A DNA stretch of 64,000 nt from Cupriavidus sp. AU9028 (GTDB lineage Bacteria; Pseudomonadota; Gammaproteobacteria; Burkholderiales; Burkholderiaceae), in assembly GCF_019795295.1 (NCBI RefSeq), contig NZ_JAIMCG010000008.1, positions 168,364 through 232,363 of the forward strand. Reading direction: 5' to 3'. Position 1 is the first letter of the stretch. The number at the start of each line of letters is the position of its first letter. Of this stretch, positions 1 through 64,000 are shown in pieces. The notes beneath the pieces are model-generated. The model was not told the DNA's origin and ran no database searches. It saw only the letters and a program-made list of their open reading frames with translations. Position numbers and translations under genes: made by a program.

Positions 1-201
1 CTGCAGGGCGATCTGTTCGGCGGTGGCGCCGGGCCAGTACGCCTGCACCACCATGACGCGAAAGGTGAACGGCGGGTCCTCGTCCTGGCCGAGCTGGAAG
101 AACGCCAGCAGCCCGCCCAGCAGCAGCACCACCAGCAGATATCGGGTCAGCGGCTGGTGCTCCAGGGCCCAGCGCGACAGATTGAAACGCGAATGCTCCA
201 T
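1..201 (-). CDS. RND efflux transporter permease, N-terminal part (partial)
   Basis: The first 67 codons of an AcrB/MexB-like inner-membrane RND permease run off the window edge. The protein opens with a short cytoplasmic stretch and a hydrophobic helix (about residues 21-36, rich in L and V). Then follow the QDEDPPFTFR and PGATAEQI motifs typical of heavy-metal/hydrophobe RND pumps. The ATG lies 18 bp after the adaptor gene's stop, so the two form an operon, with the adaptor bridging this pump to an outer-membrane channel. Substrate cannot be judged from this fragment. Confidence 0.85.
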   Translation of the reverse strand, partial: MEHSRFNLSRWALEHQPLTRYLLVVLLLGGLLAFFQLGQDEDPPFTFRVMVVQAYWPGATAEQIALQ

Positions 202-219
202 GGGCGCCCCTGGACCTCG

Positions 220-1326
220 TCAGCCGCGCGCAGCGGAAGCCGCCGGGGCCTGCAGCGGCCGGACCTTTTGTCCGGGCTTGAGCAGATGCACGCCCGCGGT
301 AACGATGGTCTGGCCCGGGCGCAGGCCGCTCGTCACTGCCATGTCGTTGCCCAGCGGCTCGCCCAGCTTTACCTCGACGGGCTGCACGGTACCGCTGGCG
401 CCTTCGTAGACCCACACCAGGTTGCGGCCGCCCTGTTGCAGCAAGGCGGTCAGCGGGACCCGCACGCCCTGCTGCTGGCCGGGCCGCTGGAAGGTAACCG
501 CGGCGGTCATGCCGAACTTGAGCTCGGCCGGCGCCTCCGGCAGCGAGATGCGCGCGGCGTAGGTGCGGGTGACCGGATCGGCCGCGGCGGCAATCTCGCG
601 CACCCGCCCCGCCATCACTCGCTCGGGGCTGGCCCAGGTGCGGACGGTGACATCGCGCACGCTGCGCAGCCAGTCCACCTGATCCTCGGGCAGGCCGATC
701 GCGACTTCCTTCTCCGCCGTCTGTGCCACGCGCACGACCGGTTGCCCCGCGCTGACCACCTGGCCCACTTCGGCCTCGATGGCGGTGACCACGCCATCGG
801 CATCGGCCTGCAACACCGCGTACTGGGTCTGGTTGCGCTGCTCGCGCAGCGCGGCCTCGGCCTGCCGCAGGCGGGCGGCGGCGGCCTCGAGATTCGACTC
901 TCGCCGGTTGTGCTCCGCGGCGCTGATGAAGCCCTTGTGATACAGGTCCGTGTAACGCCGCAGGTCGGCTGCAGCCAGATCCCGATCGGTACGAGCAGCC
1001 TCGTACTGTGCCCTTGCCCCGGTCTCCGCCAGCGCCAGGTCGGCGGGGTCCAGCCTGGCGAGCGGCTGGCCGCGGCGCACCGGCGCGCCGGCATCGACCA
1101 GGCGCGCGGCGATCTTCCCGCCCACACGGAAGCCCAGGCGCGATTCGATGCGCGGGCGGATCTCGCCAGAATATTCATAGGCCGCCGCTCCGGCCGCCGC
1201 TTGCAGCTGCATCAGCCGGACCGGCCGCACCACGTCGACCTGTTCAGGTTCGCGCCCGCATCCGGCCAGCAGCATCGCGGCGAGCAGCAGCATGAGGGCG
1301 AACGGCGCACGCGGCCAGGTCAGCAT
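220..1326 (-). CDS. Efflux RND transporter periplasmic adaptor (HlyD/AcrA family lipoprotein)
   Basis: This 368-residue membrane-fusion protein links an inner-membrane RND pump to an outer-membrane channel. I chose the ATG at 1326 because it gives a lipoprotein signal peptide (hydrophobic run ALMLLLAAMLLAGC) whose lipobox LAGC ends near residue 22. An in-frame upstream extension has no such logic. A barrel-sandwich half (GFRVGGKIAARLVDAG, RGQPLARLD), an alpha-helical hairpin (about residues 100-150) and the second lipoyl half (ADADGVVTAIEAEVGQVV) follow in the usual order. The RND permease gene follows 18 bp downstream. Two GGTCAGTAA repeats at 1588-1611 may be the operator. It could serve drugs, solvents or aromatics; the substrate is unknown. 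Confidence 0.85.
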   Translation of the reverse strand: MLTWPRAPFALMLLLAAMLLAGCGREPEQVDVVRPVRLMQLQAAAGAAAYEYSGEIRPRIESRLGFRVGGKIAARLVDAGAPVRRGQPLARLDPADLALAETGARAQYEAARTDRDLAAADLRRYTDLYHKGFISAAEHNRRESNLEAAAARLRQAEAALREQRNQTQYAVLQADADGVVTAIEAEVGQVVSAGQPVVRVAQTAEKEVAIGLPEDQVDWLRSVRDVTVRTWASPERVMAGRVREIAAAADPVTRTYAARISLPEAPAELKFGMTAAVTFQRPGQQQGVRVPLTALLQQGGRNLVWVYEGASGTVQPVEVKLGEPLGNDMAVTSGLRPGQTIVTAGVHLLKPGQKVRPLQAPAASAARG

Positions 1327-1587
1327 GGGACGCGGGGACAGGAAGGACGCAGGACGAAGGGCGGGAAACGCGCCGGCCGGCACGTCGGGCCTGGAGAGAG
1401 GCACTGGCATCGGGTGATCGAGATCGGGTCCACAACAGCCCGCGGCAGCGAACAAGGCGGGCAGCCTAACAGCCTGGAATCGGGGTTGCGCCAGCCTGCA
1501 GCGCCATGCCGGGTCGACTGGTCGCGCTCGCCTCGGGCAGCGCAACCGGGCGACTCCCCTCCTCAAGGAGGGAATAAATAACCCGCG

Positions 1588-1611
1588 GGTCAGTAACCCG
1601 ACGGTCAGTAA
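1588..1611. promoter_or_regulatory. Tandem GGTCAGTAA repeat, possible repressor operator
   Basis: Two identical 9-mers, GGTCAGTAA at 1588-1596 and 1603-1611, are spaced 15 bp apart in the gap between the efflux operon (minus) and hpnC (plus). A perfect 10-bp palindrome ACCCGCGGGT (1581-1590) sits at the edge. On the minus strand the repeats read TTACTGACC, a motif of the kind bound by TetR-family efflux repressors; that link is inference. The rest of the 387-bp gap holds only a short GC hairpin at 1557-1572. Confidence 0.4.
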
Positions 1612-1713
1612 TATATCCACGCATCATGAGTGCGTCAAACACGACGCGACGGGCGGCAGAAACGCGGCGTCAAACGGTGCTGGCCGGGAGGCGAGCATGG
1701 TTTAATCCGGCCC

Positions 1714-2604
1714 ATGCCAGCCCACCCTTCCCGCCCCGGCGCCACGCTCGATGCCGATGCACCGGTCACGCACTATGAGAACTTTCCTGTCGCCAGCCTG
1801 TTGCTGCCGGCAAGGTTGCGACGGCCGGTGGCGGTGATCTATCACTTTGCACGCACCGCCGACGATATTGCCGACGAGGGGGACGCGGCGCCCCCGGAAA
1901 GATTGGCGGCACTGGACGCGCTGGAGCAGGGATTGCACCGCATTGCTGCCGGCGCCGACCCCGGCGTGCCGTTGCTGCAGGCGCTGCAACGTGTGGTGGG
2001 CGACCATGCGCTGCCCCTCGCGCCCTTTCATTGCCTGCTGCAGGCGTTCCGCCAGGACGTGCTGTTCCGCCCCCATCCCGACTGGGACAGCCTGCTCGAC
2101 TATTCGAGCCGCTCGGCCAACCCGGTGGGTCATCTGATGCTGCATCTGTACGGCACGGCCACCCCGGAACGCATCCTGCTGGCGGACCGCATCTGCACCG
2201 GACTGCAACTGGTCAACTTCTGGCAGGACGTGGCGATCGACCATGCACGGGGCCGCGTCTATCTCCCGGCCGACATGATGGCCAGGCACGGCGTCACCGA
2301 GGCGCAACTGGGCGAAGAACGGTGCGACGGGCGCTGGCGGGCCCTGCTGGCAGACCTCGTAAGCCGCACAAGGGCAATGCTACAATCCGGCGCTTCGCTC
2401 GCGCTGACGCTGCCCGCCGGACTGGAGCCACGTATCGGCTGGGAACTGCGCCTGGTAGTGCAAGGCGGTCTGCGCATCCTCGAACGGATCGAGGCGGCCG
2501 GCTACGACGTGTTCCGGCGCCGCCCGACGCTCGGTGCCGCCGACTGGGCGCTGCTGCTCTGGCGCGCCGCACGCATGCGCAAGCCGAACGAGCCCGATCA
2601 TTGA
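1714..2604 (+). CDS. hpnC: Squalene synthase HpnC (hydroxysqualene synthase)
   Basis: This 296-residue trans-isoprenyl diphosphate synthase of the squalene/phytoene synthase family converts presqualene diphosphate to hydroxysqualene in the three-enzyme HpnCDE route from farnesyl diphosphate to squalene. The two aspartate-rich motifs are visible: FARTADDIADEGD (D50, D51, D54) and WQDVAIDHARGRVYLP (D172, D176). The ATG at 1714 is preferred over an in-frame start 84 bp upstream because the extra residues are Arg-rich and unlike the family. hpnD and hpnE follow with almost no gap, so the three form an operon supplying squalene for hopanoids. HpnC rather than HpnD is assigned from gene order and sequence feel. 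Confidence 0.9.
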   Translation: MPAHPSRPGATLDADAPVTHYENFPVASLLLPARLRRPVAVIYHFARTADDIADEGDAAPPERLAALDALEQGLHRIAAGADPGVPLLQALQRVVGDHALPLAPFHCLLQAFRQDVLFRPHPDWDSLLDYSSRSANPVGHLMLHLYGTATPERILLADRICTGLQLVNFWQDVAIDHARGRVYLPADMMARHGVTEAQLGEERCDGRWRALLADLVSRTRAMLQSGASLALTLPAGLEPRIGWELRLVVQGGLRILERIEAAGYDVFRRRPTLGAADWALLLWRAARMRKPNEPDH

Positions 2605-2629
2605 GCCCCACCTCTCTCGCGAGACCGGC

Positions 2630-3466
2630 GTGACGCCCGACCAGTATTGCCAGGAGAAAGCCGCGCAAAGCGGCTCCAGCTTCTACTACAGTTTCCTGTT
2701 CCTGCCGCCCGAGCGCCGCCGCGCCATCACCGCGCTGTATGCCTGGTGCCGCGAGGTGGACGACGTGGCCGACGAGAATCATGACCTCGCCCTCGCGCAA
2801 CAGCAGTTGCTGTGGTGGCGGGCCGAACTGCAACGCCTGTTCGCCGGCGATCCCACCCATCCCACCACACGCGCGCTGCAGCCGCATCTGGCTCCCTGCG
2901 GTTTGACGCTGCCGATGCTGGCCGAAGTGCTGGACGGCATGGAGATGGACCTGACGCAGACGCGCTATCTGGACGAGATCGCGCTGGACCGCTACTGCCA
3001 TTGCGTGGCCGGCGTGGTCGGCACCATGAGCGCGCGCATCTTCGGCTACCGCAATCCGGCCACGCTGGAATTCGCCGAGAAGCTCGGCCGCTCGCTGCAA
3101 CTGGTCAACATCGTGCGGGACGTCGGCGAGGATGCCCGGCGCGGGCGCATCTACCTGCCGGTCAACGTATTGCAGCGCTTCCAGGTTCCGGCCGCCGACA
3201 TCCTGCAGGGCCGGCACTCGGAGCGCTTCGTCGCCCTGATGCAATACCAGGCCGAACGGGCGCGCACGCTCTATCGGGAAGCGCTGGCCGTGCTGCCGCC
3301 CGAGGACCGCCGTGCGCAGCGGGCCGGCCTGGTGATGGGCGCGATCTACCAGACGCTGCTCGACGAGGTCGAAGCGAGCGATTTCCAGGTCTTGAATCAG
3401 CGCATCTCGCTGACGCCGCTGCGCAAGCTGTGGATCGCATGGAAGACGTGGATGCGCAACGGTTAG
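2630..3466 (+). CDS. hpnD: Presqualene diphosphate synthase HpnD
   Basis: HpnD condenses two farnesyl diphosphates to presqualene diphosphate, the first step of the HpnCDE squalene route. The 278-residue product carries both diphosphate-Mg motifs of the family: REVDDVADENHD (about residues 41-52) and NIVRDVGEDARRGRIYLP. The GTG at 2630 is chosen because it opens directly on the conserved N-terminus (VTPDQYCQEKAAQSG); the in-frame ATG at 2534 would overlap hpnC by 71 bp and add non-conserved residues. The 3' end overlaps hpnE by 28 bp, so hpnE is probably translated by coupling. Confidence 0.9.
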   Translation: MTPDQYCQEKAAQSGSSFYYSFLFLPPERRRAITALYAWCREVDDVADENHDLALAQQQLLWWRAELQRLFAGDPTHPTTRALQPHLAPCGLTLPMLAEVLDGMEMDLTQTRYLDEIALDRYCHCVAGVVGTMSARIFGYRNPATLEFAEKLGRSLQLVNIVRDVGEDARRGRIYLPVNVLQRFQVPAADILQGRHSERFVALMQYQAERARTLYREALAVLPPEDRRAQRAGLVMGAIYQTLLDEVEASDFQVLNQRISLTPLRKLWIAWKTWMRNG

Positions 3467-4872
3467 CGCCGTTGCCCGACAGCGACGTCGCGATCGTCGG
3501 CGGGGGCTGGGCCGGCATGGCCGCGGCGCTCGAACTGGCCCAGGCAGGCCACCGCGTGCAGGTGTTCGAGGCCGGGCCGGTGCTCGGCGGCCGGGCCCGC
3601 CGCGTGGCCCTCACCCATGCCGATATGGCGGGGCCCCTGGACAACGGCCAGCATCTGCTGCTGGGCGCCTACCGGCACACCCTGGCGCTGATGCGCCGCG
3701 CCGGGATCGATCCGGAGCGCGCGCTGGTGCGCTTGCCGCTGCAACTGTGCTACCCGGATGGCTGGAATCTGTGCGCGCCGCGTCTGCCGGCGCCATGGCA
3801 TCTGCTCGGCCTCGCCCTGCGGGCGCAAGGTCCGACGCTGGCCGAACGCCTCGGCCTCGCGCGTCAGCTGCTGCCCTTGCGACGCGCATCGAACAAGCAC
3901 CAGGGACAACCGCACGACACCGTGAGCCAGTGGCTCGATGCTTGGCCAGCAGAGGCCGCGGGCCCTGGCCAGGGAGAAGACTCGCTCTGGCGCAGGCTCT
4001 GGGAGCCGCTGTGCGTGGCGGCAATGAACACGCCGGCCAATGAAGCCGACGCGGCGGTGTTCCGCCGGGTCCTGGCCGACGCGCTGTTCGGGCAGGACGG
4101 CGACAGCGACATGCTGATTCCCGCGCGGGATCTCAGTGCGCTGTTTCCTGAAGCCGCGGCGGAGGTCGTCCGCCGCGCGGGCGGCGCCGTCAGCACCGGC
4201 AGCGCCGTGCGCGGCTTCGCGGCCAGCGCCGACGGGTGGTCCATCGATACCGCACGCGGCCGTCATCGCAGCCGCGCTTTGGTCGTCGCCACGGCCCCAC
4301 AGCAGGCGGCGCGTCTGCTGGCGGCGACCGGCCTTGCGGGCACCCAGGCCGCGGCGGCCATGCTCGCGGACTGGCGCTACGCGCCCATCGTCACGGTCCA
4401 TGTGAACGTTGGCGGGCTGCGGCTGCCGCGTCCGTTCCTGGCGCTCTCCACGGGCGACGACCTGGGCCAGTTCGTGTTCGATCGCGCGGCACTGGCCCAG
4501 ATCGCACCGGGCTGCGACAATGTATGGTCCGTCGTCATCAGCGCCGCCGACGATGCGGTCACGCTGGCGCAGGACGAACTGGCGCGGCGCGTCCGCGACC
4601 AGCTCGCGCGTCAGCTCCGGACCTGCGTGCCCGACGCCGGCACGCTGCGCGCGGACCGTGGCCACTTCGTCGTCGCCGAGAAGCGCGCGACCTTCCGCTG
4701 CGTGCCCGGCCTGCCGCGTCCGCACAACAACATCGGCGTGGCCGGTCTTGCGCTGGCGGGCGACTATACCGCCGGACCCTATCCCGCCACCATCGAGGCG
4801 GCGATGCGCAGCGGCAGCGCCGCCGCCAGGCTGCTGACCGACGCGGCGCCGGCGCGCGGACGACATTCCTGA
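3439..4872 (+). CDS. hpnE: Hydroxysqualene dehydroxylase HpnE
   Basis: This 477-residue FAD-dependent amine-oxidase/phytoene-desaturase-like enzyme reduces hydroxysqualene to squalene, completing the HpnCDE path. The N-terminus has the dinucleotide-binding fold VAIVGGGWAGMAAALELAQ followed by VFEAGPVLGGRARR. The C-terminus has a second FAD contact, GLALAGDYTAGPYPATIEAA. The ATG at 3439 lies inside the end of hpnD in another frame. This is the first in-frame start before the FAD motif. The squalene-hopene cyclase that would use the product is not in the window. Confidence 0.9.
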   Translation: MEDVDAQRLAPLPDSDVAIVGGGWAGMAAALELAQAGHRVQVFEAGPVLGGRARRVALTHADMAGPLDNGQHLLLGAYRHTLALMRRAGIDPERALVRLPLQLCYPDGWNLCAPRLPAPWHLLGLALRAQGPTLAERLGLARQLLPLRRASNKHQGQPHDTVSQWLDAWPAEAAGPGQGEDSLWRRLWEPLCVAAMNTPANEADAAVFRRVLADALFGQDGDSDMLIPARDLSALFPEAAAEVVRRAGGAVSTGSAVRGFAASADGWSIDTARGRHRSRALVVATAPQQAARLLAATGLAGTQAAAAMLADWRYAPIVTVHVNVGGLRLPRPFLALSTGDDLGQFVFDRAALAQIAPGCDNVWSVVISAADDAVTLAQDELARRVRDQLARQLRTCVPDAGTLRADRGHFVVAEKRATFRCVPGLPRPHNNIGVAGLALAGDYTAGPYPATIEAAMRSGSAAARLLTDAAPARGRHS

Positions 4873-4903
4873 TTCCTCCTTCACCCGAACCAACCCCTGC
4901 CAG

Positions 4904-6190
4904 ATGCAAACCAGTCCGACTTCCTCCCTTGGCCAGACCATTCTCGATCACGCCGCATCGCTCGCCCGCTTCTCCGACATGGAGGGCGGCCTGACCTGCG
5001 CCTTCCTGACGCCGGCGCACCGGGCCGCCGCGGCCGAGCTGGCCCAACGGATGAGGGACGCCGGCATGCAGGTTCGCGTCGACGCGATCGGCAACGTGAT
5101 TGGCCGCTATGCCGCCGCGGGCGACGCGCCGCTCGACCCCAAGGGCCAGCCGCGCGTCCTGATGACCGGCTCGCATTTCGACACCGTGCGCAATGGCGGC
5201 CGCTACGACGGGCGGCTTGGCATCCTGCTGCCGATCGCGGTGGTTGCCGAGCTGAACCGTGCCGGCGTGCGCCTGCCCTACCATCTGGACGTGGTGGCCT
5301 TCGCCGAGGAGGAAGGGCTGCGCTTCAAGACCAGCTTCCTGGCCAGCAGCGTGCTGGCCGGGCGCTTCAACCCGGACCTGCTGGCGCGCACCGACGCCGA
5401 CGGCGTGACGCTGGCACAGGCACTGGCCGATGCGAAACTGGCGGGCGGCGGCGAGCTTGCCGCACTGCAGGCGGCGGCGGTCGACCCGGCTACCCTGCTC
5501 GGCTTCGTCGAAGTGCATATCGAGCAGGGACCGGTGCTGCTGCACCACGAGCTGCCGCTTGGCATCGTTACCCAGATTGCTGGCAGCAGCCGCTTCCAGG
5601 TACGGGTGACAGGACTGGCGAGCCATGCCGGCACCACACCGATGACGATGCGCAAGGACGCCGCGGCGGCGGCGGCTGAAATGGTGCTGCTGGTCGAATC
5701 GCGCTGCGGGCAGGCGCCGACGCTGGTGGGCACGGTCGGTCAGTTCACCGTGCCGGACGGCTCCAGCAACGTGATCCCGGCCGCCTGCCACTTTTCGATG
5801 GATATCCGCGCCGGCGACGATGCGCTGCGCGAGGCCGCCATCGCCGATATCGTGGCGGGCATCGAGGCGATCGCGCAGCGGCGCGGCGTGCGCGCCGAGG
5901 TGGAACGGGTGCCGCCGGTCAACAACGCGCCTTGCGCGAGCTGGCTGCGCGATCAGTTCGCCGCGGTGCTGACCAAGCGCGGGCTGCCCGCGTTCGAGTT
6001 GCCCTCGGGCGCCGGCCACGACGCGATGATGATGCATCGGATCACCGATGTCGCGATGCTGTTCGTCCGCTGCGGCAACGGCGGCATCAGCCACAATCCG
6101 CTGGAGACCATCACGGCGGAAGATGCGCAACTGGCGGCGGAAGTGTTCGTCGACTTCTTGCGGCACTTCCGCCCGAAGCAGGAGGACTGA
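4904..6190 (+). CDS. Zn-dependent M20 amidohydrolase (N-carbamoyl amino acid hydrolase / allantoate amidohydrolase family)
   Basis: The product has 428 residues, the normal length for this metallopeptidase-like family, which removes carbamoyl groups from allantoate, ureidopropionate or N-carbamoyl-L-amino acids. Metal-binding motifs are present: GSHFDT (H91), GGRYDG (D102) and FAEEEG (E136/E137). A further dimerisation-domain motif, SHAGTTPM, and a C-terminal GAGHDAM also fit. It starts 31 bp after hpnE but has no obvious functional tie to it. Family members cannot be told apart by eye, so no symbol is given. Confidence 0.85.
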   Translation: MQTSPTSSLGQTILDHAASLARFSDMEGGLTCAFLTPAHRAAAAELAQRMRDAGMQVRVDAIGNVIGRYAAAGDAPLDPKGQPRVLMTGSHFDTVRNGGRYDGRLGILLPIAVVAELNRAGVRLPYHLDVVAFAEEEGLRFKTSFLASSVLAGRFNPDLLARTDADGVTLAQALADAKLAGGGELAALQAAAVDPATLLGFVEVHIEQGPVLLHHELPLGIVTQIAGSSRFQVRVTGLASHAGTTPMTMRKDAAAAAAEMVLLVESRCGQAPTLVGTVGQFTVPDGSSNVIPAACHFSMDIRAGDDALREAAIADIVAGIEAIAQRRGVRAEVERVPPVNNAPCASWLRDQFAAVLTKRGLPAFELPSGAGHDAMMMHRITDVAMLFVRCGNGGISHNPLETITAEDAQLAAEVFVDFLRHFRPKQED

Positions 6191-6232
6191 GGGACCGCGA
6201 GAAAGGCAGGCCGGGTGGTCGGGACCGGCAGC

Positions 6233-6607
6233 CTAGCCGCCGTGGTACATTTCCCGGCCAAGCTCGTACAGGCTCTGGCGCAGCCGGCGGCGCTCCTCGG
6301 CCGACAGGCCGCCGCGTTGCGACCGGCCGGCGTCCCGCTCGGCGCGATAGCGCAGGGCGCGGGCCCGCGCCTCGCGCTGCGTAGCGGCACGCTTGGGCAC
6401 GACCCGGTCGCGCTCCTGGCGGGCGACGCCATCAGGGGCGCGCCCCGTCCGTCCGTGCCCCTGCATCAGCGCGCTGACACCGGGCGACTGCGCCCAGGCC
6501 ACTCCGTGGCAGCACAGCAGGAAAAGAACGCCGGCGATGCGGCGTTTCGCACGGCCGAAACGATGGGGAGACTGCCGGTCGGTATTCGGTTTCATCGATA
6601 ATGTCAT
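6233..6607 (-). CDS. Small Arg-rich exported protein, unknown function
   Basis: The 124-residue product is not recognised. The ATG at 6607 is preceded by GAGGACGGGC, a usable ribosome site; an alternative ATG lies 12 bp downstream at 6595. An N-terminal basic stretch (HRFGRAKRR) leads to a hydrophobic core (IAGVLFLLCCHGVAWAQ), giving a likely signal peptide cut after AWA. The mature part is strongly basic and helical, ending LSAEERRRLRQSLYELGREMYHGG-like, which resembles other small periplasmic Arg/Glu-rich proteins of Burkholderiales. It converges with the hydrolase gene and diverges from the OmpR-type regulator. Confidence 0.6.
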   Translation of the reverse strand: MTLSMKPNTDRQSPHRFGRAKRRIAGVLFLLCCHGVAWAQSPGVSALMQGHGRTGRAPDGVARQERDRVVPKRAATQREARARALRYRAERDAGRSQRGGLSAEERRRLRQSLYELGREMYHGG

Positions 6608-6774
6608 GCCCGTCCTCGCACGGACGCGCCCTCGGAACGACCAGGGTGCGCCTGCCGTGACGCAGGCGCAGTGTAATCGCACCTGACAACGCGGCCTGGG
6701 CGCGAGCGCAGTAACCGTTGTAACCTTTTGTTAAGCCGTTTCGCCCCCCTTCGGGACTCGTTAAGATTAGCGCC

Positions 6775-7497
6775 ATGGAAAATACCAGCCACAAGATTCT
6801 CGTCGTGGACGACGACCCTCGTCTGCGCGACCTGCTGCGCCGCTATCTGGGCGAGCAGGGTTTCACCGTGCTGGTGGCGGAGAACGCCACCGCCATGAAC
6901 AAGCTCTGGCTGCGCGAACGCTTCGACCTGCTGGTGCTCGACCTGATGATGCCCGGGGAAGACGGGTTGTCGATCTGCCGGCGGTTGCGCGGTGCCAACG
7001 ACCAGACCCCGATCATCATGCTGACGGCCAAGGGCGAGGATGTGGACCGCATCGTCGGCCTGGAGATGGGCGCCGACGATTACCTGCCCAAGCCGTTCAA
7101 TCCGCGCGAGCTGATCGCGCGGATCCACGCCGTGCTGCGCCGCAAGGGCCCGGCCGAAGTGCCGGGCGCGCCGTCGGAAACGCCGGAGACCTTTGCCTTC
7201 GGCGACTTCGTGCTGAACCTGGCGACCCGTACGCTGAGCAAGAACGACGAGGAAATCACCCTGACCACCGGCGAGTTCTCGGTGCTGAAGGTGTTCGCCC
7301 GCCATCCCCGCCAGCCGCTGTCGCGCGAGAAGCTGATGGAAATGGCGCGGGGACGCGAGTACGAAGTATTCGACCGCAGTCTGGACGTGCAGATCTCGCG
7401 GCTGCGCAAGCTGATCGAGCCCGATCCGAGCAACCCCCGCTTTATCCAGACCGTCTGGGGCCTGGGTTACGTGTTCATCCCGGACGGCGTCAAGTAA
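6775..7497 (+). CDS. ompR: OmpR-family response regulator
   Basis: The product has 240 residues. The receiver domain (about 1-125) shows the acidic pocket DDDP (D12-D14), phosphoacceptor D56 in LVLDLMMPG, and the KP signature in YLPKPFNPRE. A winged-helix DNA-binding domain fills residues 135-240 (LTTGEFSVLKVFARHP, SRLRKLIEPDPSNPRFIQTVWGLGYVF). It is followed 15 bp later by an EnvZ-like kinase, forming the usual pair. Sequence resembles E. coli OmpR, but the signal sensed and the targets in this genus are not evident from the window. Confidence 0.9.
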   Translation: MENTSHKILVVDDDPRLRDLLRRYLGEQGFTVLVAENATAMNKLWLRERFDLLVLDLMMPGEDGLSICRRLRGANDQTPIIMLTAKGEDVDRIVGLEMGADDYLPKPFNPRELIARIHAVLRRKGPAEVPGAPSETPETFAFGDFVLNLATRTLSKNDEEITLTTGEFSVLKVFARHPRQPLSREKLMEMARGREYEVFDRSLDVQISRLRKLIEPDPSNPRFIQTVWGLGYVFIPDGVK

Positions 7498-7512
7498 GGC
7501 ACGGCGGTCGAG

Positions 7513-8862
7513 GTGCCGACACGTATCAAGCGCACAGCCACGCGCTTCTTCGGTTCGCTGTTCTGGCGAACCTTCATGCTGATCGCGCTGTTGCTGGCCA
7601 TCTCGCTGGGCATCTGGTTTCAGAGCTACCGGCTGTTCGAACGCGCCCCGCGTGCCCAGCAGATCGCCATGCAGGTGGTCAGCGTGGTCAAGCTGACGCG
7701 CGCCGCCCTGCTTTACTCGGACCCCGCCCGGCGCCGCTTCCTGCTGCTCGACCTGGTGCAGAATGAAGGCATCAAGGTCTATCCGCGCGAGCGGGACGAC
7801 GACTTCACCACGCCCACCGCCAATCCCTTCCTGACCCAGCTGGTGCAGCAGGAGATCCGCGAGCGGTTGGGCGGCGATACGGTGATCGCCACCACGGTCA
7901 ACGATATCCCGGGCGTCTGGGTCAGCTTCGAGATCGAGGGGGACGACTACTGGGTGGCGATCAGCCCCGAGCGCTTCGAACGGGTGCCGGGCCTGCAATG
8001 GCTGTGGTGGACGGTGGCCGCGGTGCTGCTGTCGATCTTCGGCGCGGCCTTCATCACCGCGCGGGTCAACCGGCCGCTGAAGCGGCTCGCGGACGCGGCC
8101 CGCGCCATCGGCGCCGGCGGCGCACCGCCGCCGCTACCCGAGCACGGCGCCAGCGAGGTGGCGCAGGCCAATCACAGCTTCAACCAGATGGTGCGCGACC
8201 TGCGCCAGGTGGACGATGACCGGCTGGTGATGCTGGCGGGGATCTCGCACGACCTGCGCACGCCGCTGACCCGGCTGCGGCTGGAAACGGAGATGTCCCC
8301 GGTGGACGACTGCACGCGCGAGGCGATGATCACCGACATCGAGCAGATGGACGCGATCATCGGGCAGTTCCTCAACTACGCGCGCCCCACCCAGGACAGC
8401 AGCGAACCGGTCGACCTGACCGCCGTGGTCAAGGACGCGGTGAACGTCTATGCCGCCCACGACGACGTGCGCATCGACGTGCGCGCCAACGGGCCGGTAC
8501 TGGCGCTCGCCAACCGGATGGAAGTGCGGCGGATCCTGGACAATCTGGTGGAGAACGCCAGGCGCTACGCCAAGAATCCGGAAACCGGCATTGCCCAGGT
8601 CGAGATCACCACGCGCTGCCATGACCGCGAGTCGGTGCTGGTGGTGGCCGACCGCGGCGCCGGGGTACCCGAATCGCAGTTGCCGTTGCTGACCCGTCCC
8701 TTCTACCGGCTCGATGCGGCCCGCAGCGAAGCGAAGGGCGCGGGGCTTGGCATGTCGATCGTCAACCGGATCATGCAGCGCAACGGCGGCCGTCTGCTGC
8801 TGACGAACCGGCCGCCGCCCGGCAGTGGCCTGATCGTCAGCGCATGCTTCAGAAAGGCATGA
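7513..8862 (+). CDS. envZ: EnvZ-like sensor histidine kinase
   Basis: This 449-residue inner-membrane kinase has transmembrane helices at about 19-37 and 164-184 enclosing a periplasmic sensor of roughly 125 residues. A HAMP segment (about 184-235), the H-box LAGISHDLRTPLTRL (H246), N-box RRILDNLVENARRYA and glycine-rich ATP-lid motifs VADRGAGVPE and GAGLGMSIVNR follow in order. The start is GTG at 7513, the first codon after the ompR stop in this frame; there is no strong ribosome site, so coupling to ompR is likely. It phosphorylates the upstream OmpR-type regulator. Confidence 0.9.
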   Translation: MPTRIKRTATRFFGSLFWRTFMLIALLLAISLGIWFQSYRLFERAPRAQQIAMQVVSVVKLTRAALLYSDPARRRFLLLDLVQNEGIKVYPRERDDDFTTPTANPFLTQLVQQEIRERLGGDTVIATTVNDIPGVWVSFEIEGDDYWVAISPERFERVPGLQWLWWTVAAVLLSIFGAAFITARVNRPLKRLADAARAIGAGGAPPPLPEHGASEVAQANHSFNQMVRDLRQVDDDRLVMLAGISHDLRTPLTRLRLETEMSPVDDCTREAMITDIEQMDAIIGQFLNYARPTQDSSEPVDLTAVVKDAVNVYAAHDDVRIDVRANGPVLALANRMEVRRILDNLVENARRYAKNPETGIAQVEITTRCHDRESVLVVADRGAGVPESQLPLLTRPFYRLDAARSEAKGAGLGMSIVNRIMQRNGGRLLLTNRPPPGSGLIVSACFRKA

Positions 8863-9143
8863 CCCTGCGCCTCGCAGAACTATCCTGCCATCGCACGGTC
8901 ATCGTTTGAAAGCACGCTTGCCGTCGGTGAAGACCTGCCGCTCTCCCCGGCTCTCTCCACTCGAAGGCCAGAGGGGGGAAGCGTCTCTGCCGGCCCACCA
9001 CTGCCCCCTATCGCCCTCTTTGAGATTTTCAATTAGCCCTTGGCGAGAGGATGCTGCATACTCCCCTTTCGTTGGGCTGGCGGCCATTGTCCGCAATTGG
9101 CCGGCCAGCGCAGGCATTTGTTCAACCGTATCAGGAGAAGTCC

Positions 9144-9692
9144 ATGAAGACCGTTGGTGACAAGCTCGAACCGTTCCACGTTGTCGGTGTCAAGCCGGGT
9201 TTCAACAACCACGAAGAGAACGGCCAGTCCGCTTTCGAAGACATCACCGAGAAGTCGTTCGAAGGCAAGTGGAAGATCATTTACTTCTACCCGAAGGACT
9301 TCACCTTCGTCTGCCCGACCGAAATCGTGGCCTTCGCCAAGCTGAACCAGGACTTCGCCGACCGCGACGCAGTCGTGCTGGGTGGCTCGACCGACAACGA
9401 GTTCGTCAAGCTGGCATGGCGCCGTGAACACAAGGACCTGGACAAGCTGCCGTCGTACCAGTTTGCCGACACCACCGGCTCGCTGATCGACCAGCTGGGC
9501 GTGCGCGAGAAGGACGCTGGCGTTGCTCTGCGCGCCACCTTCATCGTCGATCCGGACAACGTGATCCAGCACGTTTCGGTGAACAACCTGAACGTCGGCC
9601 GTAACCCGGAAGAAGTGCTGCGTATCCTCGACGGTCTGCAGACGGACGAGCTGTGCCCGTGCAACCGCGCCGTTGGCGGCGCCACGCTGTAA
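9144..9692 (+). CDS. ahpC: Alkyl hydroperoxide reductase AhpC (peroxiredoxin)
   Basis: This 182-residue typical 2-Cys-like peroxiredoxin reduces H2O2, organic peroxides and peroxynitrite in the cytoplasm. The peroxidatic site is DFTFVCPTE (C57). C-terminal cysteines are C171 and C173 in ELCPCNR, a spacing seen in AhpC proteins that are recharged by AhpD rather than AhpF. The ATG at 9144 has a good AGGAG ribosome site 7 bp upstream. ahpD follows after 124 bp containing a 20-bp palindrome and a hairpin. The gap before it (8863-9143) holds no promoter I can defend. Confidence 0.95.
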   Translation: MKTVGDKLEPFHVVGVKPGFNNHEENGQSAFEDITEKSFEGKWKIIYFYPKDFTFVCPTEIVAFAKLNQDFADRDAVVLGGSTDNEFVKLAWRREHKDLDKLPSYQFADTTGSLIDQLGVREKDAGVALRATFIVDPDNVIQHVSVNNLNVGRNPEEVLRILDGLQTDELCPCNRAVGGATL

Positions 9693-9744
9693 GGTCGATG
9701 CGAACGTCCCTGCCGGCCAGGCCGGTAGGCACGCGCAGGACCGA

Positions 9745-9764
9745 GCGGGGGAATATTCCCCCGC
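9745..9764. repeat. Perfect 20-bp palindrome between ahpC and ahpD
   Basis: GCGGGGG, AATATT, CCCCCGC form an uninterrupted 20-bp palindrome just before the ahpC terminator-like hairpin. It could be an RNA hairpin that tunes ahpC versus ahpD expression, or a dimeric regulator's site. No function is shown by sequence alone. Confidence 0.7.
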
Positions 9765-9768
9765 CATC

Positions 9769-9791
9769 AAACCCGCCTGTGCGGGTTTTTT
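9769..9791 (+). terminator. Rho-independent terminator or attenuator after ahpC
   Basis: A stem AACCCGC/GCGGGTT with a CTGT loop is followed by a run of T. It lies between ahpC and ahpD, so it may let only part of the transcripts continue into ahpD, giving more AhpC than AhpD. Confidence 0.8.
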
Positions 9792-9816
9792 GAGCCCAAT
9801 GCGATAGGAGAATTTT

Positions 9817-10338
9817 ATGGAATTCCTCAGCACGATCAAGAATCTTGTCCCGGACTACGCCAAGGACATCCGCCTGAACCTGGACGGCACCATCGCCCGC
9901 TCTTCGCTGGAAGGCAACGATGCGGTCGGCGTGGCGCTGGCCGCGGCGTTCGCCGCCAAGAGCAAGATCATCGTCGATGCCATCCGCAATGCCGGCGTGC
10001 TGTCGCCCGAGGAATTGAACGGCGCATTGACGGCCGCCGCGCTGATGGGCATGAACAACGTCTGGTACCCGTACATCGAAATGGCGGGCGACAAGGATCT
10101 GGCGAGCCAGCCGGCAGGCCTGCGCATGAACGCGTACGCGACGCACGGCGGCGTGGACAAGCGCCGTTTCGAAATGTACGCGCTGGCCGCCTCGATCGTC
10201 GGCAAGTGCCACTTCTGCGTCAAGTCGCACTATGAACTGCTGAAGAACGAGCAGGGCATGACTTCGCAGCAGCTGCGCGATGTCGGCCGTATCGCCGCAG
10301 TGATCGCCGCCGCCGCGAACGTGATCGCCGCCGAGTAA
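9817..10338 (+). CDS. ahpD: Alkyl hydroperoxide reductase AhpD
   Basis: The 173-residue AhpD-fold (carboxymuconolactone decarboxylase-like) all-helical protein carries the thioredoxin-like active site GKCHFCVKSHYE (C131, C134). In the family it transfers electrons from lipoamide to AhpC, and it has weak peroxidase activity itself. The ATG at 9817 has ATAGGAG 6-12 bp upstream. Pairing with ahpC fits an AhpC/AhpD peroxide defence system using lipoylated enzymes as reductant. Confidence 0.95.
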   Translation: MEFLSTIKNLVPDYAKDIRLNLDGTIARSSLEGNDAVGVALAAAFAAKSKIIVDAIRNAGVLSPEELNGALTAAALMGMNNVWYPYIEMAGDKDLASQPAGLRMNAYATHGGVDKRRFEMYALAASIVGKCHFCVKSHYELLKNEQGMTSQQLRDVGRIAAVIAAAANVIAAE

Positions 10339-10360
10339 GCCGCGCCGTCCTGCGCATTGC

Positions 10361-10386
10361 CGGCCCCCTGACGGGGGCCGTTTTCG
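10361..10386 (+). terminator. Rho-independent terminator after ahpD
   Basis: CGGCCCCCTGACGGGGGCCG is a strong GC stem with a short loop, followed by TTTTCG. It ends the ahpCD unit. Confidence 0.85.
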
Positions 10387-10558
10387 TTCGCCCGGTGCGT
10401 CGGTGCGACACCGACTGCGCCCGCTGCCTGGCCGGCCTACAATGCGAGGCACGCCCCTGCAACGAAGCGGCTTCGGGCCGCCCGCCGGCAGGTTTCAGGG
10501 ATATGGCGCGACAATGCGCGCCGTCCAGATCGCCCCGCCCGGATAGCCGCGGATTGCC

Positions 10559-11140
10559 ATGAGTCAGCTGCCCTCCCCGTCGTCCCCCCGCTTCCACTAC
10601 CGCCTCGCCACCGCGTCCGACTGGGGCGATATCGCCACCGTCACCCAGGAAGCCTACGCGCAGTATCACCTGGAGATCATGGAGGACTGTCGCTCGTCCT
10701 TCCAGCAGGGAATGCGCTCGGTCCTCGCCTCAAACTCGGCCGAAATGGAATGGTGGGTGGCGGAGGCCGACCACGGCATCAGCGGAGCGGTCCTGTTCTG
10801 CCACCCTGGTGCCACCCTGCAGGCGCTGGACGGCAGCACCATCACGCTGGCGCTACCCGAAGCGCGGCTGCTTGCGGTCAGTACGAGCGCGCGCGGACTG
10901 GGGCTGGGACGAACGCTGATGCAAATCTGCATCGAGCGGGCACGCGACATCGGCGCGCCCGGCCTGATGGTGCGCACCATGCCGGAGATGGCGGCGGCCA
11001 ACCGTCTGTGCGAACAGATGGGCTTTACGCGCCGGACCGAAGCCGGCGCCCGCTCGGGACCGCTGGAGCGGCTGGTGGACTACGTCTATCCGGTAACGAA
11101 GGAAGCGCCACCGGAGCCGCCGGCGCAGCCCGCGCTCTGA
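10559..11140 (+). CDS. GNAT-family N-acetyltransferase
   Basis: The product has 193 residues with one acetyltransferase fold. The N-terminal strand YRLATASDWGDIATVTQEAY is typical of GNAT entry motifs. The acetyl-CoA pyrophosphate loop is read at LLAVSTSARGLGLGRTLMQ, and the C-terminal AANRLCEQMGFTRR is the usual motif B. The substrate is unknown. It converges on ispF, whose stop lies 17 bp beyond this gene's stop, so the two are not co-transcribed. Confidence 0.8.
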   Translation: MSQLPSPSSPRFHYRLATASDWGDIATVTQEAYAQYHLEIMEDCRSSFQQGMRSVLASNSAEMEWWVAEADHGISGAVLFCHPGATLQALDGSTITLALPEARLLAVSTSARGLGLGRTLMQICIERARDIGAPGLMVRTMPEMAAANRLCEQMGFTRRTEAGARSGPLERLVDYVYPVTKEAPPEPPAQPAL

Positions 11141-11157
11141 ACTGCGCGGCGGGCGTG

Positions 11158-11667
11158 TCAGTCCTGCGCGGCCCCGCCCTCGTTGCGCCAGATCAGCACC
11201 GCTGCCTGCGCGACGATGCCTTCCTGCCTCCCCTCGAATCCCAGCTTCTCGTTGGTCTTGGCCTTGACGTTGCAGCGGTCGGCGGGAATGCCCAGGTCCT
11301 CCGCCAGGTTCGCCACCATCGCCCCGATATGCGGTGCCAGCTTCGGCGCCTGCGCGATCACCGTCGCATCGACGTTGCCAACCGCATAGCCCGCGCGCCG
11401 CACGCGCAGCACCGCCTCGCGCAACAGGGCGCGGCTGTCGGCGCCAGCGAAGGCGGGGTCGGTATCCGGGAAATGGCGGCCGATATCGCCCAGCCCTGCC
11501 GCGCCGAACAGCGCATCGGTCACCGCGTGCAGCAGCGCGTCCGCGTCGGAATGGCCGAGCAGGCCGCGGTCATGGGGAATCGTCACGCCGCCGAGGATCA
11601 GCGGGCGGCCGGGCACCAGGGCATGGACGTCATAGCCCTGCCCGACACGAAAGTCGAAAGGCATCAT
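11158..11667 (-). CDS. ispF: 2-C-methyl-D-erythritol 2,4-cyclodiphosphate synthase
   Basis: IspF makes the cyclic diphosphate intermediate of the MEP isoprenoid pathway. The 169-residue product has the metal ligands in GQGYDVHAL (D13, H15), [25 protein letters not shown], and the C-terminal [17 protein letters not shown]. Its ATG overlaps the ispD stop in an ATGA arrangement (11664-11667), so it is coupled to ispD. Isoprenoid supply also feeds the HpnCDE route at the left of the window. Confidence 0.95.
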
Positions 11668-12419
11668 TCGGAATGGTCTCCAGGACTGGGGGCGGCAGGG
11701 GCGCCGCCGAGCAGGATTTCGGCGAGCGCGAAGTCCTCGGGCCAGGTCACCTTGAAATTGCGCAGCGAACCGTTGACCAGCCGCGGCTTCAGGCCGAGCC
11801 GCTCGATGGCGCTGGCCTCGTCGGTCACCTCCGCCCCGCACGCGAGCGCGTCTTCCAGCGCCTGGCGCAATACACCGATGCGGAACATCTGCGGTGTCTG
11901 CGCCTGCCAGAGGCCCTCGCGCGGCACGGTGCTGCCGATGCGGCTGGGCTCGGCGTCGGCACGCTTGAGCGTATCGGGCACCGGCACGGCGAGGATGCCG
12001 CCGATCGCGGCGTCGGGGCCGTCGCCCTCCACGGCCCGCACCAGCTGCTCGATCATCACCGGGGTCAGGCCGGGCCGCGCGGCGTCATGCACCAGCACCC
12101 AGTCGTGGTCGGCCGCGCCCAGTTGCGCCAGATGACGCAGGCCGTTCAGCACCGACTGATGCCGGCTCGGCCCGCCGACGAAGGCGGTATCGAAACGCAG
12201 CCCGGCAAAGACGGCTGCGCCGAAGCGCGCCTCCAGGGGCATGTCGTCGGGCGATAGCACCACGGCGGTGGCGGCGATCGATTCCGAGGCGGCGAAGGCG
12301 GCGAGCGGATACCAGATCAGCGGGCGCCCCGCCACTTCCCGGTACTGCTTGGGCAAGCCCGCGCCGGCGCGGCTGCCGGTGCCGGCGCAAGGAATCAGGG
12401 CAAAACGTCGTTCGGACAC
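11664..12419 (-). CDS. ispD: 2-C-methyl-D-erythritol 4-phosphate cytidylyltransferase
   Basis: IspD transfers CMP to MEP in the isoprenoid pathway. The nucleotide-binding N-terminus [20 protein letters not shown], the VLVHDAARP motif and VTDEASAIE near the C-terminus are all family signatures. I place the start at the GTG at 12419, which gives [13 protein letters not shown] and 251 residues; an in-frame ATG at 12509 would add 30 residues without family support. Start confidence is moderate. It overlaps ispF by 4 bp and is divergent from mfd. Confidence 0.92.
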
Positions 12420-12655
12420 GAAAGGGGGTTCCGGAAGGCGGGAATGAATGACACGAGGCGCGTCGGCGGGTTGGAATTCGGAGGCGGTTGCAGGGGCGCG
12501 CCGGTTCATGAGGTCCACCGGGCGCCGGCACGCCGGCCCCCGGCATTCTATAATACGGCCCTTGCTTCGACACCCCGCCCGCACTGCCGGCGGGGTGCTG
12601 TCGTTTGCTGCCGCCCCTGTTCAACGCCCGACCGTTCGCACGGTCCGACCGCTTA

Positions 12656-15600
12656 ATGTCCGACGCTTCGCCGCTGCCCCAGTCCCCCTCCTCCACCGCG
12701 CTGCCGGATGCCGTCCAGTTGCCGCTGCTGCGGCCGGGCCAGCGCCATCACGTCTTCGGCCTGCATGGCTCCGCCGATGCGATGAGCCTGGCCGCCTACG
12801 CCCGCCGCCACCGCGGCGAGATCGCCATGCTGTCGGTGGTCTGCGCCAATGCCGTCGATGCGCAGCGGCTGGCCGACGAGATTCCGTGGTTCGCGCCGGA
12901 GCTGCGCGTGCGGGTGCTGCCGGACTGGGAAACGCTGCCCTACGACAGCTTCTCGCCGCACCAGGACCTGATCTCCGAGCGGCTGGCGACGCTGCACGAC
13001 ATCCAGACCGGCCAGTGCGACGTGATGCTGGTCCCGGCGCAGACTGCCCTGTACCGCCTCGCCCCGCCGGCCTTCCTCGCTGCCTACACCTTCTTCTTCA
13101 AGCAGGGGGAATCGCTGGACGAGGCCGCGCTGAAGGCGCAGTTCACGCTGGCCGGCTACGAGCATGTCAGCGCGGTGATGCGCCCGGGCGAATACAGCGT
13201 GCGCGGCGGCCTGATCGATCTGTTCCCGATGGGCTCGCCGCTGCCTTACCGGATCGACCTGTTCGGCGACGAGATCGAGACCATTCGCGCCTTCGATCCA
13301 GATACGCAGCGCAGCCTGTATCCGGTGTCCGAGGTACGGCTGCTGCCCGGCCGCGAGTTTCCGCTCGACGAGCCCTCGCGCACCGCCTTCCGCGGGCGCT
13401 GGCGCGAGGTGTTCGAGGGCGATCCCAGCAAATCGCCGATCTACAAGGACATCGGCAATGGCGTGCCGTCTGCCGGCATCGAGTACTACCTGCCGCTGTT
13501 CTTCGAGTCCGCCGCGACGCTGTTCGACTATCTGCCGGAGGGGACACAGCTCGCCTTCGTCGGCCCTGTCGACGAAGCGGTGCGCCGCTTCTGGACGGAC
13601 ACGCAGCAGCGCTACGACTTCATGCGGCACGACCGCGAGCGGCCGCTGCTGCCGCCGTCGCAACTGTTCCTGAACGAGGAGCAGTTCTTCTCGCTGGCCA
13701 AGCCGATGGCGCGGCTGGTGCTGTCGGCCGCCGGCGAACGCGCAGGCGCTGCCGAGGGCGGTGCCGAAGGAGGCCAGCCCAGCGTGCAGACGGTGTCGTC
13801 GCCGCTGCCCGATGTGTCGGTCAACCGTCGCGCCGAGGACCCGCTGGTCAACCTCGAAGCATTGCTGATGCGCAAGCAGGCGCGGGTGCTGATGTGCGCC
13901 GATTCGGCCGGCCGCCGCGAGACGCTGCTGCAGCTGTTCGCCGAAAGCGGCCTGCGCCCGCAGACGGTCGAGGACTGCGCCGCCTTCCTTGCGGCCGATA
14001 TCCCCTTCGCGATCGCGGTGGCGCCGCTGCAGAGCGGCTTCCTGCTGCCCGGCGCGGCGCTGGCCTTCGTCACCGAGGCGGAGCTGTACGCCAATACCGC
14101 GCGCCGCGCCGGCCGCCGCAAGCAGGAACAGGCCAGCAGCGTCGATGCGATGGTGCGCGACCTGGCCGAGCTGAAGATCGGCGATCCGGTCGTGCACGTG
14201 GAGCACGGCATCGGCCGCTACCAGGGCCTGGTCACCATGGACCTGGGCCAGGGCGACGAGGAATTCCTGCACCTGGACTACGACAAGGGCAGCAAGCTGT
14301 ACGTACCGGTGCACCAGCTGCATGTGATCTCGCGCTATTCGGGCGCCGATCCGGACACCGCGCCGCTGCACCAGCTCGGCACGGGCCAGTGGGACCGCGC
14401 GCGCCGCCGGGCCGCGCAGCAGATCCGCGATACCGCCGCGGAGCTGCTGAACCTGTACGCGCGCCGGGCGCTGCGCGAGGGGCATGCCTTCGCGCTATCG
14501 CCGAAAGACTACGAGACCTTCGCCGAGAGCTTCGGCTTCGAGGAAACGCCGGATCAGGCCGCGGCCATCTCGGCGGTGATCGCCGACATGACCTCGGGCA
14601 AGCCGATGGACCGGCTGGTCTGCGGCGACGTGGGCTTCGGCAAGACCGAGGTCGCCTTGCGCGCCGCCTTCGTCGCCGTGCTGGGCGGCAAGCAGGTCGC
14701 GATGCTGGCGCCGACCACGCTGCTGGCCGAGCAGCACTTCCAGACGCTGTCGGACCGCTTCGCCGACTGGCCGGTGCGGATCGTCGAACTGTCGCGCTTC
14801 CGCACCAAGAAGGAGGTCGACGCGGCGATCAAGCAGATCAACGACGGCACCGTGGACATCGTCATCGGTACCCACAAGCTGCTGTCCAACGAGGTGCGTT
14901 TCCAGCGCCTGGGCCTGGTCATCATCGACGAGGAGCACCGCTTCGGCGTGCGGCAGAAGGAAGCGCTGAAGGCGTTGCGGGCTGAAGTCGACGTGCTGAC
15001 GCTGACCGCCACGCCAATTCCGCGCACGCTGGGCATGGCCCTGGAAGGCCTGCGCGACTTCTCGGTGATCGCCACCGCGCCGCAGAAGCGGCTGGCCATC
15101 AAGACCTTCGTGCGGCGAGAGGAAGACGGCGTGCTGCGGGAGGCCATCCTGCGCGAGCTCAAGCGCGGCGGGCAGGTCTACTTCCTGCACAACGAAGTCG
15201 AGACCATCGAGAACAAGCGCGCGCGGCTGGCCGAACTGGTGCCGGAGGCGCGCATCGCGGTGGCCCACGGCCAGATGCACGAGCGCGAGCTGGAGCGGGT
15301 GATGCGCGACTTCGTCGCGCGGCGCGCCAATATCCTGCTGTGCACCACCATCATCGAGACCGGCATCGACGTGCCGACCGCCAACACCATCCTGATCCAT
15401 CGCGCCGACAAGTTCGGCCTGGCGCAGCTGCACCAGCTGCGCGGCCGCGTCGGCCGTTCGCACCACCAGGCGTATGCCTACCTGCTGGTGCACGATCCCG
15501 AAGGGCTGACGCGCCAGGCGCAGCGCCGGCTCGAAGCGATCCAGCAGATGGAGGAACTGGGCTCGGGCTTCTATCTGGCCATGCATGACCTGGAGATCCG

Positions 15601-16171
15601 TGGCGCGGGCGAGGTGCTGGGCGACAAGCAATCGGGCGAGATCCACGAGATCGGCTTCCAGCTCTACACCGACATGCTGAACGCCGCGGTGAAGTCGCTG
15701 AAGGCCGGCAAGGAGCCGGACCTGATGGCCCCGCTGGCGGTCACGACCGAGATCAACCTCGGTACGCCGGCACTGCTGCCGAACGACTATTGCAGCGACG
15801 TGCACGAGCGGCTGTCGCTGTACAAGCGCTTGGCGAACTGCGAGCGCGCCGAGCAGATCGACGACATCCAGGAGGAACTGGTCGACCGCTTCGGCAAGCT
15901 GCCGCAGCCCGCGCAGGCGCTGATCGAGACGCACCGGTTGCGCATTGCCGCGCTGCCGCTCGGTGTGCGCAAGATCGACGCAGGCGAGGCATCCATCAGC
16001 GTGCAGTTCGTGCCGAACCCGCCGATCGATGCCATCCGCATCATCGACCTGGTGCAGAAGAACCGGCATATCAAGCTGGCCGGGCAGGACCGGCTGCGGA
16101 TCGAGGCGAAGATGCCCGACGTGGCGGTGCGGGCGCAGACCATCAAGCAGACGCTGCGGCAACTGGCCTGA
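12656..16171 (+). CDS. mfd: Transcription-repair coupling factor Mfd
   Basis: The 1171-residue product is a normal-length Mfd, the ATP-dependent translocase that removes RNA polymerase stalled at lesions and recruits UvrA. The N-terminal UvrB-like domains (LPDWETLPYDSFSPHQDL), the RNA polymerase interaction domain (about 510-580, GDPVVHVEHGIGRYQGL), helicase motif I GDVGFGKTE (about residue 660), motif II DEEH (about 755) and the C-terminal TRCF domain are all present. A low-complexity Ala/Gly-rich insert at about 360-378 (AAGERAGAAEGGAEGG) interrupts the N-terminal half. The ATG at 12656 is the start nearest the conserved region. Confidence 0.96.
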   Translation: MSDASPLPQSPSSTALPDAVQLPLLRPGQRHHVFGLHGSADAMSLAAYARRHRGEIAMLSVVCANAVDAQRLADEIPWFAPELRVRVLPDWETLPYDSFSPHQDLISERLATLHDIQTGQCDVMLVPAQTALYRLAPPAFLAAYTFFFKQGESLDEAALKAQFTLAGYEHVSAVMRPGEYSVRGGLIDLFPMGSPLPYRIDLFGDEIETIRAFDPDTQRSLYPVSEVRLLPGREFPLDEPSRTAFRGRWREVFEGDPSKSPIYKDIGNGVPSAGIEYYLPLFFESAATLFDYLPEGTQLAFVGPVDEAVRRFWTDTQQRYDFMRHDRERPLLPPSQLFLNEEQFFSLAKPMARLVLSAAGERAGAAEGGAEGGQPSVQTVSSPLPDVSVNRRAEDPLVNLEALLMRKQARVLMCADSAGRRETLLQLFAESGLRPQTVEDCAAFLAADIPFAIAVAPLQSGFLLPGAALAFVTEAELYANTARRAGRRKQEQASSVDAMVRDLAELKIGDPVVHVEHGIGRYQGLVTMDLGQGDEEFLHLDYDKGSKLYVPVHQLHVISRYSGADPDTAPLHQLGTGQWDRARRRAAQQIRDTAAELLNLYARRALREGHAFALSPKDYETFAESFGFEETPDQAAAISAVIADMTSGKPMDRLVCGDVGFGKTEVALRAAFVAVLGGKQVAMLAPTTLLAEQHFQTLSDRFADWPVRIVELSRFRTKKEVDAAIKQINDGTVDIVIGTHKLLSNEVRFQRLGLVIIDEEHRFGVRQKEALKALRAEVDVLTLTATPIPRTLGMALEGLRDFSVIATAPQKRLAIKTFVRREEDGVLREAILRELKRGGQVYFLHNEVETIENKRARLAELVPEARIAVAHGQMHERELERVMRDFVARRANILLCTTIIETGIDVPTANTILIHRADKFGLAQLHQLRGRVGRSHHQAYAYLLVHDPEGLTRQAQRRLEAIQQMEELGSGFYLAMHDLEIRGAGEVLGDKQSGEIHEIGFQLYTDMLNAAVKSLKAGKEPDLMAPLAVTTEINLGTPALLPNDYCSDVHERLSLYKRLANCERAEQIDDIQEELVDRFGKLPQPAQALIETHRLRIAALPLGVRKIDAGEASISVQFVPNPPIDAIRIIDLVQKNRHIKLAGQDRLRIEAKMPDVAVRAQTIKQTLRQLA

Positions 16172-16274
16172 ACGCGGGTCCGGGCGGGGGCGGAAACTCC
16201 CCCCGTGGCGGAATGGACGCCTTTCGGGAGCCGGGTGTAGGATCGGCCTGATCCAACTCCACTTCGCCCCAGCC

Positions 16275-17525
16275 ATGCAAGCCGACACCCAGCAGACCGC
16301 GATGCCCTCCTCCTCCACTCCCACGCGCACGGTGCCCGGCGCGGCGTGGGGCGAGACGCCGGACAGCGCGCTGGACTGGACGCGCCGGCTGATTGCCTTC
16401 GACACGACCAGCCGCAACTCGAACCTGGGGCTGATCGAGACCATCCGCGACCATCTCGCCGCCCAGGGACTGGACCCGACGCTCAGCTACAACCCGGCCG
16501 GCAACAAGGCGAACCTGTATGTCACGGTGCCGGCCGCCGATGGCGGCGTGCAGGGCGGCATCGTCTGGTCGGGCCACACCGACGTGGTACCGGTGGACGG
16601 ACAGAACTGGAGCATGGACCCGTTCGACCCGGTGGTGCGCGACGGCAAGCTGTATGGCCGAGGCGCCTGCGACATGAAGGGCTTCATCGGCACCGCGCTG
16701 TCGATGTTGCCGACGCTGCAGCAGGCGCGCCTGCGCGAACCGGTGCATTTCGCGCTGTCCTTCGACGAGGAAATCGGCTGCATGGGCGCGCCCTACATGC
16801 TGACCGAGCTGCGCGAGCGCGGCATCCAGCCCGCGGGCTGCATCGTCGGCGAGCCCACCAGCATGCGGGTGATCGTCGCCCACAAGGGGATCAATGCCTA
16901 CCGCTGCTGCGTCAAGGGGCACGCCGCCCACTCGTCGCTGACGCCGCGCGGGGTCAACGCCATCGAATACGCCGCCCGGCTGATCTGCTTCATCCGCGAC
17001 CTGGCCGATGAATTCCGCGCCCGCGGCCCGTACGACCAGGCGTTCGACGTGCCCTTCACCACCGCCTCGACCGGCACCATCCAGGGCGGCATCGCGCTGA
17101 ACACGATTCCGGCGCTATGCGAGTTCGTCTTCGAATACCGCAACCTGCCCGGGGTCGATCCCGAAGCGATTCTCGCCCGCGTGCAGCGCTACGCCTTCGA
17201 CGAGCTGCTGCCGCGGATGCAGGCCGAGCATCCGGACGCGGGGCTGACCATCGAGCGGATCGCCGCCGCGCCGTCGCTCGACGCGGCGGAGCAGGACGCG
17301 ATCACCCAGCTGGTGCGCGCGCTGACGGGCGACCGGGACATCAGCAAGGTCGCGTACGCCACCGAAGGGGGCCTGTTCCAGCGCGCCGGCATCCCGGCGG
17401 TGGTCTGCGGCCCCGGCGACATCCAGCAGGCGCACAAGGCCGACGAATATGTCGAGATCGAGCAGCTGGCCGCCTGCGAGCGCTTCCTGCACAAGGTGGT
17501 GGACAGCCTGCGGGTGCAGGACTGA
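16275..17525 (+). CDS. argE: Acetylornithine deacetylase ArgE
   Basis: ArgE hydrolyses N-acetylornithine to ornithine in arginine synthesis. The 416-residue M20 metalloenzyme has the zinc motif WSGHTDVVPVDG, the bridging Asp in YGRGACDMKGF, the catalytic Glu pair in LSFDEEIGCMGA, and the C-terminal GPGDIQQAHKADEY histidine. The ATG at 16275 gives an N-terminal tail of about 20 Ser/Thr/Pro-rich residues before the fold. It lies 103 bp after mfd with no terminator seen between them. Confidence 0.92.
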   Translation: MQADTQQTAMPSSSTPTRTVPGAAWGETPDSALDWTRRLIAFDTTSRNSNLGLIETIRDHLAAQGLDPTLSYNPAGNKANLYVTVPAADGGVQGGIVWSGHTDVVPVDGQNWSMDPFDPVVRDGKLYGRGACDMKGFIGTALSMLPTLQQARLREPVHFALSFDEEIGCMGAPYMLTELRERGIQPAGCIVGEPTSMRVIVAHKGINAYRCCVKGHAAHSSLTPRGVNAIEYAARLICFIRDLADEFRARGPYDQAFDVPFTTASTGTIQGGIALNTIPALCEFVFEYRNLPGVDPEAILARVQRYAFDELLPRMQAEHPDAGLTIERIAAAPSLDAAEQDAITQLVRALTGDRDISKVAYATEGGLFQRAGIPAVVCGPGDIQQAHKADEYVEIEQLAACERFLHKVVDSLRVQD

Positions 17526-17673
17526 CGCAAGCCTGCAGGGGGATTGACGCGGGGCCGCCGAAGGTTGCGGCAAGCCGGGGCGGCCAGTGCCAGCCCCCGG
17601 TTGATTACAATAGCGCCTCGCCACGGCGCCGCCTGCCGGCCGCGCCGCCTTTCCTCACGCAATCCCGCCTTCC

Positions 17674-18540
17674 ATGACGCTGATCGTCCAGAGCCTTGCC
17701 CCCCTCGCCGCTTCCGATATCGACATGCTGCGCCAGCTTGCCGGCGCGCCGGGCCTGACGCAGATCAGCGAAACGGTGGCACGCGCCGAGCTGAGCTCCG
17801 AACCCCGCGCCGACGGCAGCGACGGACTGCGCGATGCGCTGGACGACTGGTGCGGCCCGCGCGGCATCGATTGGGCGATCGTCCCCGGCAACCGCCAGCT
17901 GTCGGACTTCCGCCTGGTGGCGATGGACATGGACTCGACGTTGATCACGATCGAGTGCATCGACGAGATCGCCGACTTCTGCGGACTGAAGGCAGAGGTG
18001 TCGGCCATTACCGAAGCCGCGATGCGTGGCGAGATCACCGATTTCAACGAAAGCCTGCGGCGCCGGGTGGCCCTGCTCAAGGGCCTGGACGCCAGCGTGC
18101 TCGACCGCGTCTACGCCGAGCGGCTGCGGCTGTCGCCCGGTGCCGAACGGATGCTGGAAGCCGTCCGCGCGGCGGGCCTGCGCACGCTGCTCGTCTCGGG
18201 CGGTTTCGTTCACTTCACCGGGCAGCTGCAATCCCGGCTGCAACTGGACTTCACCCGCGCGAACACGCTGGAGATCGTCGATGGCAAGCTGACGGGCCAG
18301 GTGCTCGGCGAGATCGTCAATGCCGAAGTCAAGGCGCGCACGGTGCTGGAAACCTGCGCAGCGATCGGCGCGCGTCCCGAGCAGGCCATCGTGATGGGCG
18401 ACGGCTCCAACGACCTGAAGATGATGGCGGTCGCGGGCCTGTCGGTGGCCTTCCGTGCCAAGCCGGTGGTGCGGGCGAAGGCCGACGTCGCGTTCAATCA
18501 CGTCGGCCTGGACGGCCTGCTGTCGCTGTTTCCGGTCTGA
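17674..18540 (+). CDS. serB: Phosphoserine phosphatase SerB
   Basis: SerB makes L-serine from phosphoserine. The 288-residue protein has an N-terminal regulatory region (1-80) and a HAD phosphatase domain. Motif I is MDMDSTLI (nucleophile D85, acid D87), motif II LLVSGGF, and motif III/IV VMGDGSNDLKMM. Length and order match proteobacterial SerB. A GC-rich repeat follows the stop. Confidence 0.95.
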   Translation: MTLIVQSLAPLAASDIDMLRQLAGAPGLTQISETVARAELSSEPRADGSDGLRDALDDWCGPRGIDWAIVPGNRQLSDFRLVAMDMDSTLITIECIDEIADFCGLKAEVSAITEAAMRGEITDFNESLRRRVALLKGLDASVLDRVYAERLRLSPGAERMLEAVRAAGLRTLLVSGGFVHFTGQLQSRLQLDFTRANTLEIVDGKLTGQVLGEIVNAEVKARTVLETCAAIGARPEQAIVMGDGSNDLKMMAVAGLSVAFRAKPVVRAKADVAFNHVGLDGLLSLFPV

Positions 18541-18565
18541 GGCGAGCGCAGCGCCCGAAAACCAA

Positions 18566-18695
18566 CCCCTCTCCCCGGCCCTCTCCCCTTGACGGGGAGA
18601 GGGAGCACACCGCCAGCGGTGGAACCGCCGCCGATTGTCTCCCCTCGCCCGCTTGCGGGAGAGGGCCGGGTGAGAGGGCCGGGTGAGAGGGCAAG
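18566..18695. repeat. Dispersed GC-rich intergenic repeat, copy 1
   Basis: The stretch is built from CCCTCTCCC/GGGAGAGGG half-sites, with GGGAGCACACC in the middle, which is the reverse complement of GGTGTGCTCCC seen in copies at 54285 and 63775. A 13-bp unit (GCCGGGTGAGAGG) is repeated twice in tandem near 18664-18690. It lies between serB and the DUF3325 gene and can fold into several hairpins, so it might also serve as a transcript end. Confidence 0.7.
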
Positions 18696-18744
18696 CGGCA
18701 GCCAACGCACAGGCAAGTCCAATAATCGTCCTTGCCCTCCAAAT

Positions 18745-18759
18745 TGCGAATCATTATCA
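18745..18759 (+). promoter_or_regulatory. Fur box (7-1-7)
   Basis: TGCGAAT, C, ATTATCA matches the 7-1-7 Fur inverted repeat (TGATAAT-N-ATTATCA) at 12 of 14 positions. It is 45 bp ahead of the DUF3325 start. This predicts ferric-iron repression of the DUF3325-DUF3649-PepSY unit. Confidence 0.75.
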
Positions 18760-18803
18760 TTCAGTTTTCGCCGAACCCTGTTGCGAAAGGAATGGATTCG
18801 CCT

Positions 18804-19091
18804 ATGGAAGGACTTGCCATCGTGCTCGGCCTGATCGCCGCCGCATGCCTGTATCTCGCCTCGCCCAACCAGGTACTGGTTGCGCGGCGGGCCTCCCTGC
18901 CCTCGGCCGGCGTCCTGTGCTGGTCGGCACTCGCGCTGACGGTACTTGGTACCTGGTTATGGGCGCTGAGCCACGGCTGGCCCAGCGCCATCGCCGGCAT
19001 GCTGGTGACGCTCACCTGCGCCGTCAGCGCCTGGCCGTTCTTCGGCACCTGGGTGCAATCGCGTCGCGCCAACGCACAGGAGGCAGCATGA
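18804..19091 (+). CDS. DUF3325-like small membrane protein
   Basis: The 95-residue product has three hydrophobic segments (about 4-20, 33-50, 56-75), so it is an inner-membrane protein. The ATG at 18804 lies 12 bp after AAGGA; another ATG at 18792 abuts that site and is less likely. Small proteins of this type, annotated DUF3325, sit next to DUF3649 and PepSY proteins in iron-regulated clusters of betaproteobacteria, and the Fur box upstream agrees. Its molecular role is unknown. The stop overlaps the next start by 4 bp. Confidence 0.75.
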   Translation: MEGLAIVLGLIAAACLYLASPNQVLVARRASLPSAGVLCWSALALTVLGTWLWALSHGWPSAIAGMLVTLTCAVSAWPFFGTWVQSRRANAQEAA

Positions 19092-19360
19092 CGCTCGGAA
19101 CCAAATGGCTCGCCGGCGCCCTGCTCGGCCTGCCGCTCGCCATGGCCCTGTGCACGCTGGCCGTGCTGCCGCTGCCAGGCGGCTGGAAGAGCGGCGCCGT
19201 CGTGGCAATCGTCGTCTCGCTGCCGCTGTGGGTGGCGATCTTCTGCGGCAGCGTGATGTTCCGCACCAGCCGGGCCGCCTGGCTGTGGCTGGCTCTGGCC
19301 AACGCGGTCTGCTATGGGGCACTGTGGGCGCTGCGCTCGGTGCCGGCGGCCGGTCTCTAA
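19088..19360 (+). CDS. DUF3649-like small membrane protein
   Basis: The 90-residue product carries three hydrophobic segments (LAGALLGLPLAMALCTLAVL, VVAIVVSLPLWVAIFCGSV and AAWLWLALANAVCYGALW). The start overlaps the DUF3325 stop (ATGA at 19088-19091), so the pair is translationally coupled. It resembles DUF3649 proteins, whose genes accompany iron-regulated PepSY proteins. Function is not known. Confidence 0.75.
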   Translation: MTLGTKWLAGALLGLPLAMALCTLAVLPLPGGWKSGAVVAIVVSLPLWVAIFCGSVMFRTSRAAWLWLALANAVCYGALWALRSVPAAGL

Positions 19361-19379
19361 GGGTTCCAAAGGAGTCAGG

Positions 19380-21047
19380 ATGAAACCCACTACCTTGCGC
19401 CTCTACCAGACCCTGCATACCTGGGTCGGCCTGATGGCCGGATGGGCGTTGTTCATCGCCTTCTTTGCCGGGGCGCTTACCGTCTTCCACCACGAACTGC
19501 ACGAATGGCAGTCGCACGCGCGCATCCACAAGGAGGCGGCGGCGCCCACAGTCTCGACAGACCCCGCCGAGGTGGACCGCTTCGTCCAGAAGATGGTTGC
19601 GGCCCATCCCGATGCCGCCAAGAGCGCCTACGTGGTGCTGCCGACCGAGGGCGAGCCGGAGATGACGGCTTACTGGCAGGACGGCGCCGGCACCTGGCAC
19701 ATGACGACGTCTGCCAAGCTGGAAGCCGGCCAGACCTCGCCCAGGGACACCGACATCAAGCAGGTCACCGGTGAACTGGCGAACTTCCTCAACGTCCTGC
19801 ACTACGGCCTGGGCATCCCCGACGTCGGCATCTACTTCATGGGCGTGGTCTCGCTGCTCTACGGCGTCGCGCTCGTTTCCGGCGTGCTGCTGCATCTGCC
19901 ACGGCTGAAGAAGGACCTGTTCGCCGTACGGCCGGGGCGGAACCTGAAGCGCTTCTGGATGGACGCGCACAATGTACTCGGTCTGTTCAGCCTGCCGTTC
20001 CATCTGATCTTCGCCGTGACGGGGGCGCTGTTCTGCCTGTCGCTGGTGCTGATGATGGCGTTCAACACCATGACCTTCAACGGCAAGTTGATGAACGAGG
20101 TGCCGACCCTGACCGCCGGCGTGCCGATCGCCACGGCCGCCGGACGCCCCGCCGAACTGCTGCCGGCCGAGCGGCTGCTCGCCATCGCCAGGGAAGCCGG
20201 CGGCGAGCGCTTTACCCCCAATTCGATCCATTACCAGCAGATCGGCGACGCCAACGCGCTGGCGGATGTGCGCGGCGAAAGCGAGCGGGCGCTGGGCAAC
20301 TGGGGTTCGGTGGGGCTGCATGCGGCAGCCGGCCAACCGAATTCGGGCGAGGTGATCAGCAACCAGACGGCCAGCGGCCGCGACACCAACCACGCGGTCT
20401 ATAGCGCGATGTTCGCGCTGCACTACGGCACCTTCGGCGACCTGGGGATCCGCCTGGTCTACCTGCTGGCGGGCCTGGCCGGTGCGTTCGTGTTCTACTC
20501 GGGCAACCTGCTGTGGATCGAGTCGCGCCGCAAGCTGCGCCAGGCGGAACAGCCGCGCATCCACCGCCTGCTGGCGCAGGCTACCGTGGGTGTCTGCATC
20601 GGCTGCTGCGTCGGCGTGGCGGCGGCGTTCTCAGGCGCGCTGCTGTGGCCGGACCTTCCCTCGTCGTACGTCTATTTCCCGGTGTTCTTCGCCGCGCTCG
20701 CGTGGGCGCTGCTGCGTGCCCCGGTGCAGGCCGCGACCGAGCTGCTCTATGCCGCGGCGCTGGCTTCGCTGCTGGTGCCGGTGACCAATGCCGTGGTGAC
20801 GGGCGACCATATCGCCCGCACGGTGGCGAACGGCCAATGGGGCGTGGCCGGCTTCGACATCGGCGCGATCGCTCTGGCCGCCGGATACGTGGCGCTGGCG
20901 CGCGCGACCCAGCGGCGTGCACGCAAGGGACCGCAGGATTCGGTGTGGGCGGCGCCCTCGGCCGCTGCCAGCAACGTCAAGGCCGCGCCCATCGCCACGG
21001 AGCGGCCCGCCACGCAAGCGACCGCTTCCGCGCACGACGCGGCCTGA
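19380..21047 (+). CDS. PepSY-associated TM-helix protein (iron-regulated)
   Basis: The 555-residue inner-membrane protein begins LYQTLHTWVGLMAGWALFI, the first PepSY_TM helix, with large periplasmic loops and further helices at about 155-180, 205-235, 355-380, 405-425 and 435-520. Conserved His residues occur in HTWVG, FHHELHEW and NVLHYGLG, consistent with the haem- or metal-linked reductase-like PepSY_TM family. AAAGGAG lies 5-11 bp before the ATG at 19380. Linked to DUF3325/DUF3649 behind a Fur box, it is probably part of siderophore or haem-iron assimilation; exact reaction unknown. Confidence 0.85.
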   Translation: MKPTTLRLYQTLHTWVGLMAGWALFIAFFAGALTVFHHELHEWQSHARIHKEAAAPTVSTDPAEVDRFVQKMVAAHPDAAKSAYVVLPTEGEPEMTAYWQDGAGTWHMTTSAKLEAGQTSPRDTDIKQVTGELANFLNVLHYGLGIPDVGIYFMGVVSLLYGVALVSGVLLHLPRLKKDLFAVRPGRNLKRFWMDAHNVLGLFSLPFHLIFAVTGALFCLSLVLMMAFNTMTFNGKLMNEVPTLTAGVPIATAAGRPAELLPAERLLAIAREAGGERFTPNSIHYQQIGDANALADVRGESERALGNWGSVGLHAAAGQPNSGEVISNQTASGRDTNHAVYSAMFALHYGTFGDLGIRLVYLLAGLAGAFVFYSGNLLWIESRRKLRQAEQPRIHRLLAQATVGVCIGCCVGVAAAFSGALLWPDLPSSYVYFPVFFAALAWALLRAPVQAATELLYAAALASLLVPVTNAVVTGDHIARTVANGQWGVAGFDIGAIALAAGYVALARATQRRARKGPQDSVWAAPSAAASNVKAAPIATERPATQATASAHDAA

Positions 21048-21145
21048 GTCGCGTCGGCCAGGCTGGCCCTGGCCGGCATCGCCATGCTGCCCGGCGCGGA
21101 AGGACCATCGCGCCGGGCAGTGTCGTTTCAGGGTTGCCGAAGGAC

Positions 21146-22390
21146 TCAGGCGCCGGCCAGATGCCGTTCCATCGCCGCCTTCAGGTCGGCGATCAGATCG
21201 CGCGGATCTTCCAGCCCGATATAGAGCCGGACCAGTTCGCCAGCGTCTTCCCAGCCCGCTGGCGGCCAGCTTCCGGCCGGACGCATGGTCTGCACGTGAT
21301 AGGGAACGGCAAGACTGCGCGCCCCGCCCCAGGACCAGCCAATCGCAAACCGCTGCAGGCCCTCGACGAAGGCATCGACCTGCGCGCGTGCATACCGCTC
21401 GCGCAGCACGATGGCGAACAGGCCGCTCGCGCCGCTGAAATCGCGGCGCCAGAACTCGTGGCCCGGGCATTCGGGCAATGCCGGATGCAGGACCCGGGAC
21501 ACTTCCGGCCGCTGTGCCAGCCATTCGGCAATCTCCCGGGCGGCGCGGTCGTGGGCCGCCAGCCGTACCGGCATGCTGGGCAGCGAGCGCAGCACCAGAT
21601 AGCAGTCGTCGGCGGACACGCCCCATCCCATGCGGGCACGCGCCTGCCTGAGCCGCTGACCCAGCGAGTCGTCGCGCCAGAGCACCGCGCCCATCAGCAC
21701 GTCGCTGCCGCCGGACTGATACTTGGTCAGCGCCTGCACCGAAATATCGATGCCCTTGTCGAACGGGCGGAAATAAACGCCAGCCGACCAGGTGTTGTCG
21801 ATCGCGGTAACCACACCCCGGCTGCGCGCCGCGGCGATGATGGCCTCGCTATCCGGCACTTCCATCGTCACCGAACCGGGCGCTTCCATCCAGATCAGCC
21901 GGGTTTCCGCGCGGATCAGGTCGGCAATGCCGGCGCCGATCATCGGGTCGTAATAGCGCACGGTAATGCCGAAATCGCGCGCCAGCCATTCGCCGTGATC
22001 GCGGTTCGGGCCGTAGACGTTATGCGGCACCAGCACATCGTCGCCCGCCTTGAGCAACGCGAAGTAGACCAGCGAAATGGCAGCGAGGCCGGAGGGCAGC
22101 AGCAGCGTATGCGAGGCGCCTTCGATCAGCGCCAGATGCTGGCACAGCGCCTCGCTGGTCGGCGTCGCATGCAGGCCGTAACGCCAATAGGTAGTCTCGC
22201 GATCGCCATGTGCGCGCAGTTCCGCCAGGTTGCGGAACACCACCGTGGAGCCACGATGGGTAGGCGGAGAAAAGGAGTCGAAGCCGGGAGGAATATCCAG
22301 CGCGGGCTGCACTGCCACGGTCTGCGGAAACGCAGGCAGCGGCTCGCCGGATACGGAAGAACTGGTGGTGGTGACAGGTCGGTCGGACAC
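21146..22390 (-). CDS. metC: Cystathionine beta-lyase-like PLP enzyme (Cys/Met metabolism family)
   Basis: The 414-residue fold-type I PLP enzyme has the substrate-side Tyr/Arg motif TTYWRYGLHATPT, the phosphate loop LLPSGLAA, the cofactor Asp in AIDNTW, and the Schiff-base lysine K223 in VQALTKYQSGG. The overall sequence is closest to MetC-type cystathionine beta-lyases, which give homocysteine from cystathionine. Other members (gamma-synthase, gamma-lyase) cannot be fully excluded, so the symbol is tentative. It is the last gene of a minus-strand run after bktB and the secreted protein gene. Confidence 0.8.
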   Translation of the reverse strand: MSDRPVTTTSSSVSGEPLPAFPQTVAVQPALDIPPGFDSFSPPTHRGSTVVFRNLAELRAHGDRETTYWRYGLHATPTSEALCQHLALIEGASHTLLLPSGLAAISLVYFALLKAGDDVLVPHNVYGPNRDHGEWLARDFGITVRYYDPMIGAGIADLIRAETRLIWMEAPGSVTMEVPDSEAIIAAARSRGVVTAIDNTWSAGVYFRPFDKGIDISVQALTKYQSGGSDVLMGAVLWRDDSLGQRLRQARARMGWGVSADDCYLVLRSLPSMPVRLAAHDRAAREIAEWLAQRPEVSRVLHPALPECPGHEFWRRDFSGASGLFAIVLRERYARAQVDAFVEGLQRFAIGWSWGGARSLAVPYHVQTMRPAGSWPPAGWEDAGELVRLYIGLEDPRDLIADLKAAMERHLAGA

Positions 22391-22500
22391 GGGGGCAGCC
22401 TCATCGGGAATACTGGAAGATCACTCGAGCTTACCAGCAATGCACCGGTCGCCGCCATGCCTGCAGGCGCGTGGCAAGGGCGCGGTGTGAGGCGCCCCGC

Positions 22501-23223
22501 TCAGCGCGATTGCGTGGTTCCCGCCGGCTTGCCACCCTTGTCCGGCTTGCCATCCAGGATCGAGGAGCGCGGCGGCGGCGGGGCATAGGTGACGCCGCTG
22601 CCAGCATCGCCCGGCACCATGCCGACCGGCGGTATCACCATTACGCCGACCGGGCGGATGGCGAACGGCAGCCCCCGGGATGGATTCGAGACATCGAACC
22701 ACTGGCCCTGGATTGCCCCGTAGGGGTCGATCCTGCCTTCCCACTGCCCTGTCACATGGGTGCCATCGGCCGACTCCTCCATCAGCAGCGCGCCATCGAC
22801 GTATTCGCCGGAAAGCAGCCGCACGCCGCGCCCGTCCTCGAACCCATACTCGCCGTGGAAACTGTCGCGGGTATCCGGCTTCGGCCCGATTCGCAGACGG
22901 ATCGGACGATTGCCCAGCGTCCCGACATAGACCGGCAAGTCGGCATAGGCGGGCTGGGACGACAGCGGCACGCCCTGCCCCTGGCCCGCGGGGTTACCGG
23001 CATGGCTGCGCGTCGAGAGTTGCGTGCCGCGCCGCGCCTCCCCTTCCCGGATCGCCTGCCCGATACCGAAGGCCCCAGATGAGGTGCCCTGTTCCCCACG
23101 CGGCATGGCGCCGGTGGAGAGCACGGTGTCGGCCAGCGCGGGCGTGGTTGCCGCCAGGGCGGCGGCCCCGCCTGCGCCGAGCGCCAGCAATGTCAGGAAA
23201 GCAGAGAGACGCGTACGGGGCAT
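22501..23223 (-). CDS. Exported protein of unknown function
   Basis: The 240-residue product is not recognised. It opens with a signal peptide (MPRTRLSAFLTLLALGAGG then cleavage near ALADT). The mature protein has a central domain with short polar beta-like repeats (YVGTLGNRPIRLRIG, GEYGFEDGRGVRLLSGEY, GQWEGRIDPYGAIQGQW) and a Pro-rich, Lys/Gly-rich tail. It begins 4 bp after the bktB stop, so it is in the bktB transcript, although no functional link is evident. Confidence 0.65.
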   Translation of the reverse strand: MPRTRLSAFLTLLALGAGGAAALAATTPALADTVLSTGAMPRGEQGTSSGAFGIGQAIREGEARRGTQLSTRSHAGNPAGQGQGVPLSSQPAYADLPVYVGTLGNRPIRLRIGPKPDTRDSFHGEYGFEDGRGVRLLSGEYVDGALLMEESADGTHVTGQWEGRIDPYGAIQGQWFDVSNPSRGLPFAIRPVGVMVIPPVGMVPGDAGSGVTYAPPPPRSSILDGKPDKGGKPAGTTQSR

Positions 23224-23227
23224 AGGC

Positions 23228-24412
23228 TCAGATCCTCTCGAAGATGGCGGCAATGCCCTGCCCGCCGCCGATACACATGGTCACCAGCGCATGGCGGCCC
23301 TGCACGCGCTGCAGCTCGTAGAGGGCCTTGACGGTGATCACCGCGCCGGTCGCGCCAATGGGGTGGCCGAGCGAAATGCCCGAGCCATTCGGATTGACCT
23401 TCGCCGGGTCCAGGCCGAGCAGCTTGTTGACCGCGCAGGCCTGGGCGGCGAAGGCTTCGTTGGCCTCGATCACGTCCAGGTCCGACACCGACAGCCCGGC
23501 GCGGTCCAGCGCATTGCGCGTGGCCGGGACCGGGCCGATGCCCATGGTCCTGGGATCGACGCCGGCATGCCCGTACGACACCAGCCGTGCCAGCGGCTTC
23601 AGCCCGCGCCGCTCGGCAACGCTGCGCTCCATCAGCACCACCGCCGCCGCGCCATCGTTCAGACCCGAGGCGTTGCCGGCGGTCACGGTGCCGTCTTCCT
23701 TGACGAAGACCGGCTTGAGCCTGGCCATGTCGTCCGCGGTCGCGTCGTGCCGCACATGCTCGTCGGTATCGAACACCACCTCGCCCTTGCGACTCTTCAG
23801 CGTCACCGGCAGGATCTGCTCGCGGAAGCGCCCTTCGCGGATCGCCGCCGATGCGCGGCGATGCGATTCCAGCGCCGCCTCGTCCTGCTGGCCACGGCTG
23901 ATGCCATGCTCCTTCGCCACGTTCTCGGCGGTGACGCCCATATGGATGCCATGGAAGGGGTCGTGCAGCGCGCCGAGCATCATGTCGATCAGCTTGGCGT
24001 CGCCCATGCGGGCGCCCCATCGCGCCGCGGGCGCCAGGTACGGTGCCCGGCTCATGCTCTCCGCGCCGCCGCCGATGGCGACGTCGGCATCGCCCAGCAG
24101 GATGGCCTGCGCGGCGCTGACGATGGCCTGCAGGCCCGAGCCGCACAGACGGTTCACCGTCATTGCCGGAGTGTCGATGGAGACGCCGCCGTCCAGTGCC
24201 GCCACCCGGCCGAGGTACATGTCGCGCGCCTCGGTCTGGATCACGTTGCCGAACACCACATGGCCGACGTCGTCGCCGCTGACGTTGGCGCGGGACAGCG
24301 CCTCGCGCACCACCATCGCGCCCAGCTGCGTCGGCGAAAAATCCTTGAGGCTGCCGCCGAAGGTGCCGATCGGCGTCCGGACCCCGCTTACCACCACCAC
24401 TTCACGAGTCAT
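23228..24412 (-). CDS. bktB: Beta-ketothiolase BktB
   Basis: BktB condenses acetyl-CoA with propionyl-CoA or longer acyl-CoAs (and cleaves ketoacyl-CoA), supplying C5 monomers for PHA. The 394-residue length and the sequence fit C. necator BktB as I remember it. Catalytic residues: C90 in NRLCGSG, the His in GHPIGATGA, and C380 in CIGGGQG. The ATG at 24412 has AAAGGAG 6-12 bp upstream. It lies about 2.5 kb downstream of phaR on the same strand, with rimO and a toxin-antitoxin locus between. Confidence 0.93.
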   Translation of the reverse strand: MTREVVVVSGVRTPIGTFGGSLKDFSPTQLGAMVVREALSRANVSGDDVGHVVFGNVIQTEARDMYLGRVAALDGGVSIDTPAMTVNRLCGSGLQAIVSAAQAILLGDADVAIGGGAESMSRAPYLAPAARWGARMGDAKLIDMMLGALHDPFHGIHMGVTAENVAKEHGISRGQQDEAALESHRRASAAIREGRFREQILPVTLKSRKGEVVFDTDEHVRHDATADDMARLKPVFVKEDGTVTAGNASGLNDGAAAVVLMERSVAERRGLKPLARLVSYGHAGVDPRTMGIGPVPATRNALDRAGLSVSDLDVIEANEAFAAQACAVNKLLGLDPAKVNPNGSGISLGHPIGATGAVITVKALYELQRVQGRHALVTMCIGGGQGIAAIFERI

Positions 24413-24540
24413 TCTGGTCTCCTTTGGTTCTGTTGCATCGCACAGTATAGGACCGGTCCGGCAGAAGCGAACGGTCGTACTTTTACCTAAGGATCCCGCG
24501 GCAACGCGGCAAGGCGACCAAGCCGGCCTCGCGGAATGGC

Positions 24541-25944
24541 TTACTGCACCACCTCGCCCCACAGGTCGTGGCCGTCGGCGCCATTGATGCGCACCGAAAC
24601 GAATTCGCCCGGCTTGCAACGCTGCCACGACTTCGCCGGCGGATCGATATAGACCAGGCCATCGATCTCGGGCGCGTCCGCGGCGGAACGGCCGATGCCG
24701 CCGTCCTGATTGACCCCGTCGACCAGCACGCGCAGCGTCTGGCCGACCTTGCGCTGCAATCGACGGGCCGACACCTCTTCCGCGACCTCCATGAAGCGCG
24801 CGCGGCGTTCCTCGCGCACCTCGTCCGGCAGCGCGCCGGGCAGATCGTTCGCGGTCGCGCCTTCCACCGGCGAGTAGGCGAAGCAGCCGACCCGGTCCAG
24901 TTCCGCCTCGGCGATGAAGTCCAGCAGCGTCTGGAACTCTTGCTCGGTCTCGCCCGGGAAGCCAGCGATGAACGTACTGCGGATGGTCAGGTCCGGACAG
25001 ATCGCGCGCCACGCGCGAATGCGCTCCATGGTCTTTTCCGCGTTGGCGGGGCGCTTCATCCGCTTCAGCACATCCGGATGCGCGTGCTGCAGCGGCACGT
25101 CCAGATACGGCAGCACATGGCCGTCGTTCATCAGCGGGATGATCTCGTCCACGTGCGGATACGGATAGACGTAATGCAGCCGCACCCACGCGCCGTACTG
25201 GCGAGCCAGCTCGCCCAGGGCAGCAACCAGCTCGGTCATTCGCGTCTTCAGCGGGCGGCCGTTCCAGAAGCCAGTCCGGTAGCGCACGTCGACGCCATAG
25301 GCGCTGGTGTCCTGCGAAATGACCAGCAGCTCCTTGACGCCCGACTTGAACAGGTTCTCCGCCTCCAGCATTACCTCTGCCACCGGACGCGACACCAGGT
25401 CGCCGCGCATCGACGGGATGATGCAGAACGAGCAGCGGTGATTGCAGCCTTCCGAAATCTTCAGATAGGCGTAGTGCTTGGGCGTCAGCTTGATGCCGGC
25501 GGCCGGCACCAGGTCCACGAAGGGATCGTGCGGCTTGGGCAGGTGGGTATGGACGGCTTGCATCACCTCGCCCAGCGCATGCGGACCCGTGACGGCCAGC
25601 ACCTTGGGATGAACCGAGGTGACGATATCGTTACCGCCGGCATCCTTCTTGGCGCCGAGACAGCCAGTGACGATCACCTTGCCGTTCTCGGTCAACGCCT
25701 CGCCGATCGCATCGAGGCTCTCCTGCACCGCCTCGTCGATGAAGCCGCAGGTATTGACCACCACCAGGTCCGCGCCGTCGTAGGTGCCGCTGATGGCATA
25801 CCCCTCGGCGCGCAGCTGCGTGATGATCTGTTCGGAATCGACCAGGGCCTTGGGGCAGCCCAGTGAGACAAAGCCCACTTTGGGAGCAGCCACGGTCGCG
25901 GCGGCGGGCATGGCCACGCCGGAATTCTGGGAATTGGAAGACAT
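24541..25944 (-). CDS. rimO: Ribosomal protein S12 methylthiotransferase RimO
   Basis: RimO is a radical-SAM enzyme that methylthiolates an Asp of ribosomal protein S12. The 467-residue product shows the N-terminal cluster cysteines in [20 protein letters not shown] and VTGCLGAKK. The radical-SAM motif is GCNHRCSFC, and a C-terminal TRAM domain ends near [11 protein letters not shown]. The ATG at 25944 is picked because it is the first start ahead of the conserved region; upstream codons are unlike the family. Confidence 0.95.
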
Positions 25945-26243
25945 GGGGATTCGACGCTGTAGGCGAATCCCGATCGGGCGTCGCCACTTCTGGAAGCGGT
26001 GGGACGCCCCTGAAGGGGGTCGTCGCACCGGAATGGGCGCGATTTTACCTGAAAGCACCGGCTGCTGAGGCGTCAGGACCAGGGCCAGTCAATGCGCGCA
26101 CGTGTTCAACATAGGATGTGGTGTAAAGGGCTGGAAGCGGAGATAAAGACGCGAACCACCTTTGACGGTCTCGCCATTGCGGTCTGCACGCCTTCGCTAA
26201 GGAGAACCATTGCGATGACCGTAGCCTATGGATTACAGTCTCC

Positions 26244-26544
26244 ATGCTGACCTTGAGAACGACGACCACCTTCGACGCTTGGCTCGAAGACCTTCGAGAT
26301 CGCCATGCGCGAGCACGGATCCAGTGCCCGCCTCGACCGGCTCGAGTTCGGAAATCTCGGAGATTGCAAGCCGCTGGGTCACGGGATCTGGGAGCTGCGT
26401 GTGGATTGCGGTCCAGGGTACCGGATCTACTTCCGCAGGCGTGGCCCGGTGATCATCGTCCTCCTGTGCGGCGGCGATAAATCGACGCAGAGCAGCGATA
26501 TTGCCAGGGCAAAGGCATTGGCGTCGGCAATTGAACTGGAGTAA
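26244..26544 (+). pseudogene. RelE/HigB-like toxin (COG3657 type), frameshifted
   Basis: Two overlapping frames give the two halves of one toxin. Frame one (from the ATG at 26244) reads LRTTTTFDAWLEDLRDRHAR and on to ARIQ. After the T at 26325, the next frame reads ARLDRLEFGNLGDCKPLG and on to the stop at 26542-26544. Dropping the single T joins them into ARIQ-ARLDRLEFGN, which matches the family pattern and gives about 99 residues. The active-side motifs GYRIYFRRRG and LLCGGDKSTQ are in the second half. Either the toxin is a recent pseudogene or the T is a sequencing error. The antitoxin follows after 3 bp. Confidence 0.8.
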
Positions 26545-26547
26545 GAA

Positions 26548-26844
26548 ATGAGCGAACCGACTCGCCCTTGGGACTCGGCCAAGTATCTGAAGACAGACGA
26601 AGATATCGCTGCGTACTTTGACGCATGCCTGGAGGAGGCAGGTGACGACTACCGTTTCATAGCCCATGCTCTCGGGGTCATTGCGCGAGCACGGGGCATG
26701 TCATCCGTTGCGCTCGAGACTGGGCTGTCCCGAGAGAGCCTCTACCGATCCCTGTCAGAAGAAGGGAACCCTGAATTCGCAACCATATGGAAGGTAATCA
26801 GGGCATTGGGCATAAGGCTGCACGCGAAGGCGGCATACAGTTAG
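26548..26844 (+). CDS. HigA-like antitoxin (COG3636 addiction module antidote)
   Basis: The 98-residue product has a helix-turn-helix of the HigA/Xre type at about 48-90 (ARARGMSSVALETGLSRESL, then GNPEFATIWKVIRALGIRL). This is the usual length for antidotes paired with COG3657 killer proteins, and toxin-first order fits that class. It would bind the toxin and repress its own promoter. It appears intact while its toxin is frameshifted. On the other strand the phaR stop lies 59 bp beyond. Confidence 0.85.
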   Translation: MSEPTRPWDSAKYLKTDEDIAAYFDACLEEAGDDYRFIAHALGVIARARGMSSVALETGLSRESLYRSLSEEGNPEFATIWKVIRALGIRLHAKAAYS

Positions 26845-26903
26845 GCAGACCCTTTGCGCATCCCGGACGGGCTGCCTTGGCGGAGGGCTCGGGGCGATCG
26901 AAC

Positions 26904-27464
26904 TCAGGGCTTCTTCACATTATCCGTCTGGTTGAACGGGAAATTCCCGAACATGCTCTTGGCCTGATTCTGCATCTGCTCCTGCATCTGCACGAACAGG
27001 TTCTTGCTCTGCTCGATGTAGTTGCTCATCATGCCCTGCATCATCGGCGCCTGCATGTTCATGAACTGCGACCACATGTCCGGGCTGAACGGCTCGCCGC
27101 TGTAGAGCCCCTTGGAGTTCTCGGCGAGCTTGTTCTGGATGTCGATGAAGGCCTGGATGTTCTTCTCCAGGTAGGTGCCCATCATGCCCTGCATGGCGTG
27201 GCCATAGAAGCGGATGATCTGCGACAGCATGGCGCTGGAGAACATCGGCACGCCGCCGGTCTCTTCCTCCAGGATGATCTGCAGCAGGATGCTGCGGGTC
27301 AGTTCGTCACCGGACTTGGCATCGACCACCTTGAAGTCCTCGTTGTCCATGACGAGCTGCTTGACGTCGGCCAGCGTGATGTAGGTGCTGGTCTGCGTAT
27401 CGTAGAGACGACGGTTGGGGTACTTCTTGATCAGTCGCTCTGCGCCTTTCTTGGTGGTGGCCAT
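26904..27464 (-). CDS. phaR: PHB synthesis repressor PhaR
   Basis: PhaR represses the phasin gene and itself, and is titrated by PHB granules. The 186-residue product starts with the PhaR N-terminal DNA-binding domain (RLIKKYPNRRLYDTQTSTYI, then TLADVKQLVMDNEDF) and a PHB-accumulation regulatory region. A Gln/Met-rich tail (NLFVQMQEQMQNQAKSMF) gives granule affinity. AAGGA lies about 11 bp before the ATG at 27464. It is last in the phaC-A-B-R order but has a candidate promoter of its own at 27650-27678. Confidence 0.95.
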   Translation of the reverse strand: MATTKKGAERLIKKYPNRRLYDTQTSTYITLADVKQLVMDNEDFKVVDAKSGDELTRSILLQIILEEETGGVPMFSSAMLSQIIRFYGHAMQGMMGTYLEKNIQAFIDIQNKLAENSKGLYSGEPFSPDMWSQFMNMQAPMMQGMMSNYIEQSKNLFVQMQEQMQNQAKSMFGNFPFNQTDNVKKP

Positions 27465-27649
27465 CGGTGCTCTATCCTTTCGTGATGTCCGTCCAGGCCG
27501 CGAGCCGCTGGTTTGCGGCATGGAGCGGGACTTGCTGCGCTGCATCTCCTGCGATGCGATAGCCGCCTTCGCCTGTCTGCCAGTGTTGGCCGAATCGAGC
27601 CGGATCGGCATTCGATTCCGGCGCCGGCACCGGCCGCGCCGCTGGTCTG

Positions 27650-27678
27650 ATTCTATGCTTAACAAGGCACTATGAAAA
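27650..27678 (-). promoter_or_regulatory. Candidate phaR promoter
   Basis: On the minus strand, TTTTCA (27673-27678), 17 bp, TAGAAT (27650-27655) fits a sigma-70 promoter about 185 bp before phaR. It lies beyond the phaB terminator, so phaR can be transcribed separately. The rest of the 27465-27838 gap shows nothing firm. Confidence 0.45.
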
Positions 27679-27837
27679 GCCGAGGGCCGGTAAGGAAAAC
27701 CCCGAACGCGAGTGCGCACATAGCCACTCCCCCTCCCGCGCCCCGCGGCTGGCGCCAGGGCCGGAGACCGCCGGCCTTCCCCATTCCCTCCGGCCCCGGC
27801 GCTTCCGGTGCGGACGATCGGCTCCTGTTCCCCCGAA

Positions 27838-27876
27838 CGAAAAAAAGGCATGGCCGACAAGTCGGGCATGCCTTTC
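27838..27876 (-). terminator. Terminator after phaB
   Basis: Read on the minus strand, AAAGGCATG then CCCGAC pairs with GTCGGCCATGCCTTT across a TT loop (one mismatch), followed by a run of seven T. It ends the phaCAB transcript before phaR. Confidence 0.9.
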
Positions 27877-27943
27877 CATGGCCTGCCGGCCCTTGCTGCA
27901 ACGCAAGCGAGCGCCGCAGCAAGAATGCCGGCCTGGACGTGTC

Positions 27944-28684
27944 TCAGCCCATATGGAGTCCGCCGTTGAGCGAGAAGTCCGCCCCGGTGGCGAAGCCCGA
28001 CTCCTCGGAAGCGAGCCAGGCGCAGATGGAGGCGATCTCTTCCGGTTCGCCCAGGCGCTTGACGGGAATCGTCGCGACGATCTTGTCCAGCACGTCCTGG
28101 CGAATGGCCTTGACCATATCGGTGGCGATATAGCCGGGCGACACCGTGTTGACGGTGACCCCCTTGGTCGCCACCTCCTGGGCGAGCGCCATGGTGAAGC
28201 CATGCAGGCCGGCCTTGGCGGTCGAGTAGTTGGTCTGGCCGAACTGCCCCTTCTGCCCGTTCACCGAGGAGATATTGACGATGCGACCGAAGCCGCGGTC
28301 GACCATGCCGTCGATCACCTGCTTGGTGACGTTGAACAGCGAGGTCAGGTTCGTGCTGATCACCGCATCCCAGTCCGCCCGCGTCATCTTGCGAAAAACC
28401 ACATCGCGGGTAATGCCGGCGTTGTTGATCAGGATGTCGATCTCACCGACTTCGCTCTTGACCTTGTCGAACGCTGCCTTTGTGGAATCCCAGTCGGCAA
28501 CGTTGCCCTCCGACGCGGTGAAGTCGAACCCGAGCGCGCGCTGCTGCTCCAGCCAGCGCTCGCGCCGAGGGGAGTTGGGACCGCAGCCCGCGACCACGCG
28601 GTAACCATCCTTGGCCAATCGCTGGCAGATGGCGGTGCCAATGCCGCCCATGCCGCCCGTTACGTATGCAATGCGCTGAGTCAT
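27944..28684 (-). CDS. phaB: Acetoacetyl-CoA reductase PhaB
   Basis: PhaB reduces acetoacetyl-CoA to (R)-3-hydroxybutyryl-CoA with NADPH, the second PHB step. The 246-residue length and nearly the whole sequence match C. necator PhaB1 as I remember it. The short-chain dehydrogenase motifs are [18 protein letters not shown], and the catalytic S140, Y153 and K157 in NISSVNGQ and TNYSTAKAG. The ATG at 28684 follows AGGAGTGGCT. It lies 93 bp after phaA. Confidence 0.97.
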
Positions 28685-28777
28685 AGCCACTCCTGTCCAG
28701 GTTCTTGTTATTGGAAATCGCCGCGCGCCGCAGCCCCTCCGGGCGCCGTCGCGCGCTGCGCTAACTGTTGCTGGCCC

Positions 28778-29959
28778 TTACTGGCGCTCGACGGCCAGGG
28801 CGACGCCCATGCCGCCGCCGATGCACAGCGAAGCCAGGCCGCGCCTGGCATCGCGCCGCTTCATTTCATGCAGCAGCGTGACCAGGATGCGGCAGCCGGA
28901 TGCGCCGATAGGATGGCCGATCGCGATCGCGCCTCCGTTGACGTTGACCTTGTTCAGGTCCCAGCCCATCTGCTGATGCACCGCCAGCGCTTGCGCGGCA
29001 AAGGCCTCGTTGATCTCGGCCAGGTCCAGGTCGTCCACGGTCCAGCCCGCGCGCTCGAGGCAACGCCGCGACGCCGGTACCGGCCCCATGCCCATCATCT
29101 TCGGATCGACGCCAGCGCTGGCGCTGGCACGGATGGTGGCCAGCGGTGTCAGGCCGAGTTCGCGCGCCTTGTCCGCCGACATCACCACCACGGCAGCCGC
29201 GCCGTCGTTGATACCCGAAGCGTTCGCAGCGGTCACCGTGCCTTCCTTGTCGAAGGCCGGCTTGAGGCTCGCCATGCTTTCGACCGTGGCGCCGTGGCGC
29301 ACGAACTCGTCGGTGGCGAAGGCAACCGGATCCCCCTTGCGCTGCGGGATCATGACCGGCACGATTTCCTCGTCAAAGCGGCCGGCCTTCTGCGCCGCCT
29401 CGGCCTTGTTCTGCGACGCCACCGCAAACGCGTCCTGCTCCTCGCGGCCGATGCCGTACTCGCGGGCAACGTTCTCGGCGGTGATGCCCATGTGGTACTG
29501 GTTGTAGACGTCCCACAGCCCATCGACGATCATCGTGTCGACCAGCTTGGCGTCGCCCATGCGGAAGCCATCGCGCGAGCCGGGCAGCACGTGCGGCGCG
29601 GCGCTCATGTTCTCCTGTCCGCCCGCGACGACGATTTCCGCGTCTCCCGCCACGATGGCGTTGGCGGCCAGCATCACCGCCTTCAGGCCCGAGCCGCAAA
29701 CCTTGTTGATGGTCATGGCCGGCACGCCCTCCGGCAGGCCTGCCTTGATCGAGGCCTGCCGCGCGGGGTTCTGCCCCGAGCCGGCGGTGAGCACCTGGCC
29801 CATGATGACCTCGCTGACCTGCTCCGGCCGCACGCCGGCGCGCTGCAGCGCGGCTTGAATGGCGATGGCGCCCAGATGCGGCGCGGGGATCCGTGCCAGC
29901 GAGCCTCCGAACTTGCCGACCCCGGTGCGGGCGGCGGAAACGATAACGACTTCGGTCAT
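28778..29959 (-). CDS. phaA: Acetyl-CoA acetyltransferase PhaA
   Basis: PhaA condenses two acetyl-CoA to acetoacetyl-CoA, the first PHB step. The 393-residue thiolase has the nucleophile C88 in INKVCGSGL, the His in GHPIGASG, and C379 in SLCIGGGMG. It sits between phaC and phaB on the same strand and is co-transcribed from the phaC promoter. It differs from bktB in the C-terminal half, consistent with a narrower acetoacetyl-CoA preference. Confidence 0.97.
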
Positions 29960-30057
29960 GGTCGAGTTCCTTCTGTAGTGCGAGGCCGGCGCGTGGACCG
30001 GCCCTGTGTTGGTCTCAATGGTTGCTGGCGGTGCCAGTCGACTGGGTGGCGGACGGT

Positions 30058-31914
30058 TCAGGCCTTGGCGCGCACGTAGCGTCCCGGCGCGGGTTCGATC
30101 ACCGGATAGGCGCGGCTGCCGTAGGAGGTGGGCGCCTTGCGTCGCGCTCCCGCTTGCCGGCCCAGCCAGTCGAACCAGTCCGGCCACCAGCTGCCGGGCA
30201 CTTCCTCGGCGCCGGCCAGCCACTGCTGTGGATCGGGGGGCAGCTGTTCATTGAGGAAGTGGCTGCGCTTCTTCTTCGCCGGTGGGTTGATCACGCCCGC
30301 GATGTGGCCCGACGAACCGAGCACGAAGCGCAGTTCATTGGACAGCAGCGCCGTGGACGCATACGCCGAGGTCCACGGCACGATATGGTCCTCCCGTGAT
30401 CCGTACAGATAGGTAGGCACGTCGATGCTGCCCAGGTCGACCGGCACGCCGCATACGGTCAGCTTGCCCGGTTCCTTCAGCTCGTTCTGCAGGTAGGTGT
30501 GACGCAGGTACCAGCAATACCACGGCCCCGGCAGGTTGGTCGCATCGCCGTTCCAGAACAGCAGGTCGAACGGCACCGGGCTGTTGCCCTTCAGGTAGTT
30601 GTCGACCACGTAGTTCCACACCAGGTCGTTCGGCCGCAGCGACGAGAAGGTATTGGCCAGTTCGAGCCCGCGCAGCAACGCGGGCGGGGCACCGGCCGCC
30701 CCGCCCAGCGTCGCCTCGCGCAGCTGCACATGGGCCTCGTCGACGAACACGTCGAGCACCCCGTTGTCGCCGAAGTCAAGCAGCGTGGTCAGCAGGGTCA
30801 GGCTGGCAGCGGGCCGCTCGCCGCGCCCCGCCAGCACCGCCAGTGCGGTCGCGAGGATGGTGCCGCCGACGCAGAAGCCGAGCACGTTGATCTGGTCCTG
30901 CGCGGAGATTTCCTTGACCACGTCGATCGCCTGGATCGCGCCGTGTTCGATGTAGTCGTCCCAGGTACGCCCGGCCATGCTGGCGTCCGGATTGCGCCAC
31001 GACACCAGGAAGACCATGTGGCCCTGCTCGACGACGTGCCGCACCAGTGAGCTTTCCGGCTGCAGATCCAGGATGTAGTACTTGTTGATGCAGGGCGGCA
31101 CCATCAGCAGCGGGCGCGCATGGACCTTGTCGGTCAGCGGCTTGTACTGCAGCAGCTGGAAGTACTCGTTCTCGAACACCACCGCGCCTTCGGTCACCGC
31201 GACGTTGCGGCCGACCTCGAACGCCGACTCGTCGGTCTGCGAAATCTTGCCGCGCGTCAGGTCTTCCAGCAGGTTGCGCAAGCCGCTGCGCAGCGATTCG
31301 CCCTTCGACTCGATCAGCAGCCGCTGCGCCTCGGGGTTGGTGGCGAGGAAGTTGGCCGGCGACATGGCATCGACCCATTGCGACACCGCGAAACGGATAC
31401 GCTGGCGGGTCTTGGCATCCGCCTGCACCGCCTCGGCCAGCGCGGACATGGCACGCGCCGTCAGCAGGTAGAAAGCCGCGGCGTACCGATAGGCCGCATT
31501 GCTGCGCCAGGCTTCCCCGGAGAAGCGGCGATCGGCCAGCGGAATGTTCTCGTCCTGGCCGGAAGCGACGGCTTGCCACAGCGTGGCGAAGTCCTGCAGG
31601 AACTGCTGCTGGATTTGCGCAAGGCGCTCCGGCGGCAGGTGAATACCGGGCAGTCCTGCGCCCTTGAGCGCCTCGAACCCGGGCATGCCGCCGCCGAACA
31701 TTTGTTGCGCCGCCTGTGCCGCCGCGTTCGCCGCTGCGGCGCCGCCCGGCTGCATGCCGGGAGGGATGCCCCACTGCATGCCGGCCGGAAAGCCGACCTG
31801 CATGCGCCTGGACCACTCCAGCCACGTTGCTGGATCGAATGGCCCCGGCGCAGATGAAAATGGTGTGGTCTGTTCTTCCTGTGCGGAAGATGCCGCGCCT
31901 TTGCCGGTCGCCAT
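30058..31914 (-). CDS. phaC: Class I poly(3-hydroxyalkanoate) polymerase PhaC
   Basis: PhaC polymerises 3-hydroxyacyl-CoA on the granule surface. The 618-residue product has the lipase-like box GFCVGG (nucleophile C348), the Asp in [11 protein letters not shown] (D509) and the His in GSSGHIAG (H537). Each is offset by 29 from the C. necator numbering (C319, D480, H508). The extra 29 residues are therefore all in the N-terminal region, in an Ala/Gly/Met-rich stretch around residues 45-90. A complete catalytic core is present. The promoter lies at 32143-32172, giving a leader of about 220 nt. Confidence 0.97.
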
Positions 31915-32082
31915 GATGTCGTCTCTCTGCCGTCTGGATGGTTGCGCTGCCCATTGGCGCGCGCTTCGCGCTACCCTGCTGGGACAGGGCGATGCGTTAT
32001 GCTGTTTGCGGCGTGCCGCGAGGCATTCGCCCCGGGCGGTGCCGTCGCACCCTCGGCATGTCGCCCAAACCGTGGGCCGCTA

Positions 32083-32101
32083 GCGGTGACCGTGTCACCG
32101 C
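32083..32101. promoter_or_regulatory. Perfect 8-3-8 inverted repeat in the phaC leader
   Basis: GCGGTGAC, CGT, GTCACCGC is a perfect 8-bp inverted repeat with a 3-bp spacer, lying downstream of the phaC promoter within the leader. It could bind a dimeric regulator or form an RNA hairpin. No regulator is assigned. Confidence 0.6.
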
Positions 32102-32142
32102 CCTGTAGCCGCGCCGGGCGCAACGTTGCATTGTTTGCAGGC

Positions 32143-32172
32143 ATTGTTGCCTTGCATTGTCAGGACTGTCAA
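32143..32172 (-). promoter_or_regulatory. phaCAB sigma-70 promoter
   Basis: On the minus strand, TTGACA (32167-32172), an 18-bp spacer and AACAAT (32143-32148). The spacer ends GCAAGGC, as does the well-studied C. necator phaC promoter in memory. Copies of TTGCATTGT (plus strand) at 32127-32135 and 32152-32160 flank the -10; TGC-rich repeats of this kind are plausible PhaR or other regulator sites, by inference. Confidence 0.85.
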
Positions 32173-32254
32173 TGCGGGAAGCGGCCCTCCGCCCTCTGGA
32201 GGGCCTGGCATGCGAGCCAGCCTGCACAGTCTCGGCCAAGAGGATGAAAAACAG

Positions 32255-32575
32255 ATGTATGTCGTGGCGGTTGGCTGGCTCTATGTCGCCCTGATGATGG
32301 CGATCACCGAACACACCGCCGTGGCCGGTGTGGCGACCTTCGTGCTGTACGGCGTCGTCCCCGTATCGATCGTGCTGTACATCATGGGCACCCCGGGACG
32401 GCGCCGTCGCCGCAAGGCCCGGGAGGCGTGGGCGGCGCGTGAAGCGCAAAAGGCAAGCGGCGACGGGCTGGCGGACGGACAGGAGCGGCAGGCCGAGGGC
32501 GGCGCGCCCAGCGGGCCGCCCTCGGCAGTCAGCCCGCCGGATCGAGCCAGATCAACGTCGCCATCCGGCCGGTGA
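32255..32575 (+). CDS. Small membrane protein upstream of phaC, unknown function
   Basis: The 106-residue product has two hydrophobic helices (VVAVGWLYVALMMAI and GVATFVLYGVVPVSIVLYIM), then a very basic stretch (GRRRRRKAREAW) and a disordered Gly/Pro/Ser tail. AGAGGA lies 11-16 bp before the ATG at 32255. A gene of this type occurs divergently from phaC in C. necator in memory. Its 3' end overlaps the pgeF stop by 47 bp in convergent orientation. Function is unknown. Confidence 0.75.
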   Translation: MYVVAVGWLYVALMMAITEHTAVAGVATFVLYGVVPVSIVLYIMGTPGRRRRRKAREAWAAREAQKASGDGLADGQERQAEGGAPSGPPSAVSPPDRARSTSPSGR

Positions 32576-33389
32576 CGCCGTCGCGCCGATAGGAGTAGAA
32601 ACGCTCGGCGTCGGACACCGTGCAGGCATCGCCGCCATGGACGTCGTCGCAGCCGGCACGGCGCAGGCGGATGCGGGCCAGCGCGTAGATGTCGGCCAGG
32701 TACTTGCCAGCGGCAGCGCCGCCCTCGGCCTGGCTGGCCGGACGGAACGCTGCCTCGACGTCGCCCGCCTCCGCCGCCGTGGCGGCACGCAGAAAGGCAT
32801 CGCGTACCTCGGCGCCGACTTCGAACCTGGCCGGACCGATGGCCGGGCCCAGCCACGCCATCCAGCGCGGCCGCGCATTGCCGGCCAGGGCGGCAATCTC
32901 CGCCATGCGCTGCACGGTACGTTCGATCACCCCGGCACAAAGGCCGCGCCAGCCGGCGTGAGCCGCCCCGACGACCGTTCCCGCGGCATCGCATAGCAGT
33001 ACGGGCAGGCAATCGGCGGTCATCACGGCGCAGACGCGGCCGGGTTCGGCGCTCACCGCGGCATCGGCGACCGGCGGCCCCTCGCCATCGCCTGCCGCCG
33101 CGACGACAACCTCGCATCCATGGACCTGCTCCAGCCATCGAGGCTGGGCGGGCAGCAGGCGCGCCAGCAATTCCCGGTTCGCCGCCACCGCCGCCGGATC
33201 GTCGCCCACGTGCGTGCCCAGATTGAGTCCGCCCCCGCGCCCTCCGGCCAGCCCGTAGGGGCCTGCACTGACGCCGCCCTGCCGCGTGGTGGACAACGAC
33301 CGTACTCGAGGGGGCGCGGGCCAGTCCGGCCGGAGCCAGGCTTGCCCGTCCGCAGCCGCACCCTGCTCAGCGTACGCGTTCGTCGGCAT
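32529..33389 (-). CDS. pgeF: Peptidoglycan editing factor PgeF (laccase-domain, YfiH family)
   Basis: PgeF removes wrongly incorporated L-Ser or related residues from peptidoglycan precursors. The 286-residue product carries the Cu/Zn-binding motifs [18 protein letters not shown] and GAAHAGWRG (one His, one Cys, one His). I start at the ATG at 33389, inside the end of rluD in another frame (23-bp overlap); a further in-frame ATG upstream would add only Thr/Arg repeats from the acidic-tail codons of rluD. It is probably coupled to rluD. Confidence 0.88.
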
Positions 33390-34755
33390 CGTCATCCTCG
33401 TCGTCATCCTCGTCGTCCCGGTCCTCCCGGTCGTCGTCCTGGTCGTCCTCATCGTCGTCATCGTCGTCGCCCTGCCAGGGCTCGGCTTCGTTCCAGTGCG
33501 ACCAGCCGAATTCCTCCTCGCTCTGCGCCGGATCGACGAAGTCGAGCGCGTCGATCAGCGCCTGCAGATCCTCGGGCGCGGGCGTGCGCCACGACACCGG
33601 CCTCCCGGTGACGGGATGCACGAGGCCCAGCCGCCAGGCATGCAAGGCCTGGCGCTCGAATGGCACCGGCAGCGGCGCCTTGATCGGCTGGCGCTGACCC
33701 CGGCGCGTGGCGCGGTGATAGACGGGGTCGCCCAGCAGCGGGTGCCCGATCGATTCGAAGTGGACCCGGATCTGGTGGGTGCGCCCGGTTTCGAGCTGGC
33801 ACACCACCATCGATACCTGGCCACGGCCCAGCGATGCCACGCCGATGGTGCGGAAATGCGTGCGCGAAGGCTTGCCGCTGGCGGTGTTGACCACGGCCAT
33901 GCGGGTGCGCTCGCGGGGGTCGCGGCCGATCGGCGCGTCGATGGTGCCCTCCTCCGGCGTCTCGCCCCACACCAGCGCCAGATAGGTCCGCTTGACGGTG
34001 CGCGCCTGCAGTTGGCGCACCAGGTCGGTCTGGGCGGTCAGCGTGCGCGCCACCACCATCAGGCCCGAGGTCTCCTTGTCGAGCCGGTGCACGATTCCCG
34101 CGCGCGGCAGCCGGGCAGCATCCGGGTCGCGGTGCAGCAGCCCGTTCAGCACGGTGCCGCTCCAGTTTCCCGCCGCGGGATGGACCACGAGGCCCGCCGG
34201 CTTGTCGATGACCAGCAAGGCGTCGTCTTCGTAGAGCACGTCCAGCGGCACCGGTTCGGGCGCGAAGGCCTGGGTCTCGGGCGCAGCCTGCGGCCGCACG
34301 TCAATGAACTGGCCCATCAGCACCGCATCGCGTGGCCGGCGCGGCTCGCCATCGACGCGCACCGCCCCTTCCTCGATCCACTGCTGGATGCGGCTGCGCG
34401 AGAAGCCGGCAAGCTTGCGCGCCAGCAGCTTGTCCAGCCGTTCGCCGTGCGCGGCGCTGTCCACCTCGATGCGGACCGGGGCCATCTCCCCCTGCGCGTC
34501 GGCGGCAGGGGCCGACGCCGGCGCCGGTTCGTCGCCCGGCTCATCGAAGTCTTCCAGGTCTGTCTCGGCGATCGGTGCCGCGCCTTCCGCCGGTTGCGGC
34601 GCGTTGCCCGGCTCCCTTTTGGCGGCGTTGCGGCGGCCTTTTGCGCCGGCGGACCTGATCGATTTGCCCGCGGTCGGGGACAGGTCTTCGGTTACCGTCT
34701 GGCTGGCGGATTCGGCCGAAGGGCTTGGGCTATAATGCTTGACGCTATTTTTCAT
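33367..34755 (-). CDS. rluD: 23S rRNA pseudouridine synthase RluD, with acidic C-terminal tail
   Basis: RluD converts three uridines of 23S rRNA helix 69 to pseudouridine. The S4-like domain ([20 protein letters not shown]) and the catalytic motif [12 protein letters not shown] (Asp in HRLD) are intact. The product is 462 residues, longer than the ~325 common in E. coli. It has about 100 extra N-terminal residues of low complexity and a C-terminal tail of about 35 residues that is almost all Asp/Glu (positions near 428-462). The ATG at 34755 is only 16 bp from the bamD start on the other strand. Confidence 0.9.
34731..34736 (+). promoter_or_regulatory. Candidate -10 of the bamD promoter inside rluD
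   Basis: TATAAT lies 36 bp before the bamD start, within the 5' coding sequence of rluD on the opposite strand. The matching -35 region is weak. The 16-bp gap between the two starts cannot hold a promoter, so promoters must overlap coding DNA. Confidence 0.5.
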
Positions 34756-34771
34756 CCGGAATGGGTTGCCC

Positions 34772-35602
34772 ATGCATTCGATGAGCATGAAGCGCGCGAG
34801 TTGGCGCGCAAGATTTGGAGCGATTCTGCTCGCGGGCGGCTGCCTCACGCTGTCGGCATGCGGCCTGCTCTCGGAACAGCCTGACGAAACCGCCGCGTGG
34901 TCGGCAAACAAATTATATTCGGAAGCGAAGGACGCACTCAGCGCCGGCGACTATCCGCGCGCGGTCACGCTGTACGAAAAGCTGGAGAGCCGCTATCCGT
35001 TCGGCCGTTTCGCCCAGCAGGCGCAGATCGACACGGCCTATGCCAACTACAAGGATGGCGAGACCGCAGCCGCACTCGCTGCCGTCGATCGTTTCATCCA
35101 GTTGCATCCGAATCACCCGAATGTCGACTACGCCTACTACCTGAAGGGCCTGATCAACTTCAACGACAACCTGGGCTGGCTCGGCCGCTTCTCGGGGCAG
35201 GATCTGAGCGAGCGCGACCCCAAGGCGGCGCGCGCGGCCTACGATGCCTTCCATACGCTGGTCACGCGGTTCCCGGAGAGCAAGTACGCGCCGGACTCGG
35301 CGGCGCGGATGCAGTACATCGTCAACTCGCTGGCGCAGCATGAAGTGCACGCGGCGCGCTATTACTACCGCCGCGGCGCCTATCTGGCCGCGGTGAACCG
35401 CGCGCAGCAGGCGCTGAAGGAGTATGACGGCGCGCCGGCGAACGAGGAAGCGCTGTACATCATGATCCGGTCGTACGACGCGCTGGGCATGAAGGACCTG
35501 CGCGACGACGCCGAGCGCGTGATGAAGCTGAACTACCCGGACAGCGACTTCATCCGGTACGGCGAGCGGCGCAAGGAACGTTCGTGGTGGCAGATGTTCT
35601 GA
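34772..35602 (+). CDS. bamD: Outer-membrane assembly lipoprotein BamD
   Basis: BamD is the essential lipoprotein of the BAM complex that inserts beta-barrel proteins. The 276-residue product has a lipobox LSAC (C30) and then TPR-like helical repeats ([40 protein letters not shown], the NFNDNLGW turn). The ATG at 34772 is one of three close in-frame starts (34772, 34781, 34787); the first has GGAATGGG upstream. A strong terminator follows at 35659. Confidence 0.95.
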
Positions 35603-35658
35603 TCGTCGGCCGCCCGGCCGGCCTTCGGTAGCCCGAACGCCGTCAGCCCCCTGATAGC

Positions 35659-35696
35659 ACCCCGAAGCGTGGACTTGCCCGCTTCGGGGTGTTTTT
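35659..35696 (+). terminator. Terminator after bamD
   Basis: CACCCCGAAGC and GCTTCGGGGTG pair perfectly around an 11-base loop, followed by five T. Confidence 0.9.
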
Positions 35697-35723
35697 CATT
35701 GCGCGGGCGGTATCCCGGTATCC

Positions 35724-36023
35724 CGCTGCGACCGCTCTGCCTGGTTTGCGGCTTACAGCGACCGGCCGGCGCCGGACCGCTTCGGGCTGCGTTTCGACCG
35801 TGCGCAGATGGCGCTGGACGCGGCGACGCAGGGGCTCGGCATCGCGCTGGAAAGCGCCACCATCGCCGGCATGCACCTGGCGGAAGGCAAGCTCAAGCCG
35901 CTCTTCGGTATGGAACGATGCCTGCGGGTGCAGGCGCATTTCGCCGTCTACCCCGCACGTCACGCGAGGCGCGCACCGGTGGCGGCGTTCCTGCAATGGT
36001 TGCGCGAGCAGGCGGCGCAGTAG
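35724..36023 (+). pseudogene. C-terminal remnant of a LysR-family regulator
   Basis: The open frame reads WFAAYSDRPAPDRFGLRFDR and continues MALDAATQGLGIALESATIA through GKLKPLF to WLREQAAQ and a stop at 36021-36023. This matches the C-terminal half of the substrate-binding domain of GcvA-like LysR regulators (the GLRFDRAQMALDAA motif is characteristic). No helix-turn-helix domain or start is present upstream; the bamD terminator is immediately before it. It is a remnant, not a full gene. The rest of the 35603-36050 gap is otherwise empty. Confidence 0.75.
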
Positions 36024-36050
36024 CGCGCCCCCTGCCCTCGCCTGCCAACA

Positions 36051-38387
36051 TCAATCCGCGGCGGCTTCGGGGTCGGGGGTGGCCTTGTTCTGCGGTTGCT
36101 GCTCGCCACGCAGCCCTTCCAGGAATTTCACTACCGCCGCCTGGTCGCGGGTGCGCCGGAACGGCGGCAGGCTCTGCCAGATCTGGCGCCCATAGGGCTT
36201 TTCCACCAGACGGGTATCGCAGATCACCAGCACGCCCTTGTCGCTCTCGGAGCGGATCAGGCGGCCGGCGCCCTGCTTCAGCGTGATCACGGCGTGCGGC
36301 AGCTGGTGGACGGCGAACGGACTCAGCCCCTTCTTCTGCAGCGCCTCCATCCGCGCCGCCAGCACCGGATCGTCGGGCGGCGCGAACGGCAGCTTGTCGA
36401 TGATCACCAGCGACAGCGCCTCGCCTCGCACGTCCACCCCTTCCCAGAAGCTCTGGCTGCCGACCAGCACCGCATTGCCCAGGGCCCGGAAGCGGTCCAG
36501 CAGTTCGGTGCGGCTGGCCTGCCCCTGCACCAGCAGTGGCAGTTCGAGGCCGCGGGCGGCGAAGGCTTCGTAAAGCAGGTCGGAGGCGCGTTGCACGGCG
36601 CGCAGCGTGGTGCAGAGCAGGAAGGTCCGCCCGCCCGCTGCCTCGATCAGCGGCAGCGCGGCCTGCACCACGGCATCGGTAAACTGCGGCGACTGCGGCG
36701 CCGGCAGCTCGCGCGGCACGTAGAGCAGGCCCTGCGAGGCGTAGTCGAACGGGCTGGGCAGGGTCAGCGAGCGGTCCTTGTCCAGGCCCAGTTGCGCGGC
36801 ATAGTGCGCGAAGTTGCCGCGCACAGACAGCGTGGCCGAGGTGAAGATCCACGCGCGGGGGTGGCCGCCCCGTTGCCGCGCGAAGATCGGTGCGATCGAC
36901 AGCGGCGTGCGGTGCAGCTGCACCGTGTGCGAAAAGACTTCGACCCAGCGGACGGTTTCGGTGCGGAACGCCGGTGCGGCGGCAGTGGAGACCGGCGCTT
37001 CCGCCTCGGCCCCGCTGTCGGCGCCCGCCCCCCTGACCGCCGGCACACTGCCAGCGTCCGGTGCTCCCTCCCCCGCTTCGCCGGCTTGCGCGCCACCTTG
37101 CTCGCCGGCCGCAAGCCCAGGCAACTCGCTGCCACCCCTGGCCGGCGGGTCTTCCGGCGGTAAGGCCACCGGCGCGTCGTCATCGCGCCAGGCGCGCAGC
37201 CGGTCCGCCAGCTCCTGCGCGCGGCGATGGCATTGCTCCAGCGTATCGGCGCGTTCGGCCTGGCCGCGCAGCAGCGCCACCACATCGGTCAGCGCGTCTT
37301 CAAGCGTGTCGAGCGTATCGAAGAACGGTTCGCCGATGCGCGCGTCGGCCTCGATCTGCCCGATCGCCATACGCACGTTGTCCTTGCCGAAGGCCAACCG
37401 CAGGTCGCGTGCGGCGCGCTCGAGCGGCGCGACGATGCCGACCCAGTCGGCCGCATCGCGCGCGTGCGACAGCCCTTCCGCGACGGTATCGCGGGCCAGT
37501 TCCAGCAGCTGGCTGGTAGACAGCGTTTCGCCGAAGAACAGCGTCGCCGTTTCAGGCAACTGGTGGGCTTCGTCGAAGATGATGGTATTGGCGGCGGGCA
37601 ACAGCTCGGCCATGCCGGTGTCGCGCAGCACCACGTCGGCGAAGAAGAGGTGGTGGTTGACCACCACCAGGTCCGCCTGCTGCGCTTCCTTGCGGGCGCG
37701 CATGACGAAGCAGTCCTTGTAGTGCGGGCATTCGCTGCCCAGGCAGTTGTCGCGCGTCGAGGTCACCATCTGCCACACCGGCGCATTCTCGGGGACGCTG
37801 GCGAGTTCGGCCTTGTCTCCCGAGGACGTGGTCCGGGCAAAGTTGGCGATCTCGCGCAGCCATGCCGCATCCTGGCGCGACGCCAGCCGGCCGGCGGCCT
37901 GTGCGCGTTCCAGATGGTAGTGGCAGAGGTAGTTGGCCCTGCCCTTGAGCAGCGCGACCGACACCGGCACCTTCAGCGCCCGGCGTACCGTCGGAATGTC
38001 GCGCAGGAACAGCTGGTCCTGCAGCGTCTTGGTGCCGGTCGACAGAATGACCTTGCCGCCCCACAGCATCGCGGGCACCAGGTACGCAAAGGTCTTGCCG
38101 GTGCCGGTTCCCGCCTCGACGATGACCGTGTCGTTCTCGTCGATCGCTCCGGCCACCGCCTCGGCCATCCGCGCCTGCGACTGGCGCGGGCGATACCCGG
38201 GAATCCCCTGCGCGAGCGTGCCCGTGGGCGAGAAGATCCGCTGCAGTTCGCCAGCGCGTGCAGCGGCGGCATCGGGCTGCCCGGCCGGCGCAAGCCGGTC
38301 GCCGCTGGAGGAGTCGGGCGCCGGGCTGGACGGGTCCACGTCGGGCGATGAGTCGGGATGGTGGTCAGGCAAGGGGGACAACAGCAA
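36051..38387 (-). CDS. DinG/YoaA-type ATP-dependent DNA helicase (XPD-like, Fe-S)
   Basis: The 778-residue superfamily 2 helicase unwinds damaged or structured DNA 5'-3'. Motif I is EAGTGTGKTFAYL (about 91-103); the Fe-S cysteines are C155, C215, C220 and C226; motif II is DEAH (272-275). The C-terminal helicase motif GSQSFWEGVDVRG and motif VI QGAGRLIRS are intact. A low-complexity insert of about 70 residues (about 395-465, rich in Ala, Gly, Glu, Pro) interrupts the fold. The start is a TTG at 38387, preceded by no strong ribosome site; a GTG at 38339 is an alternative. YoaA is as likely as DinG, so no symbol is given. Confidence 0.88.
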   Translation of the reverse strand: MLLSPLPDHHPDSSPDVDPSSPAPDSSSGDRLAPAGQPDAAAARAGELQRIFSPTGTLAQGIPGYRPRQSQARMAEAVAGAIDENDTVIVEAGTGTGKTFAYLVPAMLWGGKVILSTGTKTLQDQLFLRDIPTVRRALKVPVSVALLKGRANYLCHYHLERAQAAGRLASRQDAAWLREIANFARTTSSGDKAELASVPENAPVWQMVTSTRDNCLGSECPHYKDCFVMRARKEAQQADLVVVNHHLFFADVVLRDTGMAELLPAANTIIFDEAHQLPETATLFFGETLSTSQLLELARDTVAEGLSHARDAADWVGIVAPLERAARDLRLAFGKDNVRMAIGQIEADARIGEPFFDTLDTLEDALTDVVALLRGQAERADTLEQCHRRAQELADRLRAWRDDDAPVALPPEDPPARGGSELPGLAAGEQGGAQAGEAGEGAPDAGSVPAVRGAGADSGAEAEAPVSTAAAPAFRTETVRWVEVFSHTVQLHRTPLSIAPIFARQRGGHPRAWIFTSATLSVRGNFAHYAAQLGLDKDRSLTLPSPFDYASQGLLYVPRELPAPQSPQFTDAVVQAALPLIEAAGGRTFLLCTTLRAVQRASDLLYEAFAARGLELPLLVQGQASRTELLDRFRALGNAVLVGSQSFWEGVDVRGEALSLVIIDKLPFAPPDDPVLAARMEALQKKGLSPFAVHQLPHAVITLKQGAGRLIRSESDKGVLVICDTRLVEKPYGRQIWQSLPPFRRTRDQAAVVKFLEGLRGEQQPQNKATPDPEAAAD

Positions 38388-38445
38388 ATGAGGGTGGGAT
38401 CGCCCGCAACGCCATGGCGGCGGTCATGCGGGCATGGACCGACGT

Positions 38446-38649
38446 CTAGGCAGGCACGTCGGGTTCGAGCTGAAGCTGCAGCAAGGTGATCGCGTCCTTC
38501 AGCTTGAGCTTGCGTTTCTTCAGCCGCCGCAGCTGCAGTTCATCGCAACTCGGCTCGTCGGCCAGCCGCTCGATCAGGTAATCGAGGTCGCGGTGCTCGA
38601 TCTGCAGCTCGATGATGCGACGCTGCACGGTATTCAGGTTCTGGTCCAT
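38446..38649 (-). CDS. DUF465/YdcH-family small coiled-coil protein
   Basis: The 67-residue product has two helices (TVQRRIIELQIEHRDLDYLI and LQLRRLKKRKLKLKDAITLL) joined by a short turn, the pattern of DUF465 (YdcH). These short charged helical proteins are widespread and of unknown role. The ATG at 38649 fits. Confidence 0.85.
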   Translation of the reverse strand: MDQNLNTVQRRIIELQIEHRDLDYLIERLADEPSCDELQLRRLKKRKLKLKDAITLLQLQLEPDVPA

Positions 38650-38724
38650 CCGCTAATCGGGTAAAGGGCAAGGCGACGAGTGGCGGCACGAGCCGGCCTG
38701 CGCGGCAGCGCCGGCCGGCGACGC

Positions 38725-39501
38725 TCAGAAGCCGAACGGGCGGGCCTTCGGTTCGCTCGCCTGGCGCTCGCTGGCGCGCGCGCGGCGCTCTTCCACCTCG
38801 CGCTGGCGCTCTTCGGCCTGGCGCTGCTTGGCTTCGAAGGCACGCACGTTCTCGGCGCGCTGGCGGGCGTCCTCGGCCGCGCGTTCGCGCGCCTCACGCA
38901 TCCGCGCATCGAACTCGGCCTGCTTCTGCTGGTACTCGGCGGCATTGGCCGCACGCTGCGGCGCCTGCGCCTGACGCTCGGCGTCGCGCAGCTGCTGCTC
39001 CTGTTGCCGGCGCTCGAAGGCCGTCCGGCTGGCCGCCTCGTCCGCCTCGCGCTGCGGGCGGCTGGCTTCGTACTCGGCCTCGCGGATCGCCTGGTCGCGG
39101 TCGCGCCGCTGCGCGCGCCACGCCCGCTCGGCTTCGCCGATCTCGAGGTCGCGCCGGCGCAGCACTTCCAGTTCCGCGCGCTGCGTCTCCTTCGCATCAT
39201 CGAGGCAACTGCTGACGAAGAACTTGTCGTAGCAGGCGTGCGCGGCCTGTGCATGACGGTAGTTGGTCCAGGCGCGGGAATCGTCCACCGCCTTGCGTTC
39301 GGCGGCGAAGTCGCGCGGCGGCTGCGCATCCGCCTGCTCCGCAGCCGGAGCGGCGCCTTGCGCAAGGGCAGCGCCGGCCGCGACAGCCAGGCAGGCCGCG
39401 CCCAGCGCAGCGCGCAGGGTGCGCATGGCGGGCACGCGTGCCGAGGGCAGCGGGGTCGTCGCAGCAGGGTTTCGTGACGTGACGTCTGGCTTGGCGTTCA
39501 T
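38725..39501 (-). CDS. Exported coiled-coil protein, unknown function
   Basis: The 258-residue product is not recognised. A signal peptide is likely (RTLRAALGAACLAVAAGAAL, then AQG). Choosing the ATG at 39426 instead of 39501 would put that signal at the very N-terminus and is a real alternative. A short Cys-containing segment, CYDKFFVSSCLDDAKE, follows the first 55 mature residues and could form a disulfide. The remaining 150 residues are a long Arg/Glu/Ala coiled coil. It diverges from tex. Confidence 0.7.
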   Translation of the reverse strand: MNAKPDVTSRNPAATTPLPSARVPAMRTLRAALGAACLAVAAGAALAQGAAPAAEQADAQPPRDFAAERKAVDDSRAWTNYRHAQAAHACYDKFFVSSCLDDAKETQRAELEVLRRRDLEIGEAERAWRAQRRDRDQAIREAEYEASRPQREADEAASRTAFERRQQEQQLRDAERQAQAPQRAANAAEYQQKQAEFDARMREARERAAEDARQRAENVRAFEAKQRQAEERQREVEERRARASERQASEPKARPFGF

Positions 39502-39628
39502 GGCGCGATTCTATCACCGCGGCCCCTTTCGGCCCCCAGCGCGGGTGCGGGTTTCCCCCTGACCTCGCGCGGCGGAAGCCTGGCGCCCTTGTGGCAAAAT
39601 GCCCGGCTTTCGACCGACTGTTTTTCCG

Positions 39629-41986
39629 ATGTCCAACCTGCCCGCACCCGTCCTGCAAAAGATCGTTTCGCTGATCGCGGCCGAACTGTCCGTGCAACCC
39701 CGCCAGGTCGCGGCGGCCGTCGAGCTGCTCGACGAAGGCGCAACCGTTCCCTTCATTGCCCGCTACCGCAAGGAGGCGACGGGCAACCTCGACGACACCC
39801 AGCTGCGCACGCTGGAAGAACGCCTGCTGTACCTGCGCGAGATGGAGGAGCGCCGCGCGGCGATCCTGGCGTCGATCGAGGAACAAGGCAAGCTGACCGA
39901 CGAACTGCGCACGGCAATCGAACAGGCGGTCACGAAGCAGACGCTCGAGGACCTGTATCTGCCGTACAAGCCGAAGCGCCGCACCCGTGCACAAATCGCA
40001 CGCGAGTGCGGACTCGAGCCCCTGGCGCAGGCGCTGCTGACCGATCCGTCGCTGGACCCGCAGGCCGAAGCGGCCAGGTACGTCAATGGCAAGCCCACGG
40101 CCGACGGCGGCGTGCCGGACGTCAAGGCCGCGCTGGACGGCGCGCGCGACATCCTCTCGGAACAGTTCGGCGAGACCGCCGAGCTGCTGGGCAAGCTGCG
40201 CGACCACCTGTGGAACCAGGGCGTGCTCAGCTCCAGCGTGATGGAAGGCAAGGAAGGCGCGGAGGAAGAGAAGTTCCGCGACTACTACAACTACAGCGAG
40301 ACGATCCGCACCATCCCGTCGCACCGTGCGCTCGCCCTGTTCCGGGGGCGCAATGCCGGCGTGCTGCTGGTCAAGCTGGGACTGGGCGAAGAGCAGGACG
40401 CGCTGGTGCCGCATCCCTGCGAGGTGATGATTGCCGAGCATGTCGGCATCCGCAACCAGAATCGTCCGGCCGACAAATGGCTGGGCGATGTCTGCCGCTG
40501 GTGCTGGCGCGTCAAGGTGCAGCCGCACCTGGAAACCGAACTGCTGACCCGTCTGCGCGAGACCGCGGAAGGCGAAGCGATCAAGATCTTCGGCCGCAAC
40601 CTGCATGAACTGCTGCTGGCCGCCCCCGCTGGCCCGAAGGCCGTGATGGGCATCGATCCCGGCATTCGCACGGGCTGCAAGGTGGCGGTGGTCGATGCCA
40701 CCGGCAAGCTGCTGGAAACCGCCACCATCTACCCGCATGAACCGCGCCGCGACTGGAACGGCTCCCTGGCAACGCTGGCGCGGCTGGCCAGGCAGCATGG
40801 CGTGGCGCTGGTGTCGATCGGCAACGGCACCGCCAGCCGCGAGACCGACCGGCTGGTGCAGGACCTGATGCGGCAGGCGCCAGAGCTGAAGCTGACCAAG
40901 ATCGTGGTCAGCGAGGCTGGCGCGTCGGTGTACTCGGCGTCGGAACTGGCTGCCAAGGAATTTCCGGAACTGGACGTCTCGCTGCGCGGCGCCGTCTCCA
41001 TCGCGCGCCGCCTGCAGGATCCGCTGGCCGAACTGGTCAAGATCGATCCCAAGTCGATCGGCGTGGGCCAGTATCAGCACGACGTCAACCAGCGCGAGCT
41101 GGCGCGCACCCTCGACGCCGTGGTCGAGGACTGCGTGAATGCGGTGGGCGTCGACGTCAACACCGCTTCGGTGCCGCTGCTGGCGCGCGTGTCGGGGCTG
41201 AACAGCGTGCTCGCGCGCAATATCGTCGAATACCGCGATGCCAATGGCGCCTTCGGCAACCGCAATGCGCTGAAGAAGGTGCCTCGGCTGGGCGACAAGA
41301 CCTTCGAGCAGGCCGCCGGCTTCCTGCGCATCAATGACGGCGACAATCCGCTGGACCGCTCCTCGGTGCACCCGGAAGCGTATCCGGTGGTGCAGCGCAT
41401 TCTCGACCATATCCGCAAGGACCTGCGCGAGGTGATGGGCAACCGAGACGCGCTGCGCGGGCTGAGCCCCAACCAGTTCACCGACGAGACCTTCGGCCTG
41501 CCCACCGTGCGCGACATTCTGGCCGAGCTGGAAAAGCCCGGCCGCGATCCGCGTCCGGAGTTCAAGACCGCCACCTTCCAGGACGGCGTCGAGGATATCA
41601 AGGACCTGCAGCCCGGCATGATCCTGGAAGGAGTGGTGACCAACGTCGCCGCGTTCGGCGCCTTCGTCGACATCGGCGTGCATCAGGATGGACTGGTGCA
41701 TATCTCGGCCCTGTCGAACAAGTTCATCAAGGATGCGCACGAGGTGGTCAAGGCGGGCCAGATCGTCAAGGTCAAGGTCATGGAAGTGGATGTGAAGCGC
41801 AATCGGATCGGTCTGTCGATGCGGCTGGACGACGAGCCCGGACAGCAAGGCGGCCGGCCGCAGGGCGGGGAGCGCGGCGAACGTTCCGACCGCGGCGGCC
41901 AGCGCGGCCGTGGCGCGCCTGCGGGCCGCCGCGACGCGGAGCCGGCCGGCGCCATGGCGGCGGCGTTCGCCAAGCTCAAGCGCTGA
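39629..41986 (+). CDS. tex: Transcription accessory protein Tex
   Basis: Tex is a cytoplasmic RNA/DNA-binding protein that affects transcription and toxin expression. The 785-residue product has the N-terminal helical Tex region ([11 protein letters not shown]), a YqgF/RNase H-like domain ([20 protein letters not shown]), helix-hairpin-helix motifs around 495-560, and a C-terminal S1 RNA-binding domain (about 650-720; [20 protein letters not shown]). A Gly/Arg-rich tail follows S1. The ATG at 39629 is chosen as the start nearest the conserved N-terminus. Confidence 0.96.
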
Positions 41987-42069
41987 GCGCTGCCCTGCCC
42001 CGCCGTGCACGAGTACGGCGGGACCAGGGTCGGGTGCGATACCCGGCTGTCCGCCTCGGCTGGCACCGT

Positions 42070-43272
42070 TCAGAAGGTCGACGCCAGCTGCAGCCACAGA
42101 CTGCCGCGATGCCCGGCGAACGCGCGAGGCATACGCAACGGCCAGCCGAGCGACAACTCCAGATGCAGGGCGGCGGCGCCTGCCCGAGGCCATCGGCCCC
42201 TGACGCCCACGCCTGCGCCTGCGAGAGTGCGGCCCGGCAAGGCCGCCGCCGCCGGTCCCCAGACATGACCGACGTCGGCACCCGCGACCCACTGGACCGC
42301 CCCTTGCCAGGCGGGGATGGTCAGTTCATTGCTGACGGCCCAGCCGTTCTCCGCTGCCAGCACATGGCGCCCACCGAAGCCCCGTACCGTCTGCCGGTCG
42401 CCAATCGAAAAGTGGCTGGATGGCTGGGCGGCGCCATGCGTCATCGTTCTCTGCAACAGCAAGGCGGTGTCGACACGAAACGGCCGTTGCAGCGCGGGCA
42501 TCCCGCTCGCCAGCGCGCCCAGCGCCGCCCGCAGCCGCACCACCGGTGCGGCACGGCACGCCTGCGGCATCGCCCAGGGGTCATGCCGGCTGCCATGTCC
42601 TCCCGGCAGGTCAGCCATCCAGCTGGCGTCCAGCGTTGCTGCCAGTTGCCGGCCGGCATGGCGGTGCTGCAAGCCCACCGTCCATCCAGCCGTGCGCAGA
42701 CGTTGCACGTCCAGATCTACCCCGTCGATCGACCCTGCCGCCTGCCGGCGAAACAGTCCCGCGCGCATCGTCAGGCTCTGGTCGCCTCGCATCACCTCGT
42801 GGCCGATCTCGGCCTGCATGTCGGTGCCGTGCCAGCGCCAGTCCAGGCGCGCCTGCCCGATCGCCAGGGCACGCCGCAGTTGCGAGCGCCGCGCGCCAAA
42901 GGCGAGACGCCAGTCGCCCAGCGATAGTCGGTAGTGGGCCGCGGCGGCTCTGGCCAGACCCATGCCCCGATCCACCTGGCCGCCCGCGACAGCGGACAGC
43001 GTCAGCGTGTCCCGCAGGTGCAGCGGCGCATCGAAGGCGGTCTGGAAGACGAGCTGGCCACCCTCGCGCCATCCCGCGTCGCCGTTGCTCGCCGCGATGG
43101 TGGCATGCCACCGTTTGCCGGCGCCCTGCGCTGCGACTGGGGCGCCGTCCGGCGTCCGGTCGGCAGCAGCCGGTATCGGCATACCCGCGCAGATCAGTAC
43201 GACAAGGACTGCCATGGCGCGATGACACCGCCTCCCGGCAACCGCCCGCGATGACTGGCGGGACTGCCTCAT
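42070..43272 (-). CDS. Two-partner secretion transporter (TpsB/ShlB-like) lacking POTRA domains
   Basis: The 400-residue product has a signal peptide (AMAVLVVLICAGMPIPAAAD) and then goes within about 15 residues into the beta-barrel part of a ShlB/FhaC-type transporter. The family's secretion motif is seen as SIGDRQTVRGFGG (VRGF at 296-299), with the C-terminal strand LWLQLASTF ending in Phe. Ordinary TpsB proteins have about 550-590 residues with two POTRA domains before the barrel; no such region fits here. It is downstream of, and overlaps by 4 bp, the tpsA gene it probably serves. Confidence 0.8.
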   Translation of the reverse strand: MRQSRQSSRAVAGRRCHRAMAVLVVLICAGMPIPAAADRTPDGAPVAAQGAGKRWHATIAASNGDAGWREGGQLVFQTAFDAPLHLRDTLTLSAVAGGQVDRGMGLARAAAAHYRLSLGDWRLAFGARRSQLRRALAIGQARLDWRWHGTDMQAEIGHEVMRGDQSLTMRAGLFRRQAAGSIDGVDLDVQRLRTAGWTVGLQHRHAGRQLAATLDASWMADLPGGHGSRHDPWAMPQACRAAPVVRLRAALGALASGMPALQRPFRVDTALLLQRTMTHGAAQPSSHFSIGDRQTVRGFGGRHVLAAENGWAVSNELTIPAWQGAVQWVAGADVGHVWGPAAAALPGRTLAGAGVGVRGRWPRAGAAALHLELSLGWPLRMPRAFAGHRGSLWLQLASTF

Positions 43273-45599
43273 GGCCGGCTTCCGCCAGCATCCTCCGCTG
43301 CACGGCCAGCACGCCCGGGGCCGATACGCAATTGCACGCCCTCGCCCGCCAGCAGTTGCCCATCGTCGTTGTTCAGCGCCGCCGTGCGCAGCTGCAGCAC
43401 CTTGCCCGCGTGCAAGCGCCCCCCGGCATTGTCGATGGCAACCGTGGCCCCCGCGGTGGCGTCGCCGCCGACGTCCATCCCGCCGTGCCGATTGGACAGC
43501 GTTCCCACGTCGATGAAGGCGTTCCCCGCCGCGGTCATGGCGCCGTCGTCGTTGGCAACCCTGCCCGCCTTGAGCTCCAGGTCTCGCCCCGACAGCAGGA
43601 TGCCCTTGCCGTTGCCGATCACCGTGGCATGCAGCCGCACGTCGCCGCCGGCGGCAAGCCGGCCCCCGTCGTTGTTCAGCAGCGGCTCCCCGCGGGTTTC
43701 CGCGTGGACGGATTCGACCGCTTCGATCTGGCCCGCGCGGTTGTCCACCAGCCCGCCGAAGACGGCAAGGGACCTCGCATGCAGCTTGCCGCCGCGGTTG
43801 TCGAGGGAGATGCCGGCGGGTTCGAGCAGCACGTCCTCGCCCCGGATCCGTCCGCCCCGGTTGTCAATGGCGCCGCCGTGCATCCACAGCGGCCCGCCAG
43901 CTTCGACCGTGCCCTCGTCGTTGTCGACCGTGCCGTGCAGCGCGACCGATCCGCGCGGCACGGCTACGCGGCCGCCGCGGTTGCGCAGCCTCGGCGCCCA
44001 GGAGTCGAGGCCCGCGCCGGCCAGCAGCGAGCCGCCGCGGTTGTCGATCTCGCTGGCCGACTGCAGGGTCAGCGCCGCCGTCGATTCGATCCTGCCGCCG
44101 CCATTCAAGAGCCGCTGCCCCCGGATCGTTGCATCGCCAGCGCGCGAGACGATCGAACCCCGGTCGTTATCGAGAGCGTGGCCGGCGGCGATGGCGACCG
44201 TGCCACCTTCGATCCGTCCCTGCGCGTTGTTCACCTGCGTGGCCGCGCGCAGCGTCGCCACGCCGCCCGCCCGGATCGATCCCCCCGCCAGGTCCAGCGT
44301 CGTGCCGCTCAGTTCGACATCGCCACTGGCGTCGATGGTGCCGCTGGACTGCAGTTGCTGCGCGGCCCGGAGAACTGCCCGTCGGGGCGGCAACGGCGGA
44401 CCTGCCTCGGCGTCCGCCGGCATGCCGGCGGCCAGCGTTCCCCGGTTCGCGATCTGCGCGCCGTCGATCAACAGCGTGCCGCCCGCTGTCACGTTGCCGC
44501 TATTGCGCACGGCGCCTTCCCGGCAGTGCGCAGCCAGCTCGATAGCGTCCCGCGCCTGTAGCCTTCCGTCATTGGTCACGTCCGCCGCGTCGAGGTGGAT
44601 GGCCCCCGCCGAACGCAGCTCGGCCGCAGCGCCAATTTCCACCTTGCCCTGGCTGTCGACATCGAGATCGCCTGCCGCCGCGAAGGCGCGCCCGGCCAGC
44701 CGGATGCCGCTGCCGCGCTCCGTCGCAGCCAGCCGCAGACCCTGCGCCTGCACCACGGCGGCAGGGCCGAGCGCGATACCGGTGGCCGGCGCATCGCCTT
44801 CACCAAGCTGGGGGGTCGCGGACGGATCGCCGGCAGGCGCGAGCGGCCCGGGATAGGCGATGGTATTGGCGCCGGCCACCGCATGTATCCGGCCGCCCTG
44901 TATCCGTCCCTGGACGTCGATGGCGCGGGCGAGCAGATCGACGCGCGCCTCGGTCGCCTCCAGTCCCGCTGCGCCGATCTCGATCGTGCCGCGCCGTACG
45001 TCGAAGCCATTGGGGTTGCCGTCCCCGTCGAACAGTGGCGTGCCGGTCGCCAGCACGAAGCGGCCCGAGTGCAGCGCGCCGCAACCGGAGCAGACGATCC
45101 CGGCAGGATTGGCGACGACCACGGCGGCGGGATATCCGGCCACTTCGTGCATGCCTTGCAAGCGGGAGGCCGCGCCGCCAATGACCTGCTGCACGATGAT
45201 CCCGGCATGGCGGTTGCCGAGCATCGGGTTGCCGGCCACACGTCCGGCCAGCACCGTGCCGGTTCCCATGCCGCTGTTGACGAGTACGACGCCCGCGGGG
45301 CCGATATCGTAGGTCGTGAACCGGTTGATGCTGGTACCGCCGTCCCGCGAGGGCGGCACGATATGCACGATGGCCGTGCCTCCCGGGGGCGCGGCAACGA
45401 AGGGATGCGGCCCCGGCGCACGGTGATCGACCTGGATGGCTGGCTGTGCGGCAGCGCTTGCGGTGAACGACAGCACCGCACAGGCCAGCCAGCGACATGG
45501 CGCTCGGGTGCGCGCCGCCTTGCGCGGGACCGCGCCGACGGGATCCGGCTGATGGGATGCCGTTGGCAACGACGTCCGTGAAGGGCAAAGATCGGTCAT
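43269..45599 (-). CDS. Two-partner secretion exoprotein (TpsA, filamentous haemagglutinin type), short
   Basis: The 776-residue product has a long N-terminal signal region with hydrophobic ACAVLSFTASAAAQ, then a TPS domain showing NRFTTYDIGPAGVVLVNSG, VANPAGIVCSGCGALHSGRF and GFDVRRGTIEIGAAGLEA. The remainder is a beta-helix of FHA repeats of the pattern IDNRGG-x-L (many copies between about 300 and 740). No C-terminal toxin domain is present and it ends soon after the repeats. The stop overlaps the tpsB start (43269-43272, ATGA). The start is the ATG at 45599, not another in-frame ATG 57 bp upstream. Confidence 0.85.
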   Translation of the reverse strand: MTDLCPSRTSLPTASHQPDPVGAVPRKAARTRAPCRWLACAVLSFTASAAAQPAIQVDHRAPGPHPFVAAPPGGTAIVHIVPPSRDGGTSINRFTTYDIGPAGVVLVNSGMGTGTVLAGRVAGNPMLGNRHAGIIVQQVIGGAASRLQGMHEVAGYPAAVVVANPAGIVCSGCGALHSGRFVLATGTPLFDGDGNPNGFDVRRGTIEIGAAGLEATEARVDLLARAIDVQGRIQGGRIHAVAGANTIAYPGPLAPAGDPSATPQLGEGDAPATGIALGPAAVVQAQGLRLAATERGSGIRLAGRAFAAAGDLDVDSQGKVEIGAAAELRSAGAIHLDAADVTNDGRLQARDAIELAAHCREGAVRNSGNVTAGGTLLIDGAQIANRGTLAAGMPADAEAGPPLPPRRAVLRAAQQLQSSGTIDASGDVELSGTTLDLAGGSIRAGGVATLRAATQVNNAQGRIEGGTVAIAAGHALDNDRGSIVSRAGDATIRGQRLLNGGGRIESTAALTLQSASEIDNRGGSLLAGAGLDSWAPRLRNRGGRVAVPRGSVALHGTVDNDEGTVEAGGPLWMHGGAIDNRGGRIRGEDVLLEPAGISLDNRGGKLHARSLAVFGGLVDNRAGQIEAVESVHAETRGEPLLNNDGGRLAAGGDVRLHATVIGNGKGILLSGRDLELKAGRVANDDGAMTAAGNAFIDVGTLSNRHGGMDVGGDATAGATVAIDNAGGRLHAGKVLQLRTAALNNDDGQLLAGEGVQLRIGPGRAGRAAEDAGGSRP

Positions 45600-45733
45600 G
45601 GCGGCTCCCGCGAAGGACAGCGATGGAAAGAGTTCCACCAGCCTACGCAGGGCCACCGGCTCGCGACATCAGAGCATTCCGAAATTCCCCTGCAGGGGTC
45701 GGCAAGGGCGCCCCGCGCAGGGCGCCCTTGCGC

Positions 45734-47632
45734 TCAGATCTCGACCTTGGTGCCCAGCTCCACCACCCGGTTTGCCGGGATCTGGAAGAAGTCGGACGGC
45801 TTGGCACCGTTCTGATGCATCCACGCAAACAGCGCTTCGCGCCAGATCGGCATACCGGGAATCCGCGACGGGATCACCGATTCGCGCGCGATGAAGAACG
45901 AGGTCTCCATCAGCTCGAACACCATGTCGAGCTTGCGGCGCGACAGGTCCAGCACCTTGTGGACGTCCGGCGTCTCCTTGAAGCCGTACTCCGACTTCAG
46001 GATGAAGACGCCATCGCCGAGGCTCTTGCAGCTGAGACGACGATCGTCGTCGACATACGGAATGTCGCGGGTGACGAAATTGAGGAAGACGACCCGTTCG
46101 TGCAGCACCCGGTTGTGCTTCAGGTTGTGGAGCAGCGACACCGGCACGAATTCGGTATTGCCGGTCAGGAACACCGCCGTGCCTTCCACACGGTGCGGTG
46201 GATGGGCGAGCAGGCCGGCCATGAACGGTTCGAGCGGAATGCCCTCCTCCAGGCTGCGCGCGCGCAGCAGCTTGCGCCCGCCATACCATGTCATCAGCAG
46301 GAAGAACGCGACGCTGCCCAGCAGCAGCGGGAACCAGCCCCCTTCCGCCACCTTCAGCAGGTTGGCCGAGAAGAAGGACAGGTCGATCACCAGGAACGCG
46401 GCGCCGGCGATGCCCACCAGCAGCGGCGGCCAGCGCCACAGGAAGCGCATCACCACGATGGCGAGCAGCGTCGTGATCACCATGGTGGTGGTCACGGCGA
46501 TGCCGTAAGCGGCTGCCAGGTTCTCCGACTTGCGGAAGGCAAGCACCACCATGATGACCATGGCGAGCAGCGCCCAGTTGATCACCGGCAGGTAGATCTG
46601 CCCGATCTCGGCTTCCGAGGTGTAGCGGATGCGCATGCGCGGCAGGAAGCCCAGCTGGATCGCCTGGCTCGTCAACGAGAACGCACCCGAGATCACCGCC
46701 TGCGAGGCGATCACCGCCGCGCAGGTGGCCAGCACCACCATCGGAATCAGCAGCGGCTCGGGCACCATCAGATAGAACGGGTTACGCGCCGCGTCCGGGT
46801 TGCCAAGCAGGGAGGCGCCCTGGCCGAAGTAGTTCAGCATCAGGCAGGGCATCACGATGGCGAACCAGGACACGCGGATCGGCCTGGGGCCGAAGTGCCC
46901 CATGTCGATGTACAGCGCCTCGGCGCCCGTCAGCACCAGGAAGACCGCGCCCAGCACGATGAAGGCCTGCAGCGAATGCTCGACCAGAAAGCGCACGCCA
47001 TACAGCGGATTGACCGCCGCGAGGATCGCCGGCGATTGCACCAGGTGATAGATGCCCAGTGCCCCCAGTGAGATGAACCACAGCAGCATGATCGGGCCGA
47101 ACAGCTTGCCCATGCTCGAGGTGCCGCGCCGCTGCAGCAGGAACAGCACCAGCAGGATGGCCAGGGACATCGGTATCACATAGTGCGACAGCGCGGGGGT
47201 CGCGATCTCGATCCCCTCGACCGCGGACAGTACCGAAATGGCCGGCGTGATCACCGCATCGCCGTAGAACATGCAGGCGCCGAAGATGCCCAGCATCATC
47301 AGCACCTTCGCCCGTCGGGAACGCGGCGAGGCCGTACGCAGCGCCAGTGCCATCAGGGCCAGCACGCCGCCTTCGCCGTCGTTGTCGGCTCGCATCACGA
47401 AGACGACGTACTTGATCGACACGACCAGGATCATCGCCCAGAACAGCAGCGAGATCACGCCGGTCACCGCTTCCGGGCTGAAGGGAATGCCGTGCTCGGC
47501 GCTGAAGCACTCCTTGAGTGCGTACAGTGGACTGGTGCCGATGTCGCCAAAGACGACACCAATCGCCGACAGCACCAGTGCCCGTGTGCCCGGCGTCTCG
47601 ACGAAGTAGTGACTCGTGGTGGGTTGGGTCAT
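45734..47632 (-). CDS. kup: Kup-type potassium uptake protein
   Basis: This 632-residue low-affinity K+/H+ symporter of the inner membrane has about 12 transmembrane helices in the first 430 residues and a cytoplasmic C-terminal domain of about 190. Family signatures: [18 protein letters not shown] near the N-terminus and [20 protein letters not shown]. The ATG at 47632 begins TQPTTSHYF before the first helix. The 313-bp gap upstream (47633-47945) shows no further gene or clear signal. Confidence 0.95.
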
Positions 47633-47945
47633 GAAATGGATCAGGAGGTTCGCTCTGCACTCCCCGGCCGCGTCCTGGCGCAAGGATATTGCAACGCACA
47701 ATCGGGCGCATTCTAGAGGAACTCGGGAAGATACGTCAGCCCGCGTTGCCCGGCCACCCATTTGCACGGGTCGGAACCCCGGGATGGATGCGCCGCAACG
47801 GGAAAGGATGCGAGGGATACGACTCCCGGTCAAGCGCGTGCCCGCAGGCGACGGCAGGGCCGCACCAGACCGGTGCAAGGACGGCCGTATCCTCGCGGGG
47901 CCTGGGTGGCAAACGACCCGCCGGCGATTCCGCGCCGTCGCCCGC

Positions 47946-48662
47946 TCAGACCCCCAGCAGGCGCTGCAAGGTTGCCAGATCGCTGGCGAAGCCGGCGGCA
48001 GGGCCAGCGGCCGCGACGCACCCCTTCTCCAGCACCACCAGCCGGTCGGCATGCGCGACCACCTGGCGGTAGTTGCGATCCACCACCACCGATGCGATGC
48101 CCGTGCCGCGGATGGTCCGGATGACTTGCCAGATCTCGTGGACGATCCTGGGCGCCAGGCCCTCGGTCGCCTCATCCAGGATCAGGCAGTCCGGGTTGGT
48201 CATCAAGGCCCGTCCAATCGACAGCATCTGCTGCTCGCCGCCGGAAAGCTGCTGCCCCCCGTGGGAGAGCCGCTCCTTCAGGCGGGGGAACAGATCCAGT
48301 ACGCGCGCCTCGTCCCAGTCCGCCCGCCCCTGGCGGCCCTGGCGCGCGGCCATGACCAGGTTCTCGCGTACCGACAGGTTGGGGAAGATGCCGCGTCCCT
48401 CGGGCACGTAGGCAATGCCGAGCCGCGCCACCTCGAACGGCCGCGCCCGTGACACGTCTCGCCCAGCGACCCGGATGGTGCCTTGCCGTTGCGTGACGTG
48501 ACCGAGCAGGGTCCGCAGCAGCGTGCTCTTGCCCATGCCGTTGCGGCCGAGCAAACCCACCGTTTCGCCGACGCCGACGTGGAAGTCCACATCGCGCAGC
48601 ACATGGCTGGTGCCGTACCAGGCGTGCAGGGCGGTGGCCTCGATCAATGCCGGTGTGCTCAT
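47946..48662 (-). CDS. livF: Liv-type ABC transporter ATP-binding protein LivF
   Basis: The 238-residue ATPase has Walker [12 protein letters not shown], signature LSGGEQQML and Walker [13 protein letters not shown], as in LivF. It is the last gene of the livK-H-M-G-F-like run and overlaps livG by 4 bp. Together with LivG it powers import of branched-chain amino acids or, in this family, aromatic or dicarboxylic acids. The divergent BoxR-like gene favours an aromatic substrate, by inference. Confidence 0.9.
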
Positions 48663-49576
48663 GCCGCGCGCTCCGCCCTGCCCGCCCCTGGCGCCGCCTG
48701 CACGCGCTCCGGCTGCTGCAGGGGCACGCCGGCATCGTCCTCCTCGCCGAGATAGGCCATCTGTACTTCGCGGTTGGCGCGGATTGACGACGGCGTATCG
48801 GAGGCGATGACCGCCCCGTTGACCATCACGGTAATGCGGTCGGCCACGGCGAAAACGGCGTCCATGTCGTGCTCCACCAGCAGGATGGCATGGCCTTCCT
48901 TCAGCTCGCGCAGCAGCGCCAGCATCCGCGCCGACTCGTCCTGCCCCATTCCGGCCAGCGGTTCGTCCAGCAGCAGCACCACGGGCTGGGTCGCCAGGCA
49001 CATGGCAACTTCCAGCTGGCGCTTCTGCCCGTGCGATAGCGCCATCGCAGGCAGGTGCGCGCTGTCGGCGAGGCCGGCCCGCTCCATCGCCTCGTCCCCG
49101 AGTGCGCGCGCGGTACGGCAGCCGGTCGCGCTCTCCCACAGCCGCCAGGCGCGCTGCGCCCGCGACTGCGCGGCCAGCCGGCAGTTCTCGCGCACCGTCA
49201 GCGGACCGAAGACGTTGTTGCGCTGGTAGCTGCGGCCCACTCCGGCTCGTGCCAGCCGCGGCTGCGGCCAGCCTGTCACGTCCTCGCCATGCAGGCGGAT
49301 CTGGCCGCCGCTTGGCGCCAGTTCGCCGGACAGCAGATTGATCAGGGTCGACTTGCCGGCGCCATTGGTGCCGATCACTGCATGGATCTCATGCAGCGCC
49401 AGGGCAAGATCGACATCCGCCACCGCCGCCAGCCCGCCGAAGCGCCGGCTCAGGCCGCTGGCCAGCAGCACCGGATCGCCCGCGGGCGCACCGGCGCCCC
49501 GGCCGCCCTGCGGTGCACCGTCGCCAGCGGCCTGGCGCGACGGCGCCGCGCCGCGTCGTTGCTCGTCCATCGTCAT
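48659..49576 (-). CDS. livG: Liv-type ABC transporter ATP-binding protein LivG
   Basis: The 305-residue ATPase shows Walker A GTNGAGKST, signature ALSHGQKRQLEVA and Walker B VVLLLDEPLAGM. It has a ~35-residue Gly/Ala-rich N-terminal extension and a C-terminal tail of about 30 residues beyond the usual fold. The signature LSHGQ rather than LSGGQ is common in LivG-type proteins. Start and stop overlap livM and livF by 4 bp each, so translation is coupled. Confidence 0.9.
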   Translation of the reverse strand: MTMDEQRRGAAPSRQAAGDGAPQGGRGAGAPAGDPVLLASGLSRRFGGLAAVADVDLALALHEIHAVIGTNGAGKSTLINLLSGELAPSGGQIRLHGEDVTGWPQPRLARAGVGRSYQRNNVFGPLTVRENCRLAAQSRAQRAWRLWESATGCRTARALGDEAMERAGLADSAHLPAMALSHGQKRQLEVAMCLATQPVVLLLDEPLAGMGQDESARMLALLRELKEGHAILLVEHDMDAVFAVADRITVMVNGAVIASDTPSSIRANREVQMAYLGEEDDAGVPLQQPERVQAAPGAGRAERAA

Positions 49577-50622
49577 GTCGGCTCTCCGGGGCGAACGCGC
49601 CCGTTCTCACGCGTCTTGCGCCATGCGGCACGGCCCGGACGCAGCAGCGCGCCAAGGCCAACCAGCCCCTGCGGCAGCAGCGCCACGGCGGCAATGATGA
49701 ATAGTCCCATCGCCAGCTGCCAGTGCTCGGTCAGCGTACTGAACCACTCGGCGAGCAAGACGAAGGCGAATGCCCCGATCACCGCCCCGGCCAGACTGCC
49801 GATACCGCCCAGGATCACCATCAGCATCGCATTGCCCGACTGATGCCACGACGCGATTTCCGGATTGACGAAGCCGAACTGGATCGCATACAGATAGCCG
49901 GCAAGACCGGCGAGCGCCCCGCCCAGCACGAACGCCCCCAGCTGGTACCGTCCGGTCGCATAGCCGGCCGCTCGCATCCGCTGTTCGTTGCAGCGAATGC
50001 CCACCAGCGCATGGCCGAAGCGCGAGCGCAGTACCATCGCCAGCAGCGCCACGGTCAGGGCCATCGCGGCCAGCACGAACCAGTAGAACCGCACCGGATC
50101 GTCGATACCCAGCGGACTGCCGTTGAACAGCGCGAACTCGGGACGGAAATAGATGTAGGTGCCGTCGCTGCCGCCGGCAATGCCGGTATCGTGGAAGACG
50201 AAGTACACCATCTGCGCGAAGGCCAGCGTCACCATGATGAAGTAGATGCCGCGCGTGCGCAGCACCAGCATGCCCACCAGCAGCGCCAGCAACGCGGCCG
50301 CCCCCATCGCCGCCACCAGCAGCCACCAGCCGTTGCCCGGCTCGCTCTGCGGCGCGAGCATCGCGGTGGTGTAGGCGGCCATGGCGAAGTAAGCCGCATG
50401 ACCGAGACTGATCAGTCCGGTATAGCCGATCAGCAATTGCAGCGACAAGGCAAAGATCGCCATGATCATCACCTTGCTCAGCAGCTCGATATAGAACGCC
50501 TGTCCCTCGCCGGCCGGCACCAGTGGAAACAGCGCAAGCGCGCCGAGGGCGAGCGCCCAGCCGATTGCGGCGGGCGATATCCTCGGCCGCGTGGCGACGG
50601 TCAGGGGGAGCGTGGATTCCAT
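49573..50622 (-). CDS. livM: Liv-type ABC transporter permease LivM
   Basis: The 349-residue inner-membrane permease has nine or so hydrophobic segments, beginning with WALALGALALFPLVPAG. It shows the family stretch LIGYTGLISLGHAAYFAMAA and the EAA-like ALVGIRCNEQRMRAAG. It overlaps livG by 4 bp (49573-49576). It pairs with LivH as the transmembrane channel. Confidence 0.9.
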   Translation of the reverse strand: MESTLPLTVATRPRISPAAIGWALALGALALFPLVPAGEGQAFYIELLSKVMIMAIFALSLQLLIGYTGLISLGHAAYFAMAAYTTAMLAPQSEPGNGWWLLVAAMGAAALLALLVGMLVLRTRGIYFIMVTLAFAQMVYFVFHDTGIAGGSDGTYIYFRPEFALFNGSPLGIDDPVRFYWFVLAAMALTVALLAMVLRSRFGHALVGIRCNEQRMRAAGYATGRYQLGAFVLGGALAGLAGYLYAIQFGFVNPEIASWHQSGNAMLMVILGGIGSLAGAVIGAFAFVLLAEWFSTLTEHWQLAMGLFIIAAVALLPQGLVGLGALLRPGRAAWRKTRENGRVRPGEPT

Positions 50623-50701
50623 CGATGGTTACGAGTGAGGTTGGGTCCAGTGCTAGCGCGCGGATAGCGGCGAAAACAGGGCCGGTGCGGCAAGGCGGCG
50701 G

Positions 50702-51568
50702 CTATCCCGCCCGGAACAGGCCCTGCGGCTTCCACAGCAGGACGATCGCCATCAGCAGGTAGATCAGCACGCCCGCCGCTTCCTGCCAGAACACCTTGCC
50801 GAAGGTATCGACAAAGCCCAGCAACAGCGCCGCGACCATGGCGCCCTTGACCGAGCCGATGCCGCCGATCACCACCACGACGAAGGAGACGATCAGCACC
50901 TGGCCGCCCATGTTCGGATACACCGACGACACCGGCGCGGCGATCATGCCCGCGAGCACCGCCAGCGCCACGCCGAGCGCGAACACGATGCGGTACAGAT
51001 GCACGACGTGGATGCCGAGCGACTGCACCATCTCCCGGTTGGTCGCGCCCGCGCGGATCATCATGCCCAGGCGGGTCCGCCGGATCATCACGTACATGCC
51101 CAGGGCGACCAGCAGGCAGACCGCGGAGATGAAGAGCCGGTACACCGGATACGTCATGCCGTTGCCGATCGGCACCGCGCCATCCAGCAGCGCGGGGACC
51201 GTGACGCCATGCACGTCGTCACCGACCAGGAGGCTGCGCAGTTCCTCGAAGACCAGGATCAGCCCATAGGTCATCAGCACCTGCTGCAGATGGTCGCGGG
51301 TGTACAGATAGCTGAAGAACAGCCATTCCAGCAGATAGCCGAACACCACCGCCAGCAGCACGCCGAGTGGCAGCGCCAGCAGCAGGTTGCCGGTCAGGCC
51401 CGCCAGCGTGAACGCCAGGTAGGCGCCCAGCATGTAGAAGCTGCCGTGGGCGAGATTGATCACGCCCATGATGCCGAAGATCAGCGTCAGGCCGCTGGCG
51501 ACCAGGAACAGCAGCAAGCCGTACTGCACGCTGTTCAGGCACTGGATCAGGAAGGAAACGAAGTCCAT
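50702..51568 (-). CDS. livH: Liv-type ABC transporter permease LivH
   Basis: The 288-residue permease starts FVSFLIQCLNSVQYGLLLFL, has about eight transmembrane segments, and ends IYLLMAIVLLWKPQGLF, a LivH hallmark. The internal GIMGVINLAHGSFYMLGAYL is family-typical. It precedes livM by 79 bp and follows the binding-protein gene by 72 bp. Confidence 0.92.
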   Translation of the reverse strand: MDFVSFLIQCLNSVQYGLLLFLVASGLTLIFGIMGVINLAHGSFYMLGAYLAFTLAGLTGNLLLALPLGVLLAVVFGYLLEWLFFSYLYTRDHLQQVLMTYGLILVFEELRSLLVGDDVHGVTVPALLDGAVPIGNGMTYPVYRLFISAVCLLVALGMYVMIRRTRLGMMIRAGATNREMVQSLGIHVVHLYRIVFALGVALAVLAGMIAAPVSSVYPNMGGQVLIVSFVVVVIGGIGSVKGAMVAALLLGFVDTFGKVFWQEAAGVLIYLLMAIVLLWKPQGLFRAG

Positions 51569-51640
51569 GCAAGGAGGGCTGGGTGAAGGTGCTGGCCGGC
51601 AGGCGGCGCGGGTGCGCGGCCTGCCGTTGCGGCGCGCGCG

Positions 51641-52927
51641 TCAGAGACGGCAACCTCGGGCCGGATCGGCCAGCGCCTTGGCGGCGATACCGACCGAGCG
51701 GTTCTCGGTGCCCTCCACCTTGCGCAGATAGAAATCCTGCACCGGGTTGTGCGCCCGCGACAGCGTGAAGGCACCGCGTGGGCTGTCGATCCGGGCCGCA
51801 CCGATCGCCTTGTAGACATCGTTCTTGCGCGACATGTCGCCATTGACGGCCTTGACCCCGGCGGCCAGCATCTGCGCCGCGTCGTAGCCCTGCACGGCGT
51901 AGACATCGGGCTGCAGCTTGTAGGCCTTGGCATAGGCCGCGCGGAAGCTCTGGTCGCGCGGATTGGTCAGCCCGTCGGCGTAGTGCAGCGTGGTCTCCAG
52001 CCCCTGCGCGGCCGCGCCCTGCGCCTGCAGCGTGCCGTCGGTCAGGAAGCCCGATGCATAGAGCGGAATCTTGTCCTTCAGCCCGGCCGCGGCCCAGTCC
52101 TTGACGAACTTCACCGCGCCGCCGCCAGCGAAGAACACGAACACCGCATCCGGCTTCAGCGAGGCGATCTCGGTGATCAGCGCCTGGAATTCGACGTTGG
52201 GAAACGGCAGCGTGAGCTCGCGCATTACCTTGCCGCCGCGCTTCTCGAACGCCTCCTTGAAGCCGCGCACGGATTGCTCGCCGGCAGCGTACTTCCAGGT
52301 CAGCGTCACCACCCGCTTCATGCCGCGGTTGGCCACCACCTCGCCCATCGCATAGCCGGGCTGCCAGTTGGAGAACGACGAACGGAAGACGTTGGGCCCG
52401 CACAGCGGACCGGTCGCCTCGTCGGCCCCGGCGTTGGGGATGATCAGCAGCGTATTGTTTTCCTTGGCCACCTTGACGATCGCCATCTGCACGCCGGAAT
52501 GCACGGTGCCGACCACCACATCGACCTGGTCGCGCTTGATCAGCTTGTTCGCGTTCTCCGGCGCCTTGGCCGGATCGGACTCGTCATCGACCTTGTGAAA
52601 CTCGACGTCCTTGCCGCCCAGCTTGCCACCCTGCTCCTGCACATAGAGCCGGAAGCCATTCTCGATCGCATTGCCCAGCGCCGCATAGGTCCCGCTATAC
52701 GGCAGCATGAAGCCGACCTTGATCGGCGCCGACGCCGCCGACGCCGCCGGCGCCGCCGGCTTGCCGCCGCTCTGCGCGTGCGCGGGCGTGCTCAGGGCCA
52801 GCGAGATCGCCAACGTGGCGGCAGCGGCAGCAGTGGCCGTGGCGGCGATGGCGAACGACAACGCACGATGGCGCCGGGCGTCTGCCGCCATGGCGGCCCC
52901 GCGGCAGCGAGTCGTGAAGCGATGCAT
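51641..52927 (-). CDS. Liv-type ABC transporter substrate-binding protein
   Basis: The 428-residue periplasmic protein has a long signal peptide (hydrophobic core near 25-50, cleavage near AHAQ) and an Ala-rich linker (GGKPAAPAASAASAP). The type I binding fold begins IKVGFMLPYSGTYAALG and contains the LVIGTV-like VVVGTVHSGVQMAI and a C-terminal QGYDAAQ. CAAGGAG lies 8-13 bp before the ATG at 52927. It is the first gene of the livHMGF-like operon. Given the divergent BoxR-like regulator, aromatic acids such as benzoate are a plausible ligand; branched-chain amino acids remain possible. Confidence 0.88.
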   Translation of the reverse strand: MHRFTTRCRGAAMAADARRHRALSFAIAATATAAAAATLAISLALSTPAHAQSGGKPAAPAASAASAPIKVGFMLPYSGTYAALGNAIENGFRLYVQEQGGKLGGKDVEFHKVDDESDPAKAPENANKLIKRDQVDVVVGTVHSGVQMAIVKVAKENNTLLIIPNAGADEATGPLCGPNVFRSSFSNWQPGYAMGEVVANRGMKRVVTLTWKYAAGEQSVRGFKEAFEKRGGKVMRELTLPFPNVEFQALITEIASLKPDAVFVFFAGGGAVKFVKDWAAAGLKDKIPLYASGFLTDGTLQAQGAAAQGLETTLHYADGLTNPRDQSFRAAYAKAYKLQPDVYAVQGYDAAQMLAAGVKAVNGDMSRKNDVYKAIGAARIDSPRGAFTLSRAHNPVQDFYLRKVEGTENRSVGIAAKALADPARGCRL

Positions 52928-53146
52928 CGATGTCTCCTTGTCTGTGTCCTGGCGAGGATGGGTCCTCGCTATAGGGGTTACCGCTTCGCTGGCGGCGAGT
53001 TGACCGACGTCTGCTGCTTGGGGCGCACCCAGGGTCTTGTGCCCGGCTTGCGCCCTGCTGGTTGGCCTGGCGAGTGTAAGTAGCCGATCCCGGCGCGCCA
53101 ATCGCGGCTTACCCTCCCCCTCGGGGAGCAGCGCTTGTGGATTCCA

Positions 53147-53216
53147 ATGCACGGTGAGAACGCGCCGCAGATGCACTTTATTTCAGCGACAGGAAACTGC
53201 AACCCCGGGAATGCAC
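53147..53216. promoter_or_regulatory. Repeated ATGCAC sites between the ABC operon and boxR
   Basis: ATGCAC occurs at 53147-53152, 53171-53176 and 53211-53216; the last two extend to ATGCACTTTAT and ATGCACTATAT. A TATAAT box at 53237-53242 follows on the plus strand. BzdR/BoxR-type repressors bind TGCA-containing sites as I recall, so these are candidate operators for both the ABC operon and boxR. The rest of the 380-bp gap (52928-53307) shows nothing else clear. Confidence 0.5.
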
Positions 53217-53307
53217 TATATGGCAGCGCCAGCGCTTATAATGCGGCCTGCACCGCGTATTCCCGCGCGGATGCCCCCCTCTCACGGATCCATTTCCCCT
53301 CGCCACC

Positions 53308-54258
53308 ATGCGCCGTCTTATCGAATCTGCCGCGCTCCCTGCCGAAGCGGAAGGCCGCCCCGGAGAGCGCGACCCGTTCCTGACGCAGCTCGGCGAACGG
53401 ATCCGCCTGTTGCGCGCCGCCCGCGGCATGTCGCGCAAGGATCTGGCGCGCGGCGCGGGGGTGTCCGAACGGTATCTGGCCAATCTCGAAACGGGGACGG
53501 GCAACGCCTCGGTGCTGTTGCTGCGCCAGGTGGCGGCCGCCCTCGACGTCCCGCTGCCGGTGGTACTGGCCGAAGCCGACCAGCGCGTGGCGGGCAGCAC
53601 CGGCCGCTCCGCCGACTTCGCCCAGTTGCTGCAATGGCTGGCGCAATTGCCGCCGGCGGATCTCGCCAAGGTCCGCGAAGCCTGCCAGCAGGCACTGGCG
53701 CCTGCCGCGCCGCTCGACAGCCGGCACGGCCGCATCGCGCTGATCGGTCTGCGCGGGGCGGGCAAGTCGACGCTTGGGCGGGCCCTGGCCGAGGAGCAGG
53801 GCGTGCCCTTCGTCGAACTGAACACCGCGATCGAGCGCGAGGCGGGGGCCACCCTGTCGGAGATTCACTCGCTGTACGGACAGGCCGCCTACCGCCGCTA
53901 TGAACTGCGGGCGCTCGAACGGGTGCTGCGGGAACACGACCGGCTGGTTCTTGCCACACCGGGTAGCCTGGTGTCCGAGCCGGCCACTTTCAACCTTCTG
54001 CTGGCCCACTGCTACACGGTGTGGGTCAGGACCACGCCCGAGGAACACATGGCACGGGTGGTGGCCCAGGGCGACATGCGCCCGATGCAGGGCAACAGCG
54101 AGGCAATGTCGGACCTGCGCCGCATCCTGCAGGCGCGTTCGCCGCTGTACGCGCGCGCCGATGCGGTGATCGATACCAGTGGGCAATCGATCGACAGCTC
54201 GTTGCAGGAATTGCGGGAGCGGCTCGCCGGGGCCACGGGTTACGCAGTGAGAGGCTGA
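53308..54258 (+). CDS. boxR: BoxR/BzdR-like regulator (HTH plus shikimate-kinase-like domain)
   Basis: The 316-residue protein joins an Xre-type helix-turn-helix (about 31-82, RIRLLRAARGMSRKDLARGA) to a shikimate-kinase-like domain (about 140-310) with Walker A GLRGAGKST (147-155). Proteins of this architecture (BoxR, BzdR) repress benzoate degradation genes and release DNA on binding benzoyl-CoA. No catabolic genes (boxABC, benzoate-CoA ligase) are in the window. Divergence from the Liv-type transporter suggests it controls uptake of the aromatic acid. Confidence 0.85.
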   Translation: MRRLIESAALPAEAEGRPGERDPFLTQLGERIRLLRAARGMSRKDLARGAGVSERYLANLETGTGNASVLLLRQVAAALDVPLPVVLAEADQRVAGSTGRSADFAQLLQWLAQLPPADLAKVREACQQALAPAAPLDSRHGRIALIGLRGAGKSTLGRALAEEQGVPFVELNTAIEREAGATLSEIHSLYGQAAYRRYELRALERVLREHDRLVLATPGSLVSEPATFNLLLAHCYTVWVRTTPEEHMARVVAQGDMRPMQGNSEAMSDLRRILQARSPLYARADAVIDTSGQSIDSSLQELRERLAGATGYAVRG

Positions 54259-54284
54259 CCCTCGCTCGCTCTATTGGGCGCCCG

Positions 54285-54425
54285 TTGCCTTCTCCCCCCG
54301 ATCCCTCTCCCGCTGTGCATCCCGGAAGCGGGCGAGGGCAGCAACCCGGCAGCACTTCGTCATGCGGTGGTGTGCTCCCTTCCCCGCCCGCGGAAGCGGC
54401 GCCCGGGACAGAGGCAAGCCGCGCC
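54285..54425. repeat. Dispersed GC-rich intergenic repeat, copy 2 (diverged)
   Basis: The stretch after boxR shows TCTCCC, GGGCGAGGGCAGCAACC and GGTGTGCTCCCTTCCCCGCC blocks in the same order as the copy at 63775. Copies differ at many bases, so it is an old member. The remaining part of the 54259-54578 gap carries the promoter listed separately. Confidence 0.6.
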
Positions 54426-54546
54426 GAACCCCGCACCCCCGCCGCGCTCCAACCAACAGCGCCGGACGCACGCGGGGAAAAGACCGGACTGTACGCCCCA
54501 CCCCGTCCAGTGATGATTTCTTACTTCCCTTGCGAAACAAGCGGCC

Positions 54547-54566
54547 TATAATGTTTCAGAGGAAAC
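54547..54566 (+). promoter_or_regulatory. Promoter -10 and inverted repeat before the Xre/RES locus
   Basis: TATAAT (54547-54552) is followed at once by GTTTC, AGAG, GAAAC (54553-54566), an inverted repeat where transcription would start. A further CTTG-N5-CAAG lies just upstream. Such sites fit autoregulation by the Xre antitoxin; inference. Confidence 0.55.
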
Positions 54567-54578
54567 TGGAGCAAGGTG

Positions 54579-54968
54579 ATGCAGAGCAAGTCTCTTCGAC
54601 AACAGCTGCCGGCGGGCGCACCTGACGCCGGTACCACGCTGACCAAGGCCGTCATGCGCGCGGCCGGCTTCTTGGGCATCAGCCAGGCTGTCGTTGCAAC
54701 CGTGCTGGGAATCAGCACCGCCTCGGTGTCGAGGATGGCGTCGGGCCAGTATGTACTCGACGCGCACCGCAAGGAATGGGAATTCGGCGTGCTGTTCGTG
54801 CGCCTGTTTCGCTCGCTGGATGCCATCCTCGGGCACGGCGACCAGGCGCGGCTCTGGCTGGCCAACGACAACCTTGCGCTCGGCGGCAAGCCCCTCGAAC
54901 TGATTCGCACAACCGAAGGCCTGGTCCGTGTCGTTCACTACCTGGACGCCACCCGAGGTCGCGTCTGA
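54579..54968 (+). CDS. Xre/MbcA/ParS-family antitoxin of a RES toxin
   Basis: The 129-residue product has an Xre-like helix-turn-helix (about 18-60, AVMRAAGFLGISQAVVATVL and GISTASVSRMASG) and a C-terminal DUF2384 toxin-binding region (LFRSLDAILGHGDQARLWLA, then ALGGKPLELI). The ATG at 54579 has GGAGCAAGG just upstream; a GTG three bases earlier is possible. It overlaps the toxin gene by 41 bp. It would bind and neutralise the RES toxin and repress its own promoter. Confidence 0.9.
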   Translation: MQSKSLRQQLPAGAPDAGTTLTKAVMRAAGFLGISQAVVATVLGISTASVSRMASGQYVLDAHRKEWEFGVLFVRLFRSLDAILGHGDQARLWLANDNLALGGKPLELIRTTEGLVRVVHYLDATRGRV

Positions 54969-55689
54969 GCGCAAGTCGCTCGCGCTGACGCTCTGGCGGG
55001 CGGTGGAGGCCCAGCATGTGGTCTCGACCATGCCTCTGGTCGACAGCCTGGAGGAGCAGGCAGTGCTGGAAGCCGTGCTGGACTCCGGCAAGCCGGCCGT
55101 CCCGGACTACGCGAGCCACCTGCACTATCTGCTGTTTACCCCGTTCCGCTATCCGCCATCGCCGTGGGGCTCGCGCTTTCGTTCGGCGCAGGACCCGGGC
55201 GTCTTCTATGGGGCAGACGAGGTGCGCACCGCGTGCGCGGAACTGGGCTACTGGCGCTGGCGATTTCTGCAGGACAGCCCGGCCCTTCCGCGCATCGACG
55301 CACGCGCCCAGACCTTGTTCCAGGTCGCGATCCGCACCGACAGCGTGGCGCTGACGGAGCCGCCGTTCGACCGCGATGCCGCGCGCTGGCGCGACCCGCA
55401 GCACTACGAGGCGTGCCAGTCGTTCGCCCGCGTCGCCCGGGAAGCCGGCATCGGCATGATCCGCTACGCCTCGGTGCGCGATCCCGAAGCCGCCATGTGC
55501 TCGGCAGTGCTGACCCCCAAGGCGTTTTCCCGCCCCTCGCCGCTGGTCACCACGACGTGGATGCTCACGGTGCGGCCCGACCGCGTGATCTGGCAACGGG
55601 ACGATCTGTTGCAGCGCCAGAGTTTCGAGTTCGAGGCGGGACACTGGCAGGGTCGAGACGCCCGGCCCCGCCCCGGAAATGGCGGCTGA
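54928..55689 (+). CDS. RES-domain toxin (NAD+-consuming)
   Basis: The 253-residue protein has the RES fold (named for conserved Arg, Glu and Ser): the entry LWRAVEAQHVVSTMPLVDSL, PFRYPPSPWGSRFRS and GVFYGADEVRTACAELGYWR carry the conserved Arg and Glu, and the Ser lies in the later DPEAAMCSAVLTPKAF region. RES toxins degrade NAD+ and arrest growth. The start is the GTG at 54928 inside the antitoxin gene. It is followed after about 80 bp by the initiator tRNA. The pair looks intact. Confidence 0.88.
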   Translation: MSFTTWTPPEVASERKSLALTLWRAVEAQHVVSTMPLVDSLEEQAVLEAVLDSGKPAVPDYASHLHYLLFTPFRYPPSPWGSRFRSAQDPGVFYGADEVRTACAELGYWRWRFLQDSPALPRIDARAQTLFQVAIRTDSVALTEPPFDRDAARWRDPQHYEACQSFARVAREAGIGMIRYASVRDPEAAMCSAVLTPKAFSRPSPLVTTTWMLTVRPDRVIWQRDDLLQRQSFEFEAGHWQGRDARPRPGNGG

Positions 55690-55722
55690 TCGGGCGCCCG
55701 GATGCCTGCTAGCAGTTCCTTG

Positions 55723-55751
55723 TTGCATTGCAATTAAATTACGCCTATAAT
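55723..55751 (+). promoter_or_regulatory. Promoter of the initiator tRNA
   Basis: TTGCAT (55723-55728), 17-bp spacer, TATAAT (55746-55751). The tRNA begins 16 bp after the -10. Confidence 0.85.
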
Positions 55752-55766
55752 TCGATCTTCGACGGA

Positions 55767-55843
<77 letters not shown>

Positions 55844-55860
55844 GCACCGTCGACATAGTG

Positions 55861-55886
55861 AAAACGCCCTTCCGGGGCGTTTTTTG
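55861..55886 (+). terminator. Terminator after tRNA-fMet
   Basis: AAAACGCCC, TTCC, GGGGCGTTTT is followed by further T. Confidence 0.9.
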
Positions 55887-56061
55887 CTTTCTGGCGCCCA
55901 TTGCGCTTCTGCCTGCGACGGTCTGTCGGACCGTGCCCGTCCCTCCCCTTGCGCCCGGACTGCCCGCAGCGGTTCGATCCCGGTCTCGGCCTGCCCCCGC
56001 TTCCCCACGGACGCCACGGATGCCGGTGATAAACTTGCGCCATTCCTCCCGGATCCTTCCC

Positions 56062-56646
56062 ATGAAATTCTGCTCGAACTGCGGCCATGCAGTGGTGTTG
56101 CGCATCCCCGAGGGCGACAACCGCCCGCGCCATCTTTGCGACCAGTGCGGCACCATTCACTACGTCAACCCCCGCAACGTCGTGGGGACGATCCCCGTGT
56201 GGGAGGACAAGGTGCTGATCTGCAAGCGCGCCATCGAGCCGCGCTATGGCTTCTGGACGCTGCCCGCGGGCTTCATGGAGATCGGGGAGACCACCGCCCA
56301 GGGCGCCGCGCGCGAAACGCTGGAGGAAGCCGGCGCACGCGTGCAGATCGGCGAGCTTTACTCGATGCTCAACGTGCCGCATGTGCATCAGGTGCATCTG
56401 TTCTATCTGGCAACGCTGCAGGATCTCGAATACGCCCCTGGCGAGGAGAGCCTGGAGGTCAAGCTGGTAGGCGAGGACGACATGCCGTGGGACGAACTGG
56501 CCTTCCCCACCGTCATCCATACCTTGCGCTGCTTCTTCGCGGATCGGGCCGCGGGCCGCATCGGCGATGGCAGCTTCCGCGTCCATACGCTCGACATCGA
56601 CAAGCCGATGCGCCCGCTGCCGGCGCGTGCCACGGTCGCGCCCTGA
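56062..56646 (+). CDS. Nudix hydrolase with N-terminal zinc ribbon
   Basis: The 194-residue product has a zinc-ribbon (C4, C7, C26, C29 in FCSNCG and LCDQCG) before the Nudix box. The box matches GX5EX7REUXEEXGU: GFMEIGETTAQGAA followed by RETLEEAG, with two acidic metal ligands. Related zinc-ribbon Nudix enzymes hydrolyse NADH-like or ADP-ribose compounds, but the substrate is not proven. The ATG at 56062 opens the zinc ribbon. Confidence 0.85.
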   Translation: MKFCSNCGHAVVLRIPEGDNRPRHLCDQCGTIHYVNPRNVVGTIPVWEDKVLICKRAIEPRYGFWTLPAGFMEIGETTAQGAARETLEEAGARVQIGELYSMLNVPHVHQVHLFYLATLQDLEYAPGEESLEVKLVGEDDMPWDELAFPTVIHTLRCFFADRAAGRIGDGSFRVHTLDIDKPMRPLPARATVAP

Positions 56647-56708
56647 CCGCACTGGCCTGAACCGGCGGCCCCTGGCCAGACCGTTTGCCGCCGCCCTCCG
56701 CGCCCCGC

Positions 56709-57461
56709 ATGATCCCCTGGCTTGAACCGCACGACCCCTTCCCGCCGCCCGATGCGGCGCTCGGACACGATTCCGGCGCCCCCGGGTTGCTGGCGGCCAG
56801 CCACGACCTTTCCCCGCAACGCCTGCTGCTGGCGTACCGGCAAGGGATCTTCCCCTGGTACGGCCAGGGACAGCCGGTCCTCTGGTGGAGCACCGATCCG
56901 CGCATGGTGCTGGTCCCCACTGAACTGCACGTCTCCGCCAACCTGCGCAAGACGCTCAAGCGCGTGGTGCGCGATGCCGCGTGGGAGATCCGCGTCGACG
57001 ACGATTTCGCCGCGGTGATGCACGCCTGTGCGCAAACCCCGCGCGAAGGACAGGACGGCACCTGGATCACCCCGGAAATCATCGCTGCCTATACCGCCCT
57101 GCACCGGCGCGGCCAGGCGCACTCGGTCGAGACGTGGTTCGAGGGCCGGCGGGTGGGAGGCCTGTACGGCGTGGCGCTGGGCGCCATGTTCTTCGGCGAA
57201 TCGATGTTCGCGCACCGCACCGACGCCTCGAAGATCGCGCTGGCCGCGCTGTGCGGCTTCCTCGCGGCACAAGGGGTGACGATGATAGACTGCCAGCAGG
57301 AGACCGATCATCTCGCCTCCCTCGGGGGCCGGCCAATTCCACGTGAAGCGTTCGTTGCCCATGTACGGCAGGCGGTCACGCAAGGTGGGCCGCATCCGTG
57401 GCATTTCGACAAAACCGCGCTGGAATGGTGGACGCGGCCCCGGAGCAACGCGCAAGCTTGA
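56709..57461 (+). CDS. aat: Leucyl/phenylalanyl-tRNA-protein transferase
   Basis: Aat adds Leu or Phe to N-terminal Lys or Arg for degradation by ClpAP. The 250-residue product has the family motifs [46 protein letters not shown] and the C-terminal [14 protein letters not shown]. The ATG at 56709 gives [12 protein letters not shown]. The next gene is the sister N-end-rule transferase, so the two likely form one unit. Confidence 0.95.
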
Positions 57462-57536
57462 GCCTCACGGCTGGCACCATTGCGTGTTCAGGCGGGTGCA
57501 GGCAGCAACCGCCATGGCCGACTGGCTGACATCGAC

Positions 57537-58295
57537 ATGAGCAAGCTCAAGGAATTGCCCCTCTCCGCGCTGCAGTTCTATGCGACGGCACCGTACGCTT
57601 GCAGCTATCTGGAAGGACGCATGGCCCGCTCGCAGGTGGCCACGCCCGCGCACCTGATCAACGCCGACGTCTATTCACGGCTGGTGCGCGCCGGCTTTCG
57701 CCGCAGCGGCGTCTTCACCTATCGCCCCTACTGCGACGAATGCCATGCCTGCACGCCGTGCCGGCTGGTGGTGCGCGACTTTCGCCCCGACCGCAGCCAG
57801 CGCCGCGCCTGGCAACGCCATGCCGGGCTGCACGCGCTGGTCGCGCCGTTGACCTATGTCGAGGAGCACTACGCGCTGTACCTGCGCTATCAGTCGCTGC
57901 GCCACGCCGGCGGCGGCATGGACCAGGACAGCCGCGACCAGTACGAGCAGTTCCTGCTGCAAAGCCGCGTCAACTCGCGCCTGGTCGAGTTCCGCGAACC
58001 GCCGGGATCGCCCGATGCCGGACGGCTGCGCATGGTCAGCATGATCGACGTGCTGGACGACGGCCTGTCCTCGGTCTACACCTTCTACGATCCCGAGGTG
58101 CCGGGCGCAAGCTATGGCACCTACAACATCCTGTGGCAGATCGCGCAGACGCGCGAGCTGGGGCTGCCTCACCTCTACCTCGGCTACTGGATCGCGGACA
58201 GCCGCAAGATGGCCTACAAGGCCCGCTTCCAGCCGCTGCAGGTGCTCGAAGGCAACCAGTGGCGCCCCTTCCGCGCCACCACGGCCGCCGCCTGA
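57537..58295 (+). CDS. bpt: Aspartate/glutamate leucyltransferase Bpt (Ate1-like)
   Basis: Bpt adds Leu to N-terminal Asp or Glu in the bacterial N-degron pathway. The 252-residue protein has the Ate1 N-terminal cysteines in [11 protein letters not shown]. The C-terminal arginyltransferase-like core holds [15 protein letters not shown] and QPLQVLEG. It starts 75 bp after aat. With Aat it extends N-end-rule recognition to acidic residues. Confidence 0.93.
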
Positions 58296-58425
58296 ACGAC
58301 GCGGCGGCCGCCGCCATGGCGGGCGCTGCCCGTGCACGCCAGGGACGCGCAGGTCGCCCGTTGCGCGGCAATAGCGCCGTAACCGTTACAATGCGGGCCT
58401 TCGTCCGATCCCACCCGCCCCTGCC

Positions 58426-59460
58426 GTGCTGAACGCGCTCTACCCCCTGCTTCGCCCCGCCTTGTTCTCGATGGATGCCGAGGACGCTCACCACCTGACG
58501 CTGCAGAACCTGATGCGGGCGCACCGCGTGGGCGTTGCCAGCTGCATCGGCAACCGCATCGAAGACGACCCGCGGACGGTGATGGGGGTGCGCTTTCCCA
58601 ATCCGGTCGGCCTCGCCGCGGGGTTGGACAAGGACGGCGCGTATATCGACGGCCTGGCCGCATTCGGCTTCGGCTTCATCGAAGTGGGCACCGTGACGCC
58701 GCGCCCGCAGCCGGGTAACCCGCGCCCGCGCATGTTCCGCCTGCCCGAGGCCGGCGCGCTGATCAACCGGATGGGCTTCAACAACGGCGGCGTCGATGCC
58801 TTCGTCACCAACGTGCGCGCCTCGGCCTGGAAGGCGAGCGGCGGCGTGCTGGGCCTGAATATTGGCAAGAACGCCGACACGCCGATCGAGCGCGCCGTCG
58901 ACGACTACCTGTATTGCCTGGAGCGCGTCTATCCGCACGCCAGCTACGTCACCGTCAATATCTCCTCGCCCAACACGAAGAACCTGCGTCAGCTTCAAGG
59001 CGCCAGCGAGCTCGACGGCCTGCTGTCGGCGCTGAAGGACGCGCAGCAGCGCCTGGCCGACCAGCACAGGCGCTATGTGCCGCTCGCGCTGAAGATCGCG
59101 CCTGACCTCGATCCGGACCAGATCGGCAATATCGGCGATGCCCTGATCCGCCACCGCATCGACGGCGTCATCGCCACCAATACGACGATCTCGCGCGAGG
59201 CGGTCCAGGGCCTGCGCCACGCGGCGGAGGCGGGCGGCCTTTCCGGACGTCCGGTGTTCGCTCCCTCCACCGCGGTGGTGAAGGCGCTGCGCGCGGTGGT
59301 CGGCGATGCCGTGCCGATCGTCGGCGTGGGCGGGATCGAATCGGGGGCGCAGGCACGGGCCAAGATCGATGCCGGCGCCCAACTGGTGCAGCTCTACACC
59401 GGCCTGATCTACCGCGGTCCGGCGCTGGTGCGCGAGTGCGCGGCGGCGCTGCGCCAATAA
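58426..59460 (+). CDS. pyrD: Dihydroorotate dehydrogenase (quinone), class 2
   Basis: PyrD oxidises dihydroorotate to orotate with FMN and passes electrons to quinone at the membrane. The 344-residue length, N-terminal membrane-associated helices ([20 protein letters not shown]) and FMN motifs [27 protein letters not shown] and GVGGIESG define class 2. The start is the GTG at 58426. Its catalytic Ser is in the NISSPN segment. Confidence 0.96.
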
Positions 59461-59525
59461 GCGTCTGTTCCGGGCGATAACCTTGTGCCCGCAATCCCAT
59501 CCGCATGCAAGCAAAGGAACACCGC

Positions 59526-60593
59526 ATGGAAACCATCCGACTTGGACAGAGCGACCTGACCGTTTCCCGCATCTGCCTCGGCACCATGACCTTCGGCGAG
59601 CAGAACACCGAAGCCGAAGGGCATAGCCAGCTGGACTACGCGCTCTCGCGCGGCATCAACTTCATCGATACGGCCGAGATGTACCCGGTCAAGCCGCGCG
59701 CCGAAACCTATGGGCAAACCGAGCGCATCGTCGGCAGCTGGCTGCGCCGCCAGCCGCGTGACCGCGTGGTGCTGGCCACCAAGGTGGCCGGGCCGGCGCG
59801 GATGCCATGGATCCGCAATGGCGGCGACCTGACGCCCGACAGCATTCGCGCCGCCGTCGAGGACTCGCTCAAGCGGCTGCAGACCGACTACATCGACCTG
59901 TACCAGATCCACTGGCCGGCCCGCAACGCGCCCATCTTCGGCCAGAAGCAGTTCGACCCGTCCCGCGAACGCGATTGCACCAGCATCCAGGCGCAGCTCG
60001 AAGCGATGGACGGGCTGGTGCGCGCCGGCAAGATCCGCTACGTCGGTGTCTCCAACGAAACGCCGTGGGGCATCGCCGAGTTCGTCAAGCAGGCGGAGCT
60101 GCACGGCCTGCCGCGCATCGCCACCGTGCAGAATCCGTACAACCTGCTGAACCGCAGCTTCGAGCAGGGCCTGGACGAAGCGTGCTTCCGCAGCGAGGTC
60201 AGCCTGCTGATCTACAGTCCGCTCGCCTTCGGCCAGCTGACCGGGAAGTACCTGCGCGGCGCGCCGGGCGACGATGGCAAGCCGGTGTTCAATCCCGACG
60301 CGCAGGGGCGGCTGACGCGCTTCCCGCCGGACTGGAGCCCGCGCTACCTGCGCCCCGAATCGCTGGCAGCCTCGGCCCGCTATGTCGCGCTGGCGCGCGA
60401 ACTTGGCATGTCGCCCGCCACGCTGGCGCTGGCCTGGTGCTATTCGCGCTGGTTCGCCGCCAGCACCATCGTCGGTGCGACCACGCTGGACCAGTTGCGC
60501 GAGAATGTCGATGCGTGGGAGGCGACGCTGCCGGAGGGCGCGCTGGAAGCGATCGAGCGCATTCACGCCGAGATCCACAATCCCGCGCAGTAA
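59526..60593 (+). CDS. tas: Tas-like NADP(H)-dependent aldo/keto reductase
   Basis: The 355-residue TIM-barrel enzyme has the catalytic tetrad seen as FIDTAEMY (Asp, Tyr), VVLATKVAG (Lys) and YQIHWPAR (His), and the NADP-binding SPLAFGQLTGKY and STIVGATTLDQL. The sequence is closest to E. coli Tas, whose natural substrate is unknown. AAAGGAA lies 9-15 bp before the ATG at 59526. Confidence 0.88.
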   Translation: METIRLGQSDLTVSRICLGTMTFGEQNTEAEGHSQLDYALSRGINFIDTAEMYPVKPRAETYGQTERIVGSWLRRQPRDRVVLATKVAGPARMPWIRNGGDLTPDSIRAAVEDSLKRLQTDYIDLYQIHWPARNAPIFGQKQFDPSRERDCTSIQAQLEAMDGLVRAGKIRYVGVSNETPWGIAEFVKQAELHGLPRIATVQNPYNLLNRSFEQGLDEACFRSEVSLLIYSPLAFGQLTGKYLRGAPGDDGKPVFNPDAQGRLTRFPPDWSPRYLRPESLAASARYVALARELGMSPATLALAWCYSRWFAASTIVGATTLDQLRENVDAWEATLPEGALEAIERIHAEIHNPAQ

Positions 60594-60873
60594 CGCAGCC
60601 GACGAACCGGCCGTCCCGCGCCGCCTCTGCCGGCCCCCTTCATGGGTGGGCGGCTGCACCGAAGCGGGGCCCCGGGCGATCCGAAAATGGTATGCTGACG
60701 CGCTTGATGCTGCCCCTGGCGCAGCGGGGAAGACCCTGCTGCAACGCGCCGCGGGCAGCAGACCGACGACCGGCAAGGTCACGCAGCCAGGGACGAGCGG
60801 CGTCATGGCGGCCGGCCGGTTGACCGACACATCAGACCTATAAAACGTCCCACTACCGAGGGGTATTGTCACC

Positions 60874-61845
60874 ATGAAGACGCTGAAGACTTCCACCAGG
60901 ATCTTTCTTGCCGGCGCGCTCGCGGCCGGCCTGCTGCAGGCCGGCGCCGTATCCGCGCAGACCGTCAAGGTACTGTCGATCGTCGAACACCCGGCACTCG
61001 ACGCCATCCGCGACGGCGTACGCGAGGAACTGAAGTCGGCCGGCTACGACGCCGACAAGAACCTGAAGTGGGAATACCAGAGCGCGCAGGGCAACACCGG
61101 CACCGCCGCGCAGATCGCCCGCAAGTTCGTCGGCGACCGTCCGGACGTGATCGTTGCCATCGCCACGCCCTCGGCGCAGGCGGTGGTCGCGGCCACCAAG
61201 AGCGTGCCGGTGGTCTATACCGGCGTGACCGACCCGGTTGCCGCCCAGCTGGTCAAGGGCATGGGCGCATCCGGCACCAACGTGACCGGCGTGTCGGACC
61301 AGCTGCCGCTGGAAAAGCAGGTGGCGCTGATCAAGCGCGTGGTGCCGAAGGTCAAGACCGTTGGCATGGTCTACAACCCGGGCGAGGCGAACTCGGTCGT
61401 GGTGGTCAAGGAAATGAAGTCGCTGCTGGCCAAGGAAGGCCTGTCTCTGCGCGAAGCCGCCGCGCCGCGCACCGTCGACATCGCCTCGGCCGCCAAGAGC
61501 CTGGTCGGCAAGGTGGACGTGATCTACACCAGCACCGACAACAACGTGGTGTCGGCCTACGAGGCCCTGGTCAAGGTCGCCAACGAATCGAAGGTGCCGC
61601 TGGTCGCCGCCGACACCGACAGCGTCAAGCGCGGCGCCATCGCCGCACTGGGCATCAACTACCTGGACCTGGGTCACCAGACCGGCAAGATCGTCGCGCG
61701 CATCCTCAAGGGCGAGAAGCCGGGCACGATTGCCTCGCAGACCAGCGACAAGCTCGAGCTGTTCGTCAACCCGGGCGCGGCCGAGAAGCAGGGTGCGACG
61801 CTGTCGCAGGACCTGATCAAGGAAGCCAAGCAGGTCGTCCGCTAA
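60874..61845 (+). CDS. ABC importer substrate-binding protein (TrpX-like, PF04392 family)
   Basis: The 323-residue periplasmic protein has a signal peptide (FLAGALAAGLLQAGAVSA, cut near SAQ). The binding fold has VKVLSIVEHPALDAIRDGV, the repeated DVIVAIATPSAQAVV, and VGMVYNPGEANS. This is the ABC_sub_bind family, which includes tryptophan-binding TrpX of streptococci, but here the ligand may differ. GAGGGG lies 10-15 bp upstream. Permease and ATPase follow. Confidence 0.88.
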   Translation: MKTLKTSTRIFLAGALAAGLLQAGAVSAQTVKVLSIVEHPALDAIRDGVREELKSAGYDADKNLKWEYQSAQGNTGTAAQIARKFVGDRPDVIVAIATPSAQAVVAATKSVPVVYTGVTDPVAAQLVKGMGASGTNVTGVSDQLPLEKQVALIKRVVPKVKTVGMVYNPGEANSVVVVKEMKSLLAKEGLSLREAAAPRTVDIASAAKSLVGKVDVIYTSTDNNVVSAYEALVKVANESKVPLVAADTDSVKRGAIAALGINYLDLGHQTGKIVARILKGEKPGTIASQTSDKLELFVNPGAAEKQGATLSQDLIKEAKQVVR

Positions 61846-62073
61846 GCCCCGGCCTCGTGTGCCCGGGCCTGCCCCAGGGCACGCGCGGTCCCGGGCCGCC
61901 GGCTGCAGCGGTTCGCGCCGGATCGTCCGCGCACGCTGCACACACGCATTGAACAGGATGACGGGCCCTACCCGGCCCGCTCCCGCGTCGCCACCGGCTC
62001 ACCCGGCCGCACCCGCGCCGCCTTTCCCGCCGTCGCGCATCACCGCCGCGCGGCCCTTGCAACAGGAATCGCC

Positions 62074-62967
62074 ATGTCCCTCTTCTCGCTTCTGGGCGCG
62101 CTGGAGATCGGTCTGATCTTCAGCCTTGTCGCGCTCGGGGTGCTGATCTCCTTCCGCATCCTCAATTTTCCCGACCTGACCGTGGACGGCAGCTTTCCGC
62201 TGGGCGGCGCCGTTGCCGCCACGCTGATCGCCGCCGGCCAGGACCCCTTCACCGCTACCGCCGTGGCCATTGTGGCCGGCTGCATCGCCGGCTTCATCAC
62301 CGGCTGGCTCAACGTGCGGCTCAAGATCATGGATCTGCTCGCGTCGATCCTGATGATGATCGCGCTGTATTCGATCAACCTGCGCATCATGGGCCGCCCC
62401 AATGTGCCGCTGATCACCGAGCCGACCCTGTTCTCCGTGCTGCAGCCCGAATGGCTGCCCGACTACGTGCTGCGGCCGCTGCTGCTGTTCGCTGTCGTCA
62501 TCGTCGCCAAGCTGGGACTGGACTGGTTCTTCTCGTCGCAGACCGGTCTGGCGATGCGCGCGACCGGCGCCAATCCGCGCATGGCGCGCTCGCAGGGGAT
62601 CGCCACCGGCCGAGCCACGCTGGCCGGCATGGCGCTGTCCAACGGGCTGGTGGCGCTGGCCGGCGCGCTGTTCGCGCAGACGCAGGGCGGCTCCGACATC
62701 TCGATGGGCATCGGCACCATCGTGATCGGCCTGGCCGCCGTGATCATCGGCGAGACCATCCTGCCGGCGCGCCGGCTGGTGCTGACCACCCTGGCCGTCG
62801 TGCTGGGCGCCATCCTGTACCGCTTCTTCATCGCGCTGGCGCTGAACAGCGACTTCATCGGGCTGCAGGCACAGGACCTGAACCTGGTCACCGCCGTGCT
62901 GGTGACCATTGCGCTGGTACTGCCCGCCACCCGCAAGAAGCTGTTTGGCCGCAAGATCGGAGGGTGA
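62074..62967 (+). CDS. ABC importer permease (TrpY-like)
   Basis: The 297-residue permease has about eight hydrophobic segments, starting GALEIGLIFSLVALGVLISF. The core stretch NFPDLTVDGSFPLGGAVAAT matches permeases of the TrpXYZ/YtlD type. The ATP-binding gene starts just 1 bp after its stop codon. A GC-rich gap of 228 bp before this gene (61846-62073) shows no clear signal. Confidence 0.85.
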   Translation: MSLFSLLGALEIGLIFSLVALGVLISFRILNFPDLTVDGSFPLGGAVAATLIAAGQDPFTATAVAIVAGCIAGFITGWLNVRLKIMDLLASILMMIALYSINLRIMGRPNVPLITEPTLFSVLQPEWLPDYVLRPLLLFAVVIVAKLGLDWFFSSQTGLAMRATGANPRMARSQGIATGRATLAGMALSNGLVALAGALFAQTQGGSDISMGIGTIVIGLAAVIIGETILPARRLVLTTLAVVLGAILYRFFIALALNSDFIGLQAQDLNLVTAVLVTIALVLPATRKKLFGRKIGG

Positions 62968-62968
62968 C

Positions 62969-63763
62969 ATGCTGCGTGCACAAGACCTGAAGCTGACGTT
63001 CAACCCCGGCACGCCCATCGAAACCCGTGCACTGCGCGGACTGAGCCTGGAAATCCCCAGCGGGCAGTTCGTCGCCGTGATCGGCTCGAACGGCGCCGGC
63101 AAGTCCACCTTCCTCAACGCCATCAGTGGCGACCAGATGGTCGATGCGGGCAGCATTACCATCGACGGCAATGACGTCACGCGGCAACCCGCGTGGGACC
63201 GCGCGCCCCTGGTCGCGCGTGTGTTCCAGGACCCGATGGCGGGTACCTGCGAAGCGCTGACGATCGAGGAGAACATGGCGCTGGCGATGGCGCGCGGCAC
63301 CAGGCGCGGCTTCCGCCCGGCGCTGAACCGCGCCTCGCGGGAACTGTTCCGCGACAAGCTGCGCCTGCTGAATCTGGGCCTGGAAAATCGCCTGACCGAC
63401 CGCATCGGCCTGCTCTCCGGCGGCCAGCGCCAGGCCGTCAGCCTGCTGATGGCCTCGCTGCGGCCGTCGCGCATCCTGCTGCTGGACGAACACACGGCGG
63501 CGCTGGATCCCAAGACCGCGGCCTTCGTGCTGGAGCTGACCGCGCGCATCGTCGAGGAGAACAAGCTGACGACGATGATGGTCACCCACAGCATGCGGCA
63601 GGCGCTCGACTACGGCGACCGCACGGTGATGCTGCACCAGGGGCAGGTGGTGCTGGATGTGGCCGGCGACGAGCGCAAGGGTCTCGATGTGCCGGACCTG
63701 CTGAAGATGTTCGAGCGCAGCCGGCACGAGCAGCTGGACGACGACGCGCTGCTGCTGGGGTAA
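62969..63763 (+). CDS. ABC importer ATP-binding protein (TrpZ-like)
   Basis: The 264-residue ATPase has Walker A IGSNGAGKST, signature LLSGGQRQAVSLL and Walker B ILLLDEHTAAL, with switch His in TMMVTHSMRQAL. It starts right after the permease stop (ATG at 62969). It completes the importer begun at 60874. The ligand could be tryptophan or another small amine or amino acid; sequence does not decide. Confidence 0.88.
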   Translation: MLRAQDLKLTFNPGTPIETRALRGLSLEIPSGQFVAVIGSNGAGKSTFLNAISGDQMVDAGSITIDGNDVTRQPAWDRAPLVARVFQDPMAGTCEALTIEENMALAMARGTRRGFRPALNRASRELFRDKLRLLNLGLENRLTDRIGLLSGGQRQAVSLLMASLRPSRILLLDEHTAALDPKTAAFVLELTARIVEENKLTTMMVTHSMRQALDYGDRTVMLHQGQVVLDVAGDERKGLDVPDLLKMFERSRHEQLDDDALLLG

Positions 63764-63774
63764 GGGTCGACCGG

Positions 63775-63898
63775 GGGCCGCTGCCCTCTCCCCCGGCCCC
63801 TCTCCCGTAAGCGAGCGAGCGGAGCAAACCGGCAGGAGATCAAGTACTACGGGTGTGCTCCCCTCTCCCGCCCTGCGGGAGAGGGGCCGGGGGAGAGC
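63775..63898. repeat. Dispersed GC-rich intergenic repeat, copy 3
   Basis: Two complementary blocks, CCCTCTCCCCCGGCCCCTCT (63783-63802) and GGAGAGGGGCCGGGGGAGAG (63878-63897), flank a middle carrying GGTGTGCTCCCCTCTCCCGC. This links it to the copies at 18566 (reverse) and 54285. It lies between the ABC operon and the IS110 end. Confidence 0.75.
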
Positions 63899-63912
63899 AA
63901 CCGTCTTGCCGG

Positions 63913-64000
63913 TCAAGCGGAAAGAGCAGGATTCCAGGGGCAACGGTGCTTGGCCATGGCGTTGAGCATGCCAAGGACTTTTCGCATGGCTGCCACCAAC
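63913..64000 (-). mobile_element. 3' end of an IS110-family transposase (partial)
   Basis: The last 28 codons before a TGA at 63913-63915 run in from the window edge. They read LVAAMRKVLGMLNAMAKHRC then PWNPALSA. RK-(V/L)-L-x-(M/I)-LNAM followed by PWNPAL is the typical C-terminus of IS110-type transposases. IS110 elements usually lack terminal inverted repeats, so the exact element end cannot be placed; it is probably within the next tens of bases left of 63913. Confidence 0.75.

What the first reader, a model, noticed from the sequence alone, without database searches (positions are those of the whole stretch)
42070..45599. Compact two-partner secretion pair with a POTRA-less transporter
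The TpsB-like barrel has a signal peptide but no room for the two POTRA domains that recognise the TPS domain. The exoprotein is short, lacks a toxin tip, and its gene precedes and overlaps the transporter gene by 4 bp. This could be a reduced secretion system with a different recognition mode, or a decaying locus.
Basis: partly seen in the sequence, partly recalled or inferred. Interest (0 to 1): 0.75.

Follow-up and report, generated by a model that had tools for sequence, protein, structure and literature searches.

The report
Secretion pair whose transporter lacks its receptor
A Cupriavidus-like bacterium carries a small two-gene export system whose outer-membrane channel has lost the whole periplasmic part that normally catches its cargo; it is either an unusual stripped-down secretion pair or one on its way out, and a simple secretion test could tell.

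Summary
Window 42070-43272(-) encodes 400 aa: signal peptide, about 12 residues, then a TpsB-type (ShlB/FhaC) barrel. No TpsB-type POTRA/H1 region lies in six frames of the window (best 0.8 bits; 173-262 bits in six of six relatives that hold the region). The 776-aa exoprotein has an intact Bcp/CDI-type TPS domain and haemagglutinin repeats, no recognised toxin, and overlaps the barrel gene by ATGA. Of the best 80 related loci (of 348), 78 have 150 or more residues before the barrel; the other two are broken full-length genes. The barrel keeps the L6 VRGF/beta13 Asp core, but 15 of 46 conserved sites are changed, mostly near its N-terminus, among them the beta1 DxxG Asp. It scores like intact TpsBs of equal profile distance, yet has the longest branch of 96. 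No second example was found in the surveys made, and related exoprotein loci in the genus are often broken. Best reading: a real, reduced Bcp-like two-partner pair, possibly secreting without POTRA recognition (0.43); decay is the close rival (0.40).

The parts
42070..43272 (-). tpsB-like gene, 400 aa: signal peptide + TpsB-type barrel, no H1/linker/POTRA1/POTRA2
43162..43272 (-). signal peptide of the barrel protein (residues 1-37, cleavage after AAA inferred by eye)
   Evidence: sequence
42073..43125 (-). barrel region (residues 50-400); the alignment it heads matches CdiB 6wil 217-560 of 560
42376..42387 (-). L6 motif VRGF (residues 296-299), kept
42268..42282 (-). beta13 GxDxG motif GADVG (residues 331-335), kept
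43072..43089 (-). beta1 region SNGDAG (residues 62-67) where the TpsB DxxG motif should be; Asp replaced
43269..43272 (-). ATGA overlap of exoprotein stop and barrel start
43269..45599 (-). tpsA-like exoprotein gene, 776 aa
45447..45599 (-). signal peptide of exoprotein (residues 1-51, cleavage inferred by eye)
   Evidence: sequence
44634..45374 (-). TPS domain (Pfam residues 76-322), NPAGI and CSGCG motifs as in Bcp/CDI-type relatives
43335..44627 (-). filamentous-haemagglutinin repeat stretch; limits (about residues 325-755) by eye, best Pfam stretch 615-693
39599..41986 (+). tex, flank
45734..47632 (-). kup-type potassium transporter, flank

Best explanation
A reduced Burkholderia-type (bcpA...bcpB-like) two-partner secretion pair, sitting as a compact unit between tex and kup. 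Shown: both ORFs are intact and share ATGA; the barrel protein has a strong signal peptide and a TpsB-type barrel with the L6/beta13 core; H1, linker and both POTRAs are gone; the exoprotein keeps a canonical TPS domain and repeats but not the long shaft of its full-length relatives, and no gene fits between the two. Inferred: the barrel is exported, inserted by BAM and still passes the exoprotein; the unfolded N-terminal hairpin of the TPS domain docks directly on the beta1-beta16 seam and L6 of the barrel rather than on POTRA2, threads out, and the short beta-helix folds on the surface as an adhesin-like fibre. In FhaC, peptides of the substrate N-terminus and of POTRA2 bound the transporter itself (PMC9355242, passages), which makes direct docking conceivable.
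For: No TpsB-type POTRA relic in six frames against 173-262 bits in six of six relatives that hold the region. Own genome: one ShlB barrel, one TPS domain; POTRA_3 nowhere above cut-off; POTRA_2 above cut-off only once, in an 807-codon frame on another contig, not identified further. The loss falls at domain boundaries: signal peptide, about 12 residues, then beta1. V, R, G, F of L6 and the beta13 Asp are invariant in 75 of 75 relatives and 20 of 20 controls and are kept; the beta1 DxxG Asp (74 of 75; 18 of 20) is lost, and of the two barrel residues that in CdiB meet POTRA2 the beta7 Lys/Arg (65 of 75; 20 of 20) is lost. H1 and DxxG are described as present together in TpsB and absent together in BamA/TamA (PMC7644211, passages); here both are gone. 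Barrel profile score 181 bits, 4th of 21 with 20 TpsBs whose matches include the POTRA region; 15 of 46 conserved positions changed (19 controls 15-18; the closest, L205, 4). ATGA overlap. TPS domain 43-48% identical to the 13 best genus matches, motifs kept. Sam50 is reported to work with its single POTRA removed (cited in PMC4104836, passage).
Against: One genome only. The barrel-proximal POTRA is held essential in studied Omp85/TpsB proteins (PMC5422565, passages). Longest end branch of 96 (2.18; median 0.15; letter make-up flagged); barrel more diverged than TPS domain (32-34% against 44-46%); among 76 barrels the lowest hydropathy agreement (0.578; next 0.628, rest 0.676-0.761) and highest share of changed conserved sites (11 of 39) (which mends an ordering fault). 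The other POTRA2-contact residue, the beta6 Arg, is kept, and most changed sites have no known tie to POTRA or H1. GC3-GC2 contrast is low (0.21). Exoprotein frames of this type are short (418-650 codons) in 5 of the 13 best genus matches, and G007, G002 and G076 hold stubs. No structure model could be made.
Confidence: 0.43

Rival explanations
1. A non-functional, decaying Bcp-type locus: deletions removed the exoprotein's shaft and everything between the genes and the transporter's POTRA part; the two remaining ORFs are open only because the losses are recent.
For: Stubs of the same exoprotein type in G007 (1853-aa frame running over a barrel remnant with no signal peptide), G002 (631-aa stub; no transporter match in that genome) and G076 (frame broken); short frames in 5 of 13 best TPS matches; long branch and lost conserved sites; no orthologue; POTRA2 essential elsewhere (PMC5422565, passages).
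Against: No stop or frameshift in 1176 codons; loss falls at domain boundaries with signal peptide intact; the ATGA junction would be a coincidence; L6/beta13 are kept; barrel scores no worse than intact TpsBs of other subfamilies at equal profile distance.
Confidence: 0.4
2. The exoprotein is still exported, but recognition is supplied in trans by the POTRAs of BamA or by a periplasmic adaptor.
For: TPS domain keeps the same motifs as relatives that use POTRA-bearing transporters; a POTRA_2 match lies in an 807-codon frame of the genome, the size of BamA (size recalled).
Against: beta7 POTRA2-contact Lys/Arg is lost in the barrel, though the beta6 Arg is kept; TpsB pairs are described as not using a channel that involves BamA (PMC5422565, passage); no TpsB-type POTRA_3 above cut-off in the 94.6% complete genome.
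Confidence: 0.08
3. The barrel has left two-partner secretion and serves as a pore or insertase of its own, as suggested for 'noNterm' Omp85 proteins; the exoprotein neighbour is a relic.
For: POTRA-less Omp85 barrels exist (PMC4104836 section 10; chloroplast Toc75-IV and OEP80tr, PMC4195282 passages); DxxG lost, as in BamA/TamA (PMC7644211 passages).
Against: It overlaps a TPS-domain gene with intact motifs; by sequence it is TpsB-type, matching CdiB and FhaC.
Confidence: 0.09

Closest known systems
Burkholderia-type CDI/two-partner system bcpAIOB (BcpA-BcpB), described in Burkholderia, Ralstonia and Cupriavidus (PMC3415462, passages)
   Same: A-then-B gene order; TPS domain 44-46% and barrel 32-34% identical to seven Bcp-like loci of the genus; barrel groups with Cupriavidus/Ralstonia/Bordetella petrii/Chitiniphilus TpsBs (96/94). 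That the genus loci are Bcp is inferred from order and kinship; bcpI/bcpO were not checked in them
   Different: No room for bcpI or bcpO; no toxin tip recognised; exoprotein 776 aa, against open frames of 1816-3148 codons in 8 of the 13 best genus matches; transporter without H1, linker, POTRA1, POTRA2
FhaC/CdiB TpsB transporters (PDB 4ql0, 6wil, 6wim)
   Same: Barrel region covering CdiB 217-560 by profile; VRGF on L6 and Asp on beta13
   Different: No POTRA, H1 or linker; DxxG Asp replaced; beta7 Lys/Arg that contacts POTRA2 lost
'noNterm' Omp85 proteins (Heinz and Lithgow 2014, PMC4104836, section 10 read)
   Same: Omp85-superfamily barrel with nothing before it
   Different: Those resemble Omp85-metalloprotease barrels; the paper found no further domain profile with the TpsB-type barrel among 12,869 superfamily sequences
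POTRA-less chloroplast Omp85 (Toc75-IV, OEP80tr; PMC4195282, passages)
   Same: Barrel-only relatives of POTRA-bearing transporters
   Different: Plant organelle; not known to be paired with an exoprotein gene (recalled)

Membership tests
Two-partner secretion (type Vb) TpsA | N-terminal signal peptide and TPS domain | tested here: met
   Pfam TPS 2e-36, NCBIfam adhes_NPXG; NPAGI/CSGCG as in relatives; signal peptide judged by eye
Two-partner secretion (type Vb) TpsA | Beta-helical repeats after the TPS domain | tested here: met
   Fil_haemagg, TIGR01731
TpsB transporter | ShlB/FhaC-type barrel | tested here: met
   PF03865 2.4e-35, profile 11-311 of 311; profile of the barrel alignment headed by this protein matches CdiB over 6-347 of 347 positions. 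Strand count not modelled
TpsB transporter | Two POTRA domains before the barrel | tested here: not met
TpsB transporter | N-terminal H1 helix and linker | tested here: not met
   49 residues before the barrel, 37 of them signal peptide; 218-285 in 13 relatives
TpsB transporter | L6 (V/I)RG(F/Y) and beta13 (F/G)xDxG | tested here: met
TpsB transporter | beta1 DxxG | tested here: not met
   S at the Asp column (D in 74 of 75 relatives); a 2-residue alignment ambiguity there leaves the Gly unsure
TpsB transporter | Secretes its partner exoprotein | not testable with these tools
   needs an assay
bcpAIOB (Burkholderia-type CDI) | bcpI and bcpO between A and B, toxin tip on A | tested here: not met
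   genes overlap by 4 bp; no toxin domain by Pfam/NCBIfam
noNterm Omp85 | Omp85/metalloprotease-type barrel without N-terminal domain | tested here: not met
   barrel is TpsB-type: PF03865 123 bits against Omp85 PF01103 17.8 bits, below its cut-off of 24

The most novel reading that the evidence does not exclude
A TpsB-type barrel that translocates its TPS-domain partner with no POTRA, H1 or linker at all: the TPS hairpin docks straight on the barrel seam. That would show the barrel plus L6 is the minimal two-partner secretion machine and that POTRA recognition is dispensable when only one short substrate has to be served.
Probability: 0.4. Interest if true: 0.85.

Novelty: new variant of a known kind. 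Interest (0 to 1): 0.6.

Why it matters
How TpsB proteins pick and move their cargo without an outside energy source is unsettled, and POTRAs are assigned both recognition and hand-over. A natural barrel-only TpsB, still joined to a TPS-domain gene, is a ready-made minimal case. A 2014 survey of 12,869 Omp85/TpsB sequences reported no further domain profile with the TpsB-type barrel (PMC4104836, section 10). Searches of the held open-access library for 'lacking POTRA' or 'without POTRA' with TpsB, and 'POTRA-less' with two-partner secretion listed four papers; none names a bacterial POTRA-less TpsB in title or in the part of the abstract shown, and I read passages of one of the four (PMC4195282, which calls POTRA-less Omp85 unique to chloroplasts).

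Tried and rejected
Frameshifted POTRA: six-frame profile search of the window, none. Upstream in-frame extension of the barrel ORF (197 open codons): no start codon, non-coding codon-position GC, inside the exoprotein's frame. Sequencing-error truncation: the other short TpsBs inspected either hold POTRA sequence before a frameshift, stop or contig-edge split (L074, L116, L184, L185) or are a barrel remnant without signal peptide (G007, L041). Not inspected: partial matches in G010, G021, G056, G562, G737, G948. Second TpsB in the genome: none, but the assembly is 94.6% complete. Promoter/terminator scan: nothing. Repeats: no pair flanking the two genes was evident; the larger direct-repeat families lie inside the exoprotein gene. 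One search failed by a script fault and was redone; one search ordered its rows wrongly because of one undefined value and was redone. Rows dropped: 5 of the 80 loci (L074, L116, L109, L102, L114: broken, cut or mis-started); 54 rows (53 relatives) went into A4, which was never used because the predictor was off. Survey limits: searches scored at most 3-4 candidates per genome, and the listing shows only its best rows; the samples overlap.
Full report
What is there. On the minus strand, 43269-45599 encodes a 776-aa exoprotein and 42070-43272 a 400-aa barrel protein; stop and start share ATGA. The exoprotein has a signal peptide, a TPS domain (Pfam 2e-36) and filamentous-haemagglutinin repeats; no toxin domain is recognised. 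The barrel protein matches ShlB (2.4e-35, positions 11-311 of 311) and no POTRA model. The profile of the barrel alignment that it heads matches CdiB 217-560 of 560; alone it matches CdiB 240-524 (3e-15) and FhaC weakly.

The missing part is really missing. In 13 full-length relatives 218-285 residues precede the barrel; here 49 do, of which 37 are a signal peptide. The frame upstream of the ATG is open for 197 codons but has no start codon and non-coding GC (0.87/0.77/0.51), while the exoprotein frame looks coding as far as scanned, codon 700 of 776. A profile of the H1-POTRA region from 75 relatives scores at most 0.8 bits anywhere in six frames of the window. Of nine further loci searched, six score high: L036 and L037, intact, 216 and 206 bits (L037 is the gene L044 of the profile); L116, L074, L184 and L185, stopped, frameshifted or split, 173-262 bits. 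Three give nothing above 8 bits: L041 (remnant) and the own-genome loci L033 and L130, so the profile sees TpsB-type regions only. Pfam POTRA_2 and POTRA_3 over the whole own genome give no match in the window at E <= 10. The signal peptide is unlikely to be a chance frame (1 of 2005 starts, itself, reaches its score).

Kin. In the first 60 genomes 28, own included, have a barrel match, the best-scoring relative at 33%; in 398 family genomes 97, own included, match at E <= 1e-20, the highest listed identity being 38%. The best-scoring relatives are transporters of A-then-B loci. Of the 13 best TPS matches in the genus (43-48%), 8 lie in frames of 1816-3148 codons and 5 in frames of 418-650. 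For seven of these loci the window's TPS domain is 44-46% and its barrel 32-34% identical, while they share 69-95% and 66-98% with each other. In a tree of 96 barrels the window is sister (96/94) to Cupriavidus, Ralstonia, Bordetella petrii and Chitiniphilus TpsBs, on the longest end branch (2.18; median 0.15), with unusual make-up, so its exact place is unsure.

Is it alone? Of 348 related loci the best 80 were kept; 78 have 150 or more residues before the barrel, and the other two, L074 and L116, carry POTRA sequence with a frameshift or stop. With a full-length TpsB profile of 573 positions the window matches 232-573. In 60 genus genomes (49 with a match, own included) no other match runs from about 230 to the end without a piece of the missing part beside it; G007 (310-573), G010, G021, G079 and G062 give partial or split matches, besides some weak short ones. 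In 300 order genomes (66 with a match at E <= 1e-20) and 369 class genomes (19 at E <= 1e-30) none was listed; the nearest, G350 (294-572), is a broken full-length gene, while G056 (404-573, at a contig start) and G562 (354-573) were not inspected. In 398 family genomes 235 match at E <= 1e-30; the rows listed all start at position 38 or before, but lower rows were not listed, so this survey is partial. At most 3-4 candidates per genome were scored.

Function or decay? For function: intact ORFs, overlap, domain-boundary loss, and a kept gate core (VRGF; beta13 Asp). The beta1 DxxG Asp (74 of 75 relatives, 18 of 20 controls) is gone; of the two barrel residues that touch POTRA2 in CdiB, the beta7 Lys/Arg (65 of 75; 20 of 20) is gone and the beta6 Arg (74 of 75; 20 of 20) is kept (roles from PMC7644211 passages; mapped by counting in the alignment). 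Of 46 sites conserved in at least 90% of 75 relatives, 15 are changed: 9 of 14 at residues 62-162 and 6 of 32 at 190-382, so change is heaviest in the part of the barrel next to the missing domains, where alignment is also least sure. Ten L6 columns were part of the search pattern that found the relatives, so their invariance there is biased; the 20 controls, found otherwise, also keep V, R, G and F. Against these 20 TpsBs, whose matches include the POTRA region, the window scores 181 bits (4th of 21) and changes 15 of 46 sites (19 controls 15-18; L205 4); its hydropathy agreement, 0.579, lies above 15 and below 5 of them. So it is not visibly more eroded than intact TpsBs of other subfamilies at equal profile distance. 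For decay: among its 75 nearest relatives it is the most divergent, with the lowest hydropathy agreement (0.578; next 0.628, rest 0.676-0.761) and 11 of 39 conserved sites changed, though L061 has 15 of 55; GC3-GC2 contrast is low (0.21 against 0.43 in tex, 0.27 in the exoprotein); and loci of this type are stubs in G007, G002 and G076. The time of POTRA loss cannot be dated without closer kin.

Place. In 18 regions around tex of relatives, tex and kup matches lie 52-295 bp apart in 6 (G033, G031:C30, G019, G068, G066, G004) and 2.2-5.6 kb apart in 6; in the other 6 no full kup match was listed in the stretch fetched. None of the 18 shows a match of more than 60 residues to either gene of the pair. 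The pair was therefore most likely gained here as cargo; the donor is unknown.

Mechanism. Shown: architecture. Inferred: Sec export of both, BAM insertion of the barrel, direct docking of the TPS hairpin on the barrel seam. In FhaC, peptides of the substrate's N-terminal hairpin and of POTRA2 bound the transporter (PMC9355242, passages), and Sam50 is reported to work without its POTRA (PMC4104836, passage). Against: the barrel-proximal POTRA is called essential in Omp85 proteins (PMC5422565, passages). I give POTRA-free secretion 0.43 and decay 0.40 (0.45 and 0.38 before the withdrawn claim named under Tried and rejected).

Novelty. The TpsB membership test fails on POTRA, H1 and DxxG, so the claim is 'TpsB-type barrel that may work like a TpsB', a new variant. 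A 2014 survey found no further domain profile with the TpsB-type barrel (PMC4104836, section 10), and searches listed no bacterial case in the held library.

Noticed in passing
L154:2847-4997(+) and L157:5902-8193(-): In two close relatives (G065, G031:C7) the tex-kup gap holds a 716/763-aa protein with a weak F-box-like match (E 0.0024 and 0.043, below Pfam's cut-off), unusual in a bacterium.
   Followed up: partly
tex-kup intergenic region, window 41987-45733: This gap looks like a cargo hotspot in the genus: 52-295 bp in 6 of 18 regions, 2.2-5.6 kb in 6 others.
   Followed up: partly
L041:2385-8380 (G007): Exoprotein frame of 1853 aa that runs over a barrel remnant 81% identical to residues 304-571 of the G016 transporter: a decayed locus.
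   Followed up: partly
L172:5799-7694(-) (G002): 631-aa stub of a related exoprotein in a genome where no TpsB match was found.
   Followed up: partly
L046, L047 (Ralstonia sp. ASV6): Two near-identical related transporter genes about 30 kb apart on one contig.
   Followed up: no
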